Positions 1 to 64,000 of a DNA stretch of 64,000 nucleotides are shown here, piece after piece. Source of the stretch: Verrucomicrobiales bacterium (GTDB lineage: Bacteria; Verrucomicrobiota; Verrucomicrobiae; Limisphaerales; UBA1100); assembly GCA_002721895.1 (NCBI GenBank), contig PBLV01000046.1, positions 17,540 through 81,539 on the forward strand. Direction: 5' to 3'. Numbering within the stretch: position 1 is the stretch's first letter; each line of letters begins with the position of its first letter. A program made the translations under genes and the position numbers. Under the pieces are notes generated by a model that saw only the letters and a list, made by a program, of their open reading frames with translations, was not told where the DNA came from and did not search any database.

Positions 1-106
1 GATCCCCCCAACCCTGATCGTCGGTCAGAATGACAATGACGTTTGGTTTGGCCGCCCAAAGGGTCATGCCCAAAATCAAGGGAAGCATAAAAAGAATGCG
101 TTTCAT
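1..106 (-). CDS. Sulfatase (arylsulfatase family), N-terminal fragment
   Basis: Only the first 35 codons are present; the gene runs off the left edge of the window. The start MKRILFMLPLILGMTLWAAK is a short hydrophobic export signal. It is followed directly by NVIVILTDDQGWGD, the opening beta strand and metal-binding Asp pair (TDDQ) of sulfatases in the alkaline-phosphatase superfamily. In this family the Asp pair binds calcium next to a formylglycine made from a CxPSR cysteine, which lies outside the window. The export signal suggests a periplasmic or outer enzyme that removes sulfate from polysaccharides. Other members of the superfamily, such as phosphonate hydrolases, share this start, so the substrate is unknown. 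Confidence 0.85.
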   Translation of the reverse strand, partial: MKRILFMLPLILGMTLWAAKPNVIVILTDDQGWGD

Positions 107-169
107 TCGCGGACTGTCGCGCAAAGAAACAAAGGGGCAAAGAAATTTCGAGCCACCGACCAGCGGCGC

Positions 170-901
170 TTACTGCTCATCCCAAAGCCGCTGGGGCACT
201 GATGCATTCTCCTGAAATCCCAAGTGACTGACCGGCAACACTTCGGCATGTTGGTCAGCAAAGACAACCGTCGCGCGCTTCATGTGACGGTTCCAGATAC
301 GGCGCGCGCCCTGACCTTTTTTCCGGCGCCATTTGGGGCTGGAGGGGATTTCAAACTGCAACCGGTTGCGCGCCTCGCCCACAGTAGCCTCGCTGGGCCG
401 CCATGCATCCGGAACATCACTGGGATTGGCAATTACGTCGGTATCGCCAAAAACCACCGTCGCGGCCGGCGCGGCCAGTTCCGATTCCCGTTTCACATGA
501 CCACCGGCCACCAGTTCACTGTAGCCAATGCCGAACTGGCCGCGGCAGGAGGGACAATGCCAAATGTCCTCATGGCCGGCATACTCGCGCAGGAGGTCGG
601 GCCAATAGGTGTGCTCGTCACTCGCGCCCGGCACCACGGAACCGCCTGGGCAAGCCTCGTTCTTTTTGAACGGCACAAACCGGCCGTCGTTGTTGTCGGC
701 ATAAGTGGCAAAGGCGGCGCCAATGTGACGGGAATTGTCGATACACCGGTTGGCGCGGGATTGATGGCGCGCATGCGCCAACGCGGGAAGAATTAAGGCT
801 CCCAAAAGACCCAGCACCACGAGAATGATCACCAACTCAATGATGGTGAAACCGCGACGGCACACGGGTCGGACTGGTTGGGTATTCCAGCCGGGTAGCA
901 T
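170..901 (-). CDS. Type II secretion-style pseudopilin, PVC type
   Basis: A 243-residue protein with a type IV prepilin leader. After a short positively charged leader (residues 1-16), CRRGFTIIELVIILVVLG gives the prepilin peptidase site (G before F) and the hydrophobic N-terminal helix with the conserved Glu at mature position 5. The globular part has paired cysteines (WHCPSCRG) and ends in RHMKRATVVFADQHAEVL. This resembles the RH...FxDGH signature of the large pseudopilin family in Planctomycetes and Verrucomicrobia, with Gln in place of Gly. Such proteins are often scattered singly among secreted enzymes. The role is probably a minor pilin or structural surface protein, but no secretion-system genes are nearby. 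Confidence 0.85.
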   Translation of the reverse strand: MLPGWNTQPVRPVCRRGFTIIELVIILVVLGLLGALILPALAHARHQSRANRCIDNSRHIGAAFATYADNNDGRFVPFKKNEACPGGSVVPGASDEHTYWPDLLREYAGHEDIWHCPSCRGQFGIGYSELVAGGHVKRESELAAPAATVVFGDTDVIANPSDVPDAWRPSEATVGEARNRLQFEIPSSPKWRRKKGQGARRIWNRHMKRATVVFADQHAEVLPVSHLGFQENASVPQRLWDEQ

Positions 902-973
902 GCGCGGGAGAGTACCTAACGAAATCCATTAGTCAACCCCGATTTGGGAAAACATCGAGCCCTATTCTCAGGG

Positions 974-1723
974 TCAACCTGCCTTGGGCATCACCTTGGG
1001 CAGTACCCATTCCGTCACCTTGCGCACCATCGTCGGCAGCGCCTCGGGGTCCGTGTCGGCATCAAAGACATGGTCGCAGTTGGGAATTTCAAACAGCTCC
1101 TTGGGTTCGTTGGCTCGAGCAAAAATTTCGCGCGATTCCTCAATCGGCACCACGTCATCCGCCTCCCCATGCACCAGCAGCCATGGCACATTGATGTGCG
1201 GGGCAAACTCCAGCACGGAGCCGATCTGGTTCATGTCATCCACAAATGTCCGCGAGAGCGGACACTCCGGCTTGTCCCACATGGTTCCTTGTCCCGGGGT
1301 TACGTCGCCAAATTCCACCTGCGCAAACTTGGCTGTGTGCACCATGCCCGCCAGCGAAACTAGCGCGTTGATGCGCGGCTCGTGCGGCGCACACATGACC
1401 CCCACCGCGCCGCCCATGCTGTGGCCCACGTAGACAATCTGCGGCGCATCGATCGCGGCAATGACCGATCTTAAATCCTGCACCTCCTTCGAGGGGCAGG
1501 AATCCTCGAACCGCCCCTCCGAGGCACCATTACCGGAAAAGGAAAAACGCAGTGCCGAGACCCCCGCCGCCGCCATCCCCGCCGCCAAGGCCAACACAAA
1601 CTCGCGATCCTTGTTGGCCGTCACGCCATGACCGATCACCACCACCGCCTCGCAGGCGCCCAGCGCCTTGTGAAACTCGTAGTCCAGCTTCTCCCCCTGC
1701 GAATTGCGAATTTCCTTATCCAT
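974..1723 (-). CDS. Alpha/beta hydrolase, serine type
   Basis: A 249-residue cytoplasmic-looking hydrolase with no signal peptide. The nucleophile elbow is GHSMGG with Ser102. The likely acid is Asp189 or Asp190 in HGEADDVVP, and the base is His218 in NCDHVF. GHGVTANKD near residue 31 supplies the oxyanion-hole HG motif. The fold is that of small esterase/acyl-peptidase-like hydrolases related to dienelactone hydrolase, where a GHSMGG serine attacks an ester or thioester. The true substrate cannot be read from the sequence. It follows a methyltransferase and a UbiA-like protein on the same strand after a 12-base gap, so it may be the last gene of that transcription unit. Confidence 0.85.
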   Translation of the reverse strand: MDKEIRNSQGEKLDYEFHKALGACEAVVVIGHGVTANKDREFVLALAAGMAAAGVSALRFSFSGNGASEGRFEDSCPSKEVQDLRSVIAAIDAPQIVYVGHSMGGAVGVMCAPHEPRINALVSLAGMVHTAKFAQVEFGDVTPGQGTMWDKPECPLSRTFVDDMNQIGSVLEFAPHINVPWLLVHGEADDVVPIEESREIFARANEPKELFEIPNCDHVFDADTDPEALPTMVRKVTEWVLPKVMPKAG

Positions 1724-1735
1724 CCCGGCCGGGTT

Positions 1736-2437
1736 TTAGGCTCCCGCAACCATCGTGGCGAGAGAATTTAATCCACAATTCACGCGCTCCCTTGGGAAAA
1801 ACGCCGCCTCCCAAACCCTCGCCGCCATCAGGCCTCCCGCAAATTCCATTCGCCGTTTCTCCTCCCAGCCCAACCCGGCAAGCAACCCACCAAAATTCGC
1901 CAGCCTCTTCGCTTCCAATCCCGTTACTCCCCGGAAAAACCCATGTAATGCAGCCAGCCACATTCCCGAACGCCAATTGCCTGACGCCACAAACTCCGCC
2001 ATCAACCAGCGTCCATCCGGACACACGCTCGCCGAGATACGCGGCATCAATCGCGCCAATGTTACCTCGTTAAAACAGTCCAGAAAAAAACAGGTCACCA
2101 CCGCATCATACTGCTCCAAGGGAAAGTTCCATTCCCGTGCATCCGCACGGTGAAAACAAACCCGGCCTCGTTCGTCTTCCGACAAGCGCCCGCGCGCCAA
2201 ATCCACCATAGCCCCGCTGGCCTCCACCACATCCACCCGCGCTTCTGCATTCAGATCCACCAGTTCCCTCAGGAACCGCCCATCCCCTTCCCCCAAAATC
2301 AACACCCGCCGCGCCTCCGCCAATTCCGGCAACAACGCAAACCGGCACCGTTCCAGTGCTCGCCCAAATGCCAAATACTCCAGCCAACGGTACCACCGCG
2401 CCAAGTCGTCAAAATTTGCCGGTGCATTCACAACCAA
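1736..2437 (-). CDS. Class I SAM-dependent methyltransferase
   Basis: A 233-residue protein with the Rossmann methyltransferase motif I RRVLILGEGDGRFL near residue 43, an acidic strand-2 end (VDVVEASGAMVDLA), HRADAREW as motif II/III and YDAVVTCFFLDCF as motif IV. It binds S-adenosylmethionine and should methylate a small molecule. Its start overlaps the end of the upstream UbiA-like gene by 10 bases, which implies translational coupling. A UbiA-type prenyltransferase followed by a methyltransferase is the pairing used for prenylated quinones and related lipids, so a lipid-quinone-like substrate is possible. That is inference; the enzyme is not a recognisable UbiE or UbiG. Confidence 0.8.
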   Translation of the reverse strand: MVVNAPANFDDLARWYRWLEYLAFGRALERCRFALLPELAEARRVLILGEGDGRFLRELVDLNAEARVDVVEASGAMVDLARGRLSEDERGRVCFHRADAREWNFPLEQYDAVVTCFFLDCFNEVTLARLMPRISASVCPDGRWLMAEFVASGNWRSGMWLAALHGFFRGVTGLEAKRLANFGGLLAGLGWEEKRRMEFAGGLMAARVWEAAFFPRERVNCGLNSLATMVAGA

Positions 2438-3273
2438 AACAAAATCGGTGCCAGCAACACCGTATCCGCCAACACACGCCTTCCATCACCCGCTCCGCTG
2501 CGCGCCAGTTCCCCCAAGGCCAAGGCTCCCACCAGTATTGACCCCGCCAATGGCGCCAGACGCTCGTCCAACCCCCATGCCCCCATCGCCGACCCCATCA
2601 CCCCCATCGCCCAAGGCCACATCCATTCCCGCGCCTTCGCCCAGTACCGGACCAGCGAAGGCTGCCTCATGTCTGCGTCAACCTCCCGATCCCCATATGC
2701 AATCACCATGCAATTCATAGCGCACAACCCCACCCACGCACATACCCCCATCACAAACGCCCATGAAAACGAAGCCTGCACCATGACGAAAAAAACGGCT
2801 CCAACCGCAAACACCGCGCCCGCCATCAACTCCTTGAAAGCACCCACGACCCCACGTGTCCGTTCCCAATGTTGCAACATGAAGTACCCACCCACCCCCA
2901 TCAACATGACCATTCCCCAAGCAATCTCTTTCCACGGCAGACTCAGCCCCAAGACAACCATCCCCACCGCGGCCCCGAGCCATACCTTCCTTAAAGGAAC
3001 CGAGTGCCGCCGGGCAAACTCATGCCTTTGCGAACCCACCGGCCCATCCAGCCGTCGCGCGTCCAGTAGCCGATCCCCGCAATACGACAGCCACACCGCC
3101 AACGCTAACACCCCGCGCTGTATCCAAGCCAATTCCACACCAAGACACATGGCCCAAGCCTCCTGCCATACCAGCGCCACCAACGGAGCGTCCAGGCTCA
3201 ACACATTCGGCCACAACCACCACGGTCGCGCCGGCGAAGGGTTGAGCGTCATGGAGGGAACCACCGGTTTCAT
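2428..3273 (-). CDS. UbiA-like polytopic membrane protein
   Basis: A 281-residue integral membrane protein with about seven to eight hydrophobic segments. Two Asp-rich loops resemble the prenyl-diphosphate and magnesium binding loops of the UbiA family: YCGDRLLDARRLD near residue 65 (a DxxxD pattern) and AYGDREVDADM near residue 190 (again DxxxD). Family members move a polyisoprenoid chain onto an aromatic or other acceptor in the membrane. The first loop lacks the usual Asn of the NDxxD form, so the activity could be altered. The gene is first in a minus-strand pair with a methyltransferase (10-base overlap), which supports a role in a membrane lipid or pigment pathway. The family call is moderate. 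Confidence 0.6.
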   Translation of the reverse strand: MKPVVPSMTLNPSPARPWWLWPNVLSLDAPLVALVWQEAWAMCLGVELAWIQRGVLALAVWLSYCGDRLLDARRLDGPVGSQRHEFARRHSVPLRKVWLGAAVGMVVLGLSLPWKEIAWGMVMLMGVGGYFMLQHWERTRGVVGAFKELMAGAVFAVGAVFFVMVQASFSWAFVMGVCAWVGLCAMNCMVIAYGDREVDADMRQPSLVRYWAKAREWMWPWAMGVMGSAMGAWGLDERLAPLAGSILVGALALGELARSGAGDGRRVLADTVLLAPILFWL

Positions 3274-3356
3274 CGGCCGCGCAGCATTGCAAACTGCTAA
3301 AAAATCTCAATGCCCAATGTGCTTGTCGTTCGCTGAATACGATTTAACGTCATTCC

Positions 3357-4838
3357 ATGAGTCCTTCACGACGTGATTTTCTAAAAACTTCCACGGCGGC
3401 CTTGGCGGCAACCCACGTGGCAGAGTCCGCACCGGCACGGTGGCGGGACTTGATCCGAAAAGAAAACGCCCGCGAAGGCACAAAGGATTGGCAGCTCACG
3501 CGTGTGCGGCCGGTGGGTTTTCGCAATCCCGCCATTGAGGGCTACTGCTCGCATCAATCCATCCAGGCCGGGGAAGAGCTGCGGGTGATGGTGAGCACGG
3601 AGCCGGCGGAAAAGTTTTCGCTGGAGATTTTTCGGATGGGTTACTACGGCGGACGCGGCGCGCGACTCATGACCACGCTTGGGCCCTTCCAAGGCAAGCC
3701 GCAGCCCATTCCGCCCGTCGGCAAAAATCGGATCCGCCAATGTAAATGGGAGGCTTCGACCACCATCACGATTCCCGCCGATTGGCCCAGCGGCGTTTAC
3801 CTCGGACGCCTCAATACGCTCGCCGCCAAGGGCAAACCGTACTGGCAAAATTATGTGGTGTTCATTGTGCGCGATGATCGACCGGCCGATTTTCTTTTCC
3901 AATGCAGCGACAACACGTGGCAGGCGTACAACAAGTGGCCGGACAATCATTCGCTCTACACTGATCCCCGCGGCGCGCACGCGGTGGATGTCGCCGTCAG
4001 CTTCGATCGGCCGTACGCGAAGTACTCGCAGATTTTTGAGCACCCGCTCTCCAACGGCTCCGGCGAATTTCTGCTGTGGGAATTCCCGCTCGCCTACTGG
4101 ATGGAACAGCACGGCTACGACGTCACCTACTGCGCCAACGTCGATTGCCTCGACGCCGCGCAGATCATCCGCGGCAAAACTTTTCTGTCAATCGGCCACG
4201 ATGAGTACTGGGACGTCCGACAATATCACGCCGTCAAAAAGGCCATCGCCGAGGGCACGCACGTGATGTGGCTTTGCGGCAACTCCGTCTTTGCCGTCAG
4301 CCCCTTCAGCGAGAACAACCGCACCATCACCCGCGACGGCATTTTCAGCGGCATCACCGATGCGGAAATCAACGCCGCCATCGGCGTCTTCACCAAGGAC
4401 TGGCGCCGGCGCGGGCCGGACGAAAGCGACATCATCGGCGCCCGCAGCATCGTGCCCTTCAACGGCGGCGGCGACTGGACCTGCACCCAACCCGATCACT
4501 GGATTTACGAAGGCACCGGCATGAAAAAAGGCGAGTCCATCCCCGGCCTCGTCGGCTGGGAACATCACGGTGCCCCCGCCAAAAAGCCCGGCCTCGAGGT
4601 CGTCGCCGAAGGCACCGTCTGGCGCGGCGGCCGCGAGCCCGCCCACTGGACTGCCACGATTTTTCCCGGCCCCAAAAAAAATCTTATCTTTAACGCCGCC
4701 ACCATTTGGTGGACGCAGGCCCTGTCCAGCCCACCTGGCCACATCCTCCCCTGGAGCCACTACAGCCGCCCGCACGGCGTGGACAAACGCGTGCAGCGGA
4801 TCACGGAAAATTTGTTTAACAAAACGCTGCCCTCGTGA
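3357..4838 (+). CDS. Tat-exported N,N-dimethylformamidase beta-subunit-like protein
   Basis: A 493-residue protein. The N-terminus PSRRDFLKTSTAALAATHVA is a twin-arginine signal ending near SAPA. The body matches the large-subunit domain of N,N-dimethylformamidase: an early beta-sandwich part with FRMGYYGGRGARLM near residue 92, then QNYVVFIVRDDRPADFLFQ, NTWQAYNKWP, and FLSIGHDEYWDVRQYHAV near residue 280, where the conserved GHDEYW segment sits. In the characterised enzyme Tyr and Glu side chains hold a mononuclear iron that hydrolyses amides. No small alpha subunit gene is adjacent, so the real substrate is probably another amide or amine compound in the periplasm. Downstream are the hairpins at 4910-5040. 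Confidence 0.75.
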   Translation: MSPSRRDFLKTSTAALAATHVAESAPARWRDLIRKENAREGTKDWQLTRVRPVGFRNPAIEGYCSHQSIQAGEELRVMVSTEPAEKFSLEIFRMGYYGGRGARLMTTLGPFQGKPQPIPPVGKNRIRQCKWEASTTITIPADWPSGVYLGRLNTLAAKGKPYWQNYVVFIVRDDRPADFLFQCSDNTWQAYNKWPDNHSLYTDPRGAHAVDVAVSFDRPYAKYSQIFEHPLSNGSGEFLLWEFPLAYWMEQHGYDVTYCANVDCLDAAQIIRGKTFLSIGHDEYWDVRQYHAVKKAIAEGTHVMWLCGNSVFAVSPFSENNRTITRDGIFSGITDAEINAAIGVFTKDWRRRGPDESDIIGARSIVPFNGGGDWTCTQPDHWIYEGTGMKKGESIPGLVGWEHHGAPAKKPGLEVVAEGTVWRGGREPAHWTATIFPGPKKNLIFNAATIWWTQALSSPPGHILPWSHYSRPHGVDKRVQRITENLFNKTLPS

Positions 4839-4909
4839 GAGAAGCCACCTCGCTAAATCCATTCTGTCATAAACTTGCGGCTCACGTAACACCCGCCGAA
4901 TGCGGCCGT

Positions 4910-4938
4910 AAAAAAAGAGACGCCCCCCGAAGGGGGCG
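4910..4938 (-). terminator. Rho-independent terminator read on the minus strand
   Basis: Seven G-C pairs (4921-4927 with 4932-4938) close a four-base loop that reads UUCG on the minus strand, a very stable tetraloop. On that strand the stem is followed by UCUC and then seven U (the A run at 4910-4916). There is no T run on the plus-strand side, so the site acts only on minus-strand transcripts. No minus-strand protein gene lies upstream of it before the plus-strand gene at 5130. Confidence 0.75.
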
Positions 4939-4995
4939 CCCGTCACTAACACAACCCATGACCCCGGTGCTCTCGGCCGGGCCCACGGAAGAGAC

Positions 4996-5040
4996 AGAGC
5001 CTCTCCACCTAAGTATCGGTGCGGGAGGCTCTTTTCTTTC
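4996..5040 (+). terminator. Rho-independent terminator read on the plus strand
   Basis: AGAGCCTC (4996-5003) pairs with GAGGCTCT (5025-5032). A further inner stem CACC/GGTG (5006-5009 with 5018-5021) has one bulged base. TTTTCTTTC follows directly on the plus strand. It would end transcripts of the dimethylformamidase-like gene about 160 bases after its stop codon. Read on the minus strand the same hairpin would form the 5' end of the proposed small RNA. Confidence 0.65.
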
Positions 5041-5129
5041 ATTTTTCTGCAAAAAATAATTCCGCCCGAATTCCGGCGTTTTTTTCCACGAAATATTGCC
5101 CAAAACTGCCGTTACTGTTACTTTCCCCC

Positions 5130-6485
5130 ATGCTGAATTTTCTCGGCAACCAAACAGGGGGACGGTTTTGTGACGGCGTTTCGCGCCGTTCATTTTTGCA
5201 AATCGGCGGGCTGGCCATGGGCGGGCTGTCGATGAACCAGATTTTGGCCGCGGAACAGAAGGGGCCCAAGGCCACGAAGAGCGGCGGGCTGGGCCATAAA
5301 GCGGTGATCATGATTTACATGCCGGGCGGGCCGCCGCATCAGGATATGTACGATCTCAAGATGGAGGCGCCACGCGAGATTCGCGGCGAGTTCAACCCCA
5401 TCAAGACCAAGGTGCCCGGCATTGAGGTTTGCGAACTGCTGCCGCGCCTAGCCGGCAATATGGACAAGCTGATCCCGATCCGCTCCATCGTCGGCGCCAA
5501 GGATCGGCATGAATCTTTCCAGTGCCTCACCGGCCGGCTCAATGAACGGTTGCCGGCGGGAAGTTGGCCGGAGATGGGTTCGGCACTGAGCAACACTCAG
5601 GGCAGCACGGCGCCGGGCATGCCGCCCTTTGTGGCGCTCTCGCCGCGCATGCAGCATCGGCCCTACAACAACGGCAAGCCGGGCTTCCTCGGCGGCGCCC
5701 ACGCGCCCTTCAAGCCGATGGATGAAGGCAAGGATGACCTGAAGCTGAACGGCATTTCCGTTAAACAGTTTGGCGACCGAAACAAGTTGCTGCGCGGCTT
5801 CGACCAGTTCCGCCGCGATGTGGACAACAGCAAAACCATGGAGGGCCTCGACGCCTTTACCCAACAGGCGTACGGCATCCTCACCAGTAGCGAGCTATCG
5901 ACCGCGCTGGATTTGGGCAAGGAAGATCCCAAAGTGCGCGCGCGTTACGGCAAAGGCACCGGCAAACATCAGGGCGACGGCGCCCCGCGCTTGAACGAGC
6001 AATTTCTGCTCGCCCGCCGGCTCGTCGAGGCCGGCGTGCGTTGCGTGACCCTCAGCTACAGTTTCTGGGATTGGCACGGCAGCAATTTCAAACATGCCCG
6101 AACCAACCTGCCGGACTTTGACCGCGCCATGGCTTCGCTGGTGGAGGATCTGCACGACCGCGGATTGAACGAGGACGTCACCGTCATTGCCTGGGGCGAA
6201 TTCGGCCGCACCCCGCGCATCAACAAAAACGCCGGGCGCGACCATTGGCCGCGCGTCAGCAGCGCCCTGCTCGCCGGCGGCGGCATGCGCACTGGCCAGT
6301 TCATCGGCAGCACCACCAAGGACGGCGGCGAAGCCAAGGATCGGCCCGTGCACTTTCAGGAAATCTTCGCCACCCTGTACCACAACCTCGGCATCAACAC
6401 CGCCACCACCACCGTGGACGACCTTTCCGGCCGGCCGCGCTACCTCGTGGAACCCGGCTTTCAGCCCTTGCGCGAGGTGATCTGA
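5130..6485 (+). CDS. DUF1501 secreted protein (Tat signal)
   Basis: A 451-residue member of the DUF1501 family, a branch of the alkaline-phosphatase/sulfatase fold abundant in Planctomycetes and Verrucomicrobia. The Tat signal is SRRSFLQIGGLAMGGLS. Family landmarks are IYMPGGPPHQDMYDLK near residue 60, the middle block LNEQFLLARRLVEAGVRCV, and WGEFGRTPRINKNAGRDHWP near residue 355, where metal ligands are expected. I placed the start at ATG 5130 because the upstream in-frame extension carries no family sequence and crosses the terminator hairpin. Function is unproven; DUF1501 genes usually sit beside PSD1 genes, but here the partner is the Cys-rich gene at 6485. Confidence 0.85.
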   Translation: MLNFLGNQTGGRFCDGVSRRSFLQIGGLAMGGLSMNQILAAEQKGPKATKSGGLGHKAVIMIYMPGGPPHQDMYDLKMEAPREIRGEFNPIKTKVPGIEVCELLPRLAGNMDKLIPIRSIVGAKDRHESFQCLTGRLNERLPAGSWPEMGSALSNTQGSTAPGMPPFVALSPRMQHRPYNNGKPGFLGGAHAPFKPMDEGKDDLKLNGISVKQFGDRNKLLRGFDQFRRDVDNSKTMEGLDAFTQQAYGILTSSELSTALDLGKEDPKVRARYGKGTGKHQGDGAPRLNEQFLLARRLVEAGVRCVTLSYSFWDWHGSNFKHARTNLPDFDRAMASLVEDLHDRGLNEDVTVIAWGEFGRTPRINKNAGRDHWPRVSSALLAGGGMRTGQFIGSTTKDGGEAKDRPVHFQEIFATLYHNLGINTATTTVDDLSGRPRYLVEPGFQPLREVI

Positions 6486-6961
6486 TGAGCGTTCAGGACA
6501 CCGGCTGTTGCCCGCCCTTCAACCCCGAGCCGTGGGAAGACACCACGGTGGAATGGGAAGACAAACTCTTTATCAAGGACAGCGTCCGCTGCCTGTTCCG
6601 CATCCCGCTCAATTTCGGCAGCGTGATGACCCGCAACATGGAACGCATCGGCGCCGCCAATGCCGGCACCCCCGGCGAATGCCTCGTGCTCTCGGACTGC
6701 TGTTCGTTGTGGCACACCGATGTTTACCTGCACGTGGCCAAGGAAGTGCCTGGCGCCGAACACGTGCGCCTCAGCGGCCGCTACCGTACCGCCGTCTTTG
6801 AAGGCCATTACAAAAACAGCGGCTGTTGGGCGCAGGAAATGACCGACCGCATGAAAGCCGAAGGCGAGGCCTTGAAAAAAATCCTGTTCTACTACACCAC
6901 CTGCCCCAAATGCGCCGAAGCCTACGGCAAAAACTACGTCGTGCTCCTGGCGCAGGTTTGA
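6485..6961 (+). CDS. Cys-rich conserved protein of unknown function
   Basis: A 158-residue protein whose ATG overlaps the stop of the DUF1501 gene (TGATG), so the two are translated together. It has nine cysteines: a CC pair at 8-9 (GCCPPF), 36, 66, a CC pair at 72-73 (SDCCSLW), 114 and a CPKC at 140-143. There are also conserved-looking His residues (LWHTDVYLHV). No signal peptide is visible, so these are probably metal or iron-sulfur ligands in the cytoplasm rather than disulfides. I recall uncharacterised relatives in other phyla with the same CCPPF start and no proven activity. I assign no function. Confidence 0.75.
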   Translation: MSVQDTGCCPPFNPEPWEDTTVEWEDKLFIKDSVRCLFRIPLNFGSVMTRNMERIGAANAGTPGECLVLSDCCSLWHTDVYLHVAKEVPGAEHVRLSGRYRTAVFEGHYKNSGCWAQEMTDRMKAEGEALKKILFYYTTCPKCAEAYGKNYVVLLAQV

Positions 6962-6987
6962 CGACCCAGGCTCGGAGCCCCTTGCAC

Positions 6988-7746
6988 TCAATCAACGTTC
7001 AAATCCACACCCACCGGGCAGTGGTCCGAGCCCGTCACATCAGGCAGAATGACTGCCTTCTTTAAACGCGGCCTGAGGTTGGCGGAGATCATCACGTAAT
7101 CAATGCGCCAGCCCACGTTGCGGGCGCGGGCGTTGTTAATGTTGCTCCACCAAGTGTAATGGCCACCGCCGGACTCGAATTCGCGAAAGGTGTCCACAAA
7201 GCCCGCGGACACAAAGGCGTCAAACCCCGCCCGTTCCTCAACGGTGAACCCGTGCGTGTTCTTGTTCGCTTTGGGATGTGTTAGGTCGATCTCCTTGTGC
7301 GCCACGTTAAAGTCACCGCAGAAAATCACCGGCTTGCGCCGCTTGAGTTTTTTTAAATAAGAGAGAAAATCACGGTCCCATTCCTGTCTATACGGCAGCC
7401 GCGCAAGGCTGCGCTGGGCGTTGGGAACATAAACATTCACGAGAAAAAATCCGGCAAACTCCGTGGTGAGCACACGGCCTTCGCGGTCGTGCTTGGCCTC
7501 GCCAATGCCGCAGGTGACCTTGAGCGGCTCGTGTTTGGATAGAGTAAGCACGCCGGAATAACCCTTCTTCTCAGCCGGATTCCAGTGCGCGGAATAGGTG
7601 CGCGGCCAGTCGGGCATCACCTGCTCCGGCAACGCGCGGCTTTCCTGCACACAGAGAATGTCTGGACGTGCCTTGCGAATCCAGTCGGCGAAACCTTTTT
7701 TCTGAACTGCCCGCAGGCCGTTCACATTCCAAGAGAGAATTTTCAC
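6988..7746 (-). CDS. xth: Exodeoxyribonuclease III
   Basis: A 252-residue AP endonuclease/3' exonuclease of the exonuclease III family, acting in base excision repair. Visible motifs are ILSWNVNGLRA at the N-terminus (Asn ligand), LCVQESRALPE (metal-binding Glu), VNVYVPNAQ, FCGDFNVAHKEID (catalytic Asp and Asn), a WWSN block, WRIDYVMIS, and GSDHCPVGVDL (C-terminal Asp-His). The length is normal. The start is GTG at 7746, because its GTGA overlaps the purU stop by 4 bases and family homology begins at KILSWN; the open frame extends further upstream but that part has no family sequence. It is coupled to purU, a pairing without obvious functional logic. Confidence 0.92.
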   Translation of the reverse strand: MKILSWNVNGLRAVQKKGFADWIRKARPDILCVQESRALPEQVMPDWPRTYSAHWNPAEKKGYSGVLTLSKHEPLKVTCGIGEAKHDREGRVLTTEFAGFFLVNVYVPNAQRSLARLPYRQEWDRDFLSYLKKLKRRKPVIFCGDFNVAHKEIDLTHPKANKNTHGFTVEERAGFDAFVSAGFVDTFREFESGGGHYTWWSNINNARARNVGWRIDYVMISANLRPRLKKAVILPDVTGSDHCPVGVDLNVD

Positions 7747-8591
7747 ACCTGTTTCACCACGCCCCAGTGCACGTCCAGTCGCTTGGTGAGATAGGTTTTC
7801 ACCGCCTTGACGAGCGTTTTCGCCTCGCGCCGCTGGCCCTCGACCACGATTTGCTTCAATGACCACCCCGGCTTTACCGTGAAACTATCCTGCGCAATGA
7901 TCGGCCCCTCATCCAAATGCATGCTTACAAAATGCGCGGTGACGCCAACAATCTTCACTCCGTGCTCATACGCCTGCCGGTATGCCTGCGGTCCGGGAAA
8001 GCTCGGCAACAGCGAGGGATGAATATTGATAATCTTGTTCTTGTAACGCCAAACAAAGTCCGGTGAGAGAATCTTCATGAACCGCGCCAACACCACGAAA
8101 TCCACCTCGTGCTTCTCCAGTGCATCCAGCACCCGCCTCTCCGCGCGTTTACGGTCGTTCCAAGGAATATGCACGAAGGGCAGCTTGTGTTTTTTGGCCA
8201 GCGACTCCAAATCCGGCCGGTTGCCAATAACCACCACTGGCTCTGCCTTTTTCAAACGCCCGTTCTTGAATTCCTCCAGCAACGCCGCGGGGCAGGCCGG
8301 TTCGCGTGTCACCATCACGGCACACCGTTGCAGCCGCTTGGGATCCGTCAGGCGCAGCTTGATTTCCATCCCCAACTCCCGCCCCAGCCCCTGCAATCCA
8401 CGCCGCAACGCTGCCGGCTCCAGACGCCCCTCCCGCCACGACGCCTGCAGCACCATGCTGAACTGACCGCGCGTTACTGCCTCCTCCAGCGCCTCGATGT
8501 TGGCCTGCTGTTCAAAAAGGAAACTCGTCACGCGCGCGATCACACCGGTCTTGTCCCGGCCGATCACGGTGATGGTCGCAAACTGTTTCAC
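7743..8591 (-). CDS. purU: Formyltetrahydrofolate deformylase
   Basis: A 282-residue enzyme hydrolysing 10-formyltetrahydrofolate to formate and tetrahydrofolate, which balances one-carbon pools and can feed formate to PurT. An N-terminal ACT domain (TITVIGRDKTGVIARVTSFL) is followed by the formyltransferase fold: FVVLARFMKILSPDFV, NIHPSLLPSFPG with the catalytic His, and TAHFVSMHLDEGPIIAQD with the catalytic Asp region. I chose GTG 8591 because it gives the normal family length and homology begins at KQFATITVIGRD; an open frame continues to 8690 without family sequence. It is followed by exonuclease III with a 4-base overlap. Confidence 0.9.
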   Translation of the reverse strand: MKQFATITVIGRDKTGVIARVTSFLFEQQANIEALEEAVTRGQFSMVLQASWREGRLEPAALRRGLQGLGRELGMEIKLRLTDPKRLQRCAVMVTREPACPAALLEEFKNGRLKKAEPVVVIGNRPDLESLAKKHKLPFVHIPWNDRKRAERRVLDALEKHEVDFVVLARFMKILSPDFVWRYKNKIINIHPSLLPSFPGPQAYRQAYEHGVKIVGVTAHFVSMHLDEGPIIAQDSFTVKPGWSLKQIVVEGQRREAKTLVKAVKTYLTKRLDVHWGVVKQV

Positions 8592-8732
8592 GGCCCGCGA
8601 GTAGGCCAGAGGCCGGAAGGGACTGCAAACTGTTTTGGAACCACCCAACACACCCTGCATGAGTCCGCCAACCCTTGCGTACACGTACAAATACCTTGCC
8701 CGCCCCGGCGCATCACGTCATAACAACCGCCC

Positions 8733-10544
8733 ATGAGCGCCGACGCCGCCTCCGGTTCCACTCCCAAACTCACCCGCACCCAGTGGCTCATCTGCTTCAT
8801 CGCCACTATCGGGTTCCTGTTCGACATCTATGAGCTGCTCATGCTGCCGCTCATCGGCAAGGACGCGCTGGTGGACCTCGCCGGCGTGAAGCCCGGCACA
8901 CCGGAGTTCACCAGTTGGTTTCGCCTCATCTTTTTTGTGCCGGCCATTTGCGGCGGCATCTTCGGCCTGCTGGGCGGATACCTTACGGACCTCTTCGGCC
9001 GGCGGCGCGTACTCACCTTTAGTATCCTGCTCTATGCCTTCGCCGCATTCTTTGCCGGCTTTTCCACCACGCCTTATCAACTGCTCTTCTTCCGCTGCCT
9101 GGTGTTCATCGGCGTGTGCGTCGAGTTCGTGGCCGCGGTTGCGTGGCTCGCTGAATTGTTTCCCAACCAAGTGCAGCGCGAAAAGGTGCTGGGATACACT
9201 CAAGCCTTCTCCTCCGCTGGCGGGCTGACGGTGGCCATCGTCTACGGCTACCTTTCCCAGAATGCCGCCACCCTGCCGGACATCCCCGGCTGGTTTGCCG
9301 GATTCCTCGGGGATATTCCTGAGGAGAGCAATCAGGCCGTCTGGCGCTACACGCTCATGAGCGGTCTCATCCCGGCCATCCCGCTCATCATCATACGGCC
9401 GTTTCTGCCCGAATCGCCCCAATGGCAGAAAAAAAAGGAGTCCGGCCAACTTAAGCGCGCCAGCCTCGCCGAGCTTTTTACGCCCCAGCTGAAAAAGACC
9501 ACCCTCGTCATCACCGTCTTGTTTGCCTTGGCCTATGGCGGCGCGTTTGGCGCGGTGCAGCACATGCGCCTCATCCTGCCCAAGACGCCCGAGGTGGCCG
9601 AGGCTTCCAAGCAGGCCGAGACGGATGCTAAGGCCGCTGCGGTGAAGGCAGGCAAGGAAGGAAAGCCAGTGGCCATTGCCGGGCGGGTTGCCTTCAAGAA
9701 CAAGGAAGGCGACTACACGGCGCGCGTCACCAAGACGCAGGAAGTCGGCGGCCTGTTCGGCCGGGCGATGATGGCGCTGATCATCGTCGTCGTCGTCGCC
9801 CGCGGCAGCGCCACCATGTTCGCCTGCGTGGGCTGGACCGTGCTCTCGGCGTTTCTCATCTTTGAATCCATGATGGGCTTCGGCTTCAAATTGGGCCCCA
9901 ATGCAAGCCTCGCTGCCGCCCACCTCGGCTGCGTAGGCAACGGCCTGCTCTATGGCGGCATCATCGGCATTCCCGTCTACTACCTCATCACCGCCCTCAC
10001 CGGGTTCTTAAAGGACGCCCCCGTGCGCTCCATCCTGCGCGCCTTCCAGCTGCCCGGCATCATCCTCATGCCTCTCATCTTCAGCACCCTCATTGCCAAC
10101 AGCCTCACCACCGCCTACATCGGCATGTTCATCGCCGGCATGCTCGTCGTCGGCCAGTTCACCTTCTGGGGCAATATGCTCCCGCGCTACTTCCCCCTCC
10201 ACCTGCGCGGCACCGGCGAGAGCTTTGCCGCCAACATCGGTGGCCGCCTCATCGGCACCAGCTTCGCCTTCGTCGTCTTCACCGTCACCGACCAAAAATG
10301 GCAGGGCATCTTCCCTGAGAACCTGCACGGCGAAGCCGGCTTCCCCATGCGCGTCGCTTACACCACCGCCGCCATCGGTTTCTTCGTATTTGTCGCCGGC
10401 TGGCTGATCGCCGCCAAGCTTCCCGACCCCCAATACGGCGACCACGAAGCCGAGGACGCCGACGATGACGAGGAGGACAAAAAGGAAACCGTCCCCTTGG
10501 ACGACGTCGGCAGCGATGAAGAGAAATCTGGCGAGAAGGACTAA
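8733..10544 (+). CDS. Major facilitator superfamily transporter
   Basis: A 603-residue membrane transporter of the sugar/aromatic-acid type. Motif A is complete: GGYLTDLFGRRRVL near residue 81, between the second and third helices. FDIYELLMLPL in helix 1 resembles the acidic helix-1 motif of aromatic acid/proton symporters. The usual twelve helices are interrupted by a charged, Ala/Lys-rich segment at about residues 284-338 that the family does not normally have, and the C-terminus is an acidic Asp/Glu-rich tail of about 35 residues. The substrate is unknown. It is transcribed divergently from purU. The Phd/PIN pair follows directly. Confidence 0.85.
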   Translation: MSADAASGSTPKLTRTQWLICFIATIGFLFDIYELLMLPLIGKDALVDLAGVKPGTPEFTSWFRLIFFVPAICGGIFGLLGGYLTDLFGRRRVLTFSILLYAFAAFFAGFSTTPYQLLFFRCLVFIGVCVEFVAAVAWLAELFPNQVQREKVLGYTQAFSSAGGLTVAIVYGYLSQNAATLPDIPGWFAGFLGDIPEESNQAVWRYTLMSGLIPAIPLIIIRPFLPESPQWQKKKESGQLKRASLAELFTPQLKKTTLVITVLFALAYGGAFGAVQHMRLILPKTPEVAEASKQAETDAKAAAVKAGKEGKPVAIAGRVAFKNKEGDYTARVTKTQEVGGLFGRAMMALIIVVVVARGSATMFACVGWTVLSAFLIFESMMGFGFKLGPNASLAAAHLGCVGNGLLYGGIIGIPVYYLITALTGFLKDAPVRSILRAFQLPGIILMPLIFSTLIANSLTTAYIGMFIAGMLVVGQFTFWGNMLPRYFPLHLRGTGESFAANIGGRLIGTSFAFVVFTVTDQKWQGIFPENLHGEAGFPMRVAYTTAAIGFFVFVAGWLIAAKLPDPQYGDHEAEDADDDEEDKKETVPLDDVGSDEEKSGEKD

Positions 10545-10603
10545 TGTCCCGTTGCCGGACTTTCCACTTGCTCAAAGGTGTAACCGGTGACACTTTCGTG
10601 GGC

Positions 10604-10831
10604 ATGGAACAAGTCAGCATCAAGGAACTCCATGCCCGCACTGGCCAAGTTGTGCGAAATGCGGGACAGGTGCCCGTGCTCATCACCGAACGAGGCAAGG
10701 TGGTCGCACAAATCGGCCCCGCTCAAGCACAGCTAAATAACGCTCCCTTCCCCAAGCGCGCCGCCCGTTCCCTGCCCGCCACTGGTCAAGACAGCACCTC
10801 GCTCATTTCCGCTGACCGCGACGGCCGCTGA
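10604..10831 (+). CDS. Phd/YefM-type antitoxin
   Basis: A 75-residue protein beginning MEQVSIKELHARTGQVVRNA, followed by VPVLITERGKVVAQIGP. This is the N-terminal DNA-binding strand-helix pattern of Phd/YefM antitoxins; the remaining C-terminal part would wrap the toxin. An alternative ATG at 10544, overlapping the transporter stop, would add 20 residues that do not resemble the family, so 10604 is preferred. The stop overlaps the start of the PIN-domain toxin (TGATG). Such antitoxins repress their own promoter as a complex with the toxin; no clear operator is visible here, and the gene may be read through from the transporter. Confidence 0.82.
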   Translation: MEQVSIKELHARTGQVVRNAGQVPVLITERGKVVAQIGPAQAQLNNAPFPKRAARSLPATGQDSTSLISADRDGR

Positions 10832-11265
10832 TGTACCTCGACACCTCCTACATTGTAAAAGCCTACCTGCGGGAGCCCGGCACGCCCGCCATCCTGCGCT
10901 TGTTGGCCGGCCGCACCGACCTCAGTTCCTGTGCCCACGCCCGCGTGGAACTCTACTCCGCCATCACCCGCCAACAGCGCGATGGCCATCTCGCGCCCCG
11001 CGCCGCCCAAAAGGCCATTGCCAGTTTCGAGCAGGATTGCCAGGCCGGCCGCTGGTTCTGGTGGCCCATGGATGAAAACTTAATTCGGGAAACCTGCCTG
11101 CGCCTCCAATCCATTGGTGCGGTGTCGCCGGCGCGCACGCTCGATGCCCTCCACCTCACCTGCGCCGCCATGCATGGCTTCGAGGAAATCCACTCCCACG
11201 ACCGGCACATGATTGCCGCCGCTCCCAGTTTCGGCCTCACTGGCATCGACATCATCGAGGACTGA
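10831..11265 (+). CDS. vapC: PIN-domain toxin, VapC-like
   Basis: A 144-residue PIN-domain ribonuclease. The acidic metal-binding residues are visible in family order: Asp4 (MYLDTSYIVK), Glu40 (ARVELYSAI), Asp105 (RTLDALHLT) and Asp124 (HSHDRHM). VapC toxins use these with magnesium to cut tRNA or rRNA when the antitoxin is lost. The ATG overlaps the antitoxin stop by one base, the usual arrangement. All catalytic positions are intact, so the toxin should be active if released. The RNA target cannot be predicted from sequence. Confidence 0.9.
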   Translation: MYLDTSYIVKAYLREPGTPAILRLLAGRTDLSSCAHARVELYSAITRQQRDGHLAPRAAQKAIASFEQDCQAGRWFWWPMDENLIRETCLRLQSIGAVSPARTLDALHLTCAAMHGFEEIHSHDRHMIAAAPSFGLTGIDIIED

Positions 11266-11278
11266 CCCGCACCGGCCC

Positions 11279-12271
11279 TTACGGCTTCAAGACAATCTTC
11301 CCCGACAACGTCCCTGCCAGCCCGATCGTGTTCTCCTCCTGCAACCGGTGCGCCGCCGCCGTCTCCTCCAGTGGCAGCACGCGGTCGATGTTCGCTTTTA
11401 ATTTGCCCTCCGCCAGCCAGCGGTTGATGTCCTCCCCGCACCGCCGCTGCTCCTCCGCGCTGTAGTTGAACAACGCGAATCCCAGCACCGACGCATCCCG
11501 CACATACAACGGCCCCACCGGCAACACCGGCCGCGCTTCGCGCCCCGCCATCACCACCACCCGTCCTTTGGTCGCCAAGAGCGGCACCACTGCCTCCAGG
11601 TCCGTCTCCCGCCGCGTCTCCCAAAACACATCCACCCCGTCCGGCGCCGCCTCCCGCACCCCCGCCGCCACATCCTCCTCACGATAATTAAACACCACGT
11701 CCGCCCCGAACCCCTCCGCCTTGGCCACCCGCTCCGCGCTCCCCGCCGTCGTCAATACCCGTGCCCCCAGCGCCTTCCCCATCTGCACCACCATCGACCC
11801 CACCCCACCAGCGCCCCCATTCACAAACACCGTCTCCCCCGCCTGGACATCTGCCTTTAACACCAGCCCCACATGCGCCGTCAACCCCACCAGTGCCACC
11901 GCCGCCGCCTCCTCATCACTCACCCCCACCGGCGTCGCATGAAGCCACTCCGCCCCCACGCAAACCAACTCCGCTGCCGTCCCCTGCCGCCCGTGCCCAC
12001 CTTGATTCGCCCCCCAAACCCGATCCCCCACCTTCCACCCATCCACACCCTCGCCAATTCCCTCCACCGTCCCCGCAAAATCACTCCCCACCACAAACGG
12101 TGCCGGCAACTCTGCCGCCACCATCCCCCCCCGCACATAAGTATCAATCGGATTCACCGAAGCCGCCCCCACCCGCACCAACACCTCCCCCGTCCCCGGC
12201 GCGGGATCCGGCAATTCCCCCACTTGAATCCTCTCCGGCCCACCCGTCTCTTCAATGTATGCAGCTTTCAT
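11279..12271 (-). CDS. Zinc-independent quinone oxidoreductase-like MDR enzyme
   Basis: A 330-residue medium-chain dehydrogenase/reductase related to NADPH:quinone reductase. The N-terminal GroES-like part has AASVNPIDTYVRGG and GSDFAGTVEGIGEGV. The Rossmann part has VFVNGGAGGVGSMVVQMGKALGA, where the AGGVG loop binds NADPH. Zinc-ligand cysteines of alcohol dehydrogenases are absent. It should reduce quinones or enones in the cytoplasm. It lies just after, and on the same strand as, an Idh/MocA oxidoreductase (3-base gap), so the two are probably co-transcribed. The specific substrate is unknown. Confidence 0.85.
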   Translation of the reverse strand: MKAAYIEETGGPERIQVGELPDPAPGTGEVLVRVGAASVNPIDTYVRGGMVAAELPAPFVVGSDFAGTVEGIGEGVDGWKVGDRVWGANQGGHGRQGTAAELVCVGAEWLHATPVGVSDEEAAAVALVGLTAHVGLVLKADVQAGETVFVNGGAGGVGSMVVQMGKALGARVLTTAGSAERVAKAEGFGADVVFNYREEDVAAGVREAAPDGVDVFWETRRETDLEAVVPLLATKGRVVVMAGREARPVLPVGPLYVRDASVLGFALFNYSAEEQRRCGEDINRWLAEGKLKANIDRVLPLEETAAAHRLQEENTIGLAGTLSGKIVLKP

Positions 12272-12274
12272 GTT

Positions 12275-13297
12275 TTAGTTATTCGTTTGCGGTAACTCCA
12301 CCATGGCGCCGGTGGTGGCGGACTTGGCGCCGGCTTGGAGAATTTCCTGGGCGTCGCGGCAGGGGGTGGGTTGGCAGAGGTCTTGGAAGGGGGTGCCGGT
12401 CTCGAGGGCGTTTAAAAAATGGGCGATGGGGTCGGTGAGGTGGGGCGGGGTCTTGGGGAGGTCGAATTCGCGGCCCTCGGGGTGCTTCTCCGTGGCGAGA
12501 AGCAGGCGGCCTTCGTCGGGCTCGGCGAGGAGGGTGCCTTGGGTGCCGTAGATTTGGGTGTGGTAATTGGTTAGCTTGTCGATCTGCGTCCAGCTGGCCT
12601 CGGCGATGCTGAGGGCGTTGGGGTATTGCATTAAAAGGACGGCGTTGTCCTCGGCGTCGAGGTCGGTCTTGACTAGGTTGCCGGCGACGGCGGTGACGCT
12701 GTGCGGGCGGCCAAGGAGCACGCGGGAGAGAATGGCGCCGTAGCAGCAGTAGTCGATGAGGGCGCCGCCGCCGTTACGGTTGGGGTCGTAGAGCCAGTCG
12801 CAAAAATATTCACTGGCGCCCATCTCGCGGGGGCCCTGATGGGCGGCGCGGTAGCGGACTTGCCAGAGGTCGCCGATCTCGCCGATGAGCGCGAGGGCGA
12901 GGGCCTGCTGGATTTGCGGCCACCACGCAATGGGCCAGTTGACCATCAGGCGCCGGCCGGTGGCGTCGGCGGCTTTTAACAGGGCGTCGGCGCCCTCGAG
13001 GTCGGCGGCGAGGGGTTTCTCGATGAGCACGTGCCAGCCGCGCTCGAGGGCACGCACGCCTTCCTCGGCGCCGGCGCGGTTGTTGCCGTAGATTAAAACC
13101 GCGTCAAGGGTTTCGCCGGCGGCCATCTCGGTGGCGTCGGTGTAGGTGGCCACGCCGTACTCCCTCTCGGCGCGCTCGAGGAGAGGGGGCTGCAGGCTGG
13201 TGGCAGCGATGAGTTCCACGTCGTCGCGCGCGACGGCGGTGGGCAACACATCCCACACGTGGTCATGCGAAAGGCCGATGATGCCAAGGCGTGTCAT
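12275..13297 (-). CDS. Gfo/Idh/MocA family oxidoreductase
   Basis: A 340-residue NAD(P)-dependent oxidoreductase. It opens with RLGIIGLSHDHVWD, a beta-alpha nucleotide-binding start with SHDH where GxGxxG is usual. It then has DAVLIYGNNRAGAE and WHVLIEKPLAADLEGADALL, which contains the family EKP motif with the catalytic Lys, and a C-terminal sheet domain with DWLYDPNRNGGGALIDYCCYGA near residue 190. Members oxidise or reduce sugars and inositols. There is no signal peptide, unlike many PVC members of this family. It starts a short minus-strand unit with the quinone oxidoreductase. The substrate is unknown. Confidence 0.88.
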   Translation of the reverse strand: MTRLGIIGLSHDHVWDVLPTAVARDDVELIAATSLQPPLLERAEREYGVATYTDATEMAAGETLDAVLIYGNNRAGAEEGVRALERGWHVLIEKPLAADLEGADALLKAADATGRRLMVNWPIAWWPQIQQALALALIGEIGDLWQVRYRAAHQGPREMGASEYFCDWLYDPNRNGGGALIDYCCYGAILSRVLLGRPHSVTAVAGNLVKTDLDAEDNAVLLMQYPNALSIAEASWTQIDKLTNYHTQIYGTQGTLLAEPDEGRLLLATEKHPEGREFDLPKTPPHLTDPIAHFLNALETGTPFQDLCQPTPCRDAQEILQAGAKSATTGAMVELPQTNN

Positions 13298-13362
13298 GCG
13301 CGCCGAGTGTGCGGCGATCGACGGCAGGCCTCAAATCTTTTCGTTTTGAACGGCGGCGACGA

Positions 13363-14262
13363 ATGGCGCACAGTCGGCAGATGCGCATTCTCTTGGCAAT
13401 GGTAGTAATGACGTACGGGCTGGTTTCCGCGCAGGCGATGGAACCGTGGAAGATAATGAAATTATGGCCGGGCGTAGCGCCGGGCGAACGGGGGGACATC
13501 GGCCCAGAAGGCGAACGGCCGCCGCGGCCGGGCCAGCGGAAGGTCATCCGCATTCAAAATGTTAGCGCGCCAACGCTCTCGGTGTTCAAGGCCAAGAAAC
13601 CGAACGGGGCGGCGGTGGTGATTTGCCCAGGCGGCGGCTACTCGATTCTCGCCTGGGATCTGGAGGGCACGGAAGTGGCAACGTGGCTGAACGGCATCGG
13701 GGTGACGGCGGTTGTTTTAAAGTACCGCGTACCGCGCCGCAGGGACCGCGCCAAGCACGGCGCACCGTTGCAGGACGCCCAACGTGCGCTGGGCCTGACG
13801 CGCCACAACGCAAAGGCATGGGGCATCGACCCGAACCGCATCGGCATTCTGGGTTTTTCCGCGGGCGGCCATCTCTCCGCCACGACGATGACAAACCATC
13901 GGAAGCGCACTTATCCCCGCATCGATGCCGCCGATGACACAAGTTGCCGGCCAGATTTCGGTGTGCTGATCTATCCCGCCTATCTCGTCGACAACGAAAC
14001 GAAAACGAAGCTCGTGCCCGAGGTACCGGTGGACAAGGACACTCCGCCGGCGATCTTCATCCACGCCGGCGACGACCGCGTCACCGCCGACAGCAGCGTG
14101 CAAATGTGGCTGGCCCTGCGCCGCGTGGGCGTGCCCTCGGCGCTGCACATCTTTCCGCACGGCGGCCACGGCTACGGCCTCCGGCCGTCCAGAGACCCGG
14201 TGTCGGGCTGGCCCAAGCTGGTGGAAGGCTGGCTGCATCGGACGGGTGTTATGAATCCCTGA
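13363..14262 (+). CDS. Secreted alpha/beta hydrolase (esterase, BD-FAE/acetylesterase-like)
   Basis: A secreted esterase of about 299 residues. The signal is MRILLAMVVMTYGLVSAQA. The mature part has VVICPGGGYSILAWDLEG (oxyanion-hole GGG), GILGFSAGGHLSATT with the nucleophile Ser, HAGDDRVTADSS (acid) and HGGHGYGL (His). This set is typical of acetyl-xylan or carbohydrate esterases in PVC bacteria. ATG 13363 is used; ATG 13381 is equally possible and starts exactly at the signal. It is divergent from the Idh/MocA gene with a short shared promoter region. Natural substrates are probably acylated plant or algal polysaccharides, by analogy only. Confidence 0.82.
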   Translation: MAHSRQMRILLAMVVMTYGLVSAQAMEPWKIMKLWPGVAPGERGDIGPEGERPPRPGQRKVIRIQNVSAPTLSVFKAKKPNGAAVVICPGGGYSILAWDLEGTEVATWLNGIGVTAVVLKYRVPRRRDRAKHGAPLQDAQRALGLTRHNAKAWGIDPNRIGILGFSAGGHLSATTMTNHRKRTYPRIDAADDTSCRPDFGVLIYPAYLVDNETKTKLVPEVPVDKDTPPAIFIHAGDDRVTADSSVQMWLALRRVGVPSALHIFPHGGHGYGLRPSRDPVSGWPKLVEGWLHRTGVMNP

Positions 14263-14271
14263 TTCCCTGCC

Positions 14272-14295
14272 AACAACTCGCGCTTGCGGGTTGTT
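14272..14295. other. Intergenic hairpin between esterase and bioB
   Basis: A ten-pair stem (14272-14281 with 14286-14295, one G-T pair) closes a GCTT loop. No T run follows on either side, so it is not a classic terminator. It could mark the 3' end of the esterase message or protect it. It does not match the TTGTAAAC-type operator of the biotin repressor. Confidence 0.4.
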
Positions 14296-14320
14296 AGAGC
14301 CGGGTTTAGGCTCGTCAACC

Positions 14321-15391
14321 ATGAACGGGCTGCAGGTTGACGAGCAAATCGCTAGGCTGGGGCGGCGGGTGATTGCCGGGGAGGCAATTGACCGCGAGGA
14401 GGCGTTGTTCCTGTTTCAACTGGAGAACTCGGCAGACATTCATACGCTGCTTTCGTGGGGCAACCGGATTCGCGAAAATTTCAAGGGAAACAAGATTCAC
14501 CTGTGCTCAATCGTCAATGCCAAAGCGGGGGCTTGCTCGGAGAATTGTTCATTTTGCGCACAGTCAGCAGCATACCAGACGGGGTCGCCCCGATATGGAT
14601 TCGTGGACCCAGAGCCCGTGGCGGAGGCGGGCGAAGAGGCCAACCGGAATGGGGTGACAGCCGTGGGCTTGGTGGCGGCATGGCGTGGCTTGAAAGAAGG
14701 CCCCATGCTGGATGAGGTCTGCGACCGCATCCGGGAAATGAAGGATCAGGGCAAAACGCGGCCGGATGCCTCATTGGGATTGATTGAGAGCCAAGCCGTG
14801 GCGGACCGCCTGAAGGAAGCGGGCTTAGAATGTTACGGACATAACTTGGAAAGCTCGGAGCGTTTTTTCCCTGAGCATTGCACGACGCACTCTTATGCTG
14901 ACCGGCTGAAAACGATCGGATTCTTGAAAAAGGCGGGCATCAAGATTTGCTCCGGTGGCATCATCGGCATGGGCGAAACACAGGAGGACCGATGCGAGCT
15001 GGCGTTTGCGCTTCGAGAGGTGAACGCCAGCGTGGTGCCGATCAACATCCTGAACCCCATCGAGGGTACGCCGCTGGAAAATCAGGATCCGCTGCCGCCG
15101 CTGGAGATATTAAAGACCATCGCCTGTTTTCGGTTTATTTTGCCGGAGAAGGAAATCATGGTCGCCGGTGGCCGCACGGTAAATCTGCGCGATCTACAGA
15201 GCATGGTCTTTCAGGCCGGGGCCAGCGCGCTGATGGTGGGCAATTACCTGACGACTCTAAATCAGCCGGTCGAAAAGGATCTCCAGATGCTTCGAGATTT
15301 GGGATTGGATCCCGACTGGGAGGAGGACGGTGGCGAGTGTGAATGCGAGAAAAACGAGTGCGAACCGGTCGCCGCCGTGAATGCCCAATGA
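14321..15391 (+). CDS. bioB: Biotin synthase
   Basis: A 356-residue radical SAM enzyme that inserts sulfur into dethiobiotin, the last step of biotin synthesis. The radical SAM cluster motif is GACSENCSFCAQSA (CxxxCxxC, near residue 68). Other family segments are LNPIEGTPLE and VAGGRTVNLRDLQS. The C-terminus has an unusual Cys/Glu-rich tail (GGECECEKNECEP) beyond the normal end. The start at ATG 14321 fits family homology; the open frame extends upstream without support. No other biotin genes are nearby. The stop codon lies within the palindromic repeat at 15383-15440. Confidence 0.95.
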   Translation: MNGLQVDEQIARLGRRVIAGEAIDREEALFLFQLENSADIHTLLSWGNRIRENFKGNKIHLCSIVNAKAGACSENCSFCAQSAAYQTGSPRYGFVDPEPVAEAGEEANRNGVTAVGLVAAWRGLKEGPMLDEVCDRIREMKDQGKTRPDASLGLIESQAVADRLKEAGLECYGHNLESSERFFPEHCTTHSYADRLKTIGFLKKAGIKICSGGIIGMGETQEDRCELAFALREVNASVVPINILNPIEGTPLENQDPLPPLEILKTIACFRFILPEKEIMVAGGRTVNLRDLQSMVFQAGASALMVGNYLTTLNQPVEKDLQMLRDLGLDPDWEEDGGECECEKNECEPVAAVNAQ

Positions 15392-15440
15392 TCAAGATCC
15401 AATGGATGGCCAAGCTCCAATGACCAATTGGATTTTGGGC
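15383..15440. repeat. CCAATGACCAA-type palindromic repeat, short copy
   Basis: An imperfect palindrome: outer arms GCCCAA/TTGGGC (15383-15388 with 15435-15440) and inner arms ATCCAAT/ATTGGAT (15397-15403 with 15427-15433). It includes CCAATGACCAATTGG. It shares its CCAATGACCAA core with the longer palindrome at 61145-61233, so the two look like copies of one family. The bioB stop (15389-15391) falls inside it. Confidence 0.6.
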
Positions 15441-15460
15441 ACTGTTGATTGAGCATTCCC

Positions 15461-16258
15461 ATGAACCCTCGCGGGCTCAACGATAACGGTTACCGCGGCA
15501 ACCGCATCGACATCGACTCCGTTCTCACCGACTGCCTTACCGAGGCCGAGGCGCATGGCTGGTCGGTTCATTGGTTGCAGACGGGCAATGATCTGCGACT
15601 TCTCACGCTTCACCGCGCACCCGCCGAAGTTTGCCGAAGAATTTATCTTTCGTCGGGCATTCATGGCGATGAGCCCGCCGCGCCCTTGGCGATGTTGCGT
15701 TTGATTCGGGAAAATAAATGGCCGGCCAACGCTGAGCTTTGGCTGTGTCCCTGCCTGAATCCCACGGGCTTTCCCAACAACACCCGCGAAAACGCCGACG
15801 GCAAGGACCTCAATCGAGATTACAAACACCTGCGCACGCCGGAGATTGCCACGCATGTGGCCTGGCTAGAGACACTGCCGAACCTTGATTTCACCATCCA
15901 ACTTCACGAGGATTGGGAGGCAAAAGGGTTTTACTTTTACGAACTGAAGATGGACGGCACACCCACTGAGCCCCAGCGCGTGCTGGAGTCCGTCGAAGCC
16001 GTGTGCCCCATCGATCACTCGCCAGAAATCGACGGCCGCAAGAATGACCACGGCCTTATCAAGCCGGAGCTGGATCCCGCTGTGCGCGAACTGTGGCCGG
16101 AGGCTTTCTGGCTGGTAATGAATAAAACGCGGCTCAGTTATACCTGCGAGACACCGTCGGATTTTGACATGGAAGTAAGAGTGGGCGCGTTGATGACGAC
16201 GGTTCGTGTCCTTTTAACCACAGAGGCACAGAGCCCACAGAGAGAAACTAGCCCATAA
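15461..16258 (+). CDS. M14-type metallocarboxypeptidase
   Basis: A 265-residue zinc peptidase-like protein. SSGIHGDEPAA holds the zinc His and Glu, DLNRDYKH the substrate-binding Arg, FTIQLHEDWE the third zinc His, and LSYTCETPSD the C-terminal catalytic Glu region. No signal peptide is visible, so it probably acts in the cytoplasm on peptides or amidated small molecules. ATG 15461 is used rather than a TTG at 15449. The last 14 residues (LTTEAQSPQRETSP) are encoded by the left arm of the palindromic repeat at 16216-16286, so the native C-terminus has probably been replaced. Confidence 0.85.
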   Translation: MNPRGLNDNGYRGNRIDIDSVLTDCLTEAEAHGWSVHWLQTGNDLRLLTLHRAPAEVCRRIYLSSGIHGDEPAAPLAMLRLIRENKWPANAELWLCPCLNPTGFPNNTRENADGKDLNRDYKHLRTPEIATHVAWLETLPNLDFTIQLHEDWEAKGFYFYELKMDGTPTEPQRVLESVEAVCPIDHSPEIDGRKNDHGLIKPELDPAVRELWPEAFWLVMNKTRLSYTCETPSDFDMEVRVGALMTTVRVLLTTEAQSPQRETSP

Positions 16259-16286
16259 CCTCTGTGTTCTCTGTGCCTCTATGGTG
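16216..16286. repeat. CACAGAGGCACAGAG palindromic repeat
   Basis: Left arm 16218-16242 (core AGAGGCACAGAG, then CACAGAG) and right arm 16259-16286 (CTCTGTG, then CTCTGTGCCTCT) are imperfect inverted copies around a loop of about 16 bases. It lies between the M14 gene and the convergent ydeI-like pseudogene, and its left arm is translated as the end of the M14 protein. This kind of CACAGAG palindrome is familiar to me from many bacterial genomes as a dispersed repeat. Copy number here cannot be checked. Confidence 0.8.
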
Positions 16287-16294
16287 AATCCACT

Positions 16295-16872
16295 TTACCG
16301 ATACTTCCAGTTCTTCTCTTTCCCCTCGGCCATCCACTCGAGGGCGGTAGCGATGCGTTTTTCACGGGTGGCCTCGCGCTTGGCCTCGGTGATCCATTCC
16401 ACGTATTCACGTTGGCAACTCGGAGAGAAATTCTCGAACGTTTTTTTGGCCTTCGCATTTTTGGCGAGGGCTTTCTTGAAATAATCCGGCACAGCCAAAG
16501 CCTTGCGCTTGGCGGGTTTGGGCGCCTTTTTACCACTGGCATTCAGGGCAACGGCTGCCTTGATGTATTTGACCATGATCTTGTCCCCCGCCAAGTCCTT
16601 CACGTCGGTGAGTTTTTCACCGTTCATGAATGACGCGCCATCGTGGCGGAACAGACCATCCGGATCGTCCATCTCCTTCGCACATGCGCCTTGAAGGCCA
16701 CCATGCCAGCCACGATGCCCTCATGCATGAAAGTGGGGGCGTTCCACTTTATCTCCTCCTGAATCTCCGGACAGGCTTGATGAAACAGCTTTCGGATTTT
16801 CCTGAGAATCGGCTGAGCGAATGGCGCGGCTTCGGCAATGTATGCGTCGACTTTTGGGGATGCGTTTTTCAT
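16295..16872 (-). pseudogene. ydeI/OmdA-like (DUF1801 plus OmdA) gene, frameshifted
   Basis: Two minus-strand frames together form one YdeI-type protein. The first (from ATG 16872 or 16887 to about 16680) gives KVDAYIAEAAPFAQPILRKI and WNAPTFMHEGIVAGMVAFKA, the DUF1801 half. The second (about 16672 to 16295) gives DPDGLFRHDGASFMNGEKL, DLAGDKIMVKYIKAAVALN and VPDYFKKALAKNAKAKKTFE, the linker and OmdA half. The join near 16672-16685 changes frame. The segment that normally links AFKxH to the DPDG block seems to be missing, so a small deletion is more likely than a single base error. The family binds cationic peptides or is of unknown role. Two separate small proteins remain a less likely reading. 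Confidence 0.7.
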
Positions 16873-16873
16873 T

Positions 16874-17830
16874 TTAGTTGATGACATTTTTGGGTGTCCC
16901 CACGAGGAATGCGCTAAGGTTGTCTGCAGCTATCTCCATGAGGCGGGCGCGGGCGGACCGAGTGGCCCAACCGATGTGCGGGGTGATAATTATGTTCTTG
17001 GCGGCGAACAACGAGTTGTCCGCGCAAGGCGGCTCCGTGGACAACACATCCGTAGCCGCGCCGGCGATCTGGCCGGAATTCAGGGCGGCGACCAGTGCTG
17101 CTTCGTCGACCAATGGACCACGGGCGGTGTTGATGAGGAAGGCCGTTGGCTTCATGGACGCAAGCAGCGGCGCGTTCACGAATTCCCTGTTCTCGTCAGT
17201 CAGTGGACAGTGAAGGCTGACAATGTCGGCTTCACGAAAGAGCGCGTTCCGTTCGACAAACCGGACGCCAGCAATCTTCCGGGGCGTGCGGGTATGAACC
17301 AAGATTTTCATCCCAAACGCCTGCGCAAGCCGAGCCACGGCCTGACCAATGGCACCGAAACCCACCAATCCCAGAGTCAAGCCGTCAAGTTCCACAAGTG
17401 GCTTTTTCCAGTAACAAAAATCCGGGCACTTCGCCCATTCGCCAGCCTTAACGCTGTCGGAATGGAGAGCCGGCTGGGATGCCAACTCGAGCATCAAGGC
17501 TAGGGTCATTTGGGCAACCGCTTGGGTGCCGTATCCTGGGATGTTGGTGACCGGGATGCCCCACTGCCGGGCTGCGGCGATGTCGACAACGTTGAAGCCG
17601 GTGGCCAGAACGCCAATATACTTCAACGCGGGAAGGGCACTAATGGCCTCGGCGGGGAGCAATGCCTTGTTGGTAAAAACAATCTCGGCGTGGGTGGCGC
17701 GTTCAACCACCTGCCCCGGCGGTGTGCGGTCGTGGACGGCAAAGCTACCCTGTGCGGCGATGGCATCCCACGAGAGATCACCGGGATTGAGGGTGAACCC
17801 ATCCAAGACAACGATGTTTGGCCGGGACAT
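16874..17830 (-). CDS. D-2-hydroxyacid dehydrogenase, glycerate/hydroxypyruvate type
   Basis: A 318-residue NAD(P)H-dependent dehydrogenase. GLVGFGAIGQAVARLAQAFG near residue 153 is the Rossmann loop. The catalytic trio is Arg in INTARGPLVDEAAL, Glu in LSTEPPCADN and His in ITPHIGWAT. IGVLATGFNVVDI in the substrate domain matches glycerate dehydrogenase/hydroxypyruvate reductases, so reduction of hydroxypyruvate to D-glycerate is the best guess. The stop lies just inside the start of the ydeI-like pseudogene. Upstream, across a short gap, the MORN-like gene runs the other way. Confidence 0.9.
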   Translation of the reverse strand: MSRPNIVVLDGFTLNPGDLSWDAIAAQGSFAVHDRTPPGQVVERATHAEIVFTNKALLPAEAISALPALKYIGVLATGFNVVDIAAARQWGIPVTNIPGYGTQAVAQMTLALMLELASQPALHSDSVKAGEWAKCPDFCYWKKPLVELDGLTLGLVGFGAIGQAVARLAQAFGMKILVHTRTPRKIAGVRFVERNALFREADIVSLHCPLTDENREFVNAPLLASMKPTAFLINTARGPLVDEAALVAALNSGQIAGAATDVLSTEPPCADNSLFAAKNIIITPHIGWATRSARARLMEIAADNLSAFLVGTPKNVIN

Positions 17831-17917
17831 GGGGAGAGGGTACTGGATGTCCCTTCAAGGTCGAGTCATCAAAATGGCACTTGAAAACTGGGGCCTGAAA
17901 ATCGAGACTTTGCGCCC

Positions 17918-18502
17918 ATGACAGCCGATGCAAGAAAACGCCCGGTCAAGTACTCCCAACTGGAGTGGCGCAATAAAGCGGGGGAAACATTTGACGCGTT
18001 CCGTGAGGATTGTTTGGCGTACCTGAAGGAGACGGACGCGCTGTTCAGCGGGTGCGCGGTGGAATTGGGCGAGAACGGCAAGGTGATACTGGAGGGAAAT
18101 TTCCATGAAGGTCGTCCGCATGGGGAGGAAATCTGGTTCCATGAAAATGGAAACCGCAATTCTCTGGTGACCTTCCAGCACGGCCTCCGACACGGGCCAC
18201 ACCTAGTCTGGCATGAGGACGGGGAACTGCAGATTGACGTCTGCTATAACAAGGGAAAACGGGACGGGCGCCACTCGGTGTTCTACGAAAGCGGACAAAA
18301 ACGGTCACAGGCCGATTTCGTCAACGACAAGCTACACGGCCTCTACATCACTTGGCACGAGGATGGGACGAAGAAAAGCGAGCGAACATTTAAAGACGGG
18401 GCGGAGGTGAAGCGCCGTGAATGGAAACGCGACGGGGCACAAAAGGATTTGAAGAACTGGACCCCGACAGGAACCGCGCGCGAGGCAGCGGTGGAGGCAT
18501 AA
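17918..18502 (+). CDS. MORN-like (YwqK-type) repeat protein
   Basis: A 194-residue protein with several copies of the MORN_2 pattern: GRPHGEEIWFHENGN, GLRHGPHLVWHEDGE, GKRDGRHSVFYESGQ and DKLHGLYITWHEDGT, each about 23 residues apart. These beta-hairpin repeats are found in proteins annotated as YwqK family antitoxins and in many PVC proteins. No signal peptide is present. The biochemical role is unknown; no toxin gene is adjacent. Its stop codon directly abuts the stop of the convergent RidA gene with no gap. Confidence 0.82.
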   Translation: MTADARKRPVKYSQLEWRNKAGETFDAFREDCLAYLKETDALFSGCAVELGENGKVILEGNFHEGRPHGEEIWFHENGNRNSLVTFQHGLRHGPHLVWHEDGELQIDVCYNKGKRDGRHSVFYESGQKRSQADFVNDKLHGLYITWHEDGTKKSERTFKDGAEVKRREWKRDGAQKDLKNWTPTGTAREAAVEA

Positions 18503-18964
18503 TCAGTCCGAAACCTCGGCAATCAGACTGAGTTGCACGGCGGCATCAAGAGGCATTTCGTTGATGCCCAGTGCCAACCGAGTGTGCCGGCCCTTCTCAC
18601 CAAACACTTCCGCGACCAGATCCGAGGCTCCGTTTAAAACCTGCGGATGCGCGCGAAAACCAGGCGCGCAGTGCACATATCCTTCAAGTCGGACAATTTG
18701 CTGGATTTTGGCCAGGTTCCCAGTCGCAGCCTTGAGCTGGGCAACGGCATTGAGGGCGCACAGGCGGGCGGCCTGATAGCCGGCCTCGACAGAAACCTCG
18801 GCCCCCAGTTTGCCGACGAAAGCAATTTCGCCGTCGCGAAATGGAAGCTGGCCGGATGTAAAAACGAGGCCGCCGACCCGCACCCAAGGCTGATAGGCAG
18901 CCACGGCAGCAGGCGGCTCCGGAAGCACAATGCCCATTTCAGTCAGTTTCTCCTCGGGGGTCAT
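18503..18964 (-). CDS. RidA/YjgF family protein
   Basis: A 153-residue member of the Rid superfamily, longer-type subgroup. VGGLVFTSGQLPF, RLCALNAVAQLKAATGNLAK, IVRLEGYVHCAPGF and HTRLALGINEMPLDAAVQ are the family blocks, including the Arg (in TRLALG) that holds substrate carboxylates. Classical RidA hydrolyses reactive enamines and imines from PLP enzymes; the C-terminal Glu of classical RidA is not obvious here (QLSLIAEV), so the activity may differ. Its ATG overlaps the stop of the STAS gene by 4 bases, so it belongs to the holA-STAS-ridA unit. Confidence 0.88.
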   Translation of the reverse strand: MTPEEKLTEMGIVLPEPPAAVAAYQPWVRVGGLVFTSGQLPFRDGEIAFVGKLGAEVSVEAGYQAARLCALNAVAQLKAATGNLAKIQQIVRLEGYVHCAPGFRAHPQVLNGASDLVAEVFGEKGRHTRLALGINEMPLDAAVQLSLIAEVSD

Positions 18965-19455
18965 GGCTGGTCCTGATTTTTGAGGTCCTCTTCCAGGAAA
19001 CGGGTGACATCCTTAAAGCGCGGAATGTTGTCGGCATTCAACTCCATCAACAAACGGTGTGCTTCCAGACTGGTTTCAGTCAATTCACGCTTGGCAGCGG
19101 GCGCGGATTCGGCCTGCTCCATTTGCGCGGTCAAGGGGTTCTCGCCTTGCCCCACCTTGAAAAAGTCAAGCACCCCCAGATTATCAAGCAAGCCGGTGAT
19201 GCGGTCCGACGGGTTGAGTAACTCAATGGGTTTCTCAAGTCGCTGGGACAGGCTAGCCAAGACGCCCAAAAACGTGCTGTCCATGTTGACACAATCCGTC
19301 AAGTCCAGCAGCAGGGCGTGGCCGGCGTCGGCACAGAGCTTATTGGCCACGTTTTTAAAACCCGGGCTGGCGTTGAAGTTCGCGGGGCCATTAATCTTGA
19401 TGCAGACAACGCCGGCGACCATCGCAACCTCAAGGTGAGTCCCGTTGGCCCCCAT
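18961..19455 (-). CDS. STAS-domain protein (anti-sigma antagonist-like)
   Basis: A 164-residue protein with an N-terminal STAS fold: AGVVCIKINGPANFNASPGF, LLLDLTDCVNMDSTFLGVLA and IELLNPSDRITGLLDNLGV. The MDST segment corresponds to the region of the phosphorylated Ser in SpoIIAA-type antagonists. About 60 extra residues at the C-terminus (from LTAQMEQAE) look helical and charged and have no known domain. It probably takes part in a partner-switching signal pathway, but no kinase or sigma gene is nearby. The start overlaps the holA stop (TGATG) and the end overlaps ridA. Confidence 0.8.
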   Translation of the reverse strand: MGANGTHLEVAMVAGVVCIKINGPANFNASPGFKNVANKLCADAGHALLLDLTDCVNMDSTFLGVLASLSQRLEKPIELLNPSDRITGLLDNLGVLDFFKVGQGENPLTAQMEQAESAPAAKRELTETSLEAHRLLMELNADNIPRFKDVTRFLEEDLKNQDQP

Positions 19456-20630
19456 CAGGCAACAGTCCTTTCTCTGGCCAAAATTCTGGTGAGAGTTTGC
19501 TGCAGGAGAAACGTGTCATCCAGTGAACTGGAAACGAGGCGGCGATTGCACTGGAGAAGGAGATCAAGGGCACGGACAAGCTCATCCCGGGTCCAATGGC
19601 GAGCCTGTTCGGTGGCACGAAAAAGGACGTATGGGTTAAGCGAAAGCGGATTCAGCTTGCGCTCCCCAGGAAATGCGCCGGCGGGAACACGCTCAAGCTG
19701 CGGCTTGAATTGGGGGAAATTTCGCGCCGGCCGAATCCAGCCGGCGTCCATCATGGCACGAGCGAACAGTAGGGAACGCACCTTGCTGACTAGGCCGTAC
19801 AGCAAGCCGATGCTGGACCTGTTGCGATCTCCTCTCATCGCCCAGATTTCCTCATCCAACCGGCGCAGCAACAGGGAAATCTTGCGATCCCCCAGGGCAT
19901 CGCCCAGAGCAAACGCGCGGGCGTGTTTGCCGCGCGTGACAATAGCGGCCACATCAGCAACCGTCGCGGCGCGACGGCCACCAACATACAAGGCCAGCTT
20001 CTCGCATTCGCTGATAAGCGCCCGACGATCCGGCCCCACGGCCTGCACGAGTTCCTGCTGAGCGTCAAAATCCAGCCGCACTTCAAGGGCGCGCATCTTG
20101 GCGGTGACAAGTTGTTCAGCCTTGCCCGCCCAGTCGCGATCATCAATGGACAAAGCCTCAAAAATCTCCACATACCCCTGCTTGGCGACCGTCTTGTAAA
20201 ACCCCTTCCGCTTGTCCACCTTGCCGGCGCTGACCAGTAGTTTTACACCCTGCCAGTCGAAGGCCTTCAATTCCGTGGCCAAGTCCGCCAAGCCCATGTT
20301 GACATCAGCAGCCCGGGCGGTGCGATCATCCACAAGAAAGTTGCAGTCCTTGAACCAAACTACTTTGGCACCCCCGAAGAAAGGAAGGGTTTGCAACGCC
20401 TCATGCAAACGGGCCAGTGCGCGAGTCGCCTCGGAGGCGTTGGCAGCAGTAGCCTCCAAGATCTCGTGATCCATCCCTCCCGCAGCATCACACCAGCCCT
20501 GAAAAACCTGCCGGGCACGGGCCGAGACAGCGAAATCATCCTCGCCATGGATGAGGGCGAGCGGCTGTTCCGGAAGGGCGGCGGCCTTATTCTTCGGATT
20601 CTTCGCTGGCACCTTCGTTGATCCGCTCAA
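19455..20630 (-). CDS. holA: DNA polymerase III delta subunit
   Basis: A 391-residue clamp-loader delta subunit, which opens the beta sliding clamp. Family landmarks are ALIHGEDDFAVSARARQVF at the N-terminal strand, LPFFGGAKVVWFKDCNFL, KLLVSAGKVDKRKGFYK and the C-terminal collar LVRALDLLLQCNRRLVSS. The first 15 codons overlap the end of the upstream bifunctional-nuclease gene by 44 bases; the family fold starts only at about residue 22, so a later non-ATG start cannot be excluded. It leads a tightly packed unit with the STAS and RidA genes. Confidence 0.88.
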   Translation of the reverse strand: MSGSTKVPAKNPKNKAAALPEQPLALIHGEDDFAVSARARQVFQGWCDAAGGMDHEILEATAANASEATRALARLHEALQTLPFFGGAKVVWFKDCNFLVDDRTARAADVNMGLADLATELKAFDWQGVKLLVSAGKVDKRKGFYKTVAKQGYVEIFEALSIDDRDWAGKAEQLVTAKMRALEVRLDFDAQQELVQAVGPDRRALISECEKLALYVGGRRAATVADVAAIVTRGKHARAFALGDALGDRKISLLLRRLDEEIWAMRGDRNRSSIGLLYGLVSKVRSLLFARAMMDAGWIRPARNFPQFKPQLERVPAGAFPGERKLNPLSLNPYVLFRATEQARHWTRDELVRALDLLLQCNRRLVSSSLDDTFLLQQTLTRILARERTVA

Positions 20631-21045
20631 GAAACTCGCTCATGTCCTCCACCCGTTCAAACAGGTCGGCAGCGACATAAACAGGGACTTTTTGCGAGGC
20701 CGCAATGGCCAGGCAATCGCTGGGTCGGGCATCCAGTTCGACAATTTTGGTCCCCAGCTCATTCTCCATTTTTAAAATAATGCGCGCGAAGTAGGTGGAG
20801 TTTTTTAATTCCGTCACGATCACGCGCTCGACATCGATACCAAACCCGGTGAAGACATTGCCCATGAGATCGTGCGTAAGCGGCCGTTCCTTGGGGGCAT
20901 CGCGCAGGAACATCCCGATGACCGAGGCCATGTTGGACTCGACCTGAATGACAAACACTTTTTCGTCGTTGCCAATGAAGATCGCCGCGCCGCTGTTGGC
21001 AGGCAGGATTCCCCGAATCTGGACTGGCAAGACTTCGCCGCTCAC
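20587..21045 (-). CDS. Bifunctional nuclease family protein (DUF151)
   Basis: A protein of about 152 residues. Family blocks are VLPVQIRGILPANSGAAIFI at the N-terminus, FGIDVERVIVTELKNSTYFA in the middle and IVELDARPSDCLAIAASQKV, the signature DARPSD segment. Plant and bacterial members have been reported as DNase/RNase enzymes; the true role in bacteria is unclear. The C-terminus ends in an acidic tail (GASEESEE). GTG 21045 is used because it starts just before the family fold; a GTG at 21078 would add 11 residues. The end overlaps holA by 44 bases. Confidence 0.85.
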   Translation of the reverse strand: MSGEVLPVQIRGILPANSGAAIFIGNDEKVFVIQVESNMASVIGMFLRDAPKERPLTHDLMGNVFTGFGIDVERVIVTELKNSTYFARIILKMENELGTKIVELDARPSDCLAIAASQKVPVYVAADLFERVEDMSEFLERINEGASEESEE

Positions 21046-21132
21046 GGTGCAACTGTACGCCCATGATGGCCAAAACACAAGAGGCGGACGGGAAATGCTT
21101 GCCCATCCCGCGTCGCCGGGCAGGATGGGCGC

Positions 21133-21618
21133 ATGACGTTCCGGGATAAAATTGTCCCCTTGGAAAAACTAGCCACTTGGCGGGAGGCATGGCGTGCCCG
21201 CGGGCAGCGGCTGGCGGCGACCAACGGCTGTTTTGATATCCTGCACGCCGGCCACGTGAATTACCTCGCCGAGGCCCGCGAACAAGCCGACGCGCTGCTA
21301 GTGGGCTTGAACAGTGACCACTCCGTGCAAGCACTCAAGGGCAACGGACGCCCCGTCCAGACTGAGGCCGATCGCGCGCTGGTGTTGGCCGCGCTGGAAT
21401 CCGTGGACGGGGTCTGCATTTTTAACGAAACCCGGGCCACACAGTTCCTGAAGGTTGCCCAGCCGGATGTCTACGTGAAAGGCGGCGATTACACCGTGGA
21501 CGAACTCCCCGCCGAGGAGCGCGCCGTGGTGGATGCTGCCGGCGGAAGCATCGTGGTGCTGGGCCATGTGCCCGGCCAATCCTCCACCGGGTTGGCCGAC
21601 CGTATTGCGCGTTTGTGA
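21133..21618 (+). CDS. rfaE2: D-glycero-beta-D-manno-heptose 1-phosphate adenylyltransferase
   Basis: A 161-residue nucleotidyltransferase. NGCFDILHAGHV is the family HxGH nucleotide-binding motif, LLVGLNSDHSVQALKG and GRPVQTEADRALVLAALESV are the following conserved blocks, and PDVYVKGGDYTVDELPAE is the KGGDY motif. It makes ADP-heptose, the precursor of lipopolysaccharide inner core. This stand-alone form corresponds to the C-terminal half of HldE; the kinase half is not in the window. It supports an LPS-bearing Gram-negative envelope. It is divergent from the DUF151 gene with under 100 bases between them. Confidence 0.93.
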   Translation: MTFRDKIVPLEKLATWREAWRARGQRLAATNGCFDILHAGHVNYLAEAREQADALLVGLNSDHSVQALKGNGRPVQTEADRALVLAALESVDGVCIFNETRATQFLKVAQPDVYVKGGDYTVDELPAEERAVVDAAGGSIVVLGHVPGQSSTGLADRIARL

Positions 21619-21654
21619 GTTGCCCAAACTCGTCCCGAAGCGTATACGGGAGGC

Positions 21655-22221
21655 ATGAAGGCCGCAGTCCTCTCTTCTTTGTTCCTCTCCGCCACCATGG
21701 TCGTAGCCCAAGATCTCCAGCCACCTGAGCCAGCTCCCGTTCCCCCGGATGGCTTTGGCGAGCCACAGCCACCGATGATGGGTGGCGGCATGGCGATGCC
21801 CGGTTTTGTGGATTTTGGCGGCCCCGGTAGATTTGAAATCAAGACCGTTCAAATCATCCCCGAAGGGGGCGACAAGCCTGCCCTCTTCACCCTGAAGCTC
21901 GACACACAAACCGGCCAAATCTGGCAAATGAAACTGGACGTCCGGACCAAGCGCCTGACCCTCGTACCCGTGGGCGGAGGCCAGCCCCCGCACTTTAATG
22001 GTGGACGCCCCGGTGTAGGCTTCGGGGTGGTGCCCGGTGGCGGCGCTGTTCCTCCCGGTATCAATGTTTTCCCCGGTGGTGTGCCCGGCGGCGGCGCGCC
22101 ACCCCTGCCTGACGGCCCCGCCTTTCCCCAGCCTGGCCCCAACATCCAACCCGGCATCGCGCCCCGGCCTTTTCCGAACCTTCCACCGCGTAGACCCGCG
22201 CCGCCACAGGAAGGGCGGTAA
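21655..22221 (+). CDS. Secreted Gly/Pro-rich protein of unknown function
   Basis: A 188-residue protein with a signal peptide (MKAAVLSSLFLSATMVVAQ). A short folded-looking core (residues 60-105, RFEIKTVQIIPEGG, ALFTLKLDTQTGQIWQMKL) sits between Pro/Gly-rich stretches; the C-terminal third is almost all Gly, Pro, Phe and Val (for example PGGGAVPPGINVFPGG). The core resembles the short strands of lipoprotein-like sensors that compare a value with control, but I recognise no family. It lies between rfaE2 and guaB on the same strand and may be co-transcribed with them. It is probably disordered in the periplasm or at the surface. Confidence 0.7.
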   Translation: MKAAVLSSLFLSATMVVAQDLQPPEPAPVPPDGFGEPQPPMMGGGMAMPGFVDFGGPGRFEIKTVQIIPEGGDKPALFTLKLDTQTGQIWQMKLDVRTKRLTLVPVGGGQPPHFNGGRPGVGFGVVPGGGAVPPGINVFPGGVPGGGAPPLPDGPAFPQPGPNIQPGIAPRPFPNLPPRRPAPPQEGR

Positions 22222-22266
22222 ACAATTCCCACTTGTCACGCCACGCGGCTCCGGGCATCCTTGCCC

Positions 22267-23829
22267 ATGGCAGTCGCGCATGACCCCGAGCCGCGCCATT
22301 ACATGGCGGCGGACGATTTTTTCCACGTTCAGGGCACACTCGCGTTGACGTATGACGACGTCACGCTGGCCACCCGCTACTCAGAAGTTCTGCCCCGCGA
22401 CACGGTTTTAGACACCTCCCTTGCCGAAGGTCTTTCCCTCAACCTGCCCATCCTCTCAGCTGACATGGACACCGTCACGGAATCCGGCATGGCCATCGCC
22501 ATGGCCCTCAACGGCGGCTTGGGCCTCATCCACTACAACATGCCGGAGAAACAGCAGATCAAGGAAGTAGACCGGGTTAAAAACCACGTGCATGGGTTGA
22601 TCCAGGATCCCATTACCGTTCCGCCCGGGCAAATGGTCGGGGACGTGGTGAGAATGATGGAGGAACACAAGTTTGCTTTCAGCACTTTTCCGGTGGTAGA
22701 GGAAGGAGGCCGGCTGGCGGGCCTGCTTTCGGGCAGCGTGGTGAGGCCGCGATATGCGCATCGGAAAGTGTCTGAGGCCATGATCGCCCGCGATCAGGTG
22801 CATGCCATTCATGAGAAAGATCTGGACCCTGATCCGATTGCGGTGGCCGATAAATTTTTCACCGATCACCCCGGCATCAACAAACTTCTGGTGGTGGGCG
22901 ATGACGACCAGTTGCGCGGCTTGTTCACGATGAGCGACGTGGAACGCATCACGATGGAAAAGAAGGCACAGTTCCGCCCCGCGCGCGACAGCCAGTTCCG
23001 CCTTCTCTGTGGCGCGGCCGTTTCCGCCACACGTAACGCCTTTGGTGAACTGGATCGTGACCGCATCCGCGACCACGTGGACGCCTTGGTGGAGCGGGGT
23101 CTGGATGTGGTTGCCGTCTCCACCGCGCACGGGCATACGAAAGGCGTCGGCGAAACCATCCGTGTCATCCGCGAGGCCCACCCCAGCCTGCCCATCATTG
23201 CTGGTAACGTCACTTCCGCCGAGGGCGTGGAATTCCTTGCCGATTGCGGCGCAAACGCCATCAAGGTGGGCCAAGGGCCGGGCTCCATTTGCACCACGCG
23301 AGTCGTGGCCGGCGTGGGTATTCCGCAATTGACGGCGCTCTATGTCACCTCGCGCGCGGCGCGGGATGCCGGCGTGAGTATCATTGCCGATGGCGGCATC
23401 ACCAAGAGTGGCGATATCGTCAAAGCCCTGACCTTGGCCGATGCTGTCATCTGCGGAGGCCTCTTCGCCGGCTGCGCCGAGGCACCCGGCCAAATCATGG
23501 AAATCGGGGGCAAACTCTACAAGCAGTACCGTGGGATGGGCAGCCACGCCGCGATGGAGGCGGGTTCAGCCGCGCGTTACGGCCACATCAAGGGTGGCAA
23601 CAGCAAGATCGCGGCCGAGGGCGTAGAGGCGTTAAAGGAAGTTTCCGGGTCGGTGGACCAGACCCTCACCCAGTTGATCGGCGGCATCCAGAGCGGCATG
23701 GGTTATCTCGGCTCGGCCAACCTGGCCGCCCTGCGTCAGCGCGCGCGCTATATTCGCATCAGCCCCGCTGGACAACGCGAGGCCGGCGCGCACGACGTCA
23801 TTGAAATGAAGGCGGGCGGCAACAACTAA
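22267..23829 (+). CDS. guaB: IMP dehydrogenase-like enzyme with CBS domains, divergent
   Basis: A 520-residue protein with the full IMPDH/GMPR layout: N-terminal barrel part ([15 protein letters not shown]), two CBS domains at about residues 108-230, then the catalytic loop [15 protein letters not shown] with Cys342, and [19 protein letters not shown] with the flap Arg-Tyr pair. Unusual points: the Asp that usually precedes the THGH segment is Ser285 (VSTAHGH), DGGIR is DGGIT, and the usual EGxEGxVPYKG flap is [15 protein letters not shown] dehydrogenase (IMP to XMP, guanine nucleotide synthesis) is the best call, but a GMP reductase or variant activity is possible. ATG 22267 is used. Confidence 0.8.
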
Positions 23830-23842
23830 AACCGGGGCGCGA

Positions 23843-24073
23843 TTAAAAAGTAACGCGCTCGTTCATGCGACCGCACTGGGGACACCGGGAAGATTCCACA
23901 TCCGCATCATCAGTGTAGACATAGCGGCAGTCTTCCGTGGCACAGCGGAATACATGGTCGCGGATGGGGTCCGCGTCAAAGATGCCCTGCCGCCGGCGGG
24001 TCCGCCAAGCCAGCCAAGTGAGCGCCAGCAAAAATGCCGCGAGCAGGAGTGGGATGAACTGGTGCGGAGCCAT
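23843..24073 (-). CDS. Small membrane protein with zinc-ribbon-like cysteines
   Basis: A 76-residue protein. One membrane helix (FIPLLLAAFLLALTWLAW) is followed by a soluble tail with four cysteines, FRCATEDCRYVYTDD and SRCPQCGRMNE, in a CxxxxC...CxxC pattern that looks like a zinc ribbon. The ATG at 24073 overlaps the stop of the TonB-like gene by one base, so it is the fourth gene of the ExbB-ExbD-TonB-like unit. The open frame continues upstream inside that gene, but this start gives a clean signal-anchor. The function is unknown; it may assist the energy-transducing complex. Confidence 0.75.
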   Translation of the reverse strand: MAPHQFIPLLLAAFLLALTWLAWRTRRRQGIFDADPIRDHVFRCATEDCRYVYTDDADVESSRCPQCGRMNERVTF

Positions 24074-24885
24074 CAGCGGGGCAGGACGGTTTTCACGGGC
24101 AATGAACGCTGGAGGACATTCGTAACTCCATCCGGGTGGGTGTGCCAATTGAAGATCAGGTTTCCCGTGGCCATGTCGCGCAGGGAAAACAGGTCTTCCG
24201 GGGGGGCATTGGTCAGCGGTTTAAAACGAATGGCACGGGCATGCTCCAGAGCGCGGGCATCCACCGTGGCATTGCCACACGGACTCAACAGGCGGGTGTT
24301 CAAGACCAGCCCACTGGAAGCAACATCCACCTGGACTATGGAAGGCGGCAGCACATCGGTGTGGGCCCAGGAAGCAAGTGTCAGGTTGCCCTCCAATCCG
24401 CGGTCGGCCAAGGGTCCGGTGCGCTCCAGAAACGAGGCGAACCGCATCCGCACTGGCGGAGGATCAACCCGGGCCAATTCCGGTGGCGGCTTTTCAAAAA
24501 CAGCGGGTGCAACGGCACGATTTGTCCGGAGAAACTCGGCCAACACACGGCCCATGTCACTGGCGTTATACTCCAGCCATTCCTGCTTCGGGATCCATTG
24601 GTAAAACTCGTGATGCGGCAGGCCGCGGTTGGTCAGCCATGCCGCGGAATGGCCGTAGCGGTTTGGCAAGGCAAGCCATGCGGGGTCCGTGGCTGCGAGA
24701 TGCTCCAGCAGTCCGGGATGGCTGACGGGCAAAAGTGTGGTTTCGGATTCTTGAGATTGCCCGGCATGCCTACTGCTCCCGGTAATCGTGTATATGCCAC
24801 CGACGAGAATTGCAAAAATCAGGCCGATGAACACCATCCACTGCGGGCCGGACCAGCGGGCGTCAACTGGCGGTTGATCCTTCAT
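24073..24885 (-). CDS. TonB-like energy transducer protein
   Basis: A 270-residue protein with one N-terminal membrane helix (PQWMVFIGLIFAILVGGIYT) and a periplasmic part. The C-terminal region VQVDVASSGLVLNTRLLSPC, NATVDARALEHARAIRFKPL has the strand-turn-helix pattern of the TonB C-terminal domain, in which SSG...D.AAL..AR..RF.P is typical. It lacks the usual long Pro-Lys spacer. Its ATG overlaps the ExbD stop (TGATG). With ExbB and ExbD next to it, the likely role is to pass proton-motive force to an outer-membrane receptor. The TonB call is by pattern and context. Confidence 0.65.
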   Translation of the reverse strand: MKDQPPVDARWSGPQWMVFIGLIFAILVGGIYTITGSSRHAGQSQESETTLLPVSHPGLLEHLAATDPAWLALPNRYGHSAAWLTNRGLPHHEFYQWIPKQEWLEYNASDMGRVLAEFLRTNRAVAPAVFEKPPPELARVDPPPVRMRFASFLERTGPLADRGLEGNLTLASWAHTDVLPPSIVQVDVASSGLVLNTRLLSPCGNATVDARALEHARAIRFKPLTNAPPEDLFSLRDMATGNLIFNWHTHPDGVTNVLQRSLPVKTVLPR

Positions 24886-25274
24886 CACTGACCAAACAAT
24901 CCCGGCCGCGTGGCCAGCAGAACCTGTTTCACCCCCGCATTACGCAACAACCTGGCAATCTCCATGATGCGCTCATAGGACAACGAACGGTCCGCCTGAA
25001 GCGCGACAACCACCCCTGCCCCACGCCGCTGCAAGGCTTCGCCCAGCGCGTCGGCCGTGATGCGCTGATTGTCAAAATAAAGATGACCGCCGGCATCCAC
25101 GGCCACAGCCACGGCCTGACCAGGGACAGGCGGCCCAGTGTCTCCCACAGGCAGGTTTACCGCCTCGCCTGGAGCCATCATCAGAAGAAAATAAAGGAGC
25201 AAAAAGAACACCCCCGCCAAGGGCGCAGCCTCAGGCGACCGACAAAGCAGTTTTGCGCGACGGGGAAATTTCAT
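24885..25274 (-). CDS. ExbD/TolR-family biopolymer transport protein
   Basis: A 129-residue protein with a single membrane helix (PLAGVFFLLLYFLLMMAPG) after a basic start, followed by a periplasmic domain: VAVDAGGHLYFDNQRITADA and VVALQADRSLSYERIMEIAR, ending in a strand. The order and spacing match ExbD/TolR proteins. The helix lacks the usual conserved Asp of ExbD (here the segment is wholly uncharged), which is needed for proton passage in E. coli. That is unusual and should be checked by alignment. It overlaps ExbB by 4 bases. Confidence 0.75.
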   Translation of the reverse strand: MKFPRRAKLLCRSPEAAPLAGVFFLLLYFLLMMAPGEAVNLPVGDTGPPVPGQAVAVAVDAGGHLYFDNQRITADALGEALQRRGAGVVVALQADRSLSYERIMEIARLLRNAGVKQVLLATRPGLFGQ

Positions 25275-26023
25275 TTCTTCTTCGCACCCTTACGGGCCGT
25301 GGGTTTGTCATCTGCCGCGCTGAGATCCTCCACCATGCGCACGGCGTCCAGAGAGGTTTTTTCCATGGCCAGCACGAGGCTGCCGATTTCCGCGACGAGA
25401 AAATTGTAGGCCGCGTAAGCAGGAATGCCGATGGCCAGTCCCAGCGCGGTGGGGGTCAACGCACGGGAAAAGTGTGCATGGAGATTGGTCACCACCTCGT
25501 CCGTCATGAACCCCAGTACGGTGCCCAGCAAGCCCAGCAGCGGCGCCACTTGACCCACGGTGGCCAGCACCCACAAGTTGCGTTCTAAGCGCGCCACTTC
25601 GCCGGCGCCGGCGGCTTCCAAGGTTTCCTTCAATTCATCACGACTGCGGTCACGATTCACGATCACCTCGCGCACCAGCCGTGCCGCCGGGCTGGGCGTG
25701 GCTTCACAGATGGAAATGGCTTCCACAATGTTGCCTCGTGACAACACGTTGCCCAAGCCTCCGACAAACTCCGTCGTGTTGATCTGCACACGATGATAAA
25801 GGAGATAACGTTCCGCAAACACCACGATGCCCGCCGCCGCCGCCAGCAACAACAGCCAGTTCATTGGGTTTTCCAGCAACGCCGGGGCATCCCTCTCTGA
25901 ACCGGCTTGTTCCGCGACCGTGTCATCATGCGCGGCATCCCCGGCAGACGGTTGACCTCCCCCGCAGCCCAACAGAAAAACAAGCCCCAGCACCGCGATG
26001 TTGATCCAGAAAAATTGCTTCAT
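25271..26023 (-). CDS. ExbB/TolQ-family proton channel subunit with N-terminal lipobox-like segment
   Basis: A 250-residue protein. The C-terminal half has the MotA/TolQ/ExbB pattern: LERNLWVLATVGQVAPLLGL, LGTVLGFMTDEVV, and RALTPTALGLAIGIPAYAAY. The start at ATG 26023 gives MKQFFWINIAVLGLVFLLGC, which looks like a signal with a lipobox ending in Cys20, then a charged Gly/Asp-rich stretch before the first family helix. ExbB does not usually carry a lipoprotein signal; some relatives have a cleaved signal and an N-terminal extension. It is first in the operon ExbB-ExbD-TonB-like-zinc-ribbon, all overlapping. Confidence 0.85.
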   Translation of the reverse strand: MKQFFWINIAVLGLVFLLGCGGGQPSAGDAAHDDTVAEQAGSERDAPALLENPMNWLLLLAAAAGIVVFAERYLLYHRVQINTTEFVGGLGNVLSRGNIVEAISICEATPSPAARLVREVIVNRDRSRDELKETLEAAGAGEVARLERNLWVLATVGQVAPLLGLLGTVLGFMTDEVVTNLHAHFSRALTPTALGLAIGIPAYAAYNFLVAEIGSLVLAMEKTSLDAVRMVEDLSAADDKPTARKGAKKK

Positions 26024-26136
26024 TCTGCTCTGATAATCGGCGGCGTTTATAGCCGCTTGACCCGGAAGTTCCCAGCCCAAAGCCCACTGGAATAACTTCG
26101 CCTTGCCGCCCTCACCCCGGCTGCCATCCTCCGTCC

Positions 26137-26517
26137 ATGGAATCGCCCGATCAGCTCCGCGAACTGTTCCGCATGCAAAAGGCCCTCAACGAACGCATCG
26201 GCGTCCACACCGATGGCATGACCGACGAGCAAAAGACCGAGTGGGTGCTCAACTATTGCCGCGCCATGAGCCAGGAACTCGCGGAACTGACCGACAGTGT
26301 GCCATGGAAATGGTGGGCGAAATACCAAAAACTCGACGAACAAAATGCGCGCGTTGAAGTGGTGGATATGTTTCATTTTCTCATCAGCCTCGCGCAAGTG
26401 CTGGGCATGAGCGCGGATGATGTTTACGAAGCCTACCTGAAAAAGAACGAAGTCAACTTCCAGCGGCAGGAAAGTGGCTACACGGAAAAAGACCACGAGG
26501 ATTCCAAGCACATCTAA
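26137..26517 (+). CDS. Dimeric all-alpha dUTPase-type NTP pyrophosphohydrolase
   Basis: A 126-residue protein of the MazG-like all-alpha NTP pyrophosphatase group (dUTPase_2 type). The metal-binding acidic motifs are visible: SQELAELTDS (ExxE-like) and RVEVVDMFHFLISLAQ (ExxD on the second helix), with VPWKWWAKYQKLDEQ between them. The C-terminal NEVNFQRQESGYTEK also matches dimeric dUTPases. It probably converts dUTP to dUMP and pyrophosphate, keeping uracil out of DNA. Its stop overlaps the start of the hpt gene (TAATG), and both are nucleotide-metabolism genes. Confidence 0.82.
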   Translation: MESPDQLRELFRMQKALNERIGVHTDGMTDEQKTEWVLNYCRAMSQELAELTDSVPWKWWAKYQKLDEQNARVEVVDMFHFLISLAQVLGMSADDVYEAYLKKNEVNFQRQESGYTEKDHEDSKHI

Positions 26518-27077
26518 TGCCCCCCACCCCGCCACCGGCTCACCTCCGCGGGGAGATTGAGAGCGTCCTCATCGACGAGACGGAAATCGCCAAGCGCGTC
26601 CGGGAAATGGCAGCGGATATCGAGCGAAACTTCGTCGGCAAAGATTTACTTGTCGTTGCGCTGCTCACGGGCACGGTTCCTTTTCTAGCCGACCTCATCC
26701 GGCACATCACCCTGCCCTTGCGGCTGGATTTTATGGGAGTTTCAAGCTACGGCAACAACACCACGCCGGGCGAACTGGTCTTCACCAAAGAACTGCGACT
26801 GGAGGCACAAGGCCGCGACGTGCTGCTGGTCGATGACATCCTCGACACGGGCAAAACTCTTCGTGCCGTCTTGGACAAACTTCACGCCTTGGAACCCAGC
26901 AGCCTGAAAACCTGCGTTCTTCTGGAAAAGAAATCCCGCCGTGCCGAGGAAATTACTGCCGACTATGTGGGCTTTGAAATTCCCGATGCCTTCGTCGTGG
27001 GCTACGGCTTGGACTATGCCGAGCGTTACCGAAACCTGCCATTCATCGGCGTGCTGAAACCGGAGGTGTACACATGA
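26517..27077 (+). CDS. hpt: Hypoxanthine phosphoribosyltransferase
   Basis: A 186-residue purine salvage enzyme that joins hypoxanthine or guanine to PRPP. The PRPP-binding motif is DVLLVDDILDTGKTL near residue 101. Other family parts are VVALLTGTVPFLADLIRHI (PPi loop), LDFMGVSSYGNNT (flexible loop with Ser-Tyr) and VGYGLDYAERYRNLPFIG at the C-terminus. The length is typical. The start overlaps the dUTPase gene and the end overlaps moaD by 4 bases, so dUTPase-hpt-moaD-moaE form one unit. Confidence 0.95.
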   Translation: MPPTPPPAHLRGEIESVLIDETEIAKRVREMAADIERNFVGKDLLVVALLTGTVPFLADLIRHITLPLRLDFMGVSSYGNNTTPGELVFTKELRLEAQGRDVLLVDDILDTGKTLRAVLDKLHALEPSSLKTCVLLEKKSRRAEEITADYVGFEIPDAFVVGYGLDYAERYRNLPFIGVLKPEVYT

Positions 27078-27319
27078 CTGTCACGGTGAAATTTTGGTCC
27101 TACTTTCGCGACCTCACCGGCTGCACCCAAACCACCACCAGCTTGCCCGAAGGGACAACGCTCGGCGCATTGCACCAGAAGATGATCGAGCAATTCCCCA
27201 AGCTCGCCGGCACTGGCAACTGTACCCTCAAGGCGGTCGGCGTGGATTATCAGGATGACGACCATGTTTTAAGCGACGGCGATGAGGTTTCGCTGTTCCC
27301 CCCCGTACAAGGTGGCTGA
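27074..27319 (+). CDS. moaD: Molybdopterin synthase small subunit MoaD
   Basis: An 81-residue ubiquitin-like sulfur carrier. It opens TVTVKFWSYFRDLTG and ends HVLSDGDEVSLFPPVQGG, with the C-terminal Gly-Gly whose thiocarboxylate supplies sulfur for the molybdopterin dithiolene. The beta-grasp length is normal. The ATG overlaps the hpt stop by 4 bases and moaE follows after 2 bases. The pair with MoaE makes the complete synthase; other molybdenum cofactor genes are not in the window. Confidence 0.94.
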   Translation: MTVTVKFWSYFRDLTGCTQTTTSLPEGTTLGALHQKMIEQFPKLAGTGNCTLKAVGVDYQDDDHVLSDGDEVSLFPPVQGG

Positions 27320-27321
27320 AG

Positions 27322-27699
27322 ATGAAGCGCGAAATCACACTGACCCCCCTCCCCATCACCGCCGCCGCGCAAGAAATGGGTAGCGACATGGGCGCGGTGG
27401 TCACCTTTCATGGCGTTGTCCGCGACAAGGAAGATGGAACTCCCATCTCCGCCATTGATTACGAGGCCAACGAGTTCATGGCCCGCCACCAGTTCGGCCT
27501 GATTTTTGATGCGCTCGAACAAGAGTGGCCACTGGAGTCCGTGCGACTCATCCACCGCTTGGGCGTGGTGCCAGTGAACGAACCCTCTCTCTGGGTGGAA
27601 GTGATCGCCCCACACCGCGCCGAGGCATTTGCCGCTTGCCAGCACCTGATTAACGAGATGAAAAGGAAGGTACCCATCTGGAAACACCCAGTCGCGTAG
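27322..27699 (+). CDS. moaE: Molybdopterin synthase large subunit MoaE
   Basis: A 125-residue catalytic subunit that turns precursor Z (cPMP) into molybdopterin using sulfur from MoaD. Family blocks: GAVVTFHGVVRDKEDG (Arg-rich pocket), IDYEANEFMA, RLIHRLGVVPVNEPSLWVEV, ACQHLINEMKRKVPIWKHPV, where the Lys residues KxKVPIWK are the catalytic/binding lysines. It is the last gene of the plus-strand unit and meets the uvrD-type helicase tail to tail after 6 bases. Confidence 0.94.
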   Translation: MKREITLTPLPITAAAQEMGSDMGAVVTFHGVVRDKEDGTPISAIDYEANEFMARHQFGLIFDALEQEWPLESVRLIHRLGVVPVNEPSLWVEVIAPHRAEAFAACQHLINEMKRKVPIWKHPVA

Positions 27700-27705
27700 G
27701 AGGTT

Positions 27706-29724
27706 TCAATCCAGCGCGGCACGCATGGCCGCGAACATGTCCGCGCCTTCCTCCACGCTCACTGGCTCCGCTGCCTTCTCATTCAAATCCTCAACCAGTG
27801 TGTCAGGAATTTCCTTCAAGAAACTCGAGGGATGACAGGGGACCACGGAGCCAAATTTTTTCCGGCTCAGGCAATGGGTCAGGGTCAGGGTCTTCATGGC
27901 CCGCGTAATGGCCACGTAGAACAATCGGCGTTCTTCATCCAGCGTGCCCTCTTCCATGGACCGCGTGTGGGGCAGCAACCCCTCCTCACAACCCACAAGG
28001 TGAACATGCGGATACTCCAGCCCCTTACAGCTATGGGTGGTAATCAGCGTCACCGCATCGCCGGCGTCCTCCTTTTCACTTTCGCGCTCGGCATCCAGAG
28101 TCAGGTCATCCAGGAATTGGCCCAGCCGTTCAGCAGGCAGGAGGTCATTCTTCTCGTCCATCGTGGCCACGAGATCCTTTAGATTCTGCATGCGGTTCTC
28201 GGCAGTTTCGAGATTCTTTTCTCCTTTGCGCAATTCCGCCGCATACTCGATCTCCGCAAGGAAATCCGTCGCCCATTGCACGAGCGAAAGGTGCTCATCC
28301 TTTAACCGGCCCCTGCATTGATACACCAACTCAATGAAATCCTCCATCGCCCGGCGCGTGCGCGGCTGAAAATCAGCGCGCACCAAGTCCTTGTTCGTGG
28401 CCGCCCACACACTGCAATCATGGGTCTGGCTGGCGGCCAACAGGCGCTCCATGGTCACGTCACTTAAGCCGCGCGACGGAACATTGGCGATACGCAGCAG
28501 ACTGGCATCGTCATTAGGGTTGATAAAGGTTTTTAAATAAGCCAGAAAGTCCCGAATTTCCCTCCGGTCAAAAAAACTTTGCCCACCAATGAGATGGTAG
28601 CGGACACCAGCAGCGCGCAGGGCTGTCTCCAGCGGCCGGGCCTGCATGTTGGTACGGAATAGGATGGCTTGTTCCCGCCAGGGAATGCGACGCGCCATGC
28701 GGTTGAACTCAATCTCATCCACCACCGTACGCGCCTCTTCATCCTCATCCTCGAAGGCCTGAAGGCGAATCAGGTCACCCTGACCATTGGCGGACCACAA
28801 TTGCTTTTCGCGCCGCTGGGGGTTGTTCCGAATGACGGCATTCGCGGCATCAAGAATCGTGTTGGTGGACCGGTAGTTTTGTTCCAGCTTGATCACCTTG
28901 ACGCCAGGAAAATGCTCCTCGAGGTTTAGCAAGTTTGTGACATCCGCGCCGCGCCAACCGTAGATGCTCTGATCGTCATCGCCCACCACGCAAACATTTT
29001 GATGCTCGTCGGCCAAGGCGCGCATCAATTCAAACTGCGCCGTGTTCGTGTCCTGATACTCGTCAACCATGATGAACCGGTACCGCGCGCGGCACTGTTC
29101 CAGGGCGTCGGGGTGCTCCTCGAAAAGTTTCAGCGTAAGCACCAGCAAGTCATCAAAATCAACAGCATTGCACGCCTTCAAGGCCGTGTCGTAACGGCGC
29201 CGTAAAGTCTCAGCCATTGCCAAACTGTCTTCATCGGCAAAAATGGAGCGGCCCGGGCCGGCGTTCTTAATGCGGCTCAAGAGCCCGTGCAGTTCGCGTG
29301 GGCCCACCTTCACATCCTTGCCTGAAATGGCCGCGAGAATTTTCTTCACCACGCCCAACTGTTCACTCTCACTGTAGATGACAAAATTGCGCTTATAGCC
29401 GAGCTTCTCAATGTGCCGCCGCAGAATGCGTACGCAGAGGGAGTGGAAGGTACAAATGGTGGGCTTTGTCGGCCGGCCGTCATCCCGGGCGGGCAACTTG
29501 GGGATGAGCTTGACCACACGCTGCTGCATTTCGCGCGCAGCCTTATTGGTGAACGTCACGGCCAAGATATGATCCGGCGGAATTCCCCGATCCACCATGT
29601 GCGCCACGCGATGAGTGAGCGTGCGCGTTTTACCCGTCCCGGCCCCGGCGAGAATGAGCACCGGCCCCTCGAGTGTGGCAGCAGCGTCACGTTGCTGGGG
29701 GTTTAGCCTGGAAAGATCGACCAT
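27706..29724 (-). CDS. pcrA: UvrD/PcrA-type ATP-dependent DNA helicase
   Basis: A 672-residue superfamily 1A helicase. It starts LSRLNPQQRDAAATLEGP (Q motif), then LILAGAGTGKTRTLTHRV (Walker A), AVTFTNKAAREMQ (Ia), FIMVDEYQDTNTAQF (DExx box), VVGDDDQSIYGWRGAD (III), KLEQNYRSTNTILDAAN (IV), VTLITTHSCKGLEYPHV (V) and RRLFYVAITRAM (VI). It unwinds DNA 3' to 5' in repair and fork maintenance. ATG 29724 is used since the family sequence begins there; the open frame goes on to 29778. PcrA versus Rep cannot be settled by eye. Confidence 0.93.
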   Translation of the reverse strand: MVDLSRLNPQQRDAAATLEGPVLILAGAGTGKTRTLTHRVAHMVDRGIPPDHILAVTFTNKAAREMQQRVVKLIPKLPARDDGRPTKPTICTFHSLCVRILRRHIEKLGYKRNFVIYSESEQLGVVKKILAAISGKDVKVGPRELHGLLSRIKNAGPGRSIFADEDSLAMAETLRRRYDTALKACNAVDFDDLLVLTLKLFEEHPDALEQCRARYRFIMVDEYQDTNTAQFELMRALADEHQNVCVVGDDDQSIYGWRGADVTNLLNLEEHFPGVKVIKLEQNYRSTNTILDAANAVIRNNPQRREKQLWSANGQGDLIRLQAFEDEDEEARTVVDEIEFNRMARRIPWREQAILFRTNMQARPLETALRAAGVRYHLIGGQSFFDRREIRDFLAYLKTFINPNDDASLLRIANVPSRGLSDVTMERLLAASQTHDCSVWAATNKDLVRADFQPRTRRAMEDFIELVYQCRGRLKDEHLSLVQWATDFLAEIEYAAELRKGEKNLETAENRMQNLKDLVATMDEKNDLLPAERLGQFLDDLTLDAERESEKEDAGDAVTLITTHSCKGLEYPHVHLVGCEEGLLPHTRSMEEGTLDEERRLFYVAITRAMKTLTLTHCLSRKKFGSVVPCHPSSFLKEIPDTLVEDLNEKAAEPVSVEEGADMFAAMRAALD

Positions 29725-29836
29725 GGGCGGCGCGAGTAAAACCGAGCCCGAAGCTCGCGCCAATGGGAAGTTAGTCACGGGTTGTTGAAAGCACTGCAGA
29801 CTCGCCCTCGGCGGTTTTCTGCCATAGTCTCAACCC

Positions 29837-30226
29837 GTGCTCTCGCGAAAAACACAAAAGACCGAGGCCAGTCAAGCCTCCTGGCGCACCGGCGACGAAC
29901 GCCTCGTTAAATTAACCGAGGCCGCCGCGGGTAAGGTGACAGCACTGCTGCAACGACAGGGCCGCCCGGAGGGCGTGTTGCGCGTTGCCGTGATTGGCGG
30001 CGGTTGTAGCGGACTCCAGTACAAAATGGATTTACAAGACGCACCCGTCAACCGGGACATCCTAGTGGAAAGCCAAGGCGTGCGCGTAGTGGTGGATCCC
30101 AAGAGCGCGCTCTATGTCACGGGCAGCGAGCTGGACTATAGTAACAGCCTTGAAGACGCCGGTTTCCAGGTCAACAACCCCAATGCCGCCACCACCTGTT
30201 CCTGCGGCGAAAGCTTCAGCGCCTAA
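29837..30226 (+). CDS. A-type iron-sulfur cluster carrier (IscA/ErpA/HesB)
   Basis: A 129-residue protein with an extended, poorly conserved N-terminus and the A-type carrier domain from about residue 24: VKLTEAAAGKVTALLQRQG, VAVIGGGCSGLQYKM (first Cys) and NPNAATTCSCGESFSA (CxC pair). The three cysteines bind and hand on iron-sulfur clusters to target proteins. The start is GTG 29837; a shorter form is possible since the first 20 residues are not family sequence. It directly abuts the hscB-like gene, which fits an iron-sulfur assembly pair away from the main isc operon. Confidence 0.92.
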   Translation: MLSRKTQKTEASQASWRTGDERLVKLTEAAAGKVTALLQRQGRPEGVLRVAVIGGGCSGLQYKMDLQDAPVNRDILVESQGVRVVVDPKSALYVTGSELDYSNSLEDAGFQVNNPNAATTCSCGESFSA

Positions 30227-30805
30227 ATGGACTGTTTCGCGCTGCTTGATGAGCCGCGACAACCTTGGCTGGATGCGGCGGCGTTAAAGGAAAAATTTCT
30301 TACTCAAAGCGCCCCGACCCATCCGGACAAATTCACCGAGGCCGCCGAAAAAGAAGCTGCCCAAGCCCGCTTCACAGAATTAAACACAGCCCATGAAACC
30401 TTGCGCGCTCCCAAGCATCGCCTAGCTCACCTCCTCACGCTTGAGCGCGGCGCCAAGCCTGGAGAGGTTCACGACATCCCTCCGGACACGGCGGATCTTT
30501 TCCTGACTGTGGGCAGCGCTTTAAAACCGGTTGACTCTTTTCTCTCAGAGCAGAACGCGCTCGACTCACCCTTGCTAAAAGCCAGAGCCATGCCCAGAGC
30601 TCTGGAACTGCTTGACCAAGTCAACACCCTGCAACAGGAAATCCACGGGCGACTGGAGGCCGCCGACAAACAACTCCAGGAACTAAACAATCATTGGCCA
30701 AGCGCCCGCGCGCTGGAGGCCGCCGAGCAGCTTTACCATGAGTACAGCTACCTCGGCCGCTGGTGCCAGCAACTGCAAGATCGCGCAGTGCGGCTCGGGT
30801 TTTAA
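30227..30805 (+). CDS. hscB: HscB-like J-domain co-chaperone
   Basis: A 192-residue protein with a J-domain-like N-terminus (CFALLDEPRQPWLDAAALKE) carrying the HPD motif at residues 32-34 (APTHPDKFTEAAEKEA), which activates an Hsp70 partner. A helical C-terminal part (LLDQVNTLQQEIHGRLEAAD) matches the HscB region that binds IscU. HscB works with HscA to release clusters from the IscU scaffold. The ATG follows the IscA-type gene stop with no gap. No hscA or iscU is in the window. Confidence 0.8.
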   Translation: MDCFALLDEPRQPWLDAAALKEKFLTQSAPTHPDKFTEAAEKEAAQARFTELNTAHETLRAPKHRLAHLLTLERGAKPGEVHDIPPDTADLFLTVGSALKPVDSFLSEQNALDSPLLKARAMPRALELLDQVNTLQQEIHGRLEAADKQLQELNNHWPSARALEAAEQLYHEYSYLGRWCQQLQDRAVRLGF

Positions 30806-30959
30806 AAAATCCTCCGCGCATATTGCGCGCACCGGGGAATGGGTGTACCTTGTTCCATGGGCAACAGGGGTCGCCATTCGGTCACCGCCAGCCAAGGGGC
30901 TCGTCCGGCCCGGGTTGCCCACACTTCTTCTCCCAAACTCATCTCAACCCAGGCATGTC

Positions 30960-31859
30960 ATGAAAATCTCAGCCCTGTCTTTAGCGCTGTTCCTTGCCGG
31001 CACAGTTGTCGGCTCGTCTCAGGAACGAATTTTCAAATTCCGTGATGGCACGACACTCCGGGCATCTGTCCACACTATGGGCACATGGGGACCCACCGCC
31101 CGGGGCCTAATCCTGAAAGTCAATGACGCCATTTACTTTCACGATTACCCCTCGGCCAAAGGCTCTCTGGCCCCACCCGTCAGCGAGTCCTCTGCCAACC
31201 CGGACGGCCTGCCCAGCTGTTCCCCGGCCCGGATCAGTTTCTACCATTTCGTGCCAGAAACACTTCGGGAACTCTCGGCCAACATGGGCAGCATGGCAGG
31301 CACCACGACCCCCAGCATACAGCGTGGCATCAACGCCGCTTTGAAAACCCCCGTGGGATTTCTGACCCCGTCTAGCACCAGCCTAACAATGGCTTGGCAG
31401 ATGCAGGTCGAGCAGGAAATGGGGGCGGCCTTTAAATCCGGGAAGGCCGTCTGGGGCAAACAAATCCGCGCTCGGGCGACCGCCGGGCAGGGCATGACGT
31501 CCCCCCAGCCCACGACCGCCACCACCCCGGCAATTGCAACGGCGGGAGACATGGCACCGGTTGCGGCCCCGGCAAATCTTCCGGTCGCAACTCCCGCCAA
31601 TACCGCCTCGTTGCAATTGCCGGCAAGGCGGATGATCTGGACAACCGGTTCCGGTTCCCGCAATCGCCTCGATTTGGACTACATCGGCTCCAACGCCTTC
31701 ACCATTCAGGGGTTGTTTGGCCGGCCAGATGAAGTCCGCGGAGAATGGTGGGGCTACCGCCAAATGCACATCACCGATTTCCCCAGCGCGCGGCGTTACA
31801 CCGTCGCGTGGTTTGGGTTCCAAAACGGCATCCTGCGAGCCGTGCGCATCGGGAACTGA
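30960..31859 (+). CDS. Secreted protein of unknown function
   Basis: A 299-residue protein with a signal peptide (MKISALSLALFLAGTVVGSS). The mature part has no family I recognise. It has RIFKFRDGTTLRASVHTMGT near the start, which resembles the strand pattern of PVC proteins that note a data type, a Thr/Pro/Ala-rich linker (residues 185-220) and a C-terminal part with GLFGRPDEVRGEWWGYRQMH. ATG 30960 is used because it begins the signal peptide; the open frame goes up to 30738 inside hscB. It is followed by the tandem PQQ-like genes. Confidence 0.65.
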   Translation: MKISALSLALFLAGTVVGSSQERIFKFRDGTTLRASVHTMGTWGPTARGLILKVNDAIYFHDYPSAKGSLAPPVSESSANPDGLPSCSPARISFYHFVPETLRELSANMGSMAGTTTPSIQRGINAALKTPVGFLTPSSTSLTMAWQMQVEQEMGAAFKSGKAVWGKQIRARATAGQGMTSPQPTTATTPAIATAGDMAPVAAPANLPVATPANTASLQLPARRMIWTTGSGSRNRLDLDYIGSNAFTIQGLFGRPDEVRGEWWGYRQMHITDFPSARRYTVAWFGFQNGILRAVRIGN

Positions 31860-31936
31860 TGCGCGCGCGGCGGCGGTGTATTTTGATTGAATCCCGCCGC
31901 CGCGCATCTTATCCAATGGGGAGTACAACATTCACC

Positions 31937-33160
31937 ATGCGCAAACTCATTGTTCTCTCCTTAATCTCACTCACCCTTCCAGCACTGGCCATCGACTGGC
32001 CACAATGGCGCGGCCCCAACCGCGACGGCATCAACACCGAGAAAAATCTTCTCGATGAATGGCCCGAGGACGGCCCCAAGCTGCTTTGGCGCGCCAAGGG
32101 CGTGGGCGCCGGCTTTTCCAGCGTGGTATCCTCGGGAGGCGTCCTCTATACGCTCGGCGACGTGGATGATGCCTGTTACCTCATCGCGCTGGACACCAAG
32201 GGCAACCATTTGTGGAAAGGCCGGGTGGGTGATCCGCAAGGCCATCGCGGCTATCCCGGCCCTCGCTCCACCCCGACCATTGCCGGCGGCAAAGCCTACG
32301 CCTTGGGCCAGCATGGCGACTTGGTTTGCTTCGACCTGAAAGCGAAGAAGGAATCTTGGCGTGTGAATGTGGCCTCTGACTTTGGCGGCCAAATGATGAG
32401 TGGATGGCGTTGGAGCGAATCACCGTTAGTGGATGGAGACAAGGTGGTAGTCACGCCCGGCGGAAGCAAGGGCGCGATGATTGCCCTCAACAAGGACAAC
32501 GGCGAGGTGATATGGCGCTGCAAGGATTTCAAGGATCGCGCGGGCTACAGTTCCATTATTATCCGCGAGATTGGCGGCCAGCGCCAATACATCCAATTGA
32601 CCGGCGAGAGCGTGGTGGGCGTGGACGCCGGCAACGGCAAGCTCCTTTGGCAGGCCGCCCGCAAGGGCCGCACGGCCGTGATCAGCACGCCGGTCTACGA
32701 CAAGGGACACCTCTTTGTCACCAGTGCCTATAATGTCGGCTGTAACGGCTTCAAGGTCTCCTACGAGAATGGCGAATTTACCGCCAAGGAGATTTACAAG
32801 CACGCCGGCAGTGTCGGCATGGCCAATCACCACGGCGGTGCCATCCGTGTGGGAGACCATGTTTACGGCTCCAATGGCGGCAATCTTTCCTGCATCGAGC
32901 TGGGCACCGGCAAAGTGATGTGGAACGAGCGCAGCGCGGGCAAGGGCGCCATCATCGTTGTGGGCGGCAAGATCATTCTGCGTACTGAGCGTGGCCCGGT
33001 TTCGCTCGTGAAATTATCACCCGACGGCTACGAAGAAATCAGCCGCTTCGAGCAGCCCGACCGCACGCGTGCACGGGCTTGGTCGCATCCCATCGTAAGC
33101 GATGGTGTCCTTTATCTGAAGGATCAGGACACCCTCTTCGCGTACGATCTGCGCAAATAG
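31937..33160 (+). CDS. Secreted PQQ-like beta-propeller protein, copy 1
   Basis: A 407-residue exported protein. After the signal (MRKLIVLSLISLTLPALA) comes DWPQWRGPNRDGINTEKNLL, the standard opening of PVC outer-membrane-assembly-like PQQ propellers. Blades repeat patterns such as ALDTKGNHLWKGRVG, LNKDNGEVIWRCKDF and VDAGNGKLLWQAARKG, each with the Trp docking motif. Such proteins may bind PQQ or act as structural scaffolds; no catalytic residues are evident. ATG 31937 is used. The next gene is a paralogue in tandem with closely matching order and wording, so this is a gene duplication. Confidence 0.9.
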   Translation: MRKLIVLSLISLTLPALAIDWPQWRGPNRDGINTEKNLLDEWPEDGPKLLWRAKGVGAGFSSVVSSGGVLYTLGDVDDACYLIALDTKGNHLWKGRVGDPQGHRGYPGPRSTPTIAGGKAYALGQHGDLVCFDLKAKKESWRVNVASDFGGQMMSGWRWSESPLVDGDKVVVTPGGSKGAMIALNKDNGEVIWRCKDFKDRAGYSSIIIREIGGQRQYIQLTGESVVGVDAGNGKLLWQAARKGRTAVISTPVYDKGHLFVTSAYNVGCNGFKVSYENGEFTAKEIYKHAGSVGMANHHGGAIRVGDHVYGSNGGNLSCIELGTGKVMWNERSAGKGAIIVVGGKIILRTERGPVSLVKLSPDGYEEISRFEQPDRTRARAWSHPIVSDGVLYLKDQDTLFAYDLRK

Positions 33161-33259
33161 ATTGAAGAGGCCGAGTCGCGCGGCTGGCGTAAATCCGGCA
33201 CCATACCGGCGATTCCAAAAAAGTGTTGTTCCGGGGGCCAAAAAGCCTACCCTCGGCAC

Positions 33260-34474
33260 ATGAATCGCGCACTCGCATTTTCTCTCACCACACTCTTCAG
33301 CCTGCAAATTCTGGCCATCGACTGGCCGCAATGGCGCGGGCCGAACCGCGACGGGGTCAACACGGAAGCCAACCTGCTGGATGAATGGCCTGAGAATGGC
33401 CCCAAACTACTATGGCGCACGGAGGGACTCGGTGCCGGATTTTCCAGTGTCAGCGTGGCGAAGGGCCGCATTTTCACGATGGGCGACGGCAAGACGGCCA
33501 GCCACGTCTTTTGCCTTTCCGAAAAAAACGGCGGCCTGTTTTGGACCTCCAAGCCCGTTGGCAAAACCGGTGGCAACTATAAGGGAACCCGCAGTACTCC
33601 CACCGTGGTGGAAGGATTAGTTTATGCGCTCGGCCAATTTGGCGACCTCGTTTGCCTGAAGGCGGAAACAGGCGTGGAGGTCTGGCGCCGCAGCCTGACC
33701 AAGGATTTTGGCGGACGCTCCGGCGGCTGGAACTACACGGAAAGCCCGCTGGTGGATGGAGACAAAGTAATTGTCACTCCGGGCGGCGGCAAGGGCGCAG
33801 CCGTGGCCCTGAACCGCATGAACGGCGAACTGATTTGGCAAAGCAGGGACTTTACCGACGGCGCGCAGTACAGCTCCTTTATCGTCCGTGAGTTTGGCGG
33901 CGAGCGCCAATACATCCAACTCACAGGCGCCAATGTCGTGTCGCTCTCCGCCAAGACCGGCAAGGTTCTCTGGAAAGCCCCGCGACGCGGACGCACCGCC
34001 ACCGTCAGCACTCCCATCTTCCATGAGGGCCGTGTTTTTGTCAGCAGCTCCTACGGAGTCGGATGCAATGGTTTTAAAGTCACTTACGATGGCACGAGCT
34101 TTTCCACCGAGCAGACCTACGCCAACAAAACCATCTCCAACCACCACGGCGGCTGCATTCGAGTGGGGGGTTATGTTTATGGCTCCAGCGGCGGCACCCT
34201 CGCCTGCATGGATTTGGTAACCGGCGAGGAGATGTGGCGCGAACGCAGCGCCGGCAAGGGCGCCATCGTGGTGGCTGACGGCAAAATCATCCTCCGAGCC
34301 GAGAAAGGCCCCGTCTCGCTTGTTGAACTAAACCCCAAGGCCTACAAGGAAATCAGCCGCTTCGACCAGCCCGACCGCACCCGCGCAAACGCGTGGTCAC
34401 ACCCGGTCGTAAGCAACGGCGTCCTGTACCTGAAGGATCAGGGGCTCCTCCTCGCCTACGACCTGCGCAAATAG
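33260..34474 (+). CDS. Secreted PQQ-like beta-propeller protein, copy 2
   Basis: A 404-residue paralogue of the preceding gene, about 100 bases downstream. It shares IDWPQWRGPNRDGVNTEANL at its start and the ending SHPVVSNGVLYLKDQGLLLA, and almost every blade can be matched to copy 1 (for example DFGGRSGGWNYTESPLVDGD against DFGGQMMSGWRWSESPLVDG). The signal is MNRALAFSLTTLFSLQILA. Differences lie mostly in the loops, which suggests two related binding functions after duplication. The convergent EF-hand hydrolase begins 5 bases after the stop. Confidence 0.9.
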   Translation: MNRALAFSLTTLFSLQILAIDWPQWRGPNRDGVNTEANLLDEWPENGPKLLWRTEGLGAGFSSVSVAKGRIFTMGDGKTASHVFCLSEKNGGLFWTSKPVGKTGGNYKGTRSTPTVVEGLVYALGQFGDLVCLKAETGVEVWRRSLTKDFGGRSGGWNYTESPLVDGDKVIVTPGGGKGAAVALNRMNGELIWQSRDFTDGAQYSSFIVREFGGERQYIQLTGANVVSLSAKTGKVLWKAPRRGRTATVSTPIFHEGRVFVSSSYGVGCNGFKVTYDGTSFSTEQTYANKTISNHHGGCIRVGGYVYGSSGGTLACMDLVTGEEMWRERSAGKGAIVVADGKIILRAEKGPVSLVELNPKAYKEISRFDQPDRTRANAWSHPVVSNGVLYLKDQGLLLAYDLRK

Positions 34475-34479
34475 GCCCC

Positions 34480-35565
34480 TTATTTCGCCGGTACTACCTC
34501 GTCTGGCAGCCGCTGTCCTTGGCCGTGCAAATGCCGGTTCAGGAAGGCTTGAACTTGTCTGCCCAAGGTCCGCGGTGCACTGTGGCCGCCGCCACGCACG
34601 GTGATGAGTGTAGTCTCCACACCAACTTTTTTAAGCGCCGCATGATAAATCTCCGATTGATGGAACGGAACGAGGGGATCATCCGTGCCATGCACATGCA
34701 GATGCGGCGCATCATCCCGGGTCACGTGCGTCATGGGTGACGCCTGGCGTGCCTTCGCTTTCGCTTGCTGGATTGGGGCGCCAATAAGTTGACTCTCCGG
34801 CGAATCCTTCGCGTCATGATCAATGCGGCTGGGCTTGCTGTTCATCAGCAACAACGCGCTTGGTCCGTAGTAATTCACCACCACCTGCACTCGGCTGGAT
34901 TGTTCGAGGTGCCGACCAAGCCTGCCTTCCAGCATATCCACATCTCCGCTCGTTCCCAACATACTCACCAAATGCCCGCCAGCAGAAGATCCCCACACGG
35001 CGATGCGCTTCGGGTCAATGTCATACTCCTTTGCGTGCGCGCGCAACCAACGGATGGCTGCCTTGCAGTCGTGGATTTGCGCCGGCCACTGAGCTTCGCC
35101 GCTGAGTCGGTAACCAATAGTGGCTCCCACGTATCGTCCACTGGCCACTAATGGCGCTACGCGATTAATGCCGCTGCGCTTGTCGCCATTGCGCCAACCG
35201 CCACCGTGAATCCACACCACCAAGGGCAACGGCTCCTTGTTGGCGCGCTTTTCCGGCAGCACAAGGTCAAGCTTTTGGCGTGGATTGTCCGTGTTGGCAT
35301 ACGCCAAATCGCGCAGCACCTTGATGCCCTCCAACGAACGCTGAGCCGGTCGACGGGAAAGAAAAGCTTTATGTTCAACGAGGGAAATAGCCCCATCGCC
35401 GTTGGTATCCACCCTCCGAAAATTTGTCTTGGCATTGGGCGGCAACTCGGCCAGCACCAATTTGCCATCACCATTACGATCCCATCGATTGAACAACGCC
35501 TCCGGCGTCTTCAGCTGGGCCAGTGCCGTTGACACACAAACGAGGAATACCAGCCACCGGGTCAT
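34480..35565 (-). CDS. Secreted EF-hand plus alpha/beta hydrolase fusion (BD-FAE-like)
   Basis: A 361-residue exported protein. Signal MTRWLVFLVCVSTALAQ; two EF-hand calcium loops, DRNGDGKLVLAE and DTNGDGAISLVE, at about residues 33-75; then a hydrolase with VVWIHGGGWRNGDKRSG, AVWGSSAGGHLVSML (nucleophile), HGTDDPLVP (acid) and GGGHSAPRTL (His). This matches BD-FAE or carbohydrate esterase-like enzymes. Start choice: GGAG sits 8 bases before ATG 35565 but only 2 before ATG 35571, which overlaps the upstream stop. It is coupled to the other hydrolase upstream. Confidence 0.87.
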   Translation of the reverse strand: MTRWLVFLVCVSTALAQLKTPEALFNRWDRNGDGKLVLAELPPNAKTNFRRVDTNGDGAISLVEHKAFLSRRPAQRSLEGIKVLRDLAYANTDNPRQKLDLVLPEKRANKEPLPLVVWIHGGGWRNGDKRSGINRVAPLVASGRYVGATIGYRLSGEAQWPAQIHDCKAAIRWLRAHAKEYDIDPKRIAVWGSSAGGHLVSMLGTSGDVDMLEGRLGRHLEQSSRVQVVVNYYGPSALLLMNSKPSRIDHDAKDSPESQLIGAPIQQAKAKARQASPMTHVTRDDAPHLHVHGTDDPLVPFHQSEIYHAALKKVGVETTLITVRGGGHSAPRTLGRQVQAFLNRHLHGQGQRLPDEVVPAK

Positions 35566-35567
35566 CT

Positions 35568-36413
35568 TCATTTCTCCTTCAACCACCCAAGCTTCACCAG
35601 AAACGCATCCATCTTTTTTATCGTATCCGCATAATGATCCCCCTTGCGGCCCTCGTTGAAAAAGCCGTGGGTGGCCCCATCATAAAGATGTAACTCGCTC
35701 CGACTGCCGATGGCCTTCATGCGGCGGTCGTACTCTCTGCCGGTGGACACGGGGATAAGCTTGTCTTGGGTTCCCAGAAATACAATTGTGGGTGGGGCCC
35801 CTTTGCGAAGGTTGTGCATTGGGGAAATCTCCTTCCAGCGCGTCTTCACGCGGTCGTGACCATAGCCCTTCGGGCCATTGTCGTAGACCGGATTAAAAAG
35901 CACGAGCGCATTGGGTTTGCTGCTGACCACGCCATCCTCACCCTTCTCCTCCAAACCGGGACAATTCCCCGTGGCCGAAGCCACATGGCCGCCCGCGGAA
36001 CCTCCGCCCGCAGCAATGCGCGCGGGGTCCACCCCCAGCTTGCCGGCATTGGTCCGCACGAAGCGGATTGCGGATTTGCCGTCAGCCACGCATGCGAACG
36101 GGGTTGTTTTATTCCGGCTTTTCACCCGGTACTCAGCGGTGATGGCCACCATCCCATGCGAAGCAAGGTGCCGGCAATGCGTCTCGAATTGCTTGGGCGT
36201 GCCCCCCACCCAGCCGCCGCCAAAAAAGAAAATAATCGCTGGGCGTGACGCCGAGGCTTCGTGCCCATCCGGATTGAACACGTGCAGAAACAACTTGGCC
36301 TCACCAACCTGCTTGTATTGGACGACTTTTGCACCTTCAAGTTTCACCAGTTGCGCCGAGGCCACAAATGGCAATGCAAGTGCCACCAACAGGAGTTTGG
36401 GTTTCGATCTCAT
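35568..36413 (-). CDS. Secreted alpha/beta hydrolase
   Basis: A 281-residue exported hydrolase. Signal MRSKPKLLLVALALPFVASA; PAIIFFFGGGWVGGTPKQFE supplies the oxyanion-hole GGGW; AAGGGSAGGHVASA holds the nucleophile Ser; FLGTQDKLIPVS the acid and GATHGFFNEGRKG the His. This is the BD-FAE/acetyl esterase group. It lies just upstream of the EF-hand hydrolase on the same strand, with the stop and that gene's start interleaved, so both enzymes are made together. Together they probably trim acyl groups from polysaccharide in the periplasm; the exact substrate is inference. Confidence 0.87.
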   Translation of the reverse strand: MRSKPKLLLVALALPFVASAQLVKLEGAKVVQYKQVGEAKLFLHVFNPDGHEASASRPAIIFFFGGGWVGGTPKQFETHCRHLASHGMVAITAEYRVKSRNKTTPFACVADGKSAIRFVRTNAGKLGVDPARIAAGGGSAGGHVASATGNCPGLEEKGEDGVVSSKPNALVLFNPVYDNGPKGYGHDRVKTRWKEISPMHNLRKGAPPTIVFLGTQDKLIPVSTGREYDRRMKAIGSRSELHLYDGATHGFFNEGRKGDHYADTIKKMDAFLVKLGWLKEK

Positions 36414-36527
36414 TTCAAACGGATTTGGTGAGCATCGTCAAAATCACCGGCAGTAGCAAGGCGCATTGAAGGTGATGTTGATTTGACGTTGACCTGCCCG
36501 CAGCCACGGGCAACCCTTGGCCCGTCC

Positions 36528-37433
36528 ATGAAAGCGATTAAGGCAATCCTATGCGTGTTCGGCCTCAGCTTGGCAAATCTTGCCGGTGCCGAGGAAGCAA
36601 AAGTCCTCAAGGTGGGCACCAAGCCCGAAAGCGTTTGCCGCGGATTTGGCGGCAAGCTGTATGTCACCATGATCAACGGCGACAAGCCCGGCGACGGCGG
36701 CATCAATATCATTGATGGGGACAAGGTGAAGGAATTCTGCCGCGGCATGAACTCGCCCAAGGGCATCGCTTTTGTGGGTAGGTTTCTGGTAACTGCCGAC
36801 GAAACCACCATTTGGAAAGTCGATAAGAAGGGGAAAGCCACCAAGCTTGCCGACGCCAAGTCCTTTCCTGCGCCAGTTGAATTCCTGAATGATGTGGCAG
36901 CCAGCCGCGATGGCAAGAGTGTTTATGTAACCGAGATGAGCCATCCCAATTGGATGTTTGATCCCGATGGAGAGCGCAAACTGTGGCCGCTGGACAGTCC
37001 GAACGCAAAATCACCCAAGACTGGTTGCGTTTACAAGGTCAGCCTCGATGGAAAGGTGGCACTCGCCGCACCCGCCGGCAACAAGGCCATGCTCGGCCCC
37101 AATGGCGTGACGGTGACCGGCAAAAAAGATGCCGAGGTAATTGTGATGGGTGACTTTTTTACCGGCAACATCGTGCAGTACGACGGCAAAGCCTTCAAGA
37201 TACTCGCCACCGGAATGCGCGGGGCGGACGCCGTGGAGTTTGGCAAAGGTGTCATCTATGTTTCCAGCTGGCCCTTGGGGAAGGTGTGGAAATACGACCG
37301 TAAGACGCGGAAAACCACCGTCTTGTCGGACAAGTTCACCACTGCCGCGGATTTCTTTTATGACCGTAAGGGAAAACAACTGGTGATCCCAGACATGCTG
37401 GAAGGCACGCTCACCTTCCTGCCAGTTGACTAA
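36528..37433 (+). CDS. Secreted SMP-30/gluconolactonase-like beta-propeller protein
   Basis: A 301-residue exported protein. Signal MKAIKAILCVFGLSLANLAG; the rest has propeller strands such as GFGGKLYVTMINGD, FNDV-like FLNDVAASRDGKSVYVTEMS, KTGCVYKVSLDGKVALAAPA and GVIYVSSWPLGKVWKYDRKT. The Asn-Asp and Glu positions of SMP-30 (LNDV, TEMS) are present, so a calcium-binding sugar lactonase role is possible. ATG 36528 is used. The neighbours are secreted hydrolases and an Idh/MocA enzyme, consistent with sugar breakdown. Confidence 0.75.
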   Translation: MKAIKAILCVFGLSLANLAGAEEAKVLKVGTKPESVCRGFGGKLYVTMINGDKPGDGGINIIDGDKVKEFCRGMNSPKGIAFVGRFLVTADETTIWKVDKKGKATKLADAKSFPAPVEFLNDVAASRDGKSVYVTEMSHPNWMFDPDGERKLWPLDSPNAKSPKTGCVYKVSLDGKVALAAPAGNKAMLGPNGVTVTGKKDAEVIVMGDFFTGNIVQYDGKAFKILATGMRGADAVEFGKGVIYVSSWPLGKVWKYDRKTRKTTVLSDKFTTAADFFYDRKGKQLVIPDMLEGTLTFLPVD

Positions 37434-37475
37434 CCTGCCCGGTAGAAAGGTCCATTCTAACCGCGACGAAGCCGC

Positions 37476-38531
37476 ATGCCTGACAAGCTTCGCATCGCCA
37501 TCCTCGGCATCGATCATCCCCACGGGATGGGTTGGCGTGAGTCGCTGACTCATGTCGAGGATGCGCTGGAGGTGACCGCGCTAATGCCCGCGTTTGATGG
37601 CGGCACCACCAGCCTCGAAGAGCGCCACGCCCACCTACCCCGTTTTGAAACACCGGACGCGTTGCTTTCCGAGGGCAGCAATCTTTTTGACGCAGCTCTT
37701 GTTTGTCTGCCCAACGATCAGGGACCGAATGCCGTCATCGCCTTGGCCAACCAGGGCAAACATGTCTTGCTGGAAAAACCCGGAGCCGCAAATGCCGCTG
37801 ACGGCCGACGCATGGCTGCAGCCATACGCGCCAACAAGGTTGCGTTTCAAAATGGTTTCATCTGGCGCTATGACGAATTGGCCAATCGTCTGCGAGCGAT
37901 GGTTGCGGACAAACGGTTCGGCCGAATGATCAGCGTGGAAATGACATGGGCCACCAGCAACATTGATCGGCGCGTTCCCGAACATTATCTTTTCGATGCC
38001 GACAAGAGCGGCGGCGGCTTTTTCAACTGGCTCGCCTGCCATCATTTGGACCTGTTGCCCTATGTCACGGGCGAAACCGTGGCGGCGATCAGCGCGCGTG
38101 TGGGCACGTTTGGAAAAGCTCCTTCGGTCGTGGAGGACGGCGGAAGCGCCATTCTGGACTTGTCCGGCGGTGGCTTGGCAACATTCACGGGCGGTTACTG
38201 GCATCCACGCTGGATGAATGATATCCGGTGGACCCTTCGGGGCACCGAGCGTTGGGTTCACTGGGATCCCGGCCGCGCTGGCACCGGCGGCGTCTTGGAG
38301 ATCCACGGCCCCCAGCCACAGTTCATGGCCATGGAGGAGGTGTTTGAAAACCCGCTGGACAACACCAGCGGCTATGGGGGCAAGGCCATGGTTGCCCTGC
38401 TGCGGGACTGGATATACGCGGCGCGCAACGGCGGCGACTGCCGCAACACCCCTGAGAGCACCGTCGAGGTGTTGAAGCTGATCGACACGATCTACCAATC
38501 GTCTGCTTCCGGCCAGCGCGTGTCTGTCTAG
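37476..38531 (+). CDS. Gfo/Idh/MocA family oxidoreductase
   Basis: A 351-residue oxidoreductase beginning LRIAILGIDHPHGMGWRESL, where IDHPHG stands in place of GxGxxG. HVLLEKPGAANAADGRRMAA carries the EKP motif and catalytic Lys. The C-terminal domain has ADKSGGGFFNWLACHHLDLL, with the HHLD segment that takes part in sugar binding. No signal is present. It follows the lactonase-like gene on the same strand, fitting a sugar or inositol pathway. Its stop is 1 base from the stop of the convergent gene. The substrate is unknown. Confidence 0.88.
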   Translation: MPDKLRIAILGIDHPHGMGWRESLTHVEDALEVTALMPAFDGGTTSLEERHAHLPRFETPDALLSEGSNLFDAALVCLPNDQGPNAVIALANQGKHVLLEKPGAANAADGRRMAAAIRANKVAFQNGFIWRYDELANRLRAMVADKRFGRMISVEMTWATSNIDRRVPEHYLFDADKSGGGFFNWLACHHLDLLPYVTGETVAAISARVGTFGKAPSVVEDGGSAILDLSGGGLATFTGGYWHPRWMNDIRWTLRGTERWVHWDPGRAGTGGVLEIHGPQPQFMAMEEVFENPLDNTSGYGGKAMVALLRDWIYAARNGGDCRNTPESTVEVLKLIDTIYQSSASGQRVSV

Positions 38532-38532
38532 T

Positions 38533-39621
38533 TCAGTTCATCTGCTTTTTCAGCGTACCCCGAATGACATCGTGGTGGCGCGACATGTAGTAGAAACTTT
38601 GCTTGCTACTGCGCTCACCAAGGCAAAACTGAAACTCAATCCGATATCCGCCCCGCGGCCAACTCGGGCCGTCCAATTTTAGTGCGTTAACCACGGTGGA
38701 TACATTTTCCCCCGGCTGCAATGTCACCGGCTCGGTTGGCCGAAGCAACCCAATGGATCCCGGCGCAGTATAGGTCTTGCCCTGGCACTGGATTAATAAA
38801 CTTTCCTTCCACAGGATTTTTTTGCCTACCCGGCGCAGGGCCTCCACGATCAAGGGCTGATCCGTTGGGTTGGAAACGATGATTTTGTATTCGCCGTCAC
38901 CATCGGGGTTTGTCCACTTGATCGCCTTTTGCGGAGGTACTTTGGCAACTTGAAACACAACACCACTGCCCGCCAGTAGCGCCGGCCGACCCGTCACGGC
39001 ACATAAATGCTTGGCATCCACTTTCTGCGCATCCGGCCAAGCACGTTTTTTCTGTGCGGCCCAAGGGGAAACAACTTTTCCATCTTCATTCTTCCAGCCG
39101 TGTGGCAACTCGCAAGCGAGTTGGATGGCCGCGATTTTGCCTTCATCCGCAGGCTCCAGACCCTCAATGCGCAACCCTCCGCGAATCTGGCTCAACGCCA
39201 CAACCACTTTTCCCTTGGGAAAGGTCGGCTTCTTGTGTTGGCGAGCGGAATGGTGCGCCTGAATCACCCCACCCTTCTGCAGCCCGCCGCGCAGCACATT
39301 TCCAATTTTAAATGTCAACGTGTGGTTGAAGATGGGCGGCAGGGATAGTGCGGTGGGACCCTGTTTGATAGCTGTAATAACGGCGGTCAGTACAATTTGT
39401 TTCTCGTTCCACTTCACAGGCTGCGGCTCGGCCGGCTGTCCCAACGGTCCACGGCCCGGAAAACGACCGGGACCTCGCCCAGGCACGGCCAATGGTTTCA
39501 ACTGAAGCTTTGCGGGCAACTTCAAGTCACACAGTTTCAGGGGCTTGCCAACCTGGGCCGCTGCTGACCATCCGGCCAGCAGCAGATTTAAACCCAATAA
39601 TGAAGGAATTACGGTCTTCAT
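38533..39621 (-). CDS. Secreted protein of unknown function
   Basis: A 362-residue exported protein. The start at ATG 39621 gives MKTVIPSLLGLNLLLAGWSA, a signal ending near AAAQ. A Pro/Gly/Arg-rich linker (GRGPGRFPGRGPLGQ) follows, then two sheet-like parts: IVLTAVITAIKQGPTALSLP, which looks like an OB or strand-rich fold, and ELPHGWKNEDGKVVSPW, and a C-terminal beta domain with YKIIVSNPTDQPLIVEAL and LQPGENVSTVVNALKLDG, typical of immunoglobulin-like folds. I recognise no family. It may take part in surface assembly. The terminator at 39731 separates it from the Lys-rich gene upstream. Confidence 0.7.
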   Translation of the reverse strand: MKTVIPSLLGLNLLLAGWSAAAQVGKPLKLCDLKLPAKLQLKPLAVPGRGPGRFPGRGPLGQPAEPQPVKWNEKQIVLTAVITAIKQGPTALSLPPIFNHTLTFKIGNVLRGGLQKGGVIQAHHSARQHKKPTFPKGKVVVALSQIRGGLRIEGLEPADEGKIAAIQLACELPHGWKNEDGKVVSPWAAQKKRAWPDAQKVDAKHLCAVTGRPALLAGSGVVFQVAKVPPQKAIKWTNPDGDGEYKIIVSNPTDQPLIVEALRRVGKKILWKESLLIQCQGKTYTAPGSIGLLRPTEPVTLQPGENVSTVVNALKLDGPSWPRGGYRIEFQFCLGERSSKQSFYYMSRHHDVIRGTLKKQMN

Positions 39622-39730
39622 ATTGACTGTCATGCTGAGTCAGACGCGAACAAAATGTCAATGCTCCCGCCAGTCATTGTATAAGCAAGCAGGGCATCAC
39701 AACTCGTGTGGCCACAATGATCAGTAAAAC

Positions 39731-39754
39731 AAAAAGGGCGGGCCGCAGCCCGCC
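39731..39754 (-). terminator. Rho-independent terminator after the Lys-rich secreted protein
   Basis: A seven-pair GC stem (39737-39743 with 39748-39754) closes a four-base loop. On the minus strand it is followed by five T, then G and TTTT (the A runs at 39727-39735). It ends the message of the gene at 39780-40187 before the next minus-strand gene. Confidence 0.8.
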
Positions 39755-39779
39755 GTGACATAAAACTGTCATCTCTCAG

Positions 39780-40187
39780 CTATTTTTTCTTGGGAGCCTT
39801 CTTCGGTTCTGGTTTGGGACGAACATTGATGGTGGTGGCTTCAGCCTTTCCGTTCTCCAGCTTCTTGGCACGCCCGCCGATGTATTGGCCGGGCTTCACG
39901 TCGGCCAGCTTCACGGGCTTCTTGTCCAAGCCGTTAAGCTTGGTTTCCGTACTCACATGAAACACCCGGTCCGGTTTGCCCTTGGCCCCCGGCAGAGTGA
40001 TCGTTTTCGCAGCCACATCCACGGACTTGATCATGCCGCGAAATGGGAAGAAGCCGCTCTTTTTCTTTTTCTCCGCCTGTTTCTTTTCAGGCGCCTTCTT
40101 TTCATCCGCTTGCGCGGTGATGCCCGCCGTCAACACGGCGGTGGACAGCAATGCTGCCAGGAGGGATTTTCCGAGTATGGTCTTCAT
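39780..40187 (-). CDS. Small Lys-rich secreted protein
   Basis: A 135-residue exported protein. Signal MKTILGKSLLAALLSTAVLT ending near TAQA. The mature part is framed by Lys/Glu/Pro-rich tails (EKKAPEKKQAEKKKKSG and PKPEPKKAPKKK). Between them is a compact domain FRGMIKSVDVAAKTITLPGA, VFHVSTETKLNGLDKKPV, VKPGQYIGGRAKKLENGK that resembles small OB-like DUF5666-type folds, where GxI..vd...tit and vkvG.yv.g appear. Function unknown; the basic tails might bind acidic polymers. It has its own promoter-like boxes and terminator. Confidence 0.72.
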   Translation of the reverse strand: MKTILGKSLLAALLSTAVLTAGITAQADEKKAPEKKQAEKKKKSGFFPFRGMIKSVDVAAKTITLPGAKGKPDRVFHVSTETKLNGLDKKPVKLADVKPGQYIGGRAKKLENGKAEATTINVRPKPEPKKAPKKK

Positions 40188-40215
40188 ATTGAATCCTTAA
40201 CTTGGGTTCGGAATT

Positions 40216-40243
40216 AAATTACCTTTGATCTGGGTTTTAGCAA
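40216..40243 (-). promoter_or_regulatory. Possible sigma-70-type promoter for the Lys-rich gene
   Basis: Reading the minus strand, TTGCTA (40243-40238) and TAATTT (40221-40216) are 16 bases apart, about 30 bases before the ATG at 40187. AAGGA precedes that ATG by 6 bases, a good ribosome binding site. The stretch is unusually AT-rich for this window. Partial matches only. Confidence 0.35.
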
Positions 40244-40322
40244 CTCCTTTTAACATCATCTTTTTAATGACATTAATCAGCCTTATATCAGGAGTAAACC
40301 TGCATCCACATCCTGACGCCAT

Positions 40323-41246
40323 TCAATCCGAACGCGGATGAAATTCGTCATGAACCTGCTGCAAACGCGCACCTGCCACATGGGTATAGATTTCCGTTGT
40401 GCTGATGCTTGCGTGCCCCAGGAGTTCCTGGATAACCCGCAGGTCAGCACCGTTCTCCAGCAGGTGCGTGGCGAAGCTATGGCGAAGCATGTGAGGAGTA
40501 AGATTTCGAGTGATACCCGAATGTTGGATACGTTTTTTGATTCTCATCCAAAGAGTGGATGAAGCAAAGGGCCGGCCGCGGCGGCTGAGAAATACGTTGG
40601 CGGGAGTATGCGGGGTGACAAGCTTGGGCCGACCGGCAGCAAGATAACGGTCAAGGGCAGCAACAGCGGCACGGCCCACGGGCACAACTCGTTCCTTGTT
40701 GCCCTTGCCAATAACCGTGATAAACCCTTCCTCAAGGTGCAATTGTTCCAGTCGCAGTTCACGCAATTCAGCCAAGCGCAACCCGGAAGCATAAGCCAAC
40801 TCCAACATGGCGGTGTCACAAAGGTCACTGGATCCTTCCTCTGCGGGCGGCTTTAAAAGCTGCTTTATCTCGGAATCTGTCAATGCCTTGGGCAGACGTT
40901 TCCAGCGGCGTGGCAGGGTGAGGTTTTCGGCGATGTCCGCAGGCACGAGGCGTTCACTGGCGGCGTATTTAAAAAAGGCCCGCAGCGCGGCGATCTGCAG
41001 GTATATGGATTCCGGGCTAAGCTGAATTTTTTGCTCGTGCGCCTTGCCCTCGGGCTTGCGATCACGCTCGTGACGCAGAAATGCCGTAAGGTGCCCGCGC
41101 TGGAGGGACCCCCAGTCGATTATCCCCTGCCCTTCAACCCAATCCACAAACCGCCCCAACAAGGCCGCGTAAGTCTTTTGAGTCTGGACGGACTGCCCCT
41201 TTTCGAGGCGAATATGTTGCAGAAAATCGTCGACTGCAGCGTTCAC
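40323..41246 (-). CDS. xerD: Tyrosine recombinase XerC/XerD
   Basis: A 307-residue site-specific recombinase. The catalytic set is complete: Arg157 ([12 protein letters not shown]), Lys181 ([12 protein letters not shown]), His252 and Arg255 ([14 protein letters not shown]), His278 (LLGHASIS) and Tyr287 (TTEIYTHV). The N-terminal SAM-like domain has [20 protein letters not shown]. It resolves chromosome dimers at dif. Whether it is XerC or XerD is not clear by eye; the length and lack of phage neighbours argue for a housekeeping Xer. The start overlaps the purC stop by 4 bases. Confidence 0.92.
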
Positions 41247-42112
41247 AGCTCCTTGCCGGTGAGCCGCTGATAGGCCTCGAGATACCGTTCGCGGGACTTG
41301 GAGATGATCTCATCGGGCAAGGTCGGTCCTGGCGGCGTTTTATCCCAATCGACCGTCTCAAGGTAGTCACGGACAAACTGCTTGTCGAAGGCATGTTGTC
41401 CGCGGCCAGGCTCGTATTCATCCAACGGCCAGAAGCGGGAACTGTCGGGCGTGAGCACCTCGTCAATAAGAATCAGCTCGCCATCAAGCTTACCGAACTC
41501 AAACTTCGTATCCGCAATGATGATTCCGCGTTCCCGGGCGTACTCACGGGCCTCGGTATAAATTTGCAGAGATAGGTCGCGCACCTTTTCGGCCACCTCG
41601 CGGCCCTCGATCTCCACGGCCTGCTCAAAGGAAATGTTTTCATCGTGGCCCTCGTCAGCCTTGGTGCTGGGGGTGAACAGCGGCTGCTCTAATTCGGCGG
41701 ATTCCAAGAGGTTTTCCGGCAGTGGAATTTCGCACACGGTGCCCTGCTTTTTGTATTCCTTCCAGCCGCTACCGGTGATGTAACCGCGGACGATACACTC
41801 AATTCTCAGCGGCTCGGCCTTTTTCACAACCATGCTGCGCGGCGCGAGGTGCGCAAGATTGTCCGGCAGGCCATCAGCCACGCGGTGGTTCGGCACGAGA
41901 CCGGCGTATTTATCGAACCAGAAATGCGAAATCTGTGTGAGCACCTCGCCCTTGCGCGGAATGCCGTTGGGCATGATCACATCAAACGCGCTGATGCGAT
42001 CGGAGGCCACGAAGAGGAAATGCTCGCCCATGTCAAACACCTCGCGAACCTTGCCGCTCTTCACTTTGGTCAATTCGGGAATATCCAGTTTCAACAATGC
42101 GTCATCGGACAT
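41243..42112 (-). CDS. purC: SAICAR synthetase
   Basis: A 289-residue purine biosynthesis enzyme joining CAIR and aspartate. The start [20 protein letters not shown], then [60 protein letters not shown] and [15 protein letters not shown] are the family blocks, including the ATP and Asp pockets. It is the longer form similar to yeast Ade1. ATG 42112 is used; the open frame goes to 42169 without support. It is followed by the Xer gene with a 4-base overlap. Confidence 0.95.
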
Positions 42113-42223
42113 GCGCGGGAGTATCCGCACGATTCCGTCCGCCGCAAGTGGAGGTAATTCACAAGTCATTCACGGTTTGTGGCCAATCTCGACACCGAGC
42201 ATTGCTCCCGTTAATTTACCCGC

Positions 42224-43177
42224 GTGAATGTGTTGGTCACTGGCGGAGTGGGGTTCATTGGCTCGCATGTCTGTGAACGCCTGCTGGACGCCGGCCACAC
42301 GGTCTGTGCACTGGATGACCTGAATGATTTCTACGATCCGGCCATCAAACAAAACACCCTGCGAGAACTCCAGGCGCGCGCCCAGTCGTTTGCCTTTGTG
42401 CATGCGGATATCACCCAGCGCACCGAGCTCGATGAGGTGCTGGGTAGCATGCCGTTTGATCAGATCATTCATCTCGCTGCCCGGGCAGGGGTCCGGCCCA
42501 GCCTCGAGCAACCGGCCTTGTACCAGCGCGTCAATGTCGAGGGCACGGTCAATCTCCTTGAAGCCGCACACGCCCGTGGCATCAAAAAAATCACCATCGC
42601 CTCTTCGTCATCGGTTTATGGGGTGAATTCCAACGTGCCGTTCAGTGAAACGGACCCCATCTTCAGCGCCATCTCGCCTTATGCCGCCAGCAAACTCGCC
42701 TGCGAAGCGCTCGGGCATGTGTATCATCACGTGTATGGCATGGATGTCTGCATGCTGCGCTTTTTCACCGTATACGGCCCGCGCCAGCGGCCGGATCTGG
42801 CGATTCACAAGTTTGCAAAGCGGATGCACGCCGGCCAGGCGATCACGGTCTTTGGCGACGGCAGCACCTCACGCGATTACACCTATGTGGATGATACCGT
42901 CGACGGCATCCTTGCCTGCATGGACCGAGAATTCGGTTATGAGGTCATCAACCTCGGCGAATCGCAAACTGTTAAACTCAGCCGATTGATCGAGCTACTC
43001 GAAAGTGCCTTCGGGATCGAGGCGCAGATTGATCGTCAACCGCTTCAGCCCGGCGATGTGCCGATCACCTACGCCAACATCGATAAGGCGCGCCGTCTGC
43101 TCGGGTACGATCCGCAAACCAAAATCGAGGACGGCATCCCGCGTTTCGTCGAGTGGTTCCGCCAACAAAACCCCTAA
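42224..43177 (+). CDS. NAD-dependent nucleotide-sugar epimerase (UDP-glucuronate 4-epimerase type)
   Basis: A 317-residue short-chain epimerase/dehydratase. The Rossmann start is VLVTGGVGFIGSHVCERLL; the active site is SSSSVYG with YAASKLACE (YxxxK). AGVRPSLEQPALYQRVNVEG and RFFTVYGPRQRPDLAIHKFA are typical of UDP-glucuronate epimerases, so UDP-glucuronate to UDP-galacturonate is the best guess. The start is GTG 42224. The next gene, FkbM type, follows one base after the stop. It belongs to an envelope polysaccharide group. Confidence 0.9.
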   Translation: MNVLVTGGVGFIGSHVCERLLDAGHTVCALDDLNDFYDPAIKQNTLRELQARAQSFAFVHADITQRTELDEVLGSMPFDQIIHLAARAGVRPSLEQPALYQRVNVEGTVNLLEAAHARGIKKITIASSSSVYGVNSNVPFSETDPIFSAISPYAASKLACEALGHVYHHVYGMDVCMLRFFTVYGPRQRPDLAIHKFAKRMHAGQAITVFGDGSTSRDYTYVDDTVDGILACMDREFGYEVINLGESQTVKLSRLIELLESAFGIEAQIDRQPLQPGDVPITYANIDKARRLLGYDPQTKIEDGIPRFVEWFRQQNP

Positions 43178-43178
43178 C

Positions 43179-44012
43179 ATGCTCGCCGAGTTCGTTTACT
43201 GTTACCTGCTGCGCCCGTGGCCGTTGCGGCAGATTACGAACTGGACTATCCGCCAGCTCTTGCCCAAGGAACTGCAGTTTGGTGAGGCGACTGTGGTGCT
43301 CAATCCCCATGACCCCGTCGTCAGTGGCGCGTTGCGTTTTGGCGTGTATGAAAAGGCGGAGACGCGTTTTTTTGAAACGGCCTGTCGCGATGGCATGACC
43401 TTTCTCGATGTGGGCGCGAATATCGGTTACTACACCGCCCTTGCCGCGCGCGCCGTCGGCCCCAATGGCCGGGTGATCGCCATTGAGCCGGATCCGGACA
43501 GTTACCGGTACCTCGAGCAAACCATCGCCGCCAACGCTGTCGGCAACGTCCAGTCCTTTGCCGTCGCCGCCTCAGATACACCGGCCACGCTACCGCTCTA
43601 TATCTCAGCCGACAACCGCGGTGACAATCGCCTCTACGCCACCAGTGAAGATCGACCACAGGTTGAAGTAAAAGCCCGACCACTGGACGCGTTGCTGCAA
43701 GAGAACAAGATCAACTCCGTCGACCTTGTTAAGATCGATGTGCAGGGTTACGAGCCCAAGGTGATTGCCGGTTTGAGCAAAACCATCACCGCCTCCCCCA
43801 ACCTCACATTGCTCACCGAATTCTGGCCACAGGGCATTGCCGAGGCGGGCGGGGATGCGAATGAGTTTTTGCAGACACTGCGCGAGCTCGGCCTCACGCT
43901 GTATGAACTGCGGCCGGACGGTTCGCTGGCGGAGTTGACTGATGACGCCGATCTCATCGCCCGCCATCAAGGCCGCCGCTACACCAACCTCATCGGCCGC
44001 AAACCCGAATGA
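43179..44012 (+). CDS. FkbM-family methyltransferase
   Basis: A 277-residue SAM-dependent methyltransferase. The motif I is MTFLDVGANIGYYTALAARA; the strand-2 Glu is in RVIAIEPDPDSYRYLEQTI; the FkbM signature is LVKIDVQGYEPKVIAGL. Members O-methylate sugars and other groups in polysaccharides and antibiotics. ATG 43179 fits; the open frame extends back into the epimerase gene. The stop overlaps the M20 gene start by 4 bases. It probably decorates the polymer made by this gene group. Confidence 0.9.
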   Translation: MLAEFVYCYLLRPWPLRQITNWTIRQLLPKELQFGEATVVLNPHDPVVSGALRFGVYEKAETRFFETACRDGMTFLDVGANIGYYTALAARAVGPNGRVIAIEPDPDSYRYLEQTIAANAVGNVQSFAVAASDTPATLPLYISADNRGDNRLYATSEDRPQVEVKARPLDALLQENKINSVDLVKIDVQGYEPKVIAGLSKTITASPNLTLLTEFWPQGIAEAGGDANEFLQTLRELGLTLYELRPDGSLAELTDDADLIARHQGRRYTNLIGRKPE

Positions 44013-45133
44013 ACGCCGTCACCAAACTGCTCCGCGAACTGGTTGCCCGCCCCAGCATCAATCCCGCGTTTGTCGATGACCCCGCCGTCAGCGGTGAGGA
44101 ACGCGTGGCTGAGCTGCTGATCGATCGCGCCCGCAAGGCCGGCCTCGACATTCGCCGCCAACCCGTTTTGCCCGGACGCAAAAACCTGCTCGTGCGACTC
44201 ACGCCCACCGGCAAGGTGCAGTGCCGCATCATCCTCGCGCCGCACATGGACGTGGTGCCTGCCAAGGCAAAGCAGTTTAAGCCGGTGATCAAAAATGGCC
44301 GCCTGCACGGGCGGGGTGCATGCGATACCAAGGGCAGCATGTCCGCTTTCTTTCAATCCCTTTGCGATGTGGCCAAGGGCGGCCGGCGGCCGCAGCACAC
44401 GGAGATTTTGTTCGTCGGCCTCGTGGATGAGGAATGTAACCAGGCTGGCTCACGCAAATTTGCGCAAGCCGGTCCCAAGGGCGACCTGGCCATCGCCGGT
44501 GAACCCACGCTGCTGCAAACGGTCACCGCCCACAAGGGCGACCTTTGGTGGCGACTGCACACTCAGGGCAAGGCCGCGCACGGCGCCACGCCGCAGCTTG
44601 GCAAAAATGCCGTGCACACCATGGCCCGTATTGTGGATGTGTTAGAAACGGAGTACGCCCGACTTCTGCGCCAGCAATCGCACCCGCTACTCGGCAGCCC
44701 CACCTGCAATGTCGGCGTGATACGCGGCGGTACACAGCCCAATATCGTGCCGGAAAATGCTTGGATTGATATCGACCGTCGCACACTCCCCGGCGAAACT
44801 GCCGCCGGTGTTTGGCGGGAGATCCGCACACTGCTCAAGAATCACGGTCTCAAGGCAACCTACACCGACCTCAAGGGCGTAGACAGTCCCGCGCTGGAGA
44901 CAGATCCCAACCTGCCTATCGTGCAGGAATTCCTCCGCGCCTCGAGCCGCCGCAAAACTTTGGGCGTGCATTACTTCACCGATGCCGCCCCCATTGCCAG
45001 CGGCGGCACCCCGGCCATTGTGTTTGGCCCCGGCAACATCGCCCAGGCCCACACCGCCGACGAATGGCTGGACCTCAAGCAACTCGACCAAGCCACCGCC
45101 ATCGTCACGCGCTTCCTCCGCGCCCAGCCATGA
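44009..45133 (+). CDS. M20-family metallopeptidase/deacylase (ArgE/DapE-like)
   Basis: A 374-residue zinc hydrolase. ILAPHMDVVPAKAKQFKPVI holds the first His and Asp; GRGACDTKGSMSAFFQSLCD the bridging Asp; VGLVDEECNQAGSRKFAQ the catalytic Glu and next ligand; and FTDAAPIASGGTPAIVFGPG the C-terminal region. The dimerisation (lid) domain covers about residues 180-290. It may deacylate N-acetylated amino acids or amino sugars. Coupled by 4-base overlaps to FkbM upstream and the flippase downstream, so a link to glycan precursors is possible but unproven. Confidence 0.88.
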   Translation: MNAVTKLLRELVARPSINPAFVDDPAVSGEERVAELLIDRARKAGLDIRRQPVLPGRKNLLVRLTPTGKVQCRIILAPHMDVVPAKAKQFKPVIKNGRLHGRGACDTKGSMSAFFQSLCDVAKGGRRPQHTEILFVGLVDEECNQAGSRKFAQAGPKGDLAIAGEPTLLQTVTAHKGDLWWRLHTQGKAAHGATPQLGKNAVHTMARIVDVLETEYARLLRQQSHPLLGSPTCNVGVIRGGTQPNIVPENAWIDIDRRTLPGETAAGVWREIRTLLKNHGLKATYTDLKGVDSPALETDPNLPIVQEFLRASSRRKTLGVHYFTDAAPIASGGTPAIVFGPGNIAQAHTADEWLDLKQLDQATAIVTRFLRAQP

Positions 45134-46485
45134 GCGAGGACAGCAAAGCCAGCTTTCTGCGCCAAAGCGGCTGGATGGCCATCGCCACCGCCGTCGGTGG
45201 CGCAGCTTCGTTTGCCGCCCACATTTTCGCCAAGGACATGCCGAAGGAGGAATACGGCGGTTTCACAGCGATGCTGCAGTTGCTCAACCTCATCGCCATC
45301 CCGGCCATCGGCCTGCAGGCGGTGTTCGCAGTCAAGGCCGCGCAGCGCAAATCGGAGACCGACGACTTTCGCATGGCGCGCGAACAATGGGCCATCACCG
45401 TGGTTGTGCTGGCACTGGCCGCGGTGGTGTTCGTCGTGGCCCGACTCAATGGCGACTCGTTGGTGAACGCCTTGAGTCTGCCTTCGTGGTGGGTACTGGC
45501 GCTCACGCTGGGTGCCGGAGTATTCGCGCTGCTCATGCCTATGATGTTCGGTGTGTTGCAGGGACGGCAGAATTTTTTGTGGCTGGGCTGGGCGTTGTTG
45601 TCGTTGGGCGTGTTGCGATTGGCGGCCATGGCGGGATTAATCCGAATCCACGACCAAAGTGCCGTCAACGGAATGATCGCCGTGGCTGCAGGTTATGTGC
45701 TGGCCTTCGCCATCGCATTCAGCACGGCAAAGCTCCCGCGCCTTGAGCCCGCCGAATGGCTTCCCTCGATCACGCGCATTGATTGGCGCGATTTGGCCAA
45801 ACGGTTTCTGCCGCTGTCCATCGGCGGCGGCACAGTCATCTTCATGATGAGTGTGGACATGGTGGTGGTGCAGCGCTTTTTTGATGAGGCGCAAACTGGT
45901 TACTACGCGGCCGCGGGGATGATTGGCCGAGCGCTGATTTTTTTTGTGGGCCCCATGGTGGCGGTGATGTTTCCCAAGATTGTAAAGAGCCATGCGGAAC
46001 AAAAGCCCACGCACGTCCTGCGGTTCACCCTGCTGCTAACTACCGGCCTATGTGCAGTGGCAATCATTTTGGGAGTGACGGTGCCCGATCTGCCCTTGCG
46101 CATGGTTTATGACGAGTCGTTTTTGAAAGCCACGCCACTAGTCCCGTGGTTCATCGCCGCCATGGCTCCGTTGGCACTGACGGCCGTGCTGGTAAACAAC
46201 ATCCTCGCCCGGTGCAAATCCAACAACGTATATCTGCTGCTGGGAGTACCGGTTATTTACGGCGGGATGCTGTGGTTTGTCGGGCCGCAGATTGCCGATC
46301 AAACTGCCTCCGAATTTAATGTGCACGCGCACATTTCCATGGTCCAGCTGATTGGCATGGGCAATTTGTGTTTCCTCGCCTCGACGGTGATTCTCACTTG
46401 GGTGGTGAATCAGGAGGAGAAGCTTCGGTTGGCTCAGTCTCCGCCGGATGAGAATCCTTCGCCGGACGAGGTGGAGGTGCGTTGA
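45130..46485 (+). CDS. Wzx-like oligosaccharide flippase (MATE/MVF superfamily)
   Basis: A 451-residue membrane protein with about 12 hydrophobic segments. The opening FLRQSGWMAIATAVGGAASF, DMPKEEYGGFTAMLQLLNLI is typical of O-antigen/teichoic acid-type exporters (RfbX/Wzx), where EEYG after the first helix is a hallmark. It would flip undecaprenyl-linked sugar units to the periplasm. ATG 45130 overlaps the M20 stop. The last 92 bases, coding for the soluble Pro/Glu-rich tail (SPPDENPSPDEVEVR), are read on the other strand as the tail of the GT2 gene. Confidence 0.85.
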   Translation: MSEDSKASFLRQSGWMAIATAVGGAASFAAHIFAKDMPKEEYGGFTAMLQLLNLIAIPAIGLQAVFAVKAAQRKSETDDFRMAREQWAITVVVLALAAVVFVVARLNGDSLVNALSLPSWWVLALTLGAGVFALLMPMMFGVLQGRQNFLWLGWALLSLGVLRLAAMAGLIRIHDQSAVNGMIAVAAGYVLAFAIAFSTAKLPRLEPAEWLPSITRIDWRDLAKRFLPLSIGGGTVIFMMSVDMVVVQRFFDEAQTGYYAAAGMIGRALIFFVGPMVAVMFPKIVKSHAEQKPTHVLRFTLLLTTGLCAVAIILGVTVPDLPLRMVYDESFLKATPLVPWFIAAMAPLALTAVLVNNILARCKSNNVYLLLGVPVIYGGMLWFVGPQIADQTASEFNVHAHISMVQLIGMGNLCFLASTVILTWVVNQEEKLRLAQSPPDENPSPDEVEVR

Positions 46486-47287
46486 GTCGTAGATAGAGCC
46501 ACGTTTCCAACGGGCGCAATGGACGCAGCCAGTTGTAAAATGGCGAATGCACCAAGCGCAGGCGCACGACCGAGAGAAACATCACCAGAGACACGCGCCA
46601 CAGATTGGCGGTCACCTTGGAGCCCAGCTGATCAGTCCATTCGATGGGCACTTCCTTGATGGTGTAGCCGCGTTGCTTGAGCGACACGAGCAGGTTGACG
46701 TCAAACGCCAGATCGGCGATGCGCAGGCTCTCAAGAATTTCCTCCAACGCCTCGCGCCGCACGAGCTTGGCGGGGCATTGGGTATCGGCGATGCCCTGCC
46801 AGAAGAGCAGCTCGACAATGGTGTGAAAGCCGCGGCTGAACACGCGCCGCAGTTTGGTCTGGCTCTGGTGCAGCACGGAGCCGGGCAGCCAGCGCGATCC
46901 GATCACACAATCGGCCTCGCCAGCCGCGCAGTGCTTGATCAGCTCATGAAACGCCTTGGCGGGTGTGGCCCCATCGGCATCCACGTACCCGGTCAATACC
47001 GCTTCGGCTTCCGTCGCCTTTTTGAAGCCCTCGATCAAGGCGCCACCCTTGCCGATGGGCGCCTCGAAATTGAGCGGCTCGATCTCGGGATATTCGTCCG
47101 CCACTTCCTCGACAATCCCCAGTGTGTTGTCGCGGCAACCGTTGAGCACGACCACCGCGCGGAATTCGCCCTCGTAATGTTTCCGAAAATACTCGGCGTA
47201 ATCGCGCAGCACAGGCCCAATGCGTTCCTCCTCATTGTAGGCGGGGATCAGCAGCAGCACGCTGGGTTGAGCTTGCGCGTCGGCCAT
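46394..47287 (-). CDS. Family 2 glycosyltransferase (dolichyl-phosphate sugar synthase-like)
   Basis: A 297-residue GT-A glycosyltransferase. LLIPAYNEEERIGPVL is the start, VVVLNGCRDNTLGIVEEVAD the nucleotide pocket, TGYVDADGATPAKAFHELIK the DxD-like acidic motif (DAD), and CVIGSRWLPGSVLHQSQTKL a following block. There is no terminal membrane helix, so it is a soluble or peripheral enzyme of the DPM1/GtrB-like group, probably loading a sugar on a polyprenyl phosphate. Its ATG overlaps the priA stop (TAATG). Its Pro/Glu-rich tail overlaps the flippase tail on the other strand by 92 bases. Confidence 0.88.
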   Translation of the reverse strand: MADAQAQPSVLLLIPAYNEEERIGPVLRDYAEYFRKHYEGEFRAVVVLNGCRDNTLGIVEEVADEYPEIEPLNFEAPIGKGGALIEGFKKATEAEAVLTGYVDADGATPAKAFHELIKHCAAGEADCVIGSRWLPGSVLHQSQTKLRRVFSRGFHTIVELLFWQGIADTQCPAKLVRREALEEILESLRIADLAFDVNLLVSLKQRGYTIKEVPIEWTDQLGSKVTANLWRVSLVMFLSVVRLRLVHSPFYNWLRPLRPLETWLYLRLNAPPPRPAKDSHPAETEPTEASPPDSPPK

Positions 47288-50169
47288 TACAACAGGTTCA
47301 CCGGGTCAATATCCACCGTCAACGTCACCTCCTCCGGCAAAGCCAATCCTGCCGTCACCTCTGCCAACCCGCGGCTCAGCGCCGACATCTGCCCCGTCCG
47401 CAGCATGATTTGATACCGGTAAAACGCCTCCGCCCGCAGCAGCGGCGCCGGCGCCGGGCCCGCGATCACCAAGTCCGCAATCCCGCCCGCCAGCGGCTCG
47501 ACCGCCTTCTTCAAGTGCTCCGCCGAGAACGCCACCTTCTCCTCGTTGCGCCCGCGCAGCGTCAGCATCGCCGCGCGCGTGTACGGCGGGTATTTCAGCT
47601 GCCCGCGAAACTCCATCTCCGCGTCGTAAAACCCCGCGAAGTCGTGCCGCCGCGCGAACTGGATCGCCGGGTGAAACGGCGTGAACGACTGCACGATCAC
47701 CTCGCCCTCCACGTCGCCGCGCCCCGCGCGCCCTGCCACCTGTGTTAAAAGCTGGAACGTCCGCTCGCCCGCGCGGAAGTCCGCCAGGTGCAGCCCCGTG
47801 TCCGCGTACACGATGCCCACCAGCGTCACGCGCGGAAAGTGCAGCCCCTTGGCAATCATCTGCGTGCCCACGAGGATGTCGATCTTCCCGCGCCGAAAGT
47901 CGCCGAGGATGCGCCGGTAATCCTCCTTGCGCTTCAGCGTGTCCGAGTCCATCCGCCGGATCGCCGCGTCCGGGAACAGCTTGCCCAGCACGTCTTCCAC
48001 CTTCTCCGTGCCCAGCCCGTGGAAACGAATCGCGCGGCTGCGGCATTCCGGGCACTCCCCCGGCGCGCGTGCCCCGTGCCCGCAAATGTGGCAGCGCAGC
48101 GCCTGCTCCCGCCGGTGGTACGTCAGCGACAAGCTGCAGTTCGGGCACTCCGCCACGAACCCACACTCCGGGCACTGCATCGACGTCGCAAACCCGCGCC
48201 GGTTTAAAAACAGGATCGTCTGCTCCCCGTTTTCCAGCCGGTCGCGGATTGCCTCCTTTAAACGCGTCGAGAAGATCGGCACGCCCTTGTCCTTGCGGCA
48301 CTCCGTCCGCATGTCTTGGACCCGCACCACCGGCATCCGCTTGTCGTCTGCCCGGAGCGGCAGGTCGAGCACCGCATACTTGCCGCGTTCCACATTATAA
48401 AAACTCTCCAGCGACGGCGTCGCCGATCCCAGCACCACCACCGCCCCCTCGCGCTGCCCGCGCACCACCGCCACGTCGCGCGCGTGGTACCGCGGTGCCT
48501 CCTCCTGCTTGTACGAGTGCTCGTGCTCCTCGTCCACGATCACCAGACCCAGCGGCTCCGCCGGCGCGAAGATCGCCGACCGCGCCCCGATGACAATCCG
48601 CGCCCGCCCCTGCCGAATCTTGTGCCACTCGTCATGCCGCTCCCCCGCCGAAAGGTGGCTGTGCAGCACCGCCACCAGCGTCTGCTGCGGCCCCGAGCTG
48701 AACCGCGCCTTGAACCGTTCCACCGTCTGCGGCGTCAGCGAAATCTCCGGCACCAGCACGATCGCCCCCTTCCCCAGCTCCAGCGCCCGCGCAATCGCCT
48801 GCAAATAAACCTCCGTCTTCCCGCTCCCCGTGACGCCGTTTAACAGGAACGTGCCACCCGTGCTGCCGGCATCTTGCCGGCAGGCCGAAGGCACTACAAA
48901 CGAACCCTTTCCCAAAATCCACCCCTCCCGCAACCCAGCCTTGCCCGGGTTCCCCTCGATATAATCCCGGTACTTTCGATAACGGTTTTCATCCCGCACC
49001 AAGTGGTCAAAATATTCGTCCTTCCAGAACGCCCCGGAAGTCTCAAGCAGCTTGTTCGCTTGCTTTGCCGTGAAAGACTTCCAAGAATGCACAATCTTGG
49101 ACAATTTCTCCCCCTCCATCGGCCGCACCAGCACATGCACATGATTCGGCATGATGACATATTCGCCCAACTGATACCGGCCGCCGTCAAACTTGCGCAA
49201 TGCTTCCTCGACCATTTGTCCCACTTCCGGTCTTCCCAAGGCGCAGCTGCCGTGCCCGGCATCCAGCATTTTCTCCATCTCGCCGGTGAATCGCCGGATA
49301 TGCTCCGCGCGCACCTTTTCCGTCCAAGGCTTGGGATTGTGGTTTTCCCAGATCTTCTTTTCCTCCTGCCAGGCACGAAGCTGGTCTTGTGCGATGGAGT
49401 CGTGCAGGCGAAAGGTCACAAAATAGATTTTGTCCTCCTGCCTCCAGTGGGGCAGCGCGCCGGAGAATTTTTTTGTGTCGGCTTTTTTGTTGAAGAATGG
49501 AGTGCCTGGGGGTTCTGCCGGCAAGATGCCGGCAGCACGATCCATCGACGCCAGAATTTCCCGCAGCGCCTCCGCCTGATCCGCGTTCAAGTCCAGCGGC
49601 TGGGTCGGGATGATCTGCGCGTTGGCGTAGGGGTCGCGCTCCGAGATTTGCGGCGCCACCTCCACCAGCCCCTTGTCCTCCAGCCGGCGCACCGTCTGTG
49701 CCGTCGTGCCCGTCAGCCGCAGCAGCTCCTGCATCGCGATCGAACGGTGTTCCTCGATGACGTGGTACACCTCCGCCTGCCGCTTGGAGAGTTCTGTCGC
49801 GTCGCCGTTCACCGGCAGCAGCCGCACGAAGAGCCGCTCGCGCCAGCCCTCCTGCTCCTTGCGCACCGCGTCGGGCAGCACGCTCTTCATGGCCGTCTCC
49901 GGCGCGCAGCAATAATACTCCGCCATCCACCGCGCCAGCTCCAGCACCCGCGGCGTCACCAGCGACTGCGCCCCGATGACTTTCAAAATGGGTTTTAACG
50001 AATCGTGCTCCGAATTCTCCGCCAGCCCCGTCACGCACCCCAGTACCTGCCGCCGGCCGAAGGGTACCTTCACGCGCGTGCCCACCTCCACGCGCCCGTC
50101 CAAATCCGGCGGGATGAGGTAATCAAACTCCTTGCGCAGGGCAATCTCGAGCGTCACTTGCGCGACCAC
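47287..50169 (-). CDS. priA: Primosomal helicase PriA with an in-frame RAYT transposase insertion
   Basis: A 960-residue replication-restart helicase interrupted in frame. Residues 1-210 are the 3'-DNA-binding and winged-helix parts (LRKEFDYLIPPDLDGRVEVG, LTGTTAQTVRRLEDKGLVEV, LDLNADQAEALREILASMD). Residues 211-437 are a REP-associated tyrosine transposase with flanking REP text. From 438 PriA resumes: FLLNGVTGSGKTEVYLQAI (Walker A at 445-452), LGLVIVDEEHEHSYKQEE (DEEH), VVVLGSATPSLES, eight zinc cysteines (CPECGFVAECPNC, CHICGHG, CPECRS), and GTQMIAKGLHFPRVTLVG. Removing about 227 residues gives about 733, against 732 in E. coli. GTG 50169 is chosen over the upstream TTG 50214. All core PriA motifs look intact. 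Confidence 0.92.
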   Translation of the reverse strand: MVAQVTLEIALRKEFDYLIPPDLDGRVEVGTRVKVPFGRRQVLGCVTGLAENSEHDSLKPILKVIGAQSLVTPRVLELARWMAEYYCCAPETAMKSVLPDAVRKEQEGWRERLFVRLLPVNGDATELSKRQAEVYHVIEEHRSIAMQELLRLTGTTAQTVRRLEDKGLVEVAPQISERDPYANAQIIPTQPLDLNADQAEALREILASMDRAAGILPAEPPGTPFFNKKADTKKFSGALPHWRQEDKIYFVTFRLHDSIAQDQLRAWQEEKKIWENHNPKPWTEKVRAEHIRRFTGEMEKMLDAGHGSCALGRPEVGQMVEEALRKFDGGRYQLGEYVIMPNHVHVLVRPMEGEKLSKIVHSWKSFTAKQANKLLETSGAFWKDEYFDHLVRDENRYRKYRDYIEGNPGKAGLREGWILGKGSFVVPSACRQDAGSTGGTFLLNGVTGSGKTEVYLQAIARALELGKGAIVLVPEISLTPQTVERFKARFSSGPQQTLVAVLHSHLSAGERHDEWHKIRQGRARIVIGARSAIFAPAEPLGLVIVDEEHEHSYKQEEAPRYHARDVAVVRGQREGAVVVLGSATPSLESFYNVERGKYAVLDLPLRADDKRMPVVRVQDMRTECRKDKGVPIFSTRLKEAIRDRLENGEQTILFLNRRGFATSMQCPECGFVAECPNCSLSLTYHRREQALRCHICGHGARAPGECPECRSRAIRFHGLGTEKVEDVLGKLFPDAAIRRMDSDTLKRKEDYRRILGDFRRGKIDILVGTQMIAKGLHFPRVTLVGIVYADTGLHLADFRAGERTFQLLTQVAGRAGRGDVEGEVIVQSFTPFHPAIQFARRHDFAGFYDAEMEFRGQLKYPPYTRAAMLTLRGRNEEKVAFSAEHLKKAVEPLAGGIADLVIAGPAPAPLLRAEAFYRYQIMLRTGQMSALSRGLAEVTAGLALPEEVTLTVDIDPVNLL
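48860..48883 (-). repeat. REP palindrome at the 3' side of the RAYT insert
   Basis: CTGCCGGCA (48863-48871) and TGCCGGCAG (48875-48883) form a perfect nine-pair stem with a TCT loop, preceded on the plus strand by GTG (48860-48862). Read in the priA frame it gives CRQDAGST. The whole 24-base unit is the exact reverse complement of the one at 49515-49538. Confidence 0.93.
49515..49538 (-). repeat. REP palindrome at the 5' side of the RAYT insert
   Basis: CTGCCGGCA (49515-49523) and TGCCGGCAG (49527-49535) form the same nine-pair stem with an AGA loop, followed by CAC. Read in the priA frame it gives RAAGILPAE. It is the exact inverted copy of the REP at 48860-48883, so the transposase domain is bracketed by mirror-image REPs. 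Confidence 0.93.
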
Positions 50170-50245
50170 GCTGGCAGCGTCCGCCCGCGCGCGCCGGCAG
50201 TCGAGGGCAAACAATTAACAACCCCCGCTCGACGCCCTGCCGCCC

Positions 50246-50797
50246 GTGCCCTACAACGTCTCCGTGAACCGCCGCTGGCTGTGGATACTCCTCGCGCTCG
50301 CCGTGCTCGACACCGGTGCTTACCTCTGGTGGCGTGCCCACAAGCGTGAGCGCTCCTTCGATGCCGAGATCCAGCACGCCGCCGACGCCCACCAGCTCGA
50401 CCCCGCCCTCATCAAAGCCGTCATCTGGCGCGAAAGCCGCTTCGACCCCGACGCTCGCGGTGCCGCCGGCGAGTACGGCCTCATGCAAATACGCGAGACT
50501 GCCGCCCGAGAATGGGCCGAGGCTGTCCGCAACTCCAATTTCCAGCCCGAACATCTTCTTGATCCCCAAACCAATCTCCTCTCCGGCTCGTGGTATTTAA
50601 AGAAATGGCACGCCCGCGCCCCGCATCCCGACAACCCGCTGCCCTTTGCCCTCGCCGCCTACAATGCCGGCCCCGGCAAGGCCCGCCAATGGGCCAAAGA
50701 CACCAACAGCAGCGCCGAGTTCCTCAAGCGCGTCAACTACCCCTCCACCAAGGATTACATTTTAAAAGTACAAAACCAGTTGCAGCGCTATCGCTGA
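50246..50797 (+). CDS. Lytic transglycosylase, SLT type
   Basis: A 183-residue membrane-anchored murein lyase. An N-terminal helix (RRWLWILLALAVLDTGAYLW) anchors it; the SLT domain has LIKAVIWRESRFDPDARGAA with the catalytic Glu (RES), GEYGLMQIRETAAREWAEA, LLSGSWYLKKWHA, and FALAAYNAGPGKARQWAK (AYNAG). It cleaves glycan strands to 1,6-anhydro ends. The start is GTG 50246, divergent from priA with 76 bases between the two starts. The length is normal for short SLT enzymes. Confidence 0.9.
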   Translation: MPYNVSVNRRWLWILLALAVLDTGAYLWWRAHKRERSFDAEIQHAADAHQLDPALIKAVIWRESRFDPDARGAAGEYGLMQIRETAAREWAEAVRNSNFQPEHLLDPQTNLLSGSWYLKKWHARAPHPDNPLPFALAAYNAGPGKARQWAKDTNSSAEFLKRVNYPSTKDYILKVQNQLQRYR

Positions 50798-50827
50798 TAT
50801 GGAGCACGGCGGCGATGCACAATCCAA

Positions 50828-51517
50828 TCAATCCACCGTGATCCCCCGCAACCGAGCCTCCAGTTCCTTCCTGCAGTCTTCACGCCCTCCATCACCCAGA
50901 CTACTTGGCACTTCCAGCGGCATGCCAAAGCGCACGTCACAACGCGTAAAAGGAAGCGGCAACTGAAACCCATCCCAGCTCTTGAAGCACTTCTTCCAAT
51001 AAATCCGGGCCGACGTTGGCACGATAACGTGACCGGTCATCTGCGCCAGTGCCACCGCTCCCTCCTGCGCGTGATAACGCGGCCCTCGGGGCCCGTCCGG
51101 CGTTATAGCCAAGTCACAACCCTCCTCCGCGCATGCCGCCATCTCGCGCACCGCCTGAGCTCCTCGCCTGCTGGACGATCCTCGTACCGCCCGCACTCCA
51201 AATCGTCGAAGAACATCCGCCAGCAACGCCCCATCCCGGCTCGCGCTCACCAACGCCGCCAGTCGGCGCCTCGGTTGCCGAGAGAGCACATGCCGCTGAA
51301 AAACCGGTAGCGCCAACGCCAGCCGGTTGTGCCACAGACAGAAAATCACTGGCCGAACTTCCCCCCCATCAAACACTCCCGACTCATCCTCAAGACGCAT
51401 TCGCCACGTCGCATTAAATGCCCGAACCACCCATGAGATACTCAGCCCAGCAACCCGCCCATGCCATTGAAGAGGCCGATATGTCGCTCGCCCCGGCACT
51501 GTGGCTTCACCATTCAT
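50828..51517 (-). CDS. Lysophospholipid acyltransferase-like protein (DUF374 type)
   Basis: A 229-residue protein related to the acyltransferases near KDO transferase genes. VIFCLWHNRLALALPVFQRH carries the catalytic-type His and Asn (LWHNR), LVSASRDGALLADVLRRFGV the next block, then GSSSRRGAQAVREMAACAEE and DLAITPDGPRGPRYHAQEG (the PDGPRGP acyl-acceptor motif). It probably acylates a lipid A or phospholipid intermediate on the inner side of the membrane. Its start overlaps the ruvA stop by 4 bases, an odd partner for an acyltransferase. Confidence 0.85.
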   Translation of the reverse strand: MNGEATVPGRATYRPLQWHGRVAGLSISWVVRAFNATWRMRLEDESGVFDGGEVRPVIFCLWHNRLALALPVFQRHVLSRQPRRRLAALVSASRDGALLADVLRRFGVRAVRGSSSRRGAQAVREMAACAEEGCDLAITPDGPRGPRYHAQEGAVALAQMTGHVIVPTSARIYWKKCFKSWDGFQLPLPFTRCDVRFGMPLEVPSSLGDGGREDCRKELEARLRGITVD

Positions 51518-52116
51518 TTGCCCTTGGAAAGCGCTGCCCGAACAATTTCATCCACCGGCTTGTCCGGCCCCAACATGATGACTGCCCCTCGCACCGCGTC
51601 CTGTGCCTCCCGCGGCTTCGATCCTAATGCCACCAATGCCGCCACAGCGTCCGCCACCTTTTGTTCATCCACGGTCAACGTCGACGCTTCCCTCTCCGAT
51701 CGCTGTGGTTCATCACCGAGCTTATCTTTCAGCTCAACCACGATTCGCTCCGCGGTTTTTTTGCCCACGCCGCTGATGCTCGAGAGCGCTTTCACATCGC
51801 CTTCGGCGACCGCCGCCCTAAGCGACGCCGCCGTGGTGCCGCTCAAAACATTCAACGCGATCTTCGGACCAATGCCGCTCACATGGCGAATCAGCAGGCG
51901 AAACAAATCGCGCTCGCCGTCGGTCATAAATCCGTAAAGCACATGGGCATCATCGCGGATCGAAAGATGCGTCAGCAGTTTCACTTCGCCGCCGGTCGCC
52001 GGCAGTTTGTCGAAGGAAGACAGCGGAATGAACACCTCGTAGCCCACGCCGGCCGCTTCCACCACCACCTGCGTGGGCAGCGCCTCGGCCAGTGTTCCTC
52101 GAAGATAACCAATCAT
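51514..52116 (-). CDS. ruvA: Holliday junction helicase subunit RuvA
   Basis: A 200-residue DNA-binding protein that holds four-way junctions for RuvB. Domain I: MIGYLRGTLAEALPTQVVVE and GYEVFIPLSSFDKLP; domain II with two helix-hairpin-helix motifs: LIRHVSGIGPKIALNVLSG and ALSSISGVGKKTAERIVVEL; domain III: VADAVAALVALGSKPREAQD. The length is usual. It follows ruvC after 9 bases and overlaps the acyltransferase gene by 4. ruvB is not in the window. Confidence 0.95.
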   Translation of the reverse strand: MIGYLRGTLAEALPTQVVVEAAGVGYEVFIPLSSFDKLPATGGEVKLLTHLSIRDDAHVLYGFMTDGERDLFRLLIRHVSGIGPKIALNVLSGTTAASLRAAVAEGDVKALSSISGVGKKTAERIVVELKDKLGDEPQRSEREASTLTVDEQKVADAVAALVALGSKPREAQDAVRGAVIMLGPDKPVDEIVRAALSKGK

Positions 52117-52125
52117 GCGCGCCGT

Positions 52126-52683
52126 TTAAATTTTCTGAGCCGGCTCAATGGCAAAACGTTTGTTCAAGTGGGCAAACGTCAGTGCAAGCGCCAGCGCGTC
52201 GGCGGCGTCCGGCGCCGGCAACTCCTCCAGAACCAGCATCCGCTGCACCATCTTGGCCACCGCAAGTTTTTGGGCGTTGCCGTAACCGACAATGGACTGC
52301 TTCACCTTTCGCGGCGCAATCTCCACAATTTCCAGTCCCGCCTCCGCGAGCACAGCCAAGGCCGCTCCGCGCGCTTCGCCCATTGTCAGTGCTGTCTTGG
52401 GATTTTGCGCATAAAACAAACCTTCAATCGCGCAAGCCGTCGGCGAATGTTTTTGAATCACTTCACGGAGCACGGTCGAAATAGCCACGAGGCATTCACT
52501 GCGCCGCAACCGCGCCGGGCACTTGATGGTGCCCTGCACCAATGTTTGAGGATCGCCCTTGCCCAGACGGATGACACCATAGCCCGTGCCGCGTAGCGAA
52601 GGATCCACGCCGAGAATGATTTGATGATCAAATGCTTCCGCGCCGGCCGCCGTGCTGACAGGCGCGCGGCGTTTGCCACTCAC
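52126..52683 (-). CDS. ruvC: Holliday junction endonuclease RuvC
   Basis: A junction resolvase of about 185 residues. IILGVDPSLRGTGYGVIRLG holds the first catalytic Asp, PTACAIEGLFYAQNPKTALT the Glu, and LEELPAPDAADALALALTFA the last two Asp residues. KQSIVGYGNAQKLAVAKMVQ is the family Lys-rich helix. GTG 52683 is chosen because AGGA lies four bases upstream and it keeps the protein near normal size; GTG 52725 would add 14 residues. The longer open frame runs into the terpene-cyclase-like gene. It cuts Holliday junctions with RuvAB. Confidence 0.92.
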   Translation of the reverse strand: MSGKRRAPVSTAAGAEAFDHQIILGVDPSLRGTGYGVIRLGKGDPQTLVQGTIKCPARLRRSECLVAISTVLREVIQKHSPTACAIEGLFYAQNPKTALTMGEARGAALAVLAEAGLEIVEIAPRKVKQSIVGYGNAQKLAVAKMVQRMLVLEELPAPDAADALALALTFAHLNKRFAIEPAQKI

Positions 52684-52733
52684 GCGTTCCTGCAGCTCCT
52701 CGAATTGCCGGGCGGAAATCCCCACGCCGCAGC

Positions 52734-53837
52734 TTAATTGCTTTTGGGCTTGGGCGCGAGCTTCGAAGTGAGCACCCCACTTTTCATCAACGCCAACAAT
52801 GGATACGCCGTACCGCTGTAGGTGATGTAGTGGGCTTTGTCGGTGTTTAATGAACGGGTCCACCAGCGGCCGCTTTCGCGTTGGTTGGCGAGGAGCCACT
52901 GAATGCCTTTTTGCAGGCGAGGATCGTTGGCCGGCACGCCGGCTTCGCGCAGGACGAGCACGGCAAGGCCGGTCATGTGACCGTCGCTAGGCGGGTTTTT
53001 GAATTCCGGCTCGGCGCGCAATTTATTTGCACGGTTGCCCCGGCCCCATTTTTCCGGCGCCGAAAAGGTGCGGATGGACCAACCGCCGTCCTTGCGTTGA
53101 TGGCTCCACAACAGTTCCATCAATTCCGCGCGGCGTTTTTCCGGCAGCAGATCCTTCATGCGCGCGGCGGTCCACAGCAGCACCACGCTGCCGTAGTCAT
53201 TGGGCGGCGCGGTTTCGCGCAGGTATTTTTGCAGCGACGCCACACCGGCCTTCATTTTTTCATCCTTCAATTCCGCGCGCCAACTTGGCGCTGCCGCCAC
53301 CGCCATCGCGGCCACGGTGGCTTCCTGAAAGGCACTCGATTCAAACGGCGGCCAACAGTCCAGCGAACCCCACGTGCCACTTTTGCGCTGGATGGTGAAC
53401 ATCAGCTCGAGCGCGGACTTTGTTTCCGCCGAAAGTTTTTTGGTCACGTGCCGGTCCCATTCCGCCAAACCGGCGGCAATGTAAATCACCTGCGCGGGCT
53501 TGGTGCTTTTGTCGAGAGCCGCAACCGATTGCTTGGCCAAGCCGGACAGCTCGTCGGTGAGTAGTTCATGAATCTCCGTGTTCGGCTTGCCGAGGAGCGG
53601 AGTCAGCTCGGGGCGAATCTGCATGTAGGTGCCGGTGGTGTGGCAGGTCACGCAACCGCGCTTGCGCGTCCATGCCACGGCGCCCTGCTCGAGGTAGTGG
53701 TCGGCTTTCTCGAGCGAAAACTGCTTGGCGATCGCCTCGTCCGCGGAGGCGGCGGGTACGGTGATTTTTTCCGATTGATATTGTGGCGTCGCGGCAAAGA
53801 GTGCCGGAGCGACAAACAGGAACAGGATTTTTTTCAT
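52734..53837 (-). CDS. Secreted heme-motif protein with squalene-cyclase-like toroid fold
   Basis: A 367-residue exported protein. Signal MKKILFLFVAPALFAA; a single c-type heme motif GCVTCHTTG (Cys62, Cys65, His66) near the N-terminus; then alpha-toroid repeats in the style of terpene cyclases and prenyltransferases: LMFTIQRKSGTWGSLDCWPP, LMELLWSHQRKDGGWSIRTF and GIQWLLANQRESGRWWTRSL (QxxxGxW). A cyclase active-site DxDD is not seen, so this is likely a non-enzymatic scaffold or a different activity. Its ATG overlaps the DUF1501 gene stop by 4 bases; it is the last gene of the PSD1/DUF1501 chain. Confidence 0.82.
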   Translation of the reverse strand: MKKILFLFVAPALFAATPQYQSEKITVPAASADEAIAKQFSLEKADHYLEQGAVAWTRKRGCVTCHTTGTYMQIRPELTPLLGKPNTEIHELLTDELSGLAKQSVAALDKSTKPAQVIYIAAGLAEWDRHVTKKLSAETKSALELMFTIQRKSGTWGSLDCWPPFESSAFQEATVAAMAVAAAPSWRAELKDEKMKAGVASLQKYLRETAPPNDYGSVVLLWTAARMKDLLPEKRRAELMELLWSHQRKDGGWSIRTFSAPEKWGRGNRANKLRAEPEFKNPPSDGHMTGLAVLVLREAGVPANDPRLQKGIQWLLANQRESGRWWTRSLNTDKAHYITYSGTAYPLLALMKSGVLTSKLAPKPKSN

Positions 53838-55213
53838 GCTAATATTTCGTGGGCCACATGGCCGAAGACATCCGTGAGGCGGAAGTCGCGGCCGGCGTGG
53901 CGGTAGGTGAGTTTTTCGTGGTCGATGCCAAGCAGGTGCAGGAGCGTGGCGTGGACGTCGTGGATGTGCATCTTGTCGCGCTCGGCATAAAAGCCGTAGT
54001 CGTCGGTGGCGCCGTGGGCGAAACCGCCTTTCACGCCGGCGCCGGCCATCCACATGGTGAAGCCCCACGGGTTATGGTCGCGCCCGTCCATGCCGGCGCC
54101 CTGCACGGTGGGCGTGCGGCCGAATTCACCGCTCCACAGCACGAGCGTGTCGTCGAGCAGCCCGCGCGCCTTGAGGTCTGTGAGCAGACCGGCGATGGGT
54201 TTATCGACCTCGGCGGCTTTCTCGGTGTGGCCGGCCTTGAGGTTGCCGTGTTGATCCCATTGCACTTTGCTGTCGCTGTGGGAAACCTGCACAAATCGCA
54301 CGCCGCGCTCGGCAAAGCGGCGGGCCATCAGGCATTGCCGGCCGAAATCCTCGGTGACGGCGTTGTCCATTCCATAAAGTTTGCGGGTGGCCTCGGTTTC
54401 GCCGGTGATGTCCTGAATCTCAGGCATCGAGGTCTGCATGCGATAGGCGAGCTCGAAGGAATTGATGCGGCTTTCGAGCACGGGGTTGGGCGTGTCGGCA
54501 AGATGATCCTGATTGAGCTGCTTGAGGAAATCGAGCTGCGTGCGTTGCTGGCCGTCGGTCCACTTTGGGTTTTTGATGTGATGCACTTTGGCATCCTTGG
54601 CCTTGAGGCTGGCGTTGCCGATGGGCGTGCCGCCGTAGTGCGCGGGCAGGAATGCGCTGCCCCAGTTGTTCAGGCCGCCGTGGGCGAGCGTGGGGCAAAT
54701 GGTGACGAAGGACGGCAGGTTTTCGTTTTCCGTGCCAAGCCCGTAGCCGACCCACGCGCCCATGCTCGGTCGCACGAAGTTGTCCGCGCCGGTGTGCAGC
54801 TTGAGCAACGCGCCGCCGTGGGCGGGGTTGGTGCCGTGCGCGCCGTGGATGAAACAGATGTCATCGACATGCCGTGCGACATTGGGAAACAGCTCGCTGA
54901 CCTTGTGCCCGCTCTGGCCATACGGCTTGAACTTCCACGGCGAGGCAAGGAGGTTGCCGGTCTTGGCAAAGGTGACCTTCGGCTTGGCAAACGGCAACGG
55001 TTTGCCGTGATCGCGCTGCAGCAACGGCTTGTACTCAAAAGTGTCCATGTGCGCCGGACCGCCTTTCATGAACAGGAAAATGACGCGCTTGGCCCGCGGC
55101 CGGAAATGCGGACGCCGAGCCGCCAGCGGATTCTCCGCCTGCAACATCGAGGTCAACGCCAACGAGCCGAAGCCGAGGGCGGACTGTTTGAGCATGTCAC
55201 GGCGCGTGGTCAT
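53834..55213 (-). CDS. DUF1501 secreted protein, downstream copy
   Basis: A 459-residue DUF1501 protein. The Tat signal is TTRRDMLKQSALGFGSLALT. Landmarks: FLFMKGGPAHMDTFEYKPLL, FIHGAHGTNPAHGGALLKLH, GTENENLPSFVTICPTLAHG, ARRFAERGVRFVQVSHSDSK, LWSGEFGRTPTVQGAGMDGR and KLTYRHAGRDFRLTDVFGHV. The order matches the other two DUF1501 genes at 57295 and 61238. The family shares the alkaline-phosphatase fold; Asp, His and Glu positions are retained here (DTF, GEFGRTP, HD). It is coupled to the PSD1 gene upstream and the heme gene downstream by 4-base overlaps. Confidence 0.9.
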   Translation of the reverse strand: MTTRRDMLKQSALGFGSLALTSMLQAENPLAARRPHFRPRAKRVIFLFMKGGPAHMDTFEYKPLLQRDHGKPLPFAKPKVTFAKTGNLLASPWKFKPYGQSGHKVSELFPNVARHVDDICFIHGAHGTNPAHGGALLKLHTGADNFVRPSMGAWVGYGLGTENENLPSFVTICPTLAHGGLNNWGSAFLPAHYGGTPIGNASLKAKDAKVHHIKNPKWTDGQQRTQLDFLKQLNQDHLADTPNPVLESRINSFELAYRMQTSMPEIQDITGETEATRKLYGMDNAVTEDFGRQCLMARRFAERGVRFVQVSHSDSKVQWDQHGNLKAGHTEKAAEVDKPIAGLLTDLKARGLLDDTLVLWSGEFGRTPTVQGAGMDGRDHNPWGFTMWMAGAGVKGGFAHGATDDYGFYAERDKMHIHDVHATLLHLLGIDHEKLTYRHAGRDFRLTDVFGHVAHEILA

Positions 55214-57237
55214 TTTAGGTAAAGGAACTCATTCGACGCCACCAACGCCTGCGCCAATGCCTGCCAGCTGGCTTCGCGGTCCTGGGCGAAGTTGTTGATG
55301 AACGCCACGGCACGTTCGGTTTCCTTGGCGGTAGGAGCACGGTGATAAATCTTGGCGTACAACTGCTCGGCGCGTTGGGCGTTGGTCAGCTTTTTCTCCT
55401 TCAACAAATCCTTGGCCATCGCCTCAGTGGCGCGCAGGACGAGCGGGCTGTTCATCAGGTACAACGCCTGCGGCGCGATGGTGGAATCCGCACGACTGCC
55501 ATTGACCGTGCCGGGATCGGGGAAATCGAATAGCTCGAACAGGTCATACACGTGATTGCGAATCACCGGCAGGTACAAGGCGCGGCGATTGCTCTCGTAC
55601 GTGGTGGCGTCCTCAGAGGTGTGGTTGAAGACGAGTTTGTAATTCTCGAACGTCCACACATAACCGCCCACCTTTTTGTCGAGCAATCCGGCCAGCTCCA
55701 GCAACGAATCCCGCAGCGGCTCAGCCTCCAACCGGCGCAACGGCGCGCGGGAAAGAAGCACGTTGTTTGGATCCGCCTTCAACGCGGCAGGTGAAGCGGT
55801 GGTGCTCATCTGGTACGTGGCGCTGGTGAGGATGAGTGTGTTGAGTTTCTTAATGGACCAGCCGTTGTCCATGAACCACCACGCCAGCCAGTCGAGCAAC
55901 TCGGGGTGCGACGGCGGCTCGCCTTGGAATCCAAAATTGTCCGTGGTCGCCACCAGTCCGCGCCCGAAATGCCAGCGCCACACGCGGTTCACCATCACGC
56001 GCGCGGTGAGCGGATTCTTTTTATCGGCAATCCACTTCGCCAATGCCAATCGTCCACTGGCGTCGCCAGTCAACGGTTTGCCATTGGACAACACTTGCGG
56101 AAACCGCCGCTGCTGCTTGTCCTTCGCCGGCGTGTTGTGATCGCCGCGCATAAACACCGGTAGCTCGGTCGTATTGCCGTCCATCACCCCCATCGCGCTG
56201 GGCAACAGCGGCGGGTTGGCCTCGATCTGCTTCAACGCCGCGCGCAGCTTGGTCAATTCATCCTTCGTCGGCTTCGGATATTTTTCCTCCGGCTTTGCGG
56301 GCAGCTTCTCCACCTTCAATGAAACAAGCAGCTGCGCGTTCGCCTTGTCTGTGAACGCGCTGATCACTTTCTTTTGCGCGGCCACCAGCGCGTCGTGTTT
56401 CGCACGCAATTGTTTCTCGGCCGGCGTGGCGACCGGATTCTCGTGCCACTTGGCGATGGTCTTCAGGCTTTCCATCGTCTTGGTGCTCTTGAAAATGCCC
56501 GCAAGCGCGTAGTAATCGGCGGTGGGGATGGGATCAAACTTGTGATCGTGGCAACGCGCGCAGCCGAGCGTCAGGCCGAGCAGCGATTTGCCGAGCGTGT
56601 CGATCTGCTCATCGATGATATCCATCTCCATCTTCACCTTGTCCGGCTCGGCCAAAACCTTGGGCCCGAGCGACAGGTAACCGGTGGCGATAAACAACTC
56701 CCGCCGCCGCGCCTCGTCCTCCGCTGTCATCCGATCACCGGCGATTTGCTCGATGAGAAACTGGTCGTACGGCTTGTCGGCATTGAACGCCGCCACCACG
56801 TAATCGCGATACCGCCACGCATTGGCGTGCGCCGCGTTTTCGTCCAGCCCGTTGCTGTCCGCGTAGCGCACCACATCCAGCCAATGCCGCGCCCAACGCT
56901 CGCCATACTGCGGCGTGGCCAGCAGTTTGGTGATTAACGATTCCGTATTTTCGATTTTACCCGAGGGCGGCAAACCGGTGAGTGCGTAATGAATCCGCCG
57001 CTGCAAATCCCGCGCCGAGGCGGCCGGAGCGGGTTGCAGCCCGGCTTTCTCCAGTCGAGCCAGAATGAAATGATCTAAACCGTTTTCCGGCCAAGCTTTC
57101 GCCTTTACCGCCGGCAACGCCGGCCGTGTCACCGGCTGAAACGCCCAATGCTCCCGCCCCTTGGCGAGATCAATTTTCTCCGCCGCCCATAATCCGCCTG
57201 CCAGAAAAGCAGCGGTTATGATCAATGGCAATTTCAT
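55210..57237 (-). CDS. DUF1549/DUF1553 (PSD1-type) secreted protein, compact form
   Basis: A 675-residue exported protein. Signal MKLPLIITAAFLAGGLWA; DUF1549 part with LDHFILARLEKAGLQPAPAA, WARHWLDVVRYADSNGLDEN and a heme-like CARCHDHKFDPI (Cys226, Cys229, His230); DUF1553 part with NPLTARVMVNRVWRWHFGRG, GEPPSHPELLDWLAWWFMDN and RLEAEPLRDSLLELAGLLDK. The N-terminal cytochrome C domain of many relatives is absent. The family is typical of Planctomycetes and Verrucomicrobia and is linked by gene context to sulfated polysaccharide use; the reaction is unknown. Its stop overlaps the DUF1501 gene start. Confidence 0.9.
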   Translation of the reverse strand: MKLPLIITAAFLAGGLWAAEKIDLAKGREHWAFQPVTRPALPAVKAKAWPENGLDHFILARLEKAGLQPAPAASARDLQRRIHYALTGLPPSGKIENTESLITKLLATPQYGERWARHWLDVVRYADSNGLDENAAHANAWRYRDYVVAAFNADKPYDQFLIEQIAGDRMTAEDEARRRELFIATGYLSLGPKVLAEPDKVKMEMDIIDEQIDTLGKSLLGLTLGCARCHDHKFDPIPTADYYALAGIFKSTKTMESLKTIAKWHENPVATPAEKQLRAKHDALVAAQKKVISAFTDKANAQLLVSLKVEKLPAKPEEKYPKPTKDELTKLRAALKQIEANPPLLPSAMGVMDGNTTELPVFMRGDHNTPAKDKQQRRFPQVLSNGKPLTGDASGRLALAKWIADKKNPLTARVMVNRVWRWHFGRGLVATTDNFGFQGEPPSHPELLDWLAWWFMDNGWSIKKLNTLILTSATYQMSTTASPAALKADPNNVLLSRAPLRRLEAEPLRDSLLELAGLLDKKVGGYVWTFENYKLVFNHTSEDATTYESNRRALYLPVIRNHVYDLFELFDFPDPGTVNGSRADSTIAPQALYLMNSPLVLRATEAMAKDLLKEKKLTNAQRAEQLYAKIYHRAPTAKETERAVAFINNFAQDREASWQALAQALVASNEFLYLK

Positions 57238-57294
57238 GGCGATTCAGTCTGGTAATCTTGGACGCTCTATCCGGTTTTTGCACGGCATTTGTTT

Positions 57295-58680
57295 TTACCC
57301 CAACAACTCCTTCACCACATGCCCGTGCACGTCGGTCAGGCGAAAATCGCGACCGGCGTGGCGGTATGTGAGCTTTTCGTGGTCGAGGCCGAGTAGGTGC
57401 AGGAGAGTGGCGTTGAAATCGTGAACGTGGACGCGGTGGTCGGCGGCGAAATAGCCGAATTCATCGGTGGCCCCGTGAATGATACCGGGACGCACGCCAC
57501 CGCCGGCGAGCCACATGGTGAAGCCGTGCGGATGATGATCGCGCCCGCTGCCCTGCGCCATGGGCGTGCGGCCGAATTCGCCGCCCCACACGACGAGCGT
57601 TTCGTCGAGCAATCCGCGCGCCTTGAGATCGCGCAACAGCGCGGCGATGGGGCGATCCACCGCGCGACTGCGAGCAGCGTGTTCACCGGCAATGTTGCCG
57701 TGCGAGTCCCAGCCTTTTTCGAACAACTGCACAAAGCGCACGCCGCGCTCGCACAGACGCCGGGCGAGCAGGCAGTTGTTGGCGAATGACACCTTACCTG
57801 GCTCAGCGCCGTACGCCTTTCTGACACTCTCCGGTTCACTCGCAAGATCGGCCAACTCCGGCACGGAGGTTTGCATGCGAAACGCCAGCTCGTACTGCCG
57901 GATGCGCGCGGCGATGGCGGGATCGCCAACCGCCTCCTGCCGCCATTGGTTGAGCTTGCCGATCAGCTCAATTTGTTTCGCACGCGTGGCGGGGCTGATG
58001 CCGCGCGGGTTTTGCAAATACAACACCGGCGTGCCCTGCGCGCGGAACGGCGTGCCCTGATGTTCCGCCGGCAGAAAGCCCGCGCCCCAGTAACTGTCGA
58101 GCAGCGGCTGCACGTTTTTGCCGGACACCAACACGACAAACGCCGGCAGGTTTTCGTTCTCCGTGCCGAGCCCGTACGAGGTCCACGCGCCCAGCGACGG
58201 CCAGCCGAATCGCACGTTGCCCGTGTTCAAAAACATCACCGCCGGGTCATGGTTGAACGTGTCCGTGTGCAGCGAGCGCACCACCGCGAGTTCATCGACC
58301 ACGCCGGCCACGTGAGGAAACAACTCCGAAACCGAAATGCCGCTTTGGCCGTGCCGCTTGAATTTCCAGGGCGACCCCTTGATCCGCGGAGTGCGCTCCT
58401 TAATCATCGCAAACTGATGGTTCCGGATAATCTCCGCCGGCATCGGCTGCCCGTGACGTTTCGTGAGCAACGGCTTGGGATCAAACGTATCCACATGGCT
58501 CGGCCCGCCGCTCATGAAAAGATAAATGACCCGCTTCGCTTTCGGCGCAAAATGCGGTGCCTGCGCCCCGGCCGCCGCCTCGCCATTTAACAGAGTGCCC
58601 AGTGCCACGCTGCCCAGACCGCCAGCCGATTGCCCGAGAAAGGCGCGGCGCGACAGTTCGGTCTGGAGAGCTTCGTTCAT
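57295..58680 (-). CDS. DUF1501 secreted protein, middle copy
   Basis: A 461-residue DUF1501 protein with Tat signal LSRRAFLGQSAGGLGSVALG. Family blocks: YLFMSGGPSHVDTFDPKPLL, HTDTFNHDPAVMFLNTGNVR, ENENLPAFVVLVSGKNVQPL, ARRLCERGVRFVQLFEKGWD, VWGGEFGRTPMAQGSGRDHH and HDFNATLLHLLGLDHEKLTY. ATG 58680 overlaps the stop of the PSD1-LamG gene by 4 bases; the frame is open to 58821 but lacks family sequence there. The gene is separated from the next PSD1 gene by 57 bases. Confidence 0.9.
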   Translation of the reverse strand: MNEALQTELSRRAFLGQSAGGLGSVALGTLLNGEAAAGAQAPHFAPKAKRVIYLFMSGGPSHVDTFDPKPLLTKRHGQPMPAEIIRNHQFAMIKERTPRIKGSPWKFKRHGQSGISVSELFPHVAGVVDELAVVRSLHTDTFNHDPAVMFLNTGNVRFGWPSLGAWTSYGLGTENENLPAFVVLVSGKNVQPLLDSYWGAGFLPAEHQGTPFRAQGTPVLYLQNPRGISPATRAKQIELIGKLNQWRQEAVGDPAIAARIRQYELAFRMQTSVPELADLASEPESVRKAYGAEPGKVSFANNCLLARRLCERGVRFVQLFEKGWDSHGNIAGEHAARSRAVDRPIAALLRDLKARGLLDETLVVWGGEFGRTPMAQGSGRDHHPHGFTMWLAGGGVRPGIIHGATDEFGYFAADHRVHVHDFNATLLHLLGLDHEKLTYRHAGRDFRLTDVHGHVVKELLG

Positions 58681-61241
58681 TCGCGCACCAGCCATTCGTC
58701 GAGGTTCATTAACACCGAGGCCAACGCCGTCCACGCATCGCCCTCGCCGCGCCGGCGGTGATCCGCGAGGAACGCCAGGCACTGCTTGCGCTCGAAGGCA
58801 TCCGGATCGCGCGCATAACACAGCCGATACGCCGCCGTGATTTTCGCGGCGTCATCCGTGTGCGCCGCCGCCAGTCGTCTCGCAAAGGCTGCAGCCGCCT
58901 CGGCGAAGATGGGTTCGTTCAAGGCCACCAACGCCTGTTGCGGCGTGTTCGTCACCGTGCGCTTGGGCACGCACACTTGGCGCGGCGGCGCGTCAAAGGT
59001 CGCCAATACCGGGTGCAGCATCATGCGTTTCCAGTACGTGTACATCGACCGGCGGAACCGATCGTGGCCGACGGAATTTCGCCAAGTGAAATTTGAATTG
59101 CCCGCCGTGTTTTGTCCGCGCTCCTCGTACAATCCCGCCGGTTGATCGGGAAACGCACTGGGCCCACCTACACGCACATCGAGCAACCCTGCCACCGCCA
59201 GTGCGCTATCGCGAATCTGTTCCGCCTGCAAGCGCCGTCGCGGAAAATGCGCAAGCAATGCCTCGGCCTTTGCGTCACGCATTTTGCTGCTTTGTCGGTA
59301 TGTCGCCGATTCCACAATCAACCGGTGCATCGCCTTGCGATCCCAGCCGCTTTCCACAAAGGTGGCGGCGAGCCAGTCTAGCAATTGCGGATGCGTCGGC
59401 TTCGCGCCGTGCTTTCCAAAATCCGCCGGCGTGCGCACGAGCCCTTCGCCAAAATGATGCTGCCAAATGCGGTTCACCTCAACGCGCGCGGTGAGCGGAT
59501 GCCCCGGAGCGAACAGCCACCGCGCGAAGTCCAGCCGGTTCATCGGCCGCCGCTCCAGCATCGTCCAACTCGGCAGGAACGCCGGCAGGCCGGGCCGCAC
59601 GGCTTCGCCTTTCTGGTCAAATTCGCCGCGCACCAGCACGTGCGTTTCGCGAGGCTGCGGCAATTCATCCATCACCGGCACTTCCAGCTGCTGCACTTTC
59701 ATTTTCCCGATCTCATTCGACAGCTTCACAAACTCCTTCGCCGCCGGTTTCGTGAGATCGATGCCAGATGGATCGGCCAATGCGTGATTATACAACCGCA
59801 CCTTCTCCAGCTTACCCTGAAATTGAAACGCGTTGGGTTCGCCCGCATTGTTGTAGCCCGCCCCGATTGCCAGCGGCCGCGTGCTCTGGGCGATGCGGGC
59901 TGGCGGGGCACCCTCGAGCCGCACATGGCGATCTTCCACCCCATCGACAAAAAACCGAACCGCCTTGCCGGCTTCGAACACCACCGCCACATGATGCCGC
60001 TGGCCGTCATTCACCGGCCGGCTGCCGTATGCCACCACCCCGCGAAAGGCGCCGGCCTCGGAGGAGATCCACGCGAACAAATGCCCCGGTGTGGCCTTCG
60101 GATCGCCCTCGCCGCCCACGCCCACCACGAAGCTCCGTTGACCGGCTTTCCAGTCGTACTTGGAAACGATGTTGCCGATGTTGGCTTTCGTTTCGATTTC
60201 TGCAGTGACCGTGAAACTACCGGTGAGGGCGAATTTGGCCGCCTCTTTTTCCACCGCCGCACCGATCCATTCGCCAATCACGCCCGGTTGTTTCGCGCCC
60301 AGTTCGCCGAGTTTGGGTCGTAGTTTGTCCAATCGTTTTGCCAACTGCGCACGCTGCGGATCGGCCACGGTGTACTGCATGCGCGGCCCGTGCACGCCGT
60401 AGCCGCTGCCAAGGTGCGGCACGTTGTTGAAGATGGCGAAGAGCCGGTAGTATTCCTTTTGGCTGATCGGATCGTGCTTGTGATCGTGGCACTCGGCGCA
60501 CTCGAGCGTCAGCCCCAGCCACGTGCGTCCGGTGGTCTGCAGCCGGTCCACGATGCCCTTGATACGAAACTCCTCCTTGCGCGGGTTGTTGCCTTTCGCC
60601 TGCATCGCCTGCCGATGAAAGCCCGTGGCCAACCGCTGCTCCGGTGTGGCGTTGGGCAACAAATCGCCGGCCAGTTGCTCGATGGAAAACCGGTCATACG
60701 GCAGGTTGTCATTGAAGGCGCGAATCACCCAATCGCGATACGGCCAAACATTACGCGTGCGATCGGCCGCGTAGCCGGAGGTGTCGGCAAACCTCGCGAG
60801 GTCCAGCCATCCCTGCGCCATGCGCTCCCCATAATGTGGCGAGGCCATCAGCCGCTTCACCACTTTGGCGTAAGCTTCCGGCGAATCATCCCGCTCAAAT
60901 GCCGCCAGTTCCGCCGGCGTCGGCGGCACTCCAATCAAATCCAAACTCAACCGCCGCAGCAACGTCCCCTTCCCCGCCGCCTCCGCCGGCCGCACCCCCG
61001 CTGCCTCCATCCGCGCCAAAACGAAACGGTCGATTGGGTTGCGAACCCAGATTGCATCCTTTACGGAAGGGAGCGCGGGTTTTTTGACGGGCTGGAAGGC
61101 CCAGTGTTTTTCGGCGGCATTTACAAAAGTGACAGGTGCGAAAAGCCCAAGGATCAAAACCCAAGGACCAAGCGATGACCAAAACCCAATTTGAGGGTTG
61201 GGAATTCCTTGGTCATTGGTCATTGGACCTTGGTTCTTCAC
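58677..61241 (-). CDS. PSD1-type protein with inserted LamG-like domain and repeat-derived signal peptide
   Basis: An 854-residue exported protein. The signal region SSLGPWVLILGLFAPVTFVN comes mostly from the palindromic repeat at 61145-61233. DUF1549 follows (RFVLARMEAAGVRPAEAAGK, LDLARFADTSGYAADRTRNV, heme-like CAECHDHKHDPISQ). A concanavalin-like LamG domain (about residues 325-480; SFTVTAEIETKANIGNIVSK, HHVAVVFEAGKAVRFFVDGV, FQGKLEKVRLYNHAL) is placed before DUF1553 (RVEVNRIWQHHFGEGLVRTP, RRLQAEQIRDSALAVAGLLD). The LamG part suggests carbohydrate binding. It starts at GTG 61241 (GTGA overlap with the upstream DUF1501 gene) or ATG 61223. Confidence 0.88.
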   Translation of the reverse strand: MKNQGPMTNDQGIPNPQIGFWSSLGPWVLILGLFAPVTFVNAAEKHWAFQPVKKPALPSVKDAIWVRNPIDRFVLARMEAAGVRPAEAAGKGTLLRRLSLDLIGVPPTPAELAAFERDDSPEAYAKVVKRLMASPHYGERMAQGWLDLARFADTSGYAADRTRNVWPYRDWVIRAFNDNLPYDRFSIEQLAGDLLPNATPEQRLATGFHRQAMQAKGNNPRKEEFRIKGIVDRLQTTGRTWLGLTLECAECHDHKHDPISQKEYYRLFAIFNNVPHLGSGYGVHGPRMQYTVADPQRAQLAKRLDKLRPKLGELGAKQPGVIGEWIGAAVEKEAAKFALTGSFTVTAEIETKANIGNIVSKYDWKAGQRSFVVGVGGEGDPKATPGHLFAWISSEAGAFRGVVAYGSRPVNDGQRHHVAVVFEAGKAVRFFVDGVEDRHVRLEGAPPARIAQSTRPLAIGAGYNNAGEPNAFQFQGKLEKVRLYNHALADPSGIDLTKPAAKEFVKLSNEIGKMKVQQLEVPVMDELPQPRETHVLVRGEFDQKGEAVRPGLPAFLPSWTMLERRPMNRLDFARWLFAPGHPLTARVEVNRIWQHHFGEGLVRTPADFGKHGAKPTHPQLLDWLAATFVESGWDRKAMHRLIVESATYRQSSKMRDAKAEALLAHFPRRRLQAEQIRDSALAVAGLLDVRVGGPSAFPDQPAGLYEERGQNTAGNSNFTWRNSVGHDRFRRSMYTYWKRMMLHPVLATFDAPPRQVCVPKRTVTNTPQQALVALNEPIFAEAAAAFARRLAAAHTDDAAKITAAYRLCYARDPDAFERKQCLAFLADHRRRGEGDAWTALASVLMNLDEWLVRE
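61145..61233. repeat. CCAATGACCAA-type palindromic repeat, long copy, translated
   Basis: Left arm from 61161 (CCAAGGACCAAGCGATGACC) and right arm to 61233 (its partner CATTGGTCATTGGACCTTGG) form a long imperfect hairpin around an EcoRI-like GAATTC. It covers codons for about residues 3-33 of the PSD1-LamG protein. The CCAATGACCAA core is shared with the short copy after bioB. Such text is familiar to me as a dispersed repeat in PVC genomes, but copy number cannot be checked here. Confidence 0.7.
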
Positions 61242-62620
61242 GCCAAAATGTCCTTCACCACATTCCCGCTCACATCGGTCAGCCGAAAATCTCTCCCCGC
61301 ATGCCGATAGGTCAGCCGTTCATGATCGAGGCCGAGGAGGTGGAGCATGGTGGCATGGAGGTCGTGGACGTGGACGACATCCTTCACGGCCCGGAAGCCG
61401 AATTCGTCCGTGGTGCCGTGGGCGTAGCCGCCTCGAGTGCCGCCACCGGCAAGCCAGCAGGTGAAGCCGTAATGGTTGTGGTCGCGGCCGTTAAGTGCGG
61501 GATACTCGGCAACGGGTGTGCGGCCGAATTCACCACCCCATAACACCAACGTGCTCTCGAGCAAGCCGCGCTGGCGCAGGTCGGTCAGGAAGGCGGCCAG
61601 CGGTTGGTCCCATTCACCTGCGAGCTTGCGGTGGGTGCCGACGAGGCCGTTGTGGTTGTCCCAAGGCTGGCCGTTGCCGCTCCACACCTGCACAAAGCGC
61701 ACGCCGCGCTCGAGCAACCGGCGTGTCATCAACAGCTGCCGCCCGTGTGTGCCGTTGCCGTAGCTGTCCTGAATGTGCTTTGGCTCATTTTTGATTTCGA
61801 AAACATCCGCCGCTTCCGACTGCATGCGAAAGGCCAACTCGAAAGACTGGATGCGGGCTTCGAGTGCCGGATCGGCGGCGCGTTCCTTGAGATGCTTTGC
61901 GTTGAGCGTCTGCGTGAGGTCGAGCAGTCGGCGCTGCTCGGCGGACTTCAGCCGGCTGTTGCGAATGTTGGCGATGAGCTTGGTGACGTCTGTGTGCTTA
62001 GTGTCGAGGTGCGTGCCTTGATACGCGCCGGGCAGAAACGCACTGCGCCAGTTGCGCGTGGCAACGACGGGATAGCCGCCCGGGCACATTACCACAAACC
62101 CCGGCAGATTGGCGTTCTCGGTGCCGAGGCCGTAGTTGACCCATGACCCAAAGCTCGGCCGCGGCAATTGTCCGTCGCCGCAATTCATCAGCATCAGCGA
62201 CGGCTCATGGTTAGGCACCTCCGCCTGCATCGAACGAATCACGCAGAGGTCATCCGCGGCCGCTGTAGCTGTCTTCGCAAAAATCTCGCTCACCGGCAGT
62301 CCTGACTGCCCGTAACGCTTGAAGCTGTAAGGCGAACCCATCGCGTGGCCGGTGCGGCGTTCAGTCCGAAAATTCTTCACCGGCAACGGCTTGCCATGCC
62401 ACTGCGAGAGCATGGGCTTGGGGTCGAACGTGTCCACTTGTGACGGCCCACCGTTCATGAACAGGTGTACCACTCGCTTGGCTTTCGGCGCAAAATGCGG
62501 CGTTGGTGCCGACTGTGCTGTCCCGGACATCCCCGCCAAAGCCAGCATGCCAAAGCCAGTGCCCGTGCGCTTAAGGAAATCGCGTCGCGAAGTGAGGACG
62601 TTGGAATCCGATCCGTTCAC
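61238..62620 (-). CDS. DUF1501 secreted protein, upstream copy
   Basis: A 460-residue DUF1501 protein with Tat signal TSRRDFLKRTGTGFGMLALA. Family blocks: HLFMNGGPSQVDTFDPKPML, SMQAEVPNHEPSLMLMNCGD, ENANLPGFVVMCPGGYPVVA, TRRLLERGVRFVQVWSGNGQ, LWGGEFGRTPVAEYPALNGR and HDLHATMLHLLGLDHERLTY. Its stop overlaps the GTG of the PSD1-LamG gene. Upstream, after 51 bases, the CotH/ankyrin gene reads in the same direction, so this may be the second gene of a long unit ending at the heme gene. Confidence 0.9.
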   Translation of the reverse strand: MNGSDSNVLTSRRDFLKRTGTGFGMLALAGMSGTAQSAPTPHFAPKAKRVVHLFMNGGPSQVDTFDPKPMLSQWHGKPLPVKNFRTERRTGHAMGSPYSFKRYGQSGLPVSEIFAKTATAAADDLCVIRSMQAEVPNHEPSLMLMNCGDGQLPRPSFGSWVNYGLGTENANLPGFVVMCPGGYPVVATRNWRSAFLPGAYQGTHLDTKHTDVTKLIANIRNSRLKSAEQRRLLDLTQTLNAKHLKERAADPALEARIQSFELAFRMQSEAADVFEIKNEPKHIQDSYGNGTHGRQLLMTRRLLERGVRFVQVWSGNGQPWDNHNGLVGTHRKLAGEWDQPLAAFLTDLRQRGLLESTLVLWGGEFGRTPVAEYPALNGRDHNHYGFTCWLAGGGTRGGYAHGTTDEFGFRAVKDVVHVHDLHATMLHLLGLDHERLTYRHAGRDFRLTDVSGNVVKDILA

Positions 62621-62671
62621 GGGGCAGAACGGTACGTAAACAACCGCGGTTTGCCAATCGATATTGCCGTG

Positions 62672-64000
62672 TTATCGATTCAAGTCGGCACTGAGTTTGC
62701 CACCCGATGCGCGAAGAATTGCAGCGACTTTGGGTCGGCCGGCTTCCACGGCGTCCATATCGATTTGCATTTGGAGCAAGCCGCCGATGAGTTGGACAAA
62801 GCCTTTGACTTGGTCCCATTCGTAGGACGCGGTGTCCAGCGGCGTTTCACCCTTTGCATTCACTGCGTTGACGTTCGCGTCCTTGGCAAGAAGCAATCGA
62901 ACGGTTTCTGCGTGTCCGAGAAACGCCGCGCCATGGATGGGCGTGCCGCCGTCCTTGTGTTTCACGTTTACATTGGCGCCTTTGCTGAGGAGAAATTTTA
63001 CGGTTTCGTTCTGTCCGGCGAGCGCGGCCATCGAAAGCGGCGTGGCATCATTGGTCGGTTCGGCCGCGTCCACCTTGGTACCATTGGCGATGAACGCCTT
63101 AACGCCGGCCAGGTTGCCGTCCTTGGCAGCAGTCCAAATGTCCTTCGCGGCGGGTGGCTTCCCAACTGTTGCTCCGTGCTTGGCGCCATTCGCACGCAGA
63201 AGGGCCGCTGCCTTGGGGCGACCAGCCTGGACTTCGTTGACGTCGACCTTGATTTGAAGGAAACCGGTGACGAGGCCAACCAACCCTTTCAGGCCGGCGT
63301 TCCACTCGCCGGCCGAGGCATCCAGCGGTGTTTCCCCTTTCAGGTTTCGTATATTCGGATTGGCGCCTTTCTCAAGGAGCAATTCCACCATCTCGATTTG
63401 CCCAAGGAATGCCGCCCCGTGAAGGGCGGTTCCACCGTCGTTTCCCTGTGCGTTTACATCTGCGCCCTCGCTAATGAGCAACGCTGCAATCTCATCATGG
63501 CCGGTGATTGCCGCCATGGCGAGTGGGGTGATGCCCATGGCATTTCGGCCGTTCACTTTGGCGCCACCGGCGAGTTGCTTCCTCACTCCAGCGAGGTTGC
63601 CCGCTTTGACGGTAGACCAAATGTCGTTCTTGTTGCCTCGGCCACCAAACAGGTTGCCGATGACAAACGGCGGCGGCGGCTCAACGTTCCACTCCGGCAT
63701 GCCGTCGGCAATCTCCGCTTGTAGATCCTTGCGCCGGTTGGTGATAAAGTTGCGGATGTTTCTCAGCCCAAACTTCCGCGCCTGTGAACGTTCCAGGTGC
63801 GGCTTTAGCAGAACCTCACGGCGGTCGATCTCGGCCAACATCTTGTCTTCATCCCAGTGGCGGCTCATTAGCCCCAGCAATGTGCGGCGGAACCGTTTCC
63901 GGCATGACTCCTCCTGATATAGCCGATACGCCACCCGGCCTTTCGTTTTCACTGAGAGCGGCGCGCGCCGATTGAATTCGATCTTGCTGTATTTCTCGAA
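62672..64000 (-). CDS. CotH-like/ankyrin-repeat protein, C-terminal part
   Basis: The frame is open to the right edge, so the N-terminus is missing; 442 residues are present. The first 100 residues ([40 protein letters not shown]) resemble the C-terminal end of CotH kinase family proteins. Then come ankyrin repeats in two blocks: [60 protein letters not shown] and [20 protein letters not shown]. The two blocks are near-copies of each other ([20 protein letters not shown] against [20 protein letters not shown]), an internal duplication. A GTG at 63952 is a possible but unlikely start. The CotH call is tentative. Confidence 0.65.

Follow-up and report, generated by a model that had tools for sequence, protein, structure and literature searches.

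An in-frame, REP-flanked RAYT transposase within PriA of a Verrucomicrobiales bacterium, a probable selfish passenger

We have analysed a 64,000-nt stretch of a Verrucomicrobiales contig (hereafter the window) in which one reading frame encodes the PriA helicase with a RAYT (TnpA-REP) transposase domain inside it (Table 1). The frame is open throughout, for 975 codons from the first possible start and for 960 codons from the GTG at 50169, and its product has 100% identity to a database protein of 960 residues (P0002). Pfam detects PriA_3primeBD, DEAD, Helicase_C, Zn_ribbon_PriA and PriA_C in this protein, with Y1_Tnp in its middle, all above their own cut-offs; the 3′ DNA-binding, DEAD, zinc-binding and C-terminal domains, together with the equivalog score, place the protein in the PriA family. 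The N-terminal part of PriA is followed by the insert and then by the helicase from the Walker A strand onwards. A first-pass annotation of this DNA had described a single unbroken frame joining the two PriA halves and an HUH transposase, and the open frame and the domain scores bear this out. It had also noted all the zinc cysteines, and eight cysteines of the zinc region show no variation across 61 aligned PriA rows; the length of about 733 residues that it had calculated for PriA without the insert is close to the 735 or 736 residues of most of the insert-free relatives listed. No second priA was found by tblastn within the window.

Table 1. Features of the priA locus (window positions)
Feature	Position	Strand	Evidence
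priA with in-frame RAYT insert	47287..50169	(-)	One frame, 960 codons, GTG start; Pfam
N-terminal part of PriA (codons 1-210), with the 3′ DNA-binding domain and the following region	49540..50169	(-)	PF17764; tblastn with residues 1-210 of insert-free P0124; alignment to PriA structure 4nl4
Insert of 681 bp (227 codons, numbers 211-437)	48859..49539	(-)	Perfect 25-bp inverted repeat at the ends; GC shift
REP-type palindrome opening the element (5′ in reading direction); encodes RAAGILPA	49515..49539	(-)	Inverted repeat search
RAYT (TnpA-REP) transposase domain, no stop codon of its own in the frame	48895..49509	(-)	PF01797; PDB 4er8; structure prediction
HUH motif PNHVH	49135..49149	(-)	Sequence; invariant in alignment A1 (nine rows)
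Candidate catalytic Tyr (YIEGNP; codon TAT)	48961..48963	(-)	Sequence; invariant in A1; opposite the first DYIYINP Tyr in the 4er8 alignment
Inverted copy of the REP-type palindrome, closing the element (3′); encodes CRQDAGST	48859..48883	(-)	Inverted repeat search
Helicase half of PriA, with Walker A (48814-48837), the zinc-binding region and the C-terminal domain	47290..48858	(-)	Pfam; 4nl4 alignment; tblastn

The frame had been said to be kept over about 227 codons; the element is exactly that long and begins at a codon boundary. Its GC content is 55.8%, against 67.2% in the C-terminal part of PriA. As in RAYT loci, the gene lies between inverted REP palindromes. The palindrome, TGCCGGCATCTTGCCGGCA, has no further copy in the window at up to three mismatches (chance mean 0.06). 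The foot of the REP lacks GTAG in the window, where the repeat starts CGTGC; GTAG was found at the same PriA site in two other carriers, L107 and L109. At the 5′ end of the element, residues 1-210 of the insert-free P0124 align with 50169-49540, to one base outside the repeat. The second piece of P0124 (residues 201-736) starts at 48885, a few residues inside the element, so this alignment leaves the 3′ end unfixed. Inspection by eye showed no tetranucleotide shared by the junctions.

The transposase domain matches PF01797 with 36.4 bits (cut-off 23), and TnpA-REP (4er8) is the sole PDB sequence match at E ≤1 (E 6e-5). Both the HUH motif and the candidate Tyr pointed out in the first-pass annotation are present, as in a Y1 transposase; the Tyr of YIEGNP is the candidate for the catalytic residue. 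With NCBIfam REP_Tyr_transpos the insert scores 69.3 bits, under the cut-off of 80, which makes it related to RAYTs but places it outside that equivalog; two other in-frame inserts, those of P0016 and P0056, exceed the cut-off with 132.9 and 140.3 bits. The insert is predicted to fold as a separate domain, with both linkers predicted floppy, and in this model the RAYT would sit on two flexible REP-coded linkers with the PriA fold kept. In the structure comparison no TnpA fold is among the matches listed; helicase chains fill them, and nothing follows from this for the TnpA fold.

The fusion had appeared to be a lone case, and this impression proved wrong. The protein cluster of P0002 has eight members on three contigs, and beyond it the matches listed include 52 further PriA-RAYT fusions from several sources. 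In 52 of 53 aligned fusions (11 of 64 proteins, not aligning as PriA, were left out) the insert occupies one and the same loop, just before the Walker A strand. RAYT inserts occur at fixed sites also in RecG, DinG and a UDPGP-family protein, and they were found within AlaRS, DNA polymerase III alpha, ClpB, CarB and IspG as well. Two hosts first named by eye were not upheld and are not counted here: Pfam gave no host family for the supposed methylase L149, and Cas_NE0113 for the supposed deaminase L155. Nor is every large PriA frame due to a RAYT: several contain just long linkers, or are extended upstream. Life inside genes is not a rule for the family either, since there are stand-alone-length relatives at 41-60% identity, many of them on short contigs and possibly fragments. 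A scan of genome contigs with the RAYT alignment returned 80 loci in many phyla, its patterns being too general, and counts of REP-like end peptides were set aside because the pattern was loose. The match list was divided post hoc into its 23 best entries and the remaining 59.

The REP family is spread through the carrier genomes. One of them, G064, has seven other Y1-transposase matches, and so its PriA copy need not drive the REPs there. G064 is also the larger genome.

Insert-free priA alleles, a check proposed in the first-pass annotation, do exist in relatives and are up to 98% identical in the helicase part. On the PriA tree (helicase parts of <480 residues left out; L127 labelled by hand as insert-bearing) the presence of the insert changes at least 21 times. 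Both empty alleles and recurrent arrival at a single site are found, as for a homing element. The native loop of kin is unlike the flanks of the insert, where GEEKK or a loop of 16 residues is missing, and the data thus do not show that the insertion was clean, with nothing lost from the host. This tree and that of the RAYTs are quick trees built without bootstrap from rows picked by similarity.

Much of the spread looks vertical, since host and insert identities are correlated (Mantel r 0.64, 0/2000 permutations, for 46 of 49 PriA fusions, shorter hosts being left out). Nevertheless, PriA hosts that are 97% alike bear inserts only 64% alike. Judged by synonymous codons, the inserts of L107 and L109 are younger than the hosts, and these inserts are another RAYT with another REP. 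Fourfold sites, a weaker test than the codon test, gave 21/94 for the insert and 38/74 and 77/243 for the host (p 0.012, both parts pooled). In the DinG carriers L151 and L154, on the other hand, the insert is not younger (RAYT-core pS 0.21 versus 0.12 in the host). In the RAYT tree inserts cluster by host gene: one clade of 61 rows holds 51 PriA inserts and includes RecG inserts too. Stand-alone-length relatives stand among the fused ones, and the ‘solo’ state needs 19 changes, for 53 solos picked by eye on contigs longer than ∼3 kb from 120 among the matches listed. Rows without a matching HUH string were dropped from this tree, hosts were labelled by text patterns (the truncated PriAs P0032 and P0057 stand as ‘fused_other’), and L145/L146 (duplicates), L156, L158, L164, L171 and L172 were omitted.

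We consider it probable that the REP-flanked RAYT in the PriA loop is a selfish passenger, intein-like and non-splicing, that spreads between priA alleles. The basis is an intact frame, perfect inverted REP-type ends, a fixed site in PriA, near-identical empty alleles, repeated changes of presence, inserts whose relationships depart from those of their hosts, and RAYT lineages grouped according to host gene. Inserts at the same site in dozens of PriAs, with close kin lacking them, suggest a selfish element hiding in needed genes, whose frame would be preserved by the need of the cell for PriA. The first-pass annotation had offered two readings, a passenger that is tolerated much as a non-splicing intein would be and a helicase-nuclease fusion, and the former is the better supported. 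In the latter, the RAYT would reach stalled forks together with PriA and would cut or edit single-stranded hairpins there for the host. It accords with the HUH motif being intact in 53 of 53 PriA inserts and the Tyr motif in 52, although inserts found via similarity to an intact RAYT make a sample that favours intact motifs. The dN/dS of the RAYT core is well below one (0.06-0.30 in five of seven pairs, the other two being saturated), which could mean that it is of use to the host, and several hosts (PriA, RecG, DinG-type helicases and DNA polymerase III alpha) serve replication or repair. Still, a useful enzyme fits poorly with the frequent presence changes, with the 98% identical alleles that lack it, with hosts without a DNA role (CarB, ClpB, IspG, AlaRS and the UDPGP-family protein among those found) and with L127, a remnant at the same PriA site that has no HUH motif and still an open frame; we regard this alternative as unlikely.

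Slightly less likely again is one ancient insertion in a PriA ancestor, passed on vertically with many independent losses and an insert evolving faster than its host. The shared site, the Mantel correlation, the single clade with 51 PriA inserts and the vertical behaviour of the DinG pair L151/L154 are all what it would predict; the younger and different RAYT and REP of L107/L109, the unequal inserts in nearly equal hosts and the RecG inserts within the PriA clade are not. Removal of the insert from the protein, by intein-like splicing or by proteolysis, to give separate PriA and RAYT is very improbable: the position beside the P-loop is intein-like and the linkers are predicted to be floppy, but no intein splicing domain is among the Pfam matches at E 0.001, and the insert starts with RAA and finishes with ST, whereas inteins begin with Cys or Ser and end with His-Asn. 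A reading as two products was likewise rejected, as the window frame has no in-frame stop. That an assembly or binning artefact made the fusion is scarcely credible, given the cluster members on three contigs and the 52 more fusions from several sources, even if the analysis of the source genome was confined to the 64 kb of the window.

For the passenger, the first entry would be a RAYT-mediated insertion of the REP-bounded unit. Later passage between related priA genes would occur mostly via recombination in the flanks, and a jump to another gene, such as RecG, more rarely. Made as a part of PriA, the RAYT would act in trans on REP DNA genome-wide, and over time it may degenerate until a remnant, or nothing but REP peptides, is left. 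More tentatively, with the balance tipped slightly towards doubt, these inserts may form their own class of mobile element: HUH transposases permanently in frame in needed proteins, unspliced, each lineage keeping to a single loop in a single gene, homing between the alleles of that gene and serving a genome-wide REPIN population.

Inteins reside in frame in conserved, often replication, proteins, and have site-loyal lineages and a patchy presence. The inserts described here resemble inteins with homing endonucleases in these three respects and differ in that the window protein has no Pfam match to a splicing or homing endonuclease domain and its insert is predicted to remain part of it. In fungal mitochondrial rps3 a homing endonuclease gene is fused in frame to the host gene without splicing (PMC7902536); the likeness is a mobile-element nuclease in frame with a host protein, whereas rps3 has a LAGLIDADG enzyme in mitochondria and the present enzyme is an HUH transposase that brings its own REP ends and lies inside host proteins encoded by many bacterial genes. 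REPs and Rickettsia palindromic elements in frame within proteins are already known, many in DNA synthesis and repair genes, and most intragenic GTAG repeats come from Opitutus terrae, a verrucomicrobium; these known inserts consist of the repeat only (many of 20 to 30 residues, clusters of 43 to 82; PMC3733652). Palindromes are read in frame in both cases, and here a whole transposase gene lies between them. A whole RAYT inside a host protein was not found in the literature searched. With REPtrons, that is RAYTs with REPs and REPINs, the window element shares an HUH and Tyr transposase domain between inverted REP-type palindromes and a REP family spread over carrier genomes. In PMC8049555, RAYTs are portrayed as domesticated genes, present in single copy and inherited vertically, which do not multiply on their own; in contrast, RAYTs of the window type are in frame within proteins of the host and appear and disappear at fixed sites.

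If these inserts do form a class of their own, the element would be a ‘translated passenger’ transposon, standing apart from ordinary IS elements as much as inteins do from introns. With the present case, an HUH transposase joins the few known ways for a mobile gene to live in a protein without destroying it, in hosts such as DNA polymerase III alpha, AlaRS, ClpB, CarB, PriA, RecG and DinG-type helicases. It counters the view of RAYTs as vertically inherited and non-copying, and would provide REPIN populations with a protected home for their transposase. For annotation, large ‘RayT’ fusion proteins are likely to be invaded alleles, not new functions. How a host protein bears a 200-residue enzyme beside its ATP site also becomes accessible to experiment.

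On the minus strand, the priA gene of the window is a single open frame of 975 codons, 960 counted from the GTG at 50169, which Pfam reads as PriA with a central Y1_Tnp domain. The fusion scores above the PriA NCBIfam cut-off and below that of REP_Tyr_transpos (69.3 bits vs a cut-off of 80). In sequence matches to solved structures, the PriA structure 4nl4 aligns with residues 2-213 and 439-957 and the TnpA-REP structure 4er8 with residues 318-417, in agreement with Pfam and with the continuous PriA/HUH transposase/PriA frame that the first-pass annotation had claimed. The inserted element is 681 bp (227 codons) long and starts at a codon boundary; its ends code for the peptides RAAGILPA and CRQDAGST. 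No further copy of its terminal palindrome was found in the 64-kb window with up to three mismatches allowed. Residues 1-210 of an insert-free relative align to 50169-49540, ending one base outside the repeat, and its second aligned piece starts at 48885, slightly within the element.

Terminal repeat of the element inside the fused priA frame
Feature	Positions	Remark
Perfect inverted repeat, 25 nt	48859-48883 and 49515-49539	Flanks the middle part of the PriA frame

The insertion site is nearly invariant. The RAYT lies between residues 202 and 217 of an insert-free reference PriA, immediately before the strand running into Walker A, in 52 of 53 alignable fusions; the exception is an N-truncated protein. 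DinG (30/30), RecG (4/4) and a UDPGP-family protein (7/7) each have their own constant pair of motifs around the RAYT, counting proteins with both flanks recognised. Among PriA proteins that lack a RAYT, too, the length of this loop is variable, and at one locus (L122) it holds a REP-like peptide only.

Whether insert-free alleles exist, as the first-pass annotation had asked, is answered by PriA proteins without the insert that are 94-96% identical to the window PriA (P0122, 95%) and 98% identical over the helicase part. On a tree of this part (179 PriA, 56 with and 123 without the insert), insert presence changes at least 21 times, 16 of these changes being forced by starred branches; this tree and the RAYT tree are quick ones, made without bootstrap. 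Host and insert identity are correlated (Mantel r 0.64, 46 fusions), and in 11 of 23 pairs whose hosts are at least 0.90 identical the inserts fall below 0.70. On the tree of 194 RAYTs the host label changes 28 times, vs 108.5 when shuffled, and the PriA clade includes four RecG inserts and two stand-alone copies. The latter (P0194, 60% identical to the window insert, and P0195) are of stand-alone length, lie on long contigs and are possibly escaped or out-of-frame copies.

At this PriA site, the loci L107 and L109 have a different RAYT with GTAG-type REPs (91% mutual identity; 43% to the window RAYT over 108 residues). Among residue-keeping codons, 28 of 169 differ in the insert, vs 63 of 136 in the preceding host part and 169 of 476 in the following one (p 7e-8); for the next 100 codons the count is 34 of 93 (p 4e-4). 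Fourfold sites alone point in the same direction less strongly (21/94 vs 38/74 and 77/243; pooled p 0.012). The smaller share of differing codons indicates that this insert postdates the divergence of its hosts. The effect is absent from a DinG pair, L151/L154 (pS 0.21 in the RAYT core vs 0.12 in the host).

Among 53 PriA inserts, a sample collected by similarity to an intact RAYT, the HUH motif is intact in all and the Tyr motif in 52. Of seven pairs, five give a finite dN/dS for the RAYT core, with values of 0.06-0.30 and, in some, dS above 2. Genome G062 holds a same-site RAYT remnant (L127, found via PriA) that has lost HUH and kept the frame open, and is a fossil stage of the insert. REP copies number 125 and 36 in the PriA carriers G064 and G092; G126 and G102, relatives of G064 that lack the insert, have 13 and 14, and the reversed control gave 0 or 1. 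The GTAG REP has 8 and 4 copies in the two carriers and is present in none of four insert-free genomes. Since G064 has seven additional Y1 matches, its REP abundance need not come from the PriA RAYT. In its PriA loop (L108) a REP pair stands on either side of the RAYT, four copies of 25-26 nt; inverted REP pairs with 100-150 bp spacing are dispersed through this genome.

A search with residues 225-452 (targets 0.55-1.75 times the fusion length; E ≤0.001) matched 1662 proteins. Inserts of this kind, which the first-pass annotation had proposed seeking in other priA genes, occur in many further PriA fusions, those of G064 and G092 included. Among the matches listed, with hosts named from the best 120 of the 1662, other hosts are RecG, DinG/Rad3-type helicases, CarB, AlaRS, IspG and UDPGP-family proteins; insert-bearing P0016, P0056 and P0070 score above the curated cut-offs for AlaRS, IspG and CarB, respectively. 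An in-frame RAYT also separates the two ATPase halves of a ClpB (L157:325-3519) that still passes its curated cut-off, and another lies in a DNA polymerase III alpha (L163:3-2039), above its cut-off on a contig fragment starting within the RAYT. P0016, P0056, P0045 (DUF1156-type) and P0003 (methylase-type) each contain two RAYTs, set at separate positions within a single frame, and in one RAYT frame (L155:37-2313) the N-terminal part matches the CRISPR-associated Pfam family Cas_NE0113.

In 146 genomes from the taxonomic order of the nearest available genome, 82 RAYT matches are spread over 52 genomes. Frames exceed 450 codons in 21 of the 23 best matches vs 6 of the 59 others, a post hoc division made with the list already known. 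One match (G002:C530:1488-2096), with a single TGA within a 621-codon frame, is perhaps a broken in-frame insert. An intact RAYT of the window kind within PriA occurs in two of the 146 genomes (G064 and G092), with the remnant in a third, so the insert is rare per genome.

In the open literature outside bioRxiv, mainly titles and abstract openings, we found no report of a RAYT inside a host protein. In-frame REPs are described, many within DNA synthesis and repair genes and with in-frame GTAG repeats commonest in Opitutus terrae; the accessible portion of that paper does not list whole RAYTs in frame among its cases (PMC3733652). According to the portions available of other papers, a few unexpectedly long Y1 proteins were discarded and blamed on gene fusions or annotation errors (PMC6006769), RAYTs are single-copy, vertically inherited and do not copy themselves (PMC8049555), REP recognition and the importance of GTAG are covered in three systems (PMC8266576), and rps3 has an in-frame fusion with a LAGLIDADG gene (PMC7902536).

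Two readings had been offered at the outset, a passenger like a non-splicing intein and a helicase-nuclease fusion. The latter, a functional PriA-RAYT fusion, is a live rival; the former fits the behaviour of the insert. Unlike an intein, the RAYT insert shows no means of exit from the protein; like one, it has a fixed site in a needed protein, a patchy distribution and loyalty to its host gene. A passenger would have come by transposition and homing, with the RAYT acting on REPs and PriA tolerating the added domain. Together with its partial independence of host descent, these likenesses give the insert the habits of an intein-like passenger.
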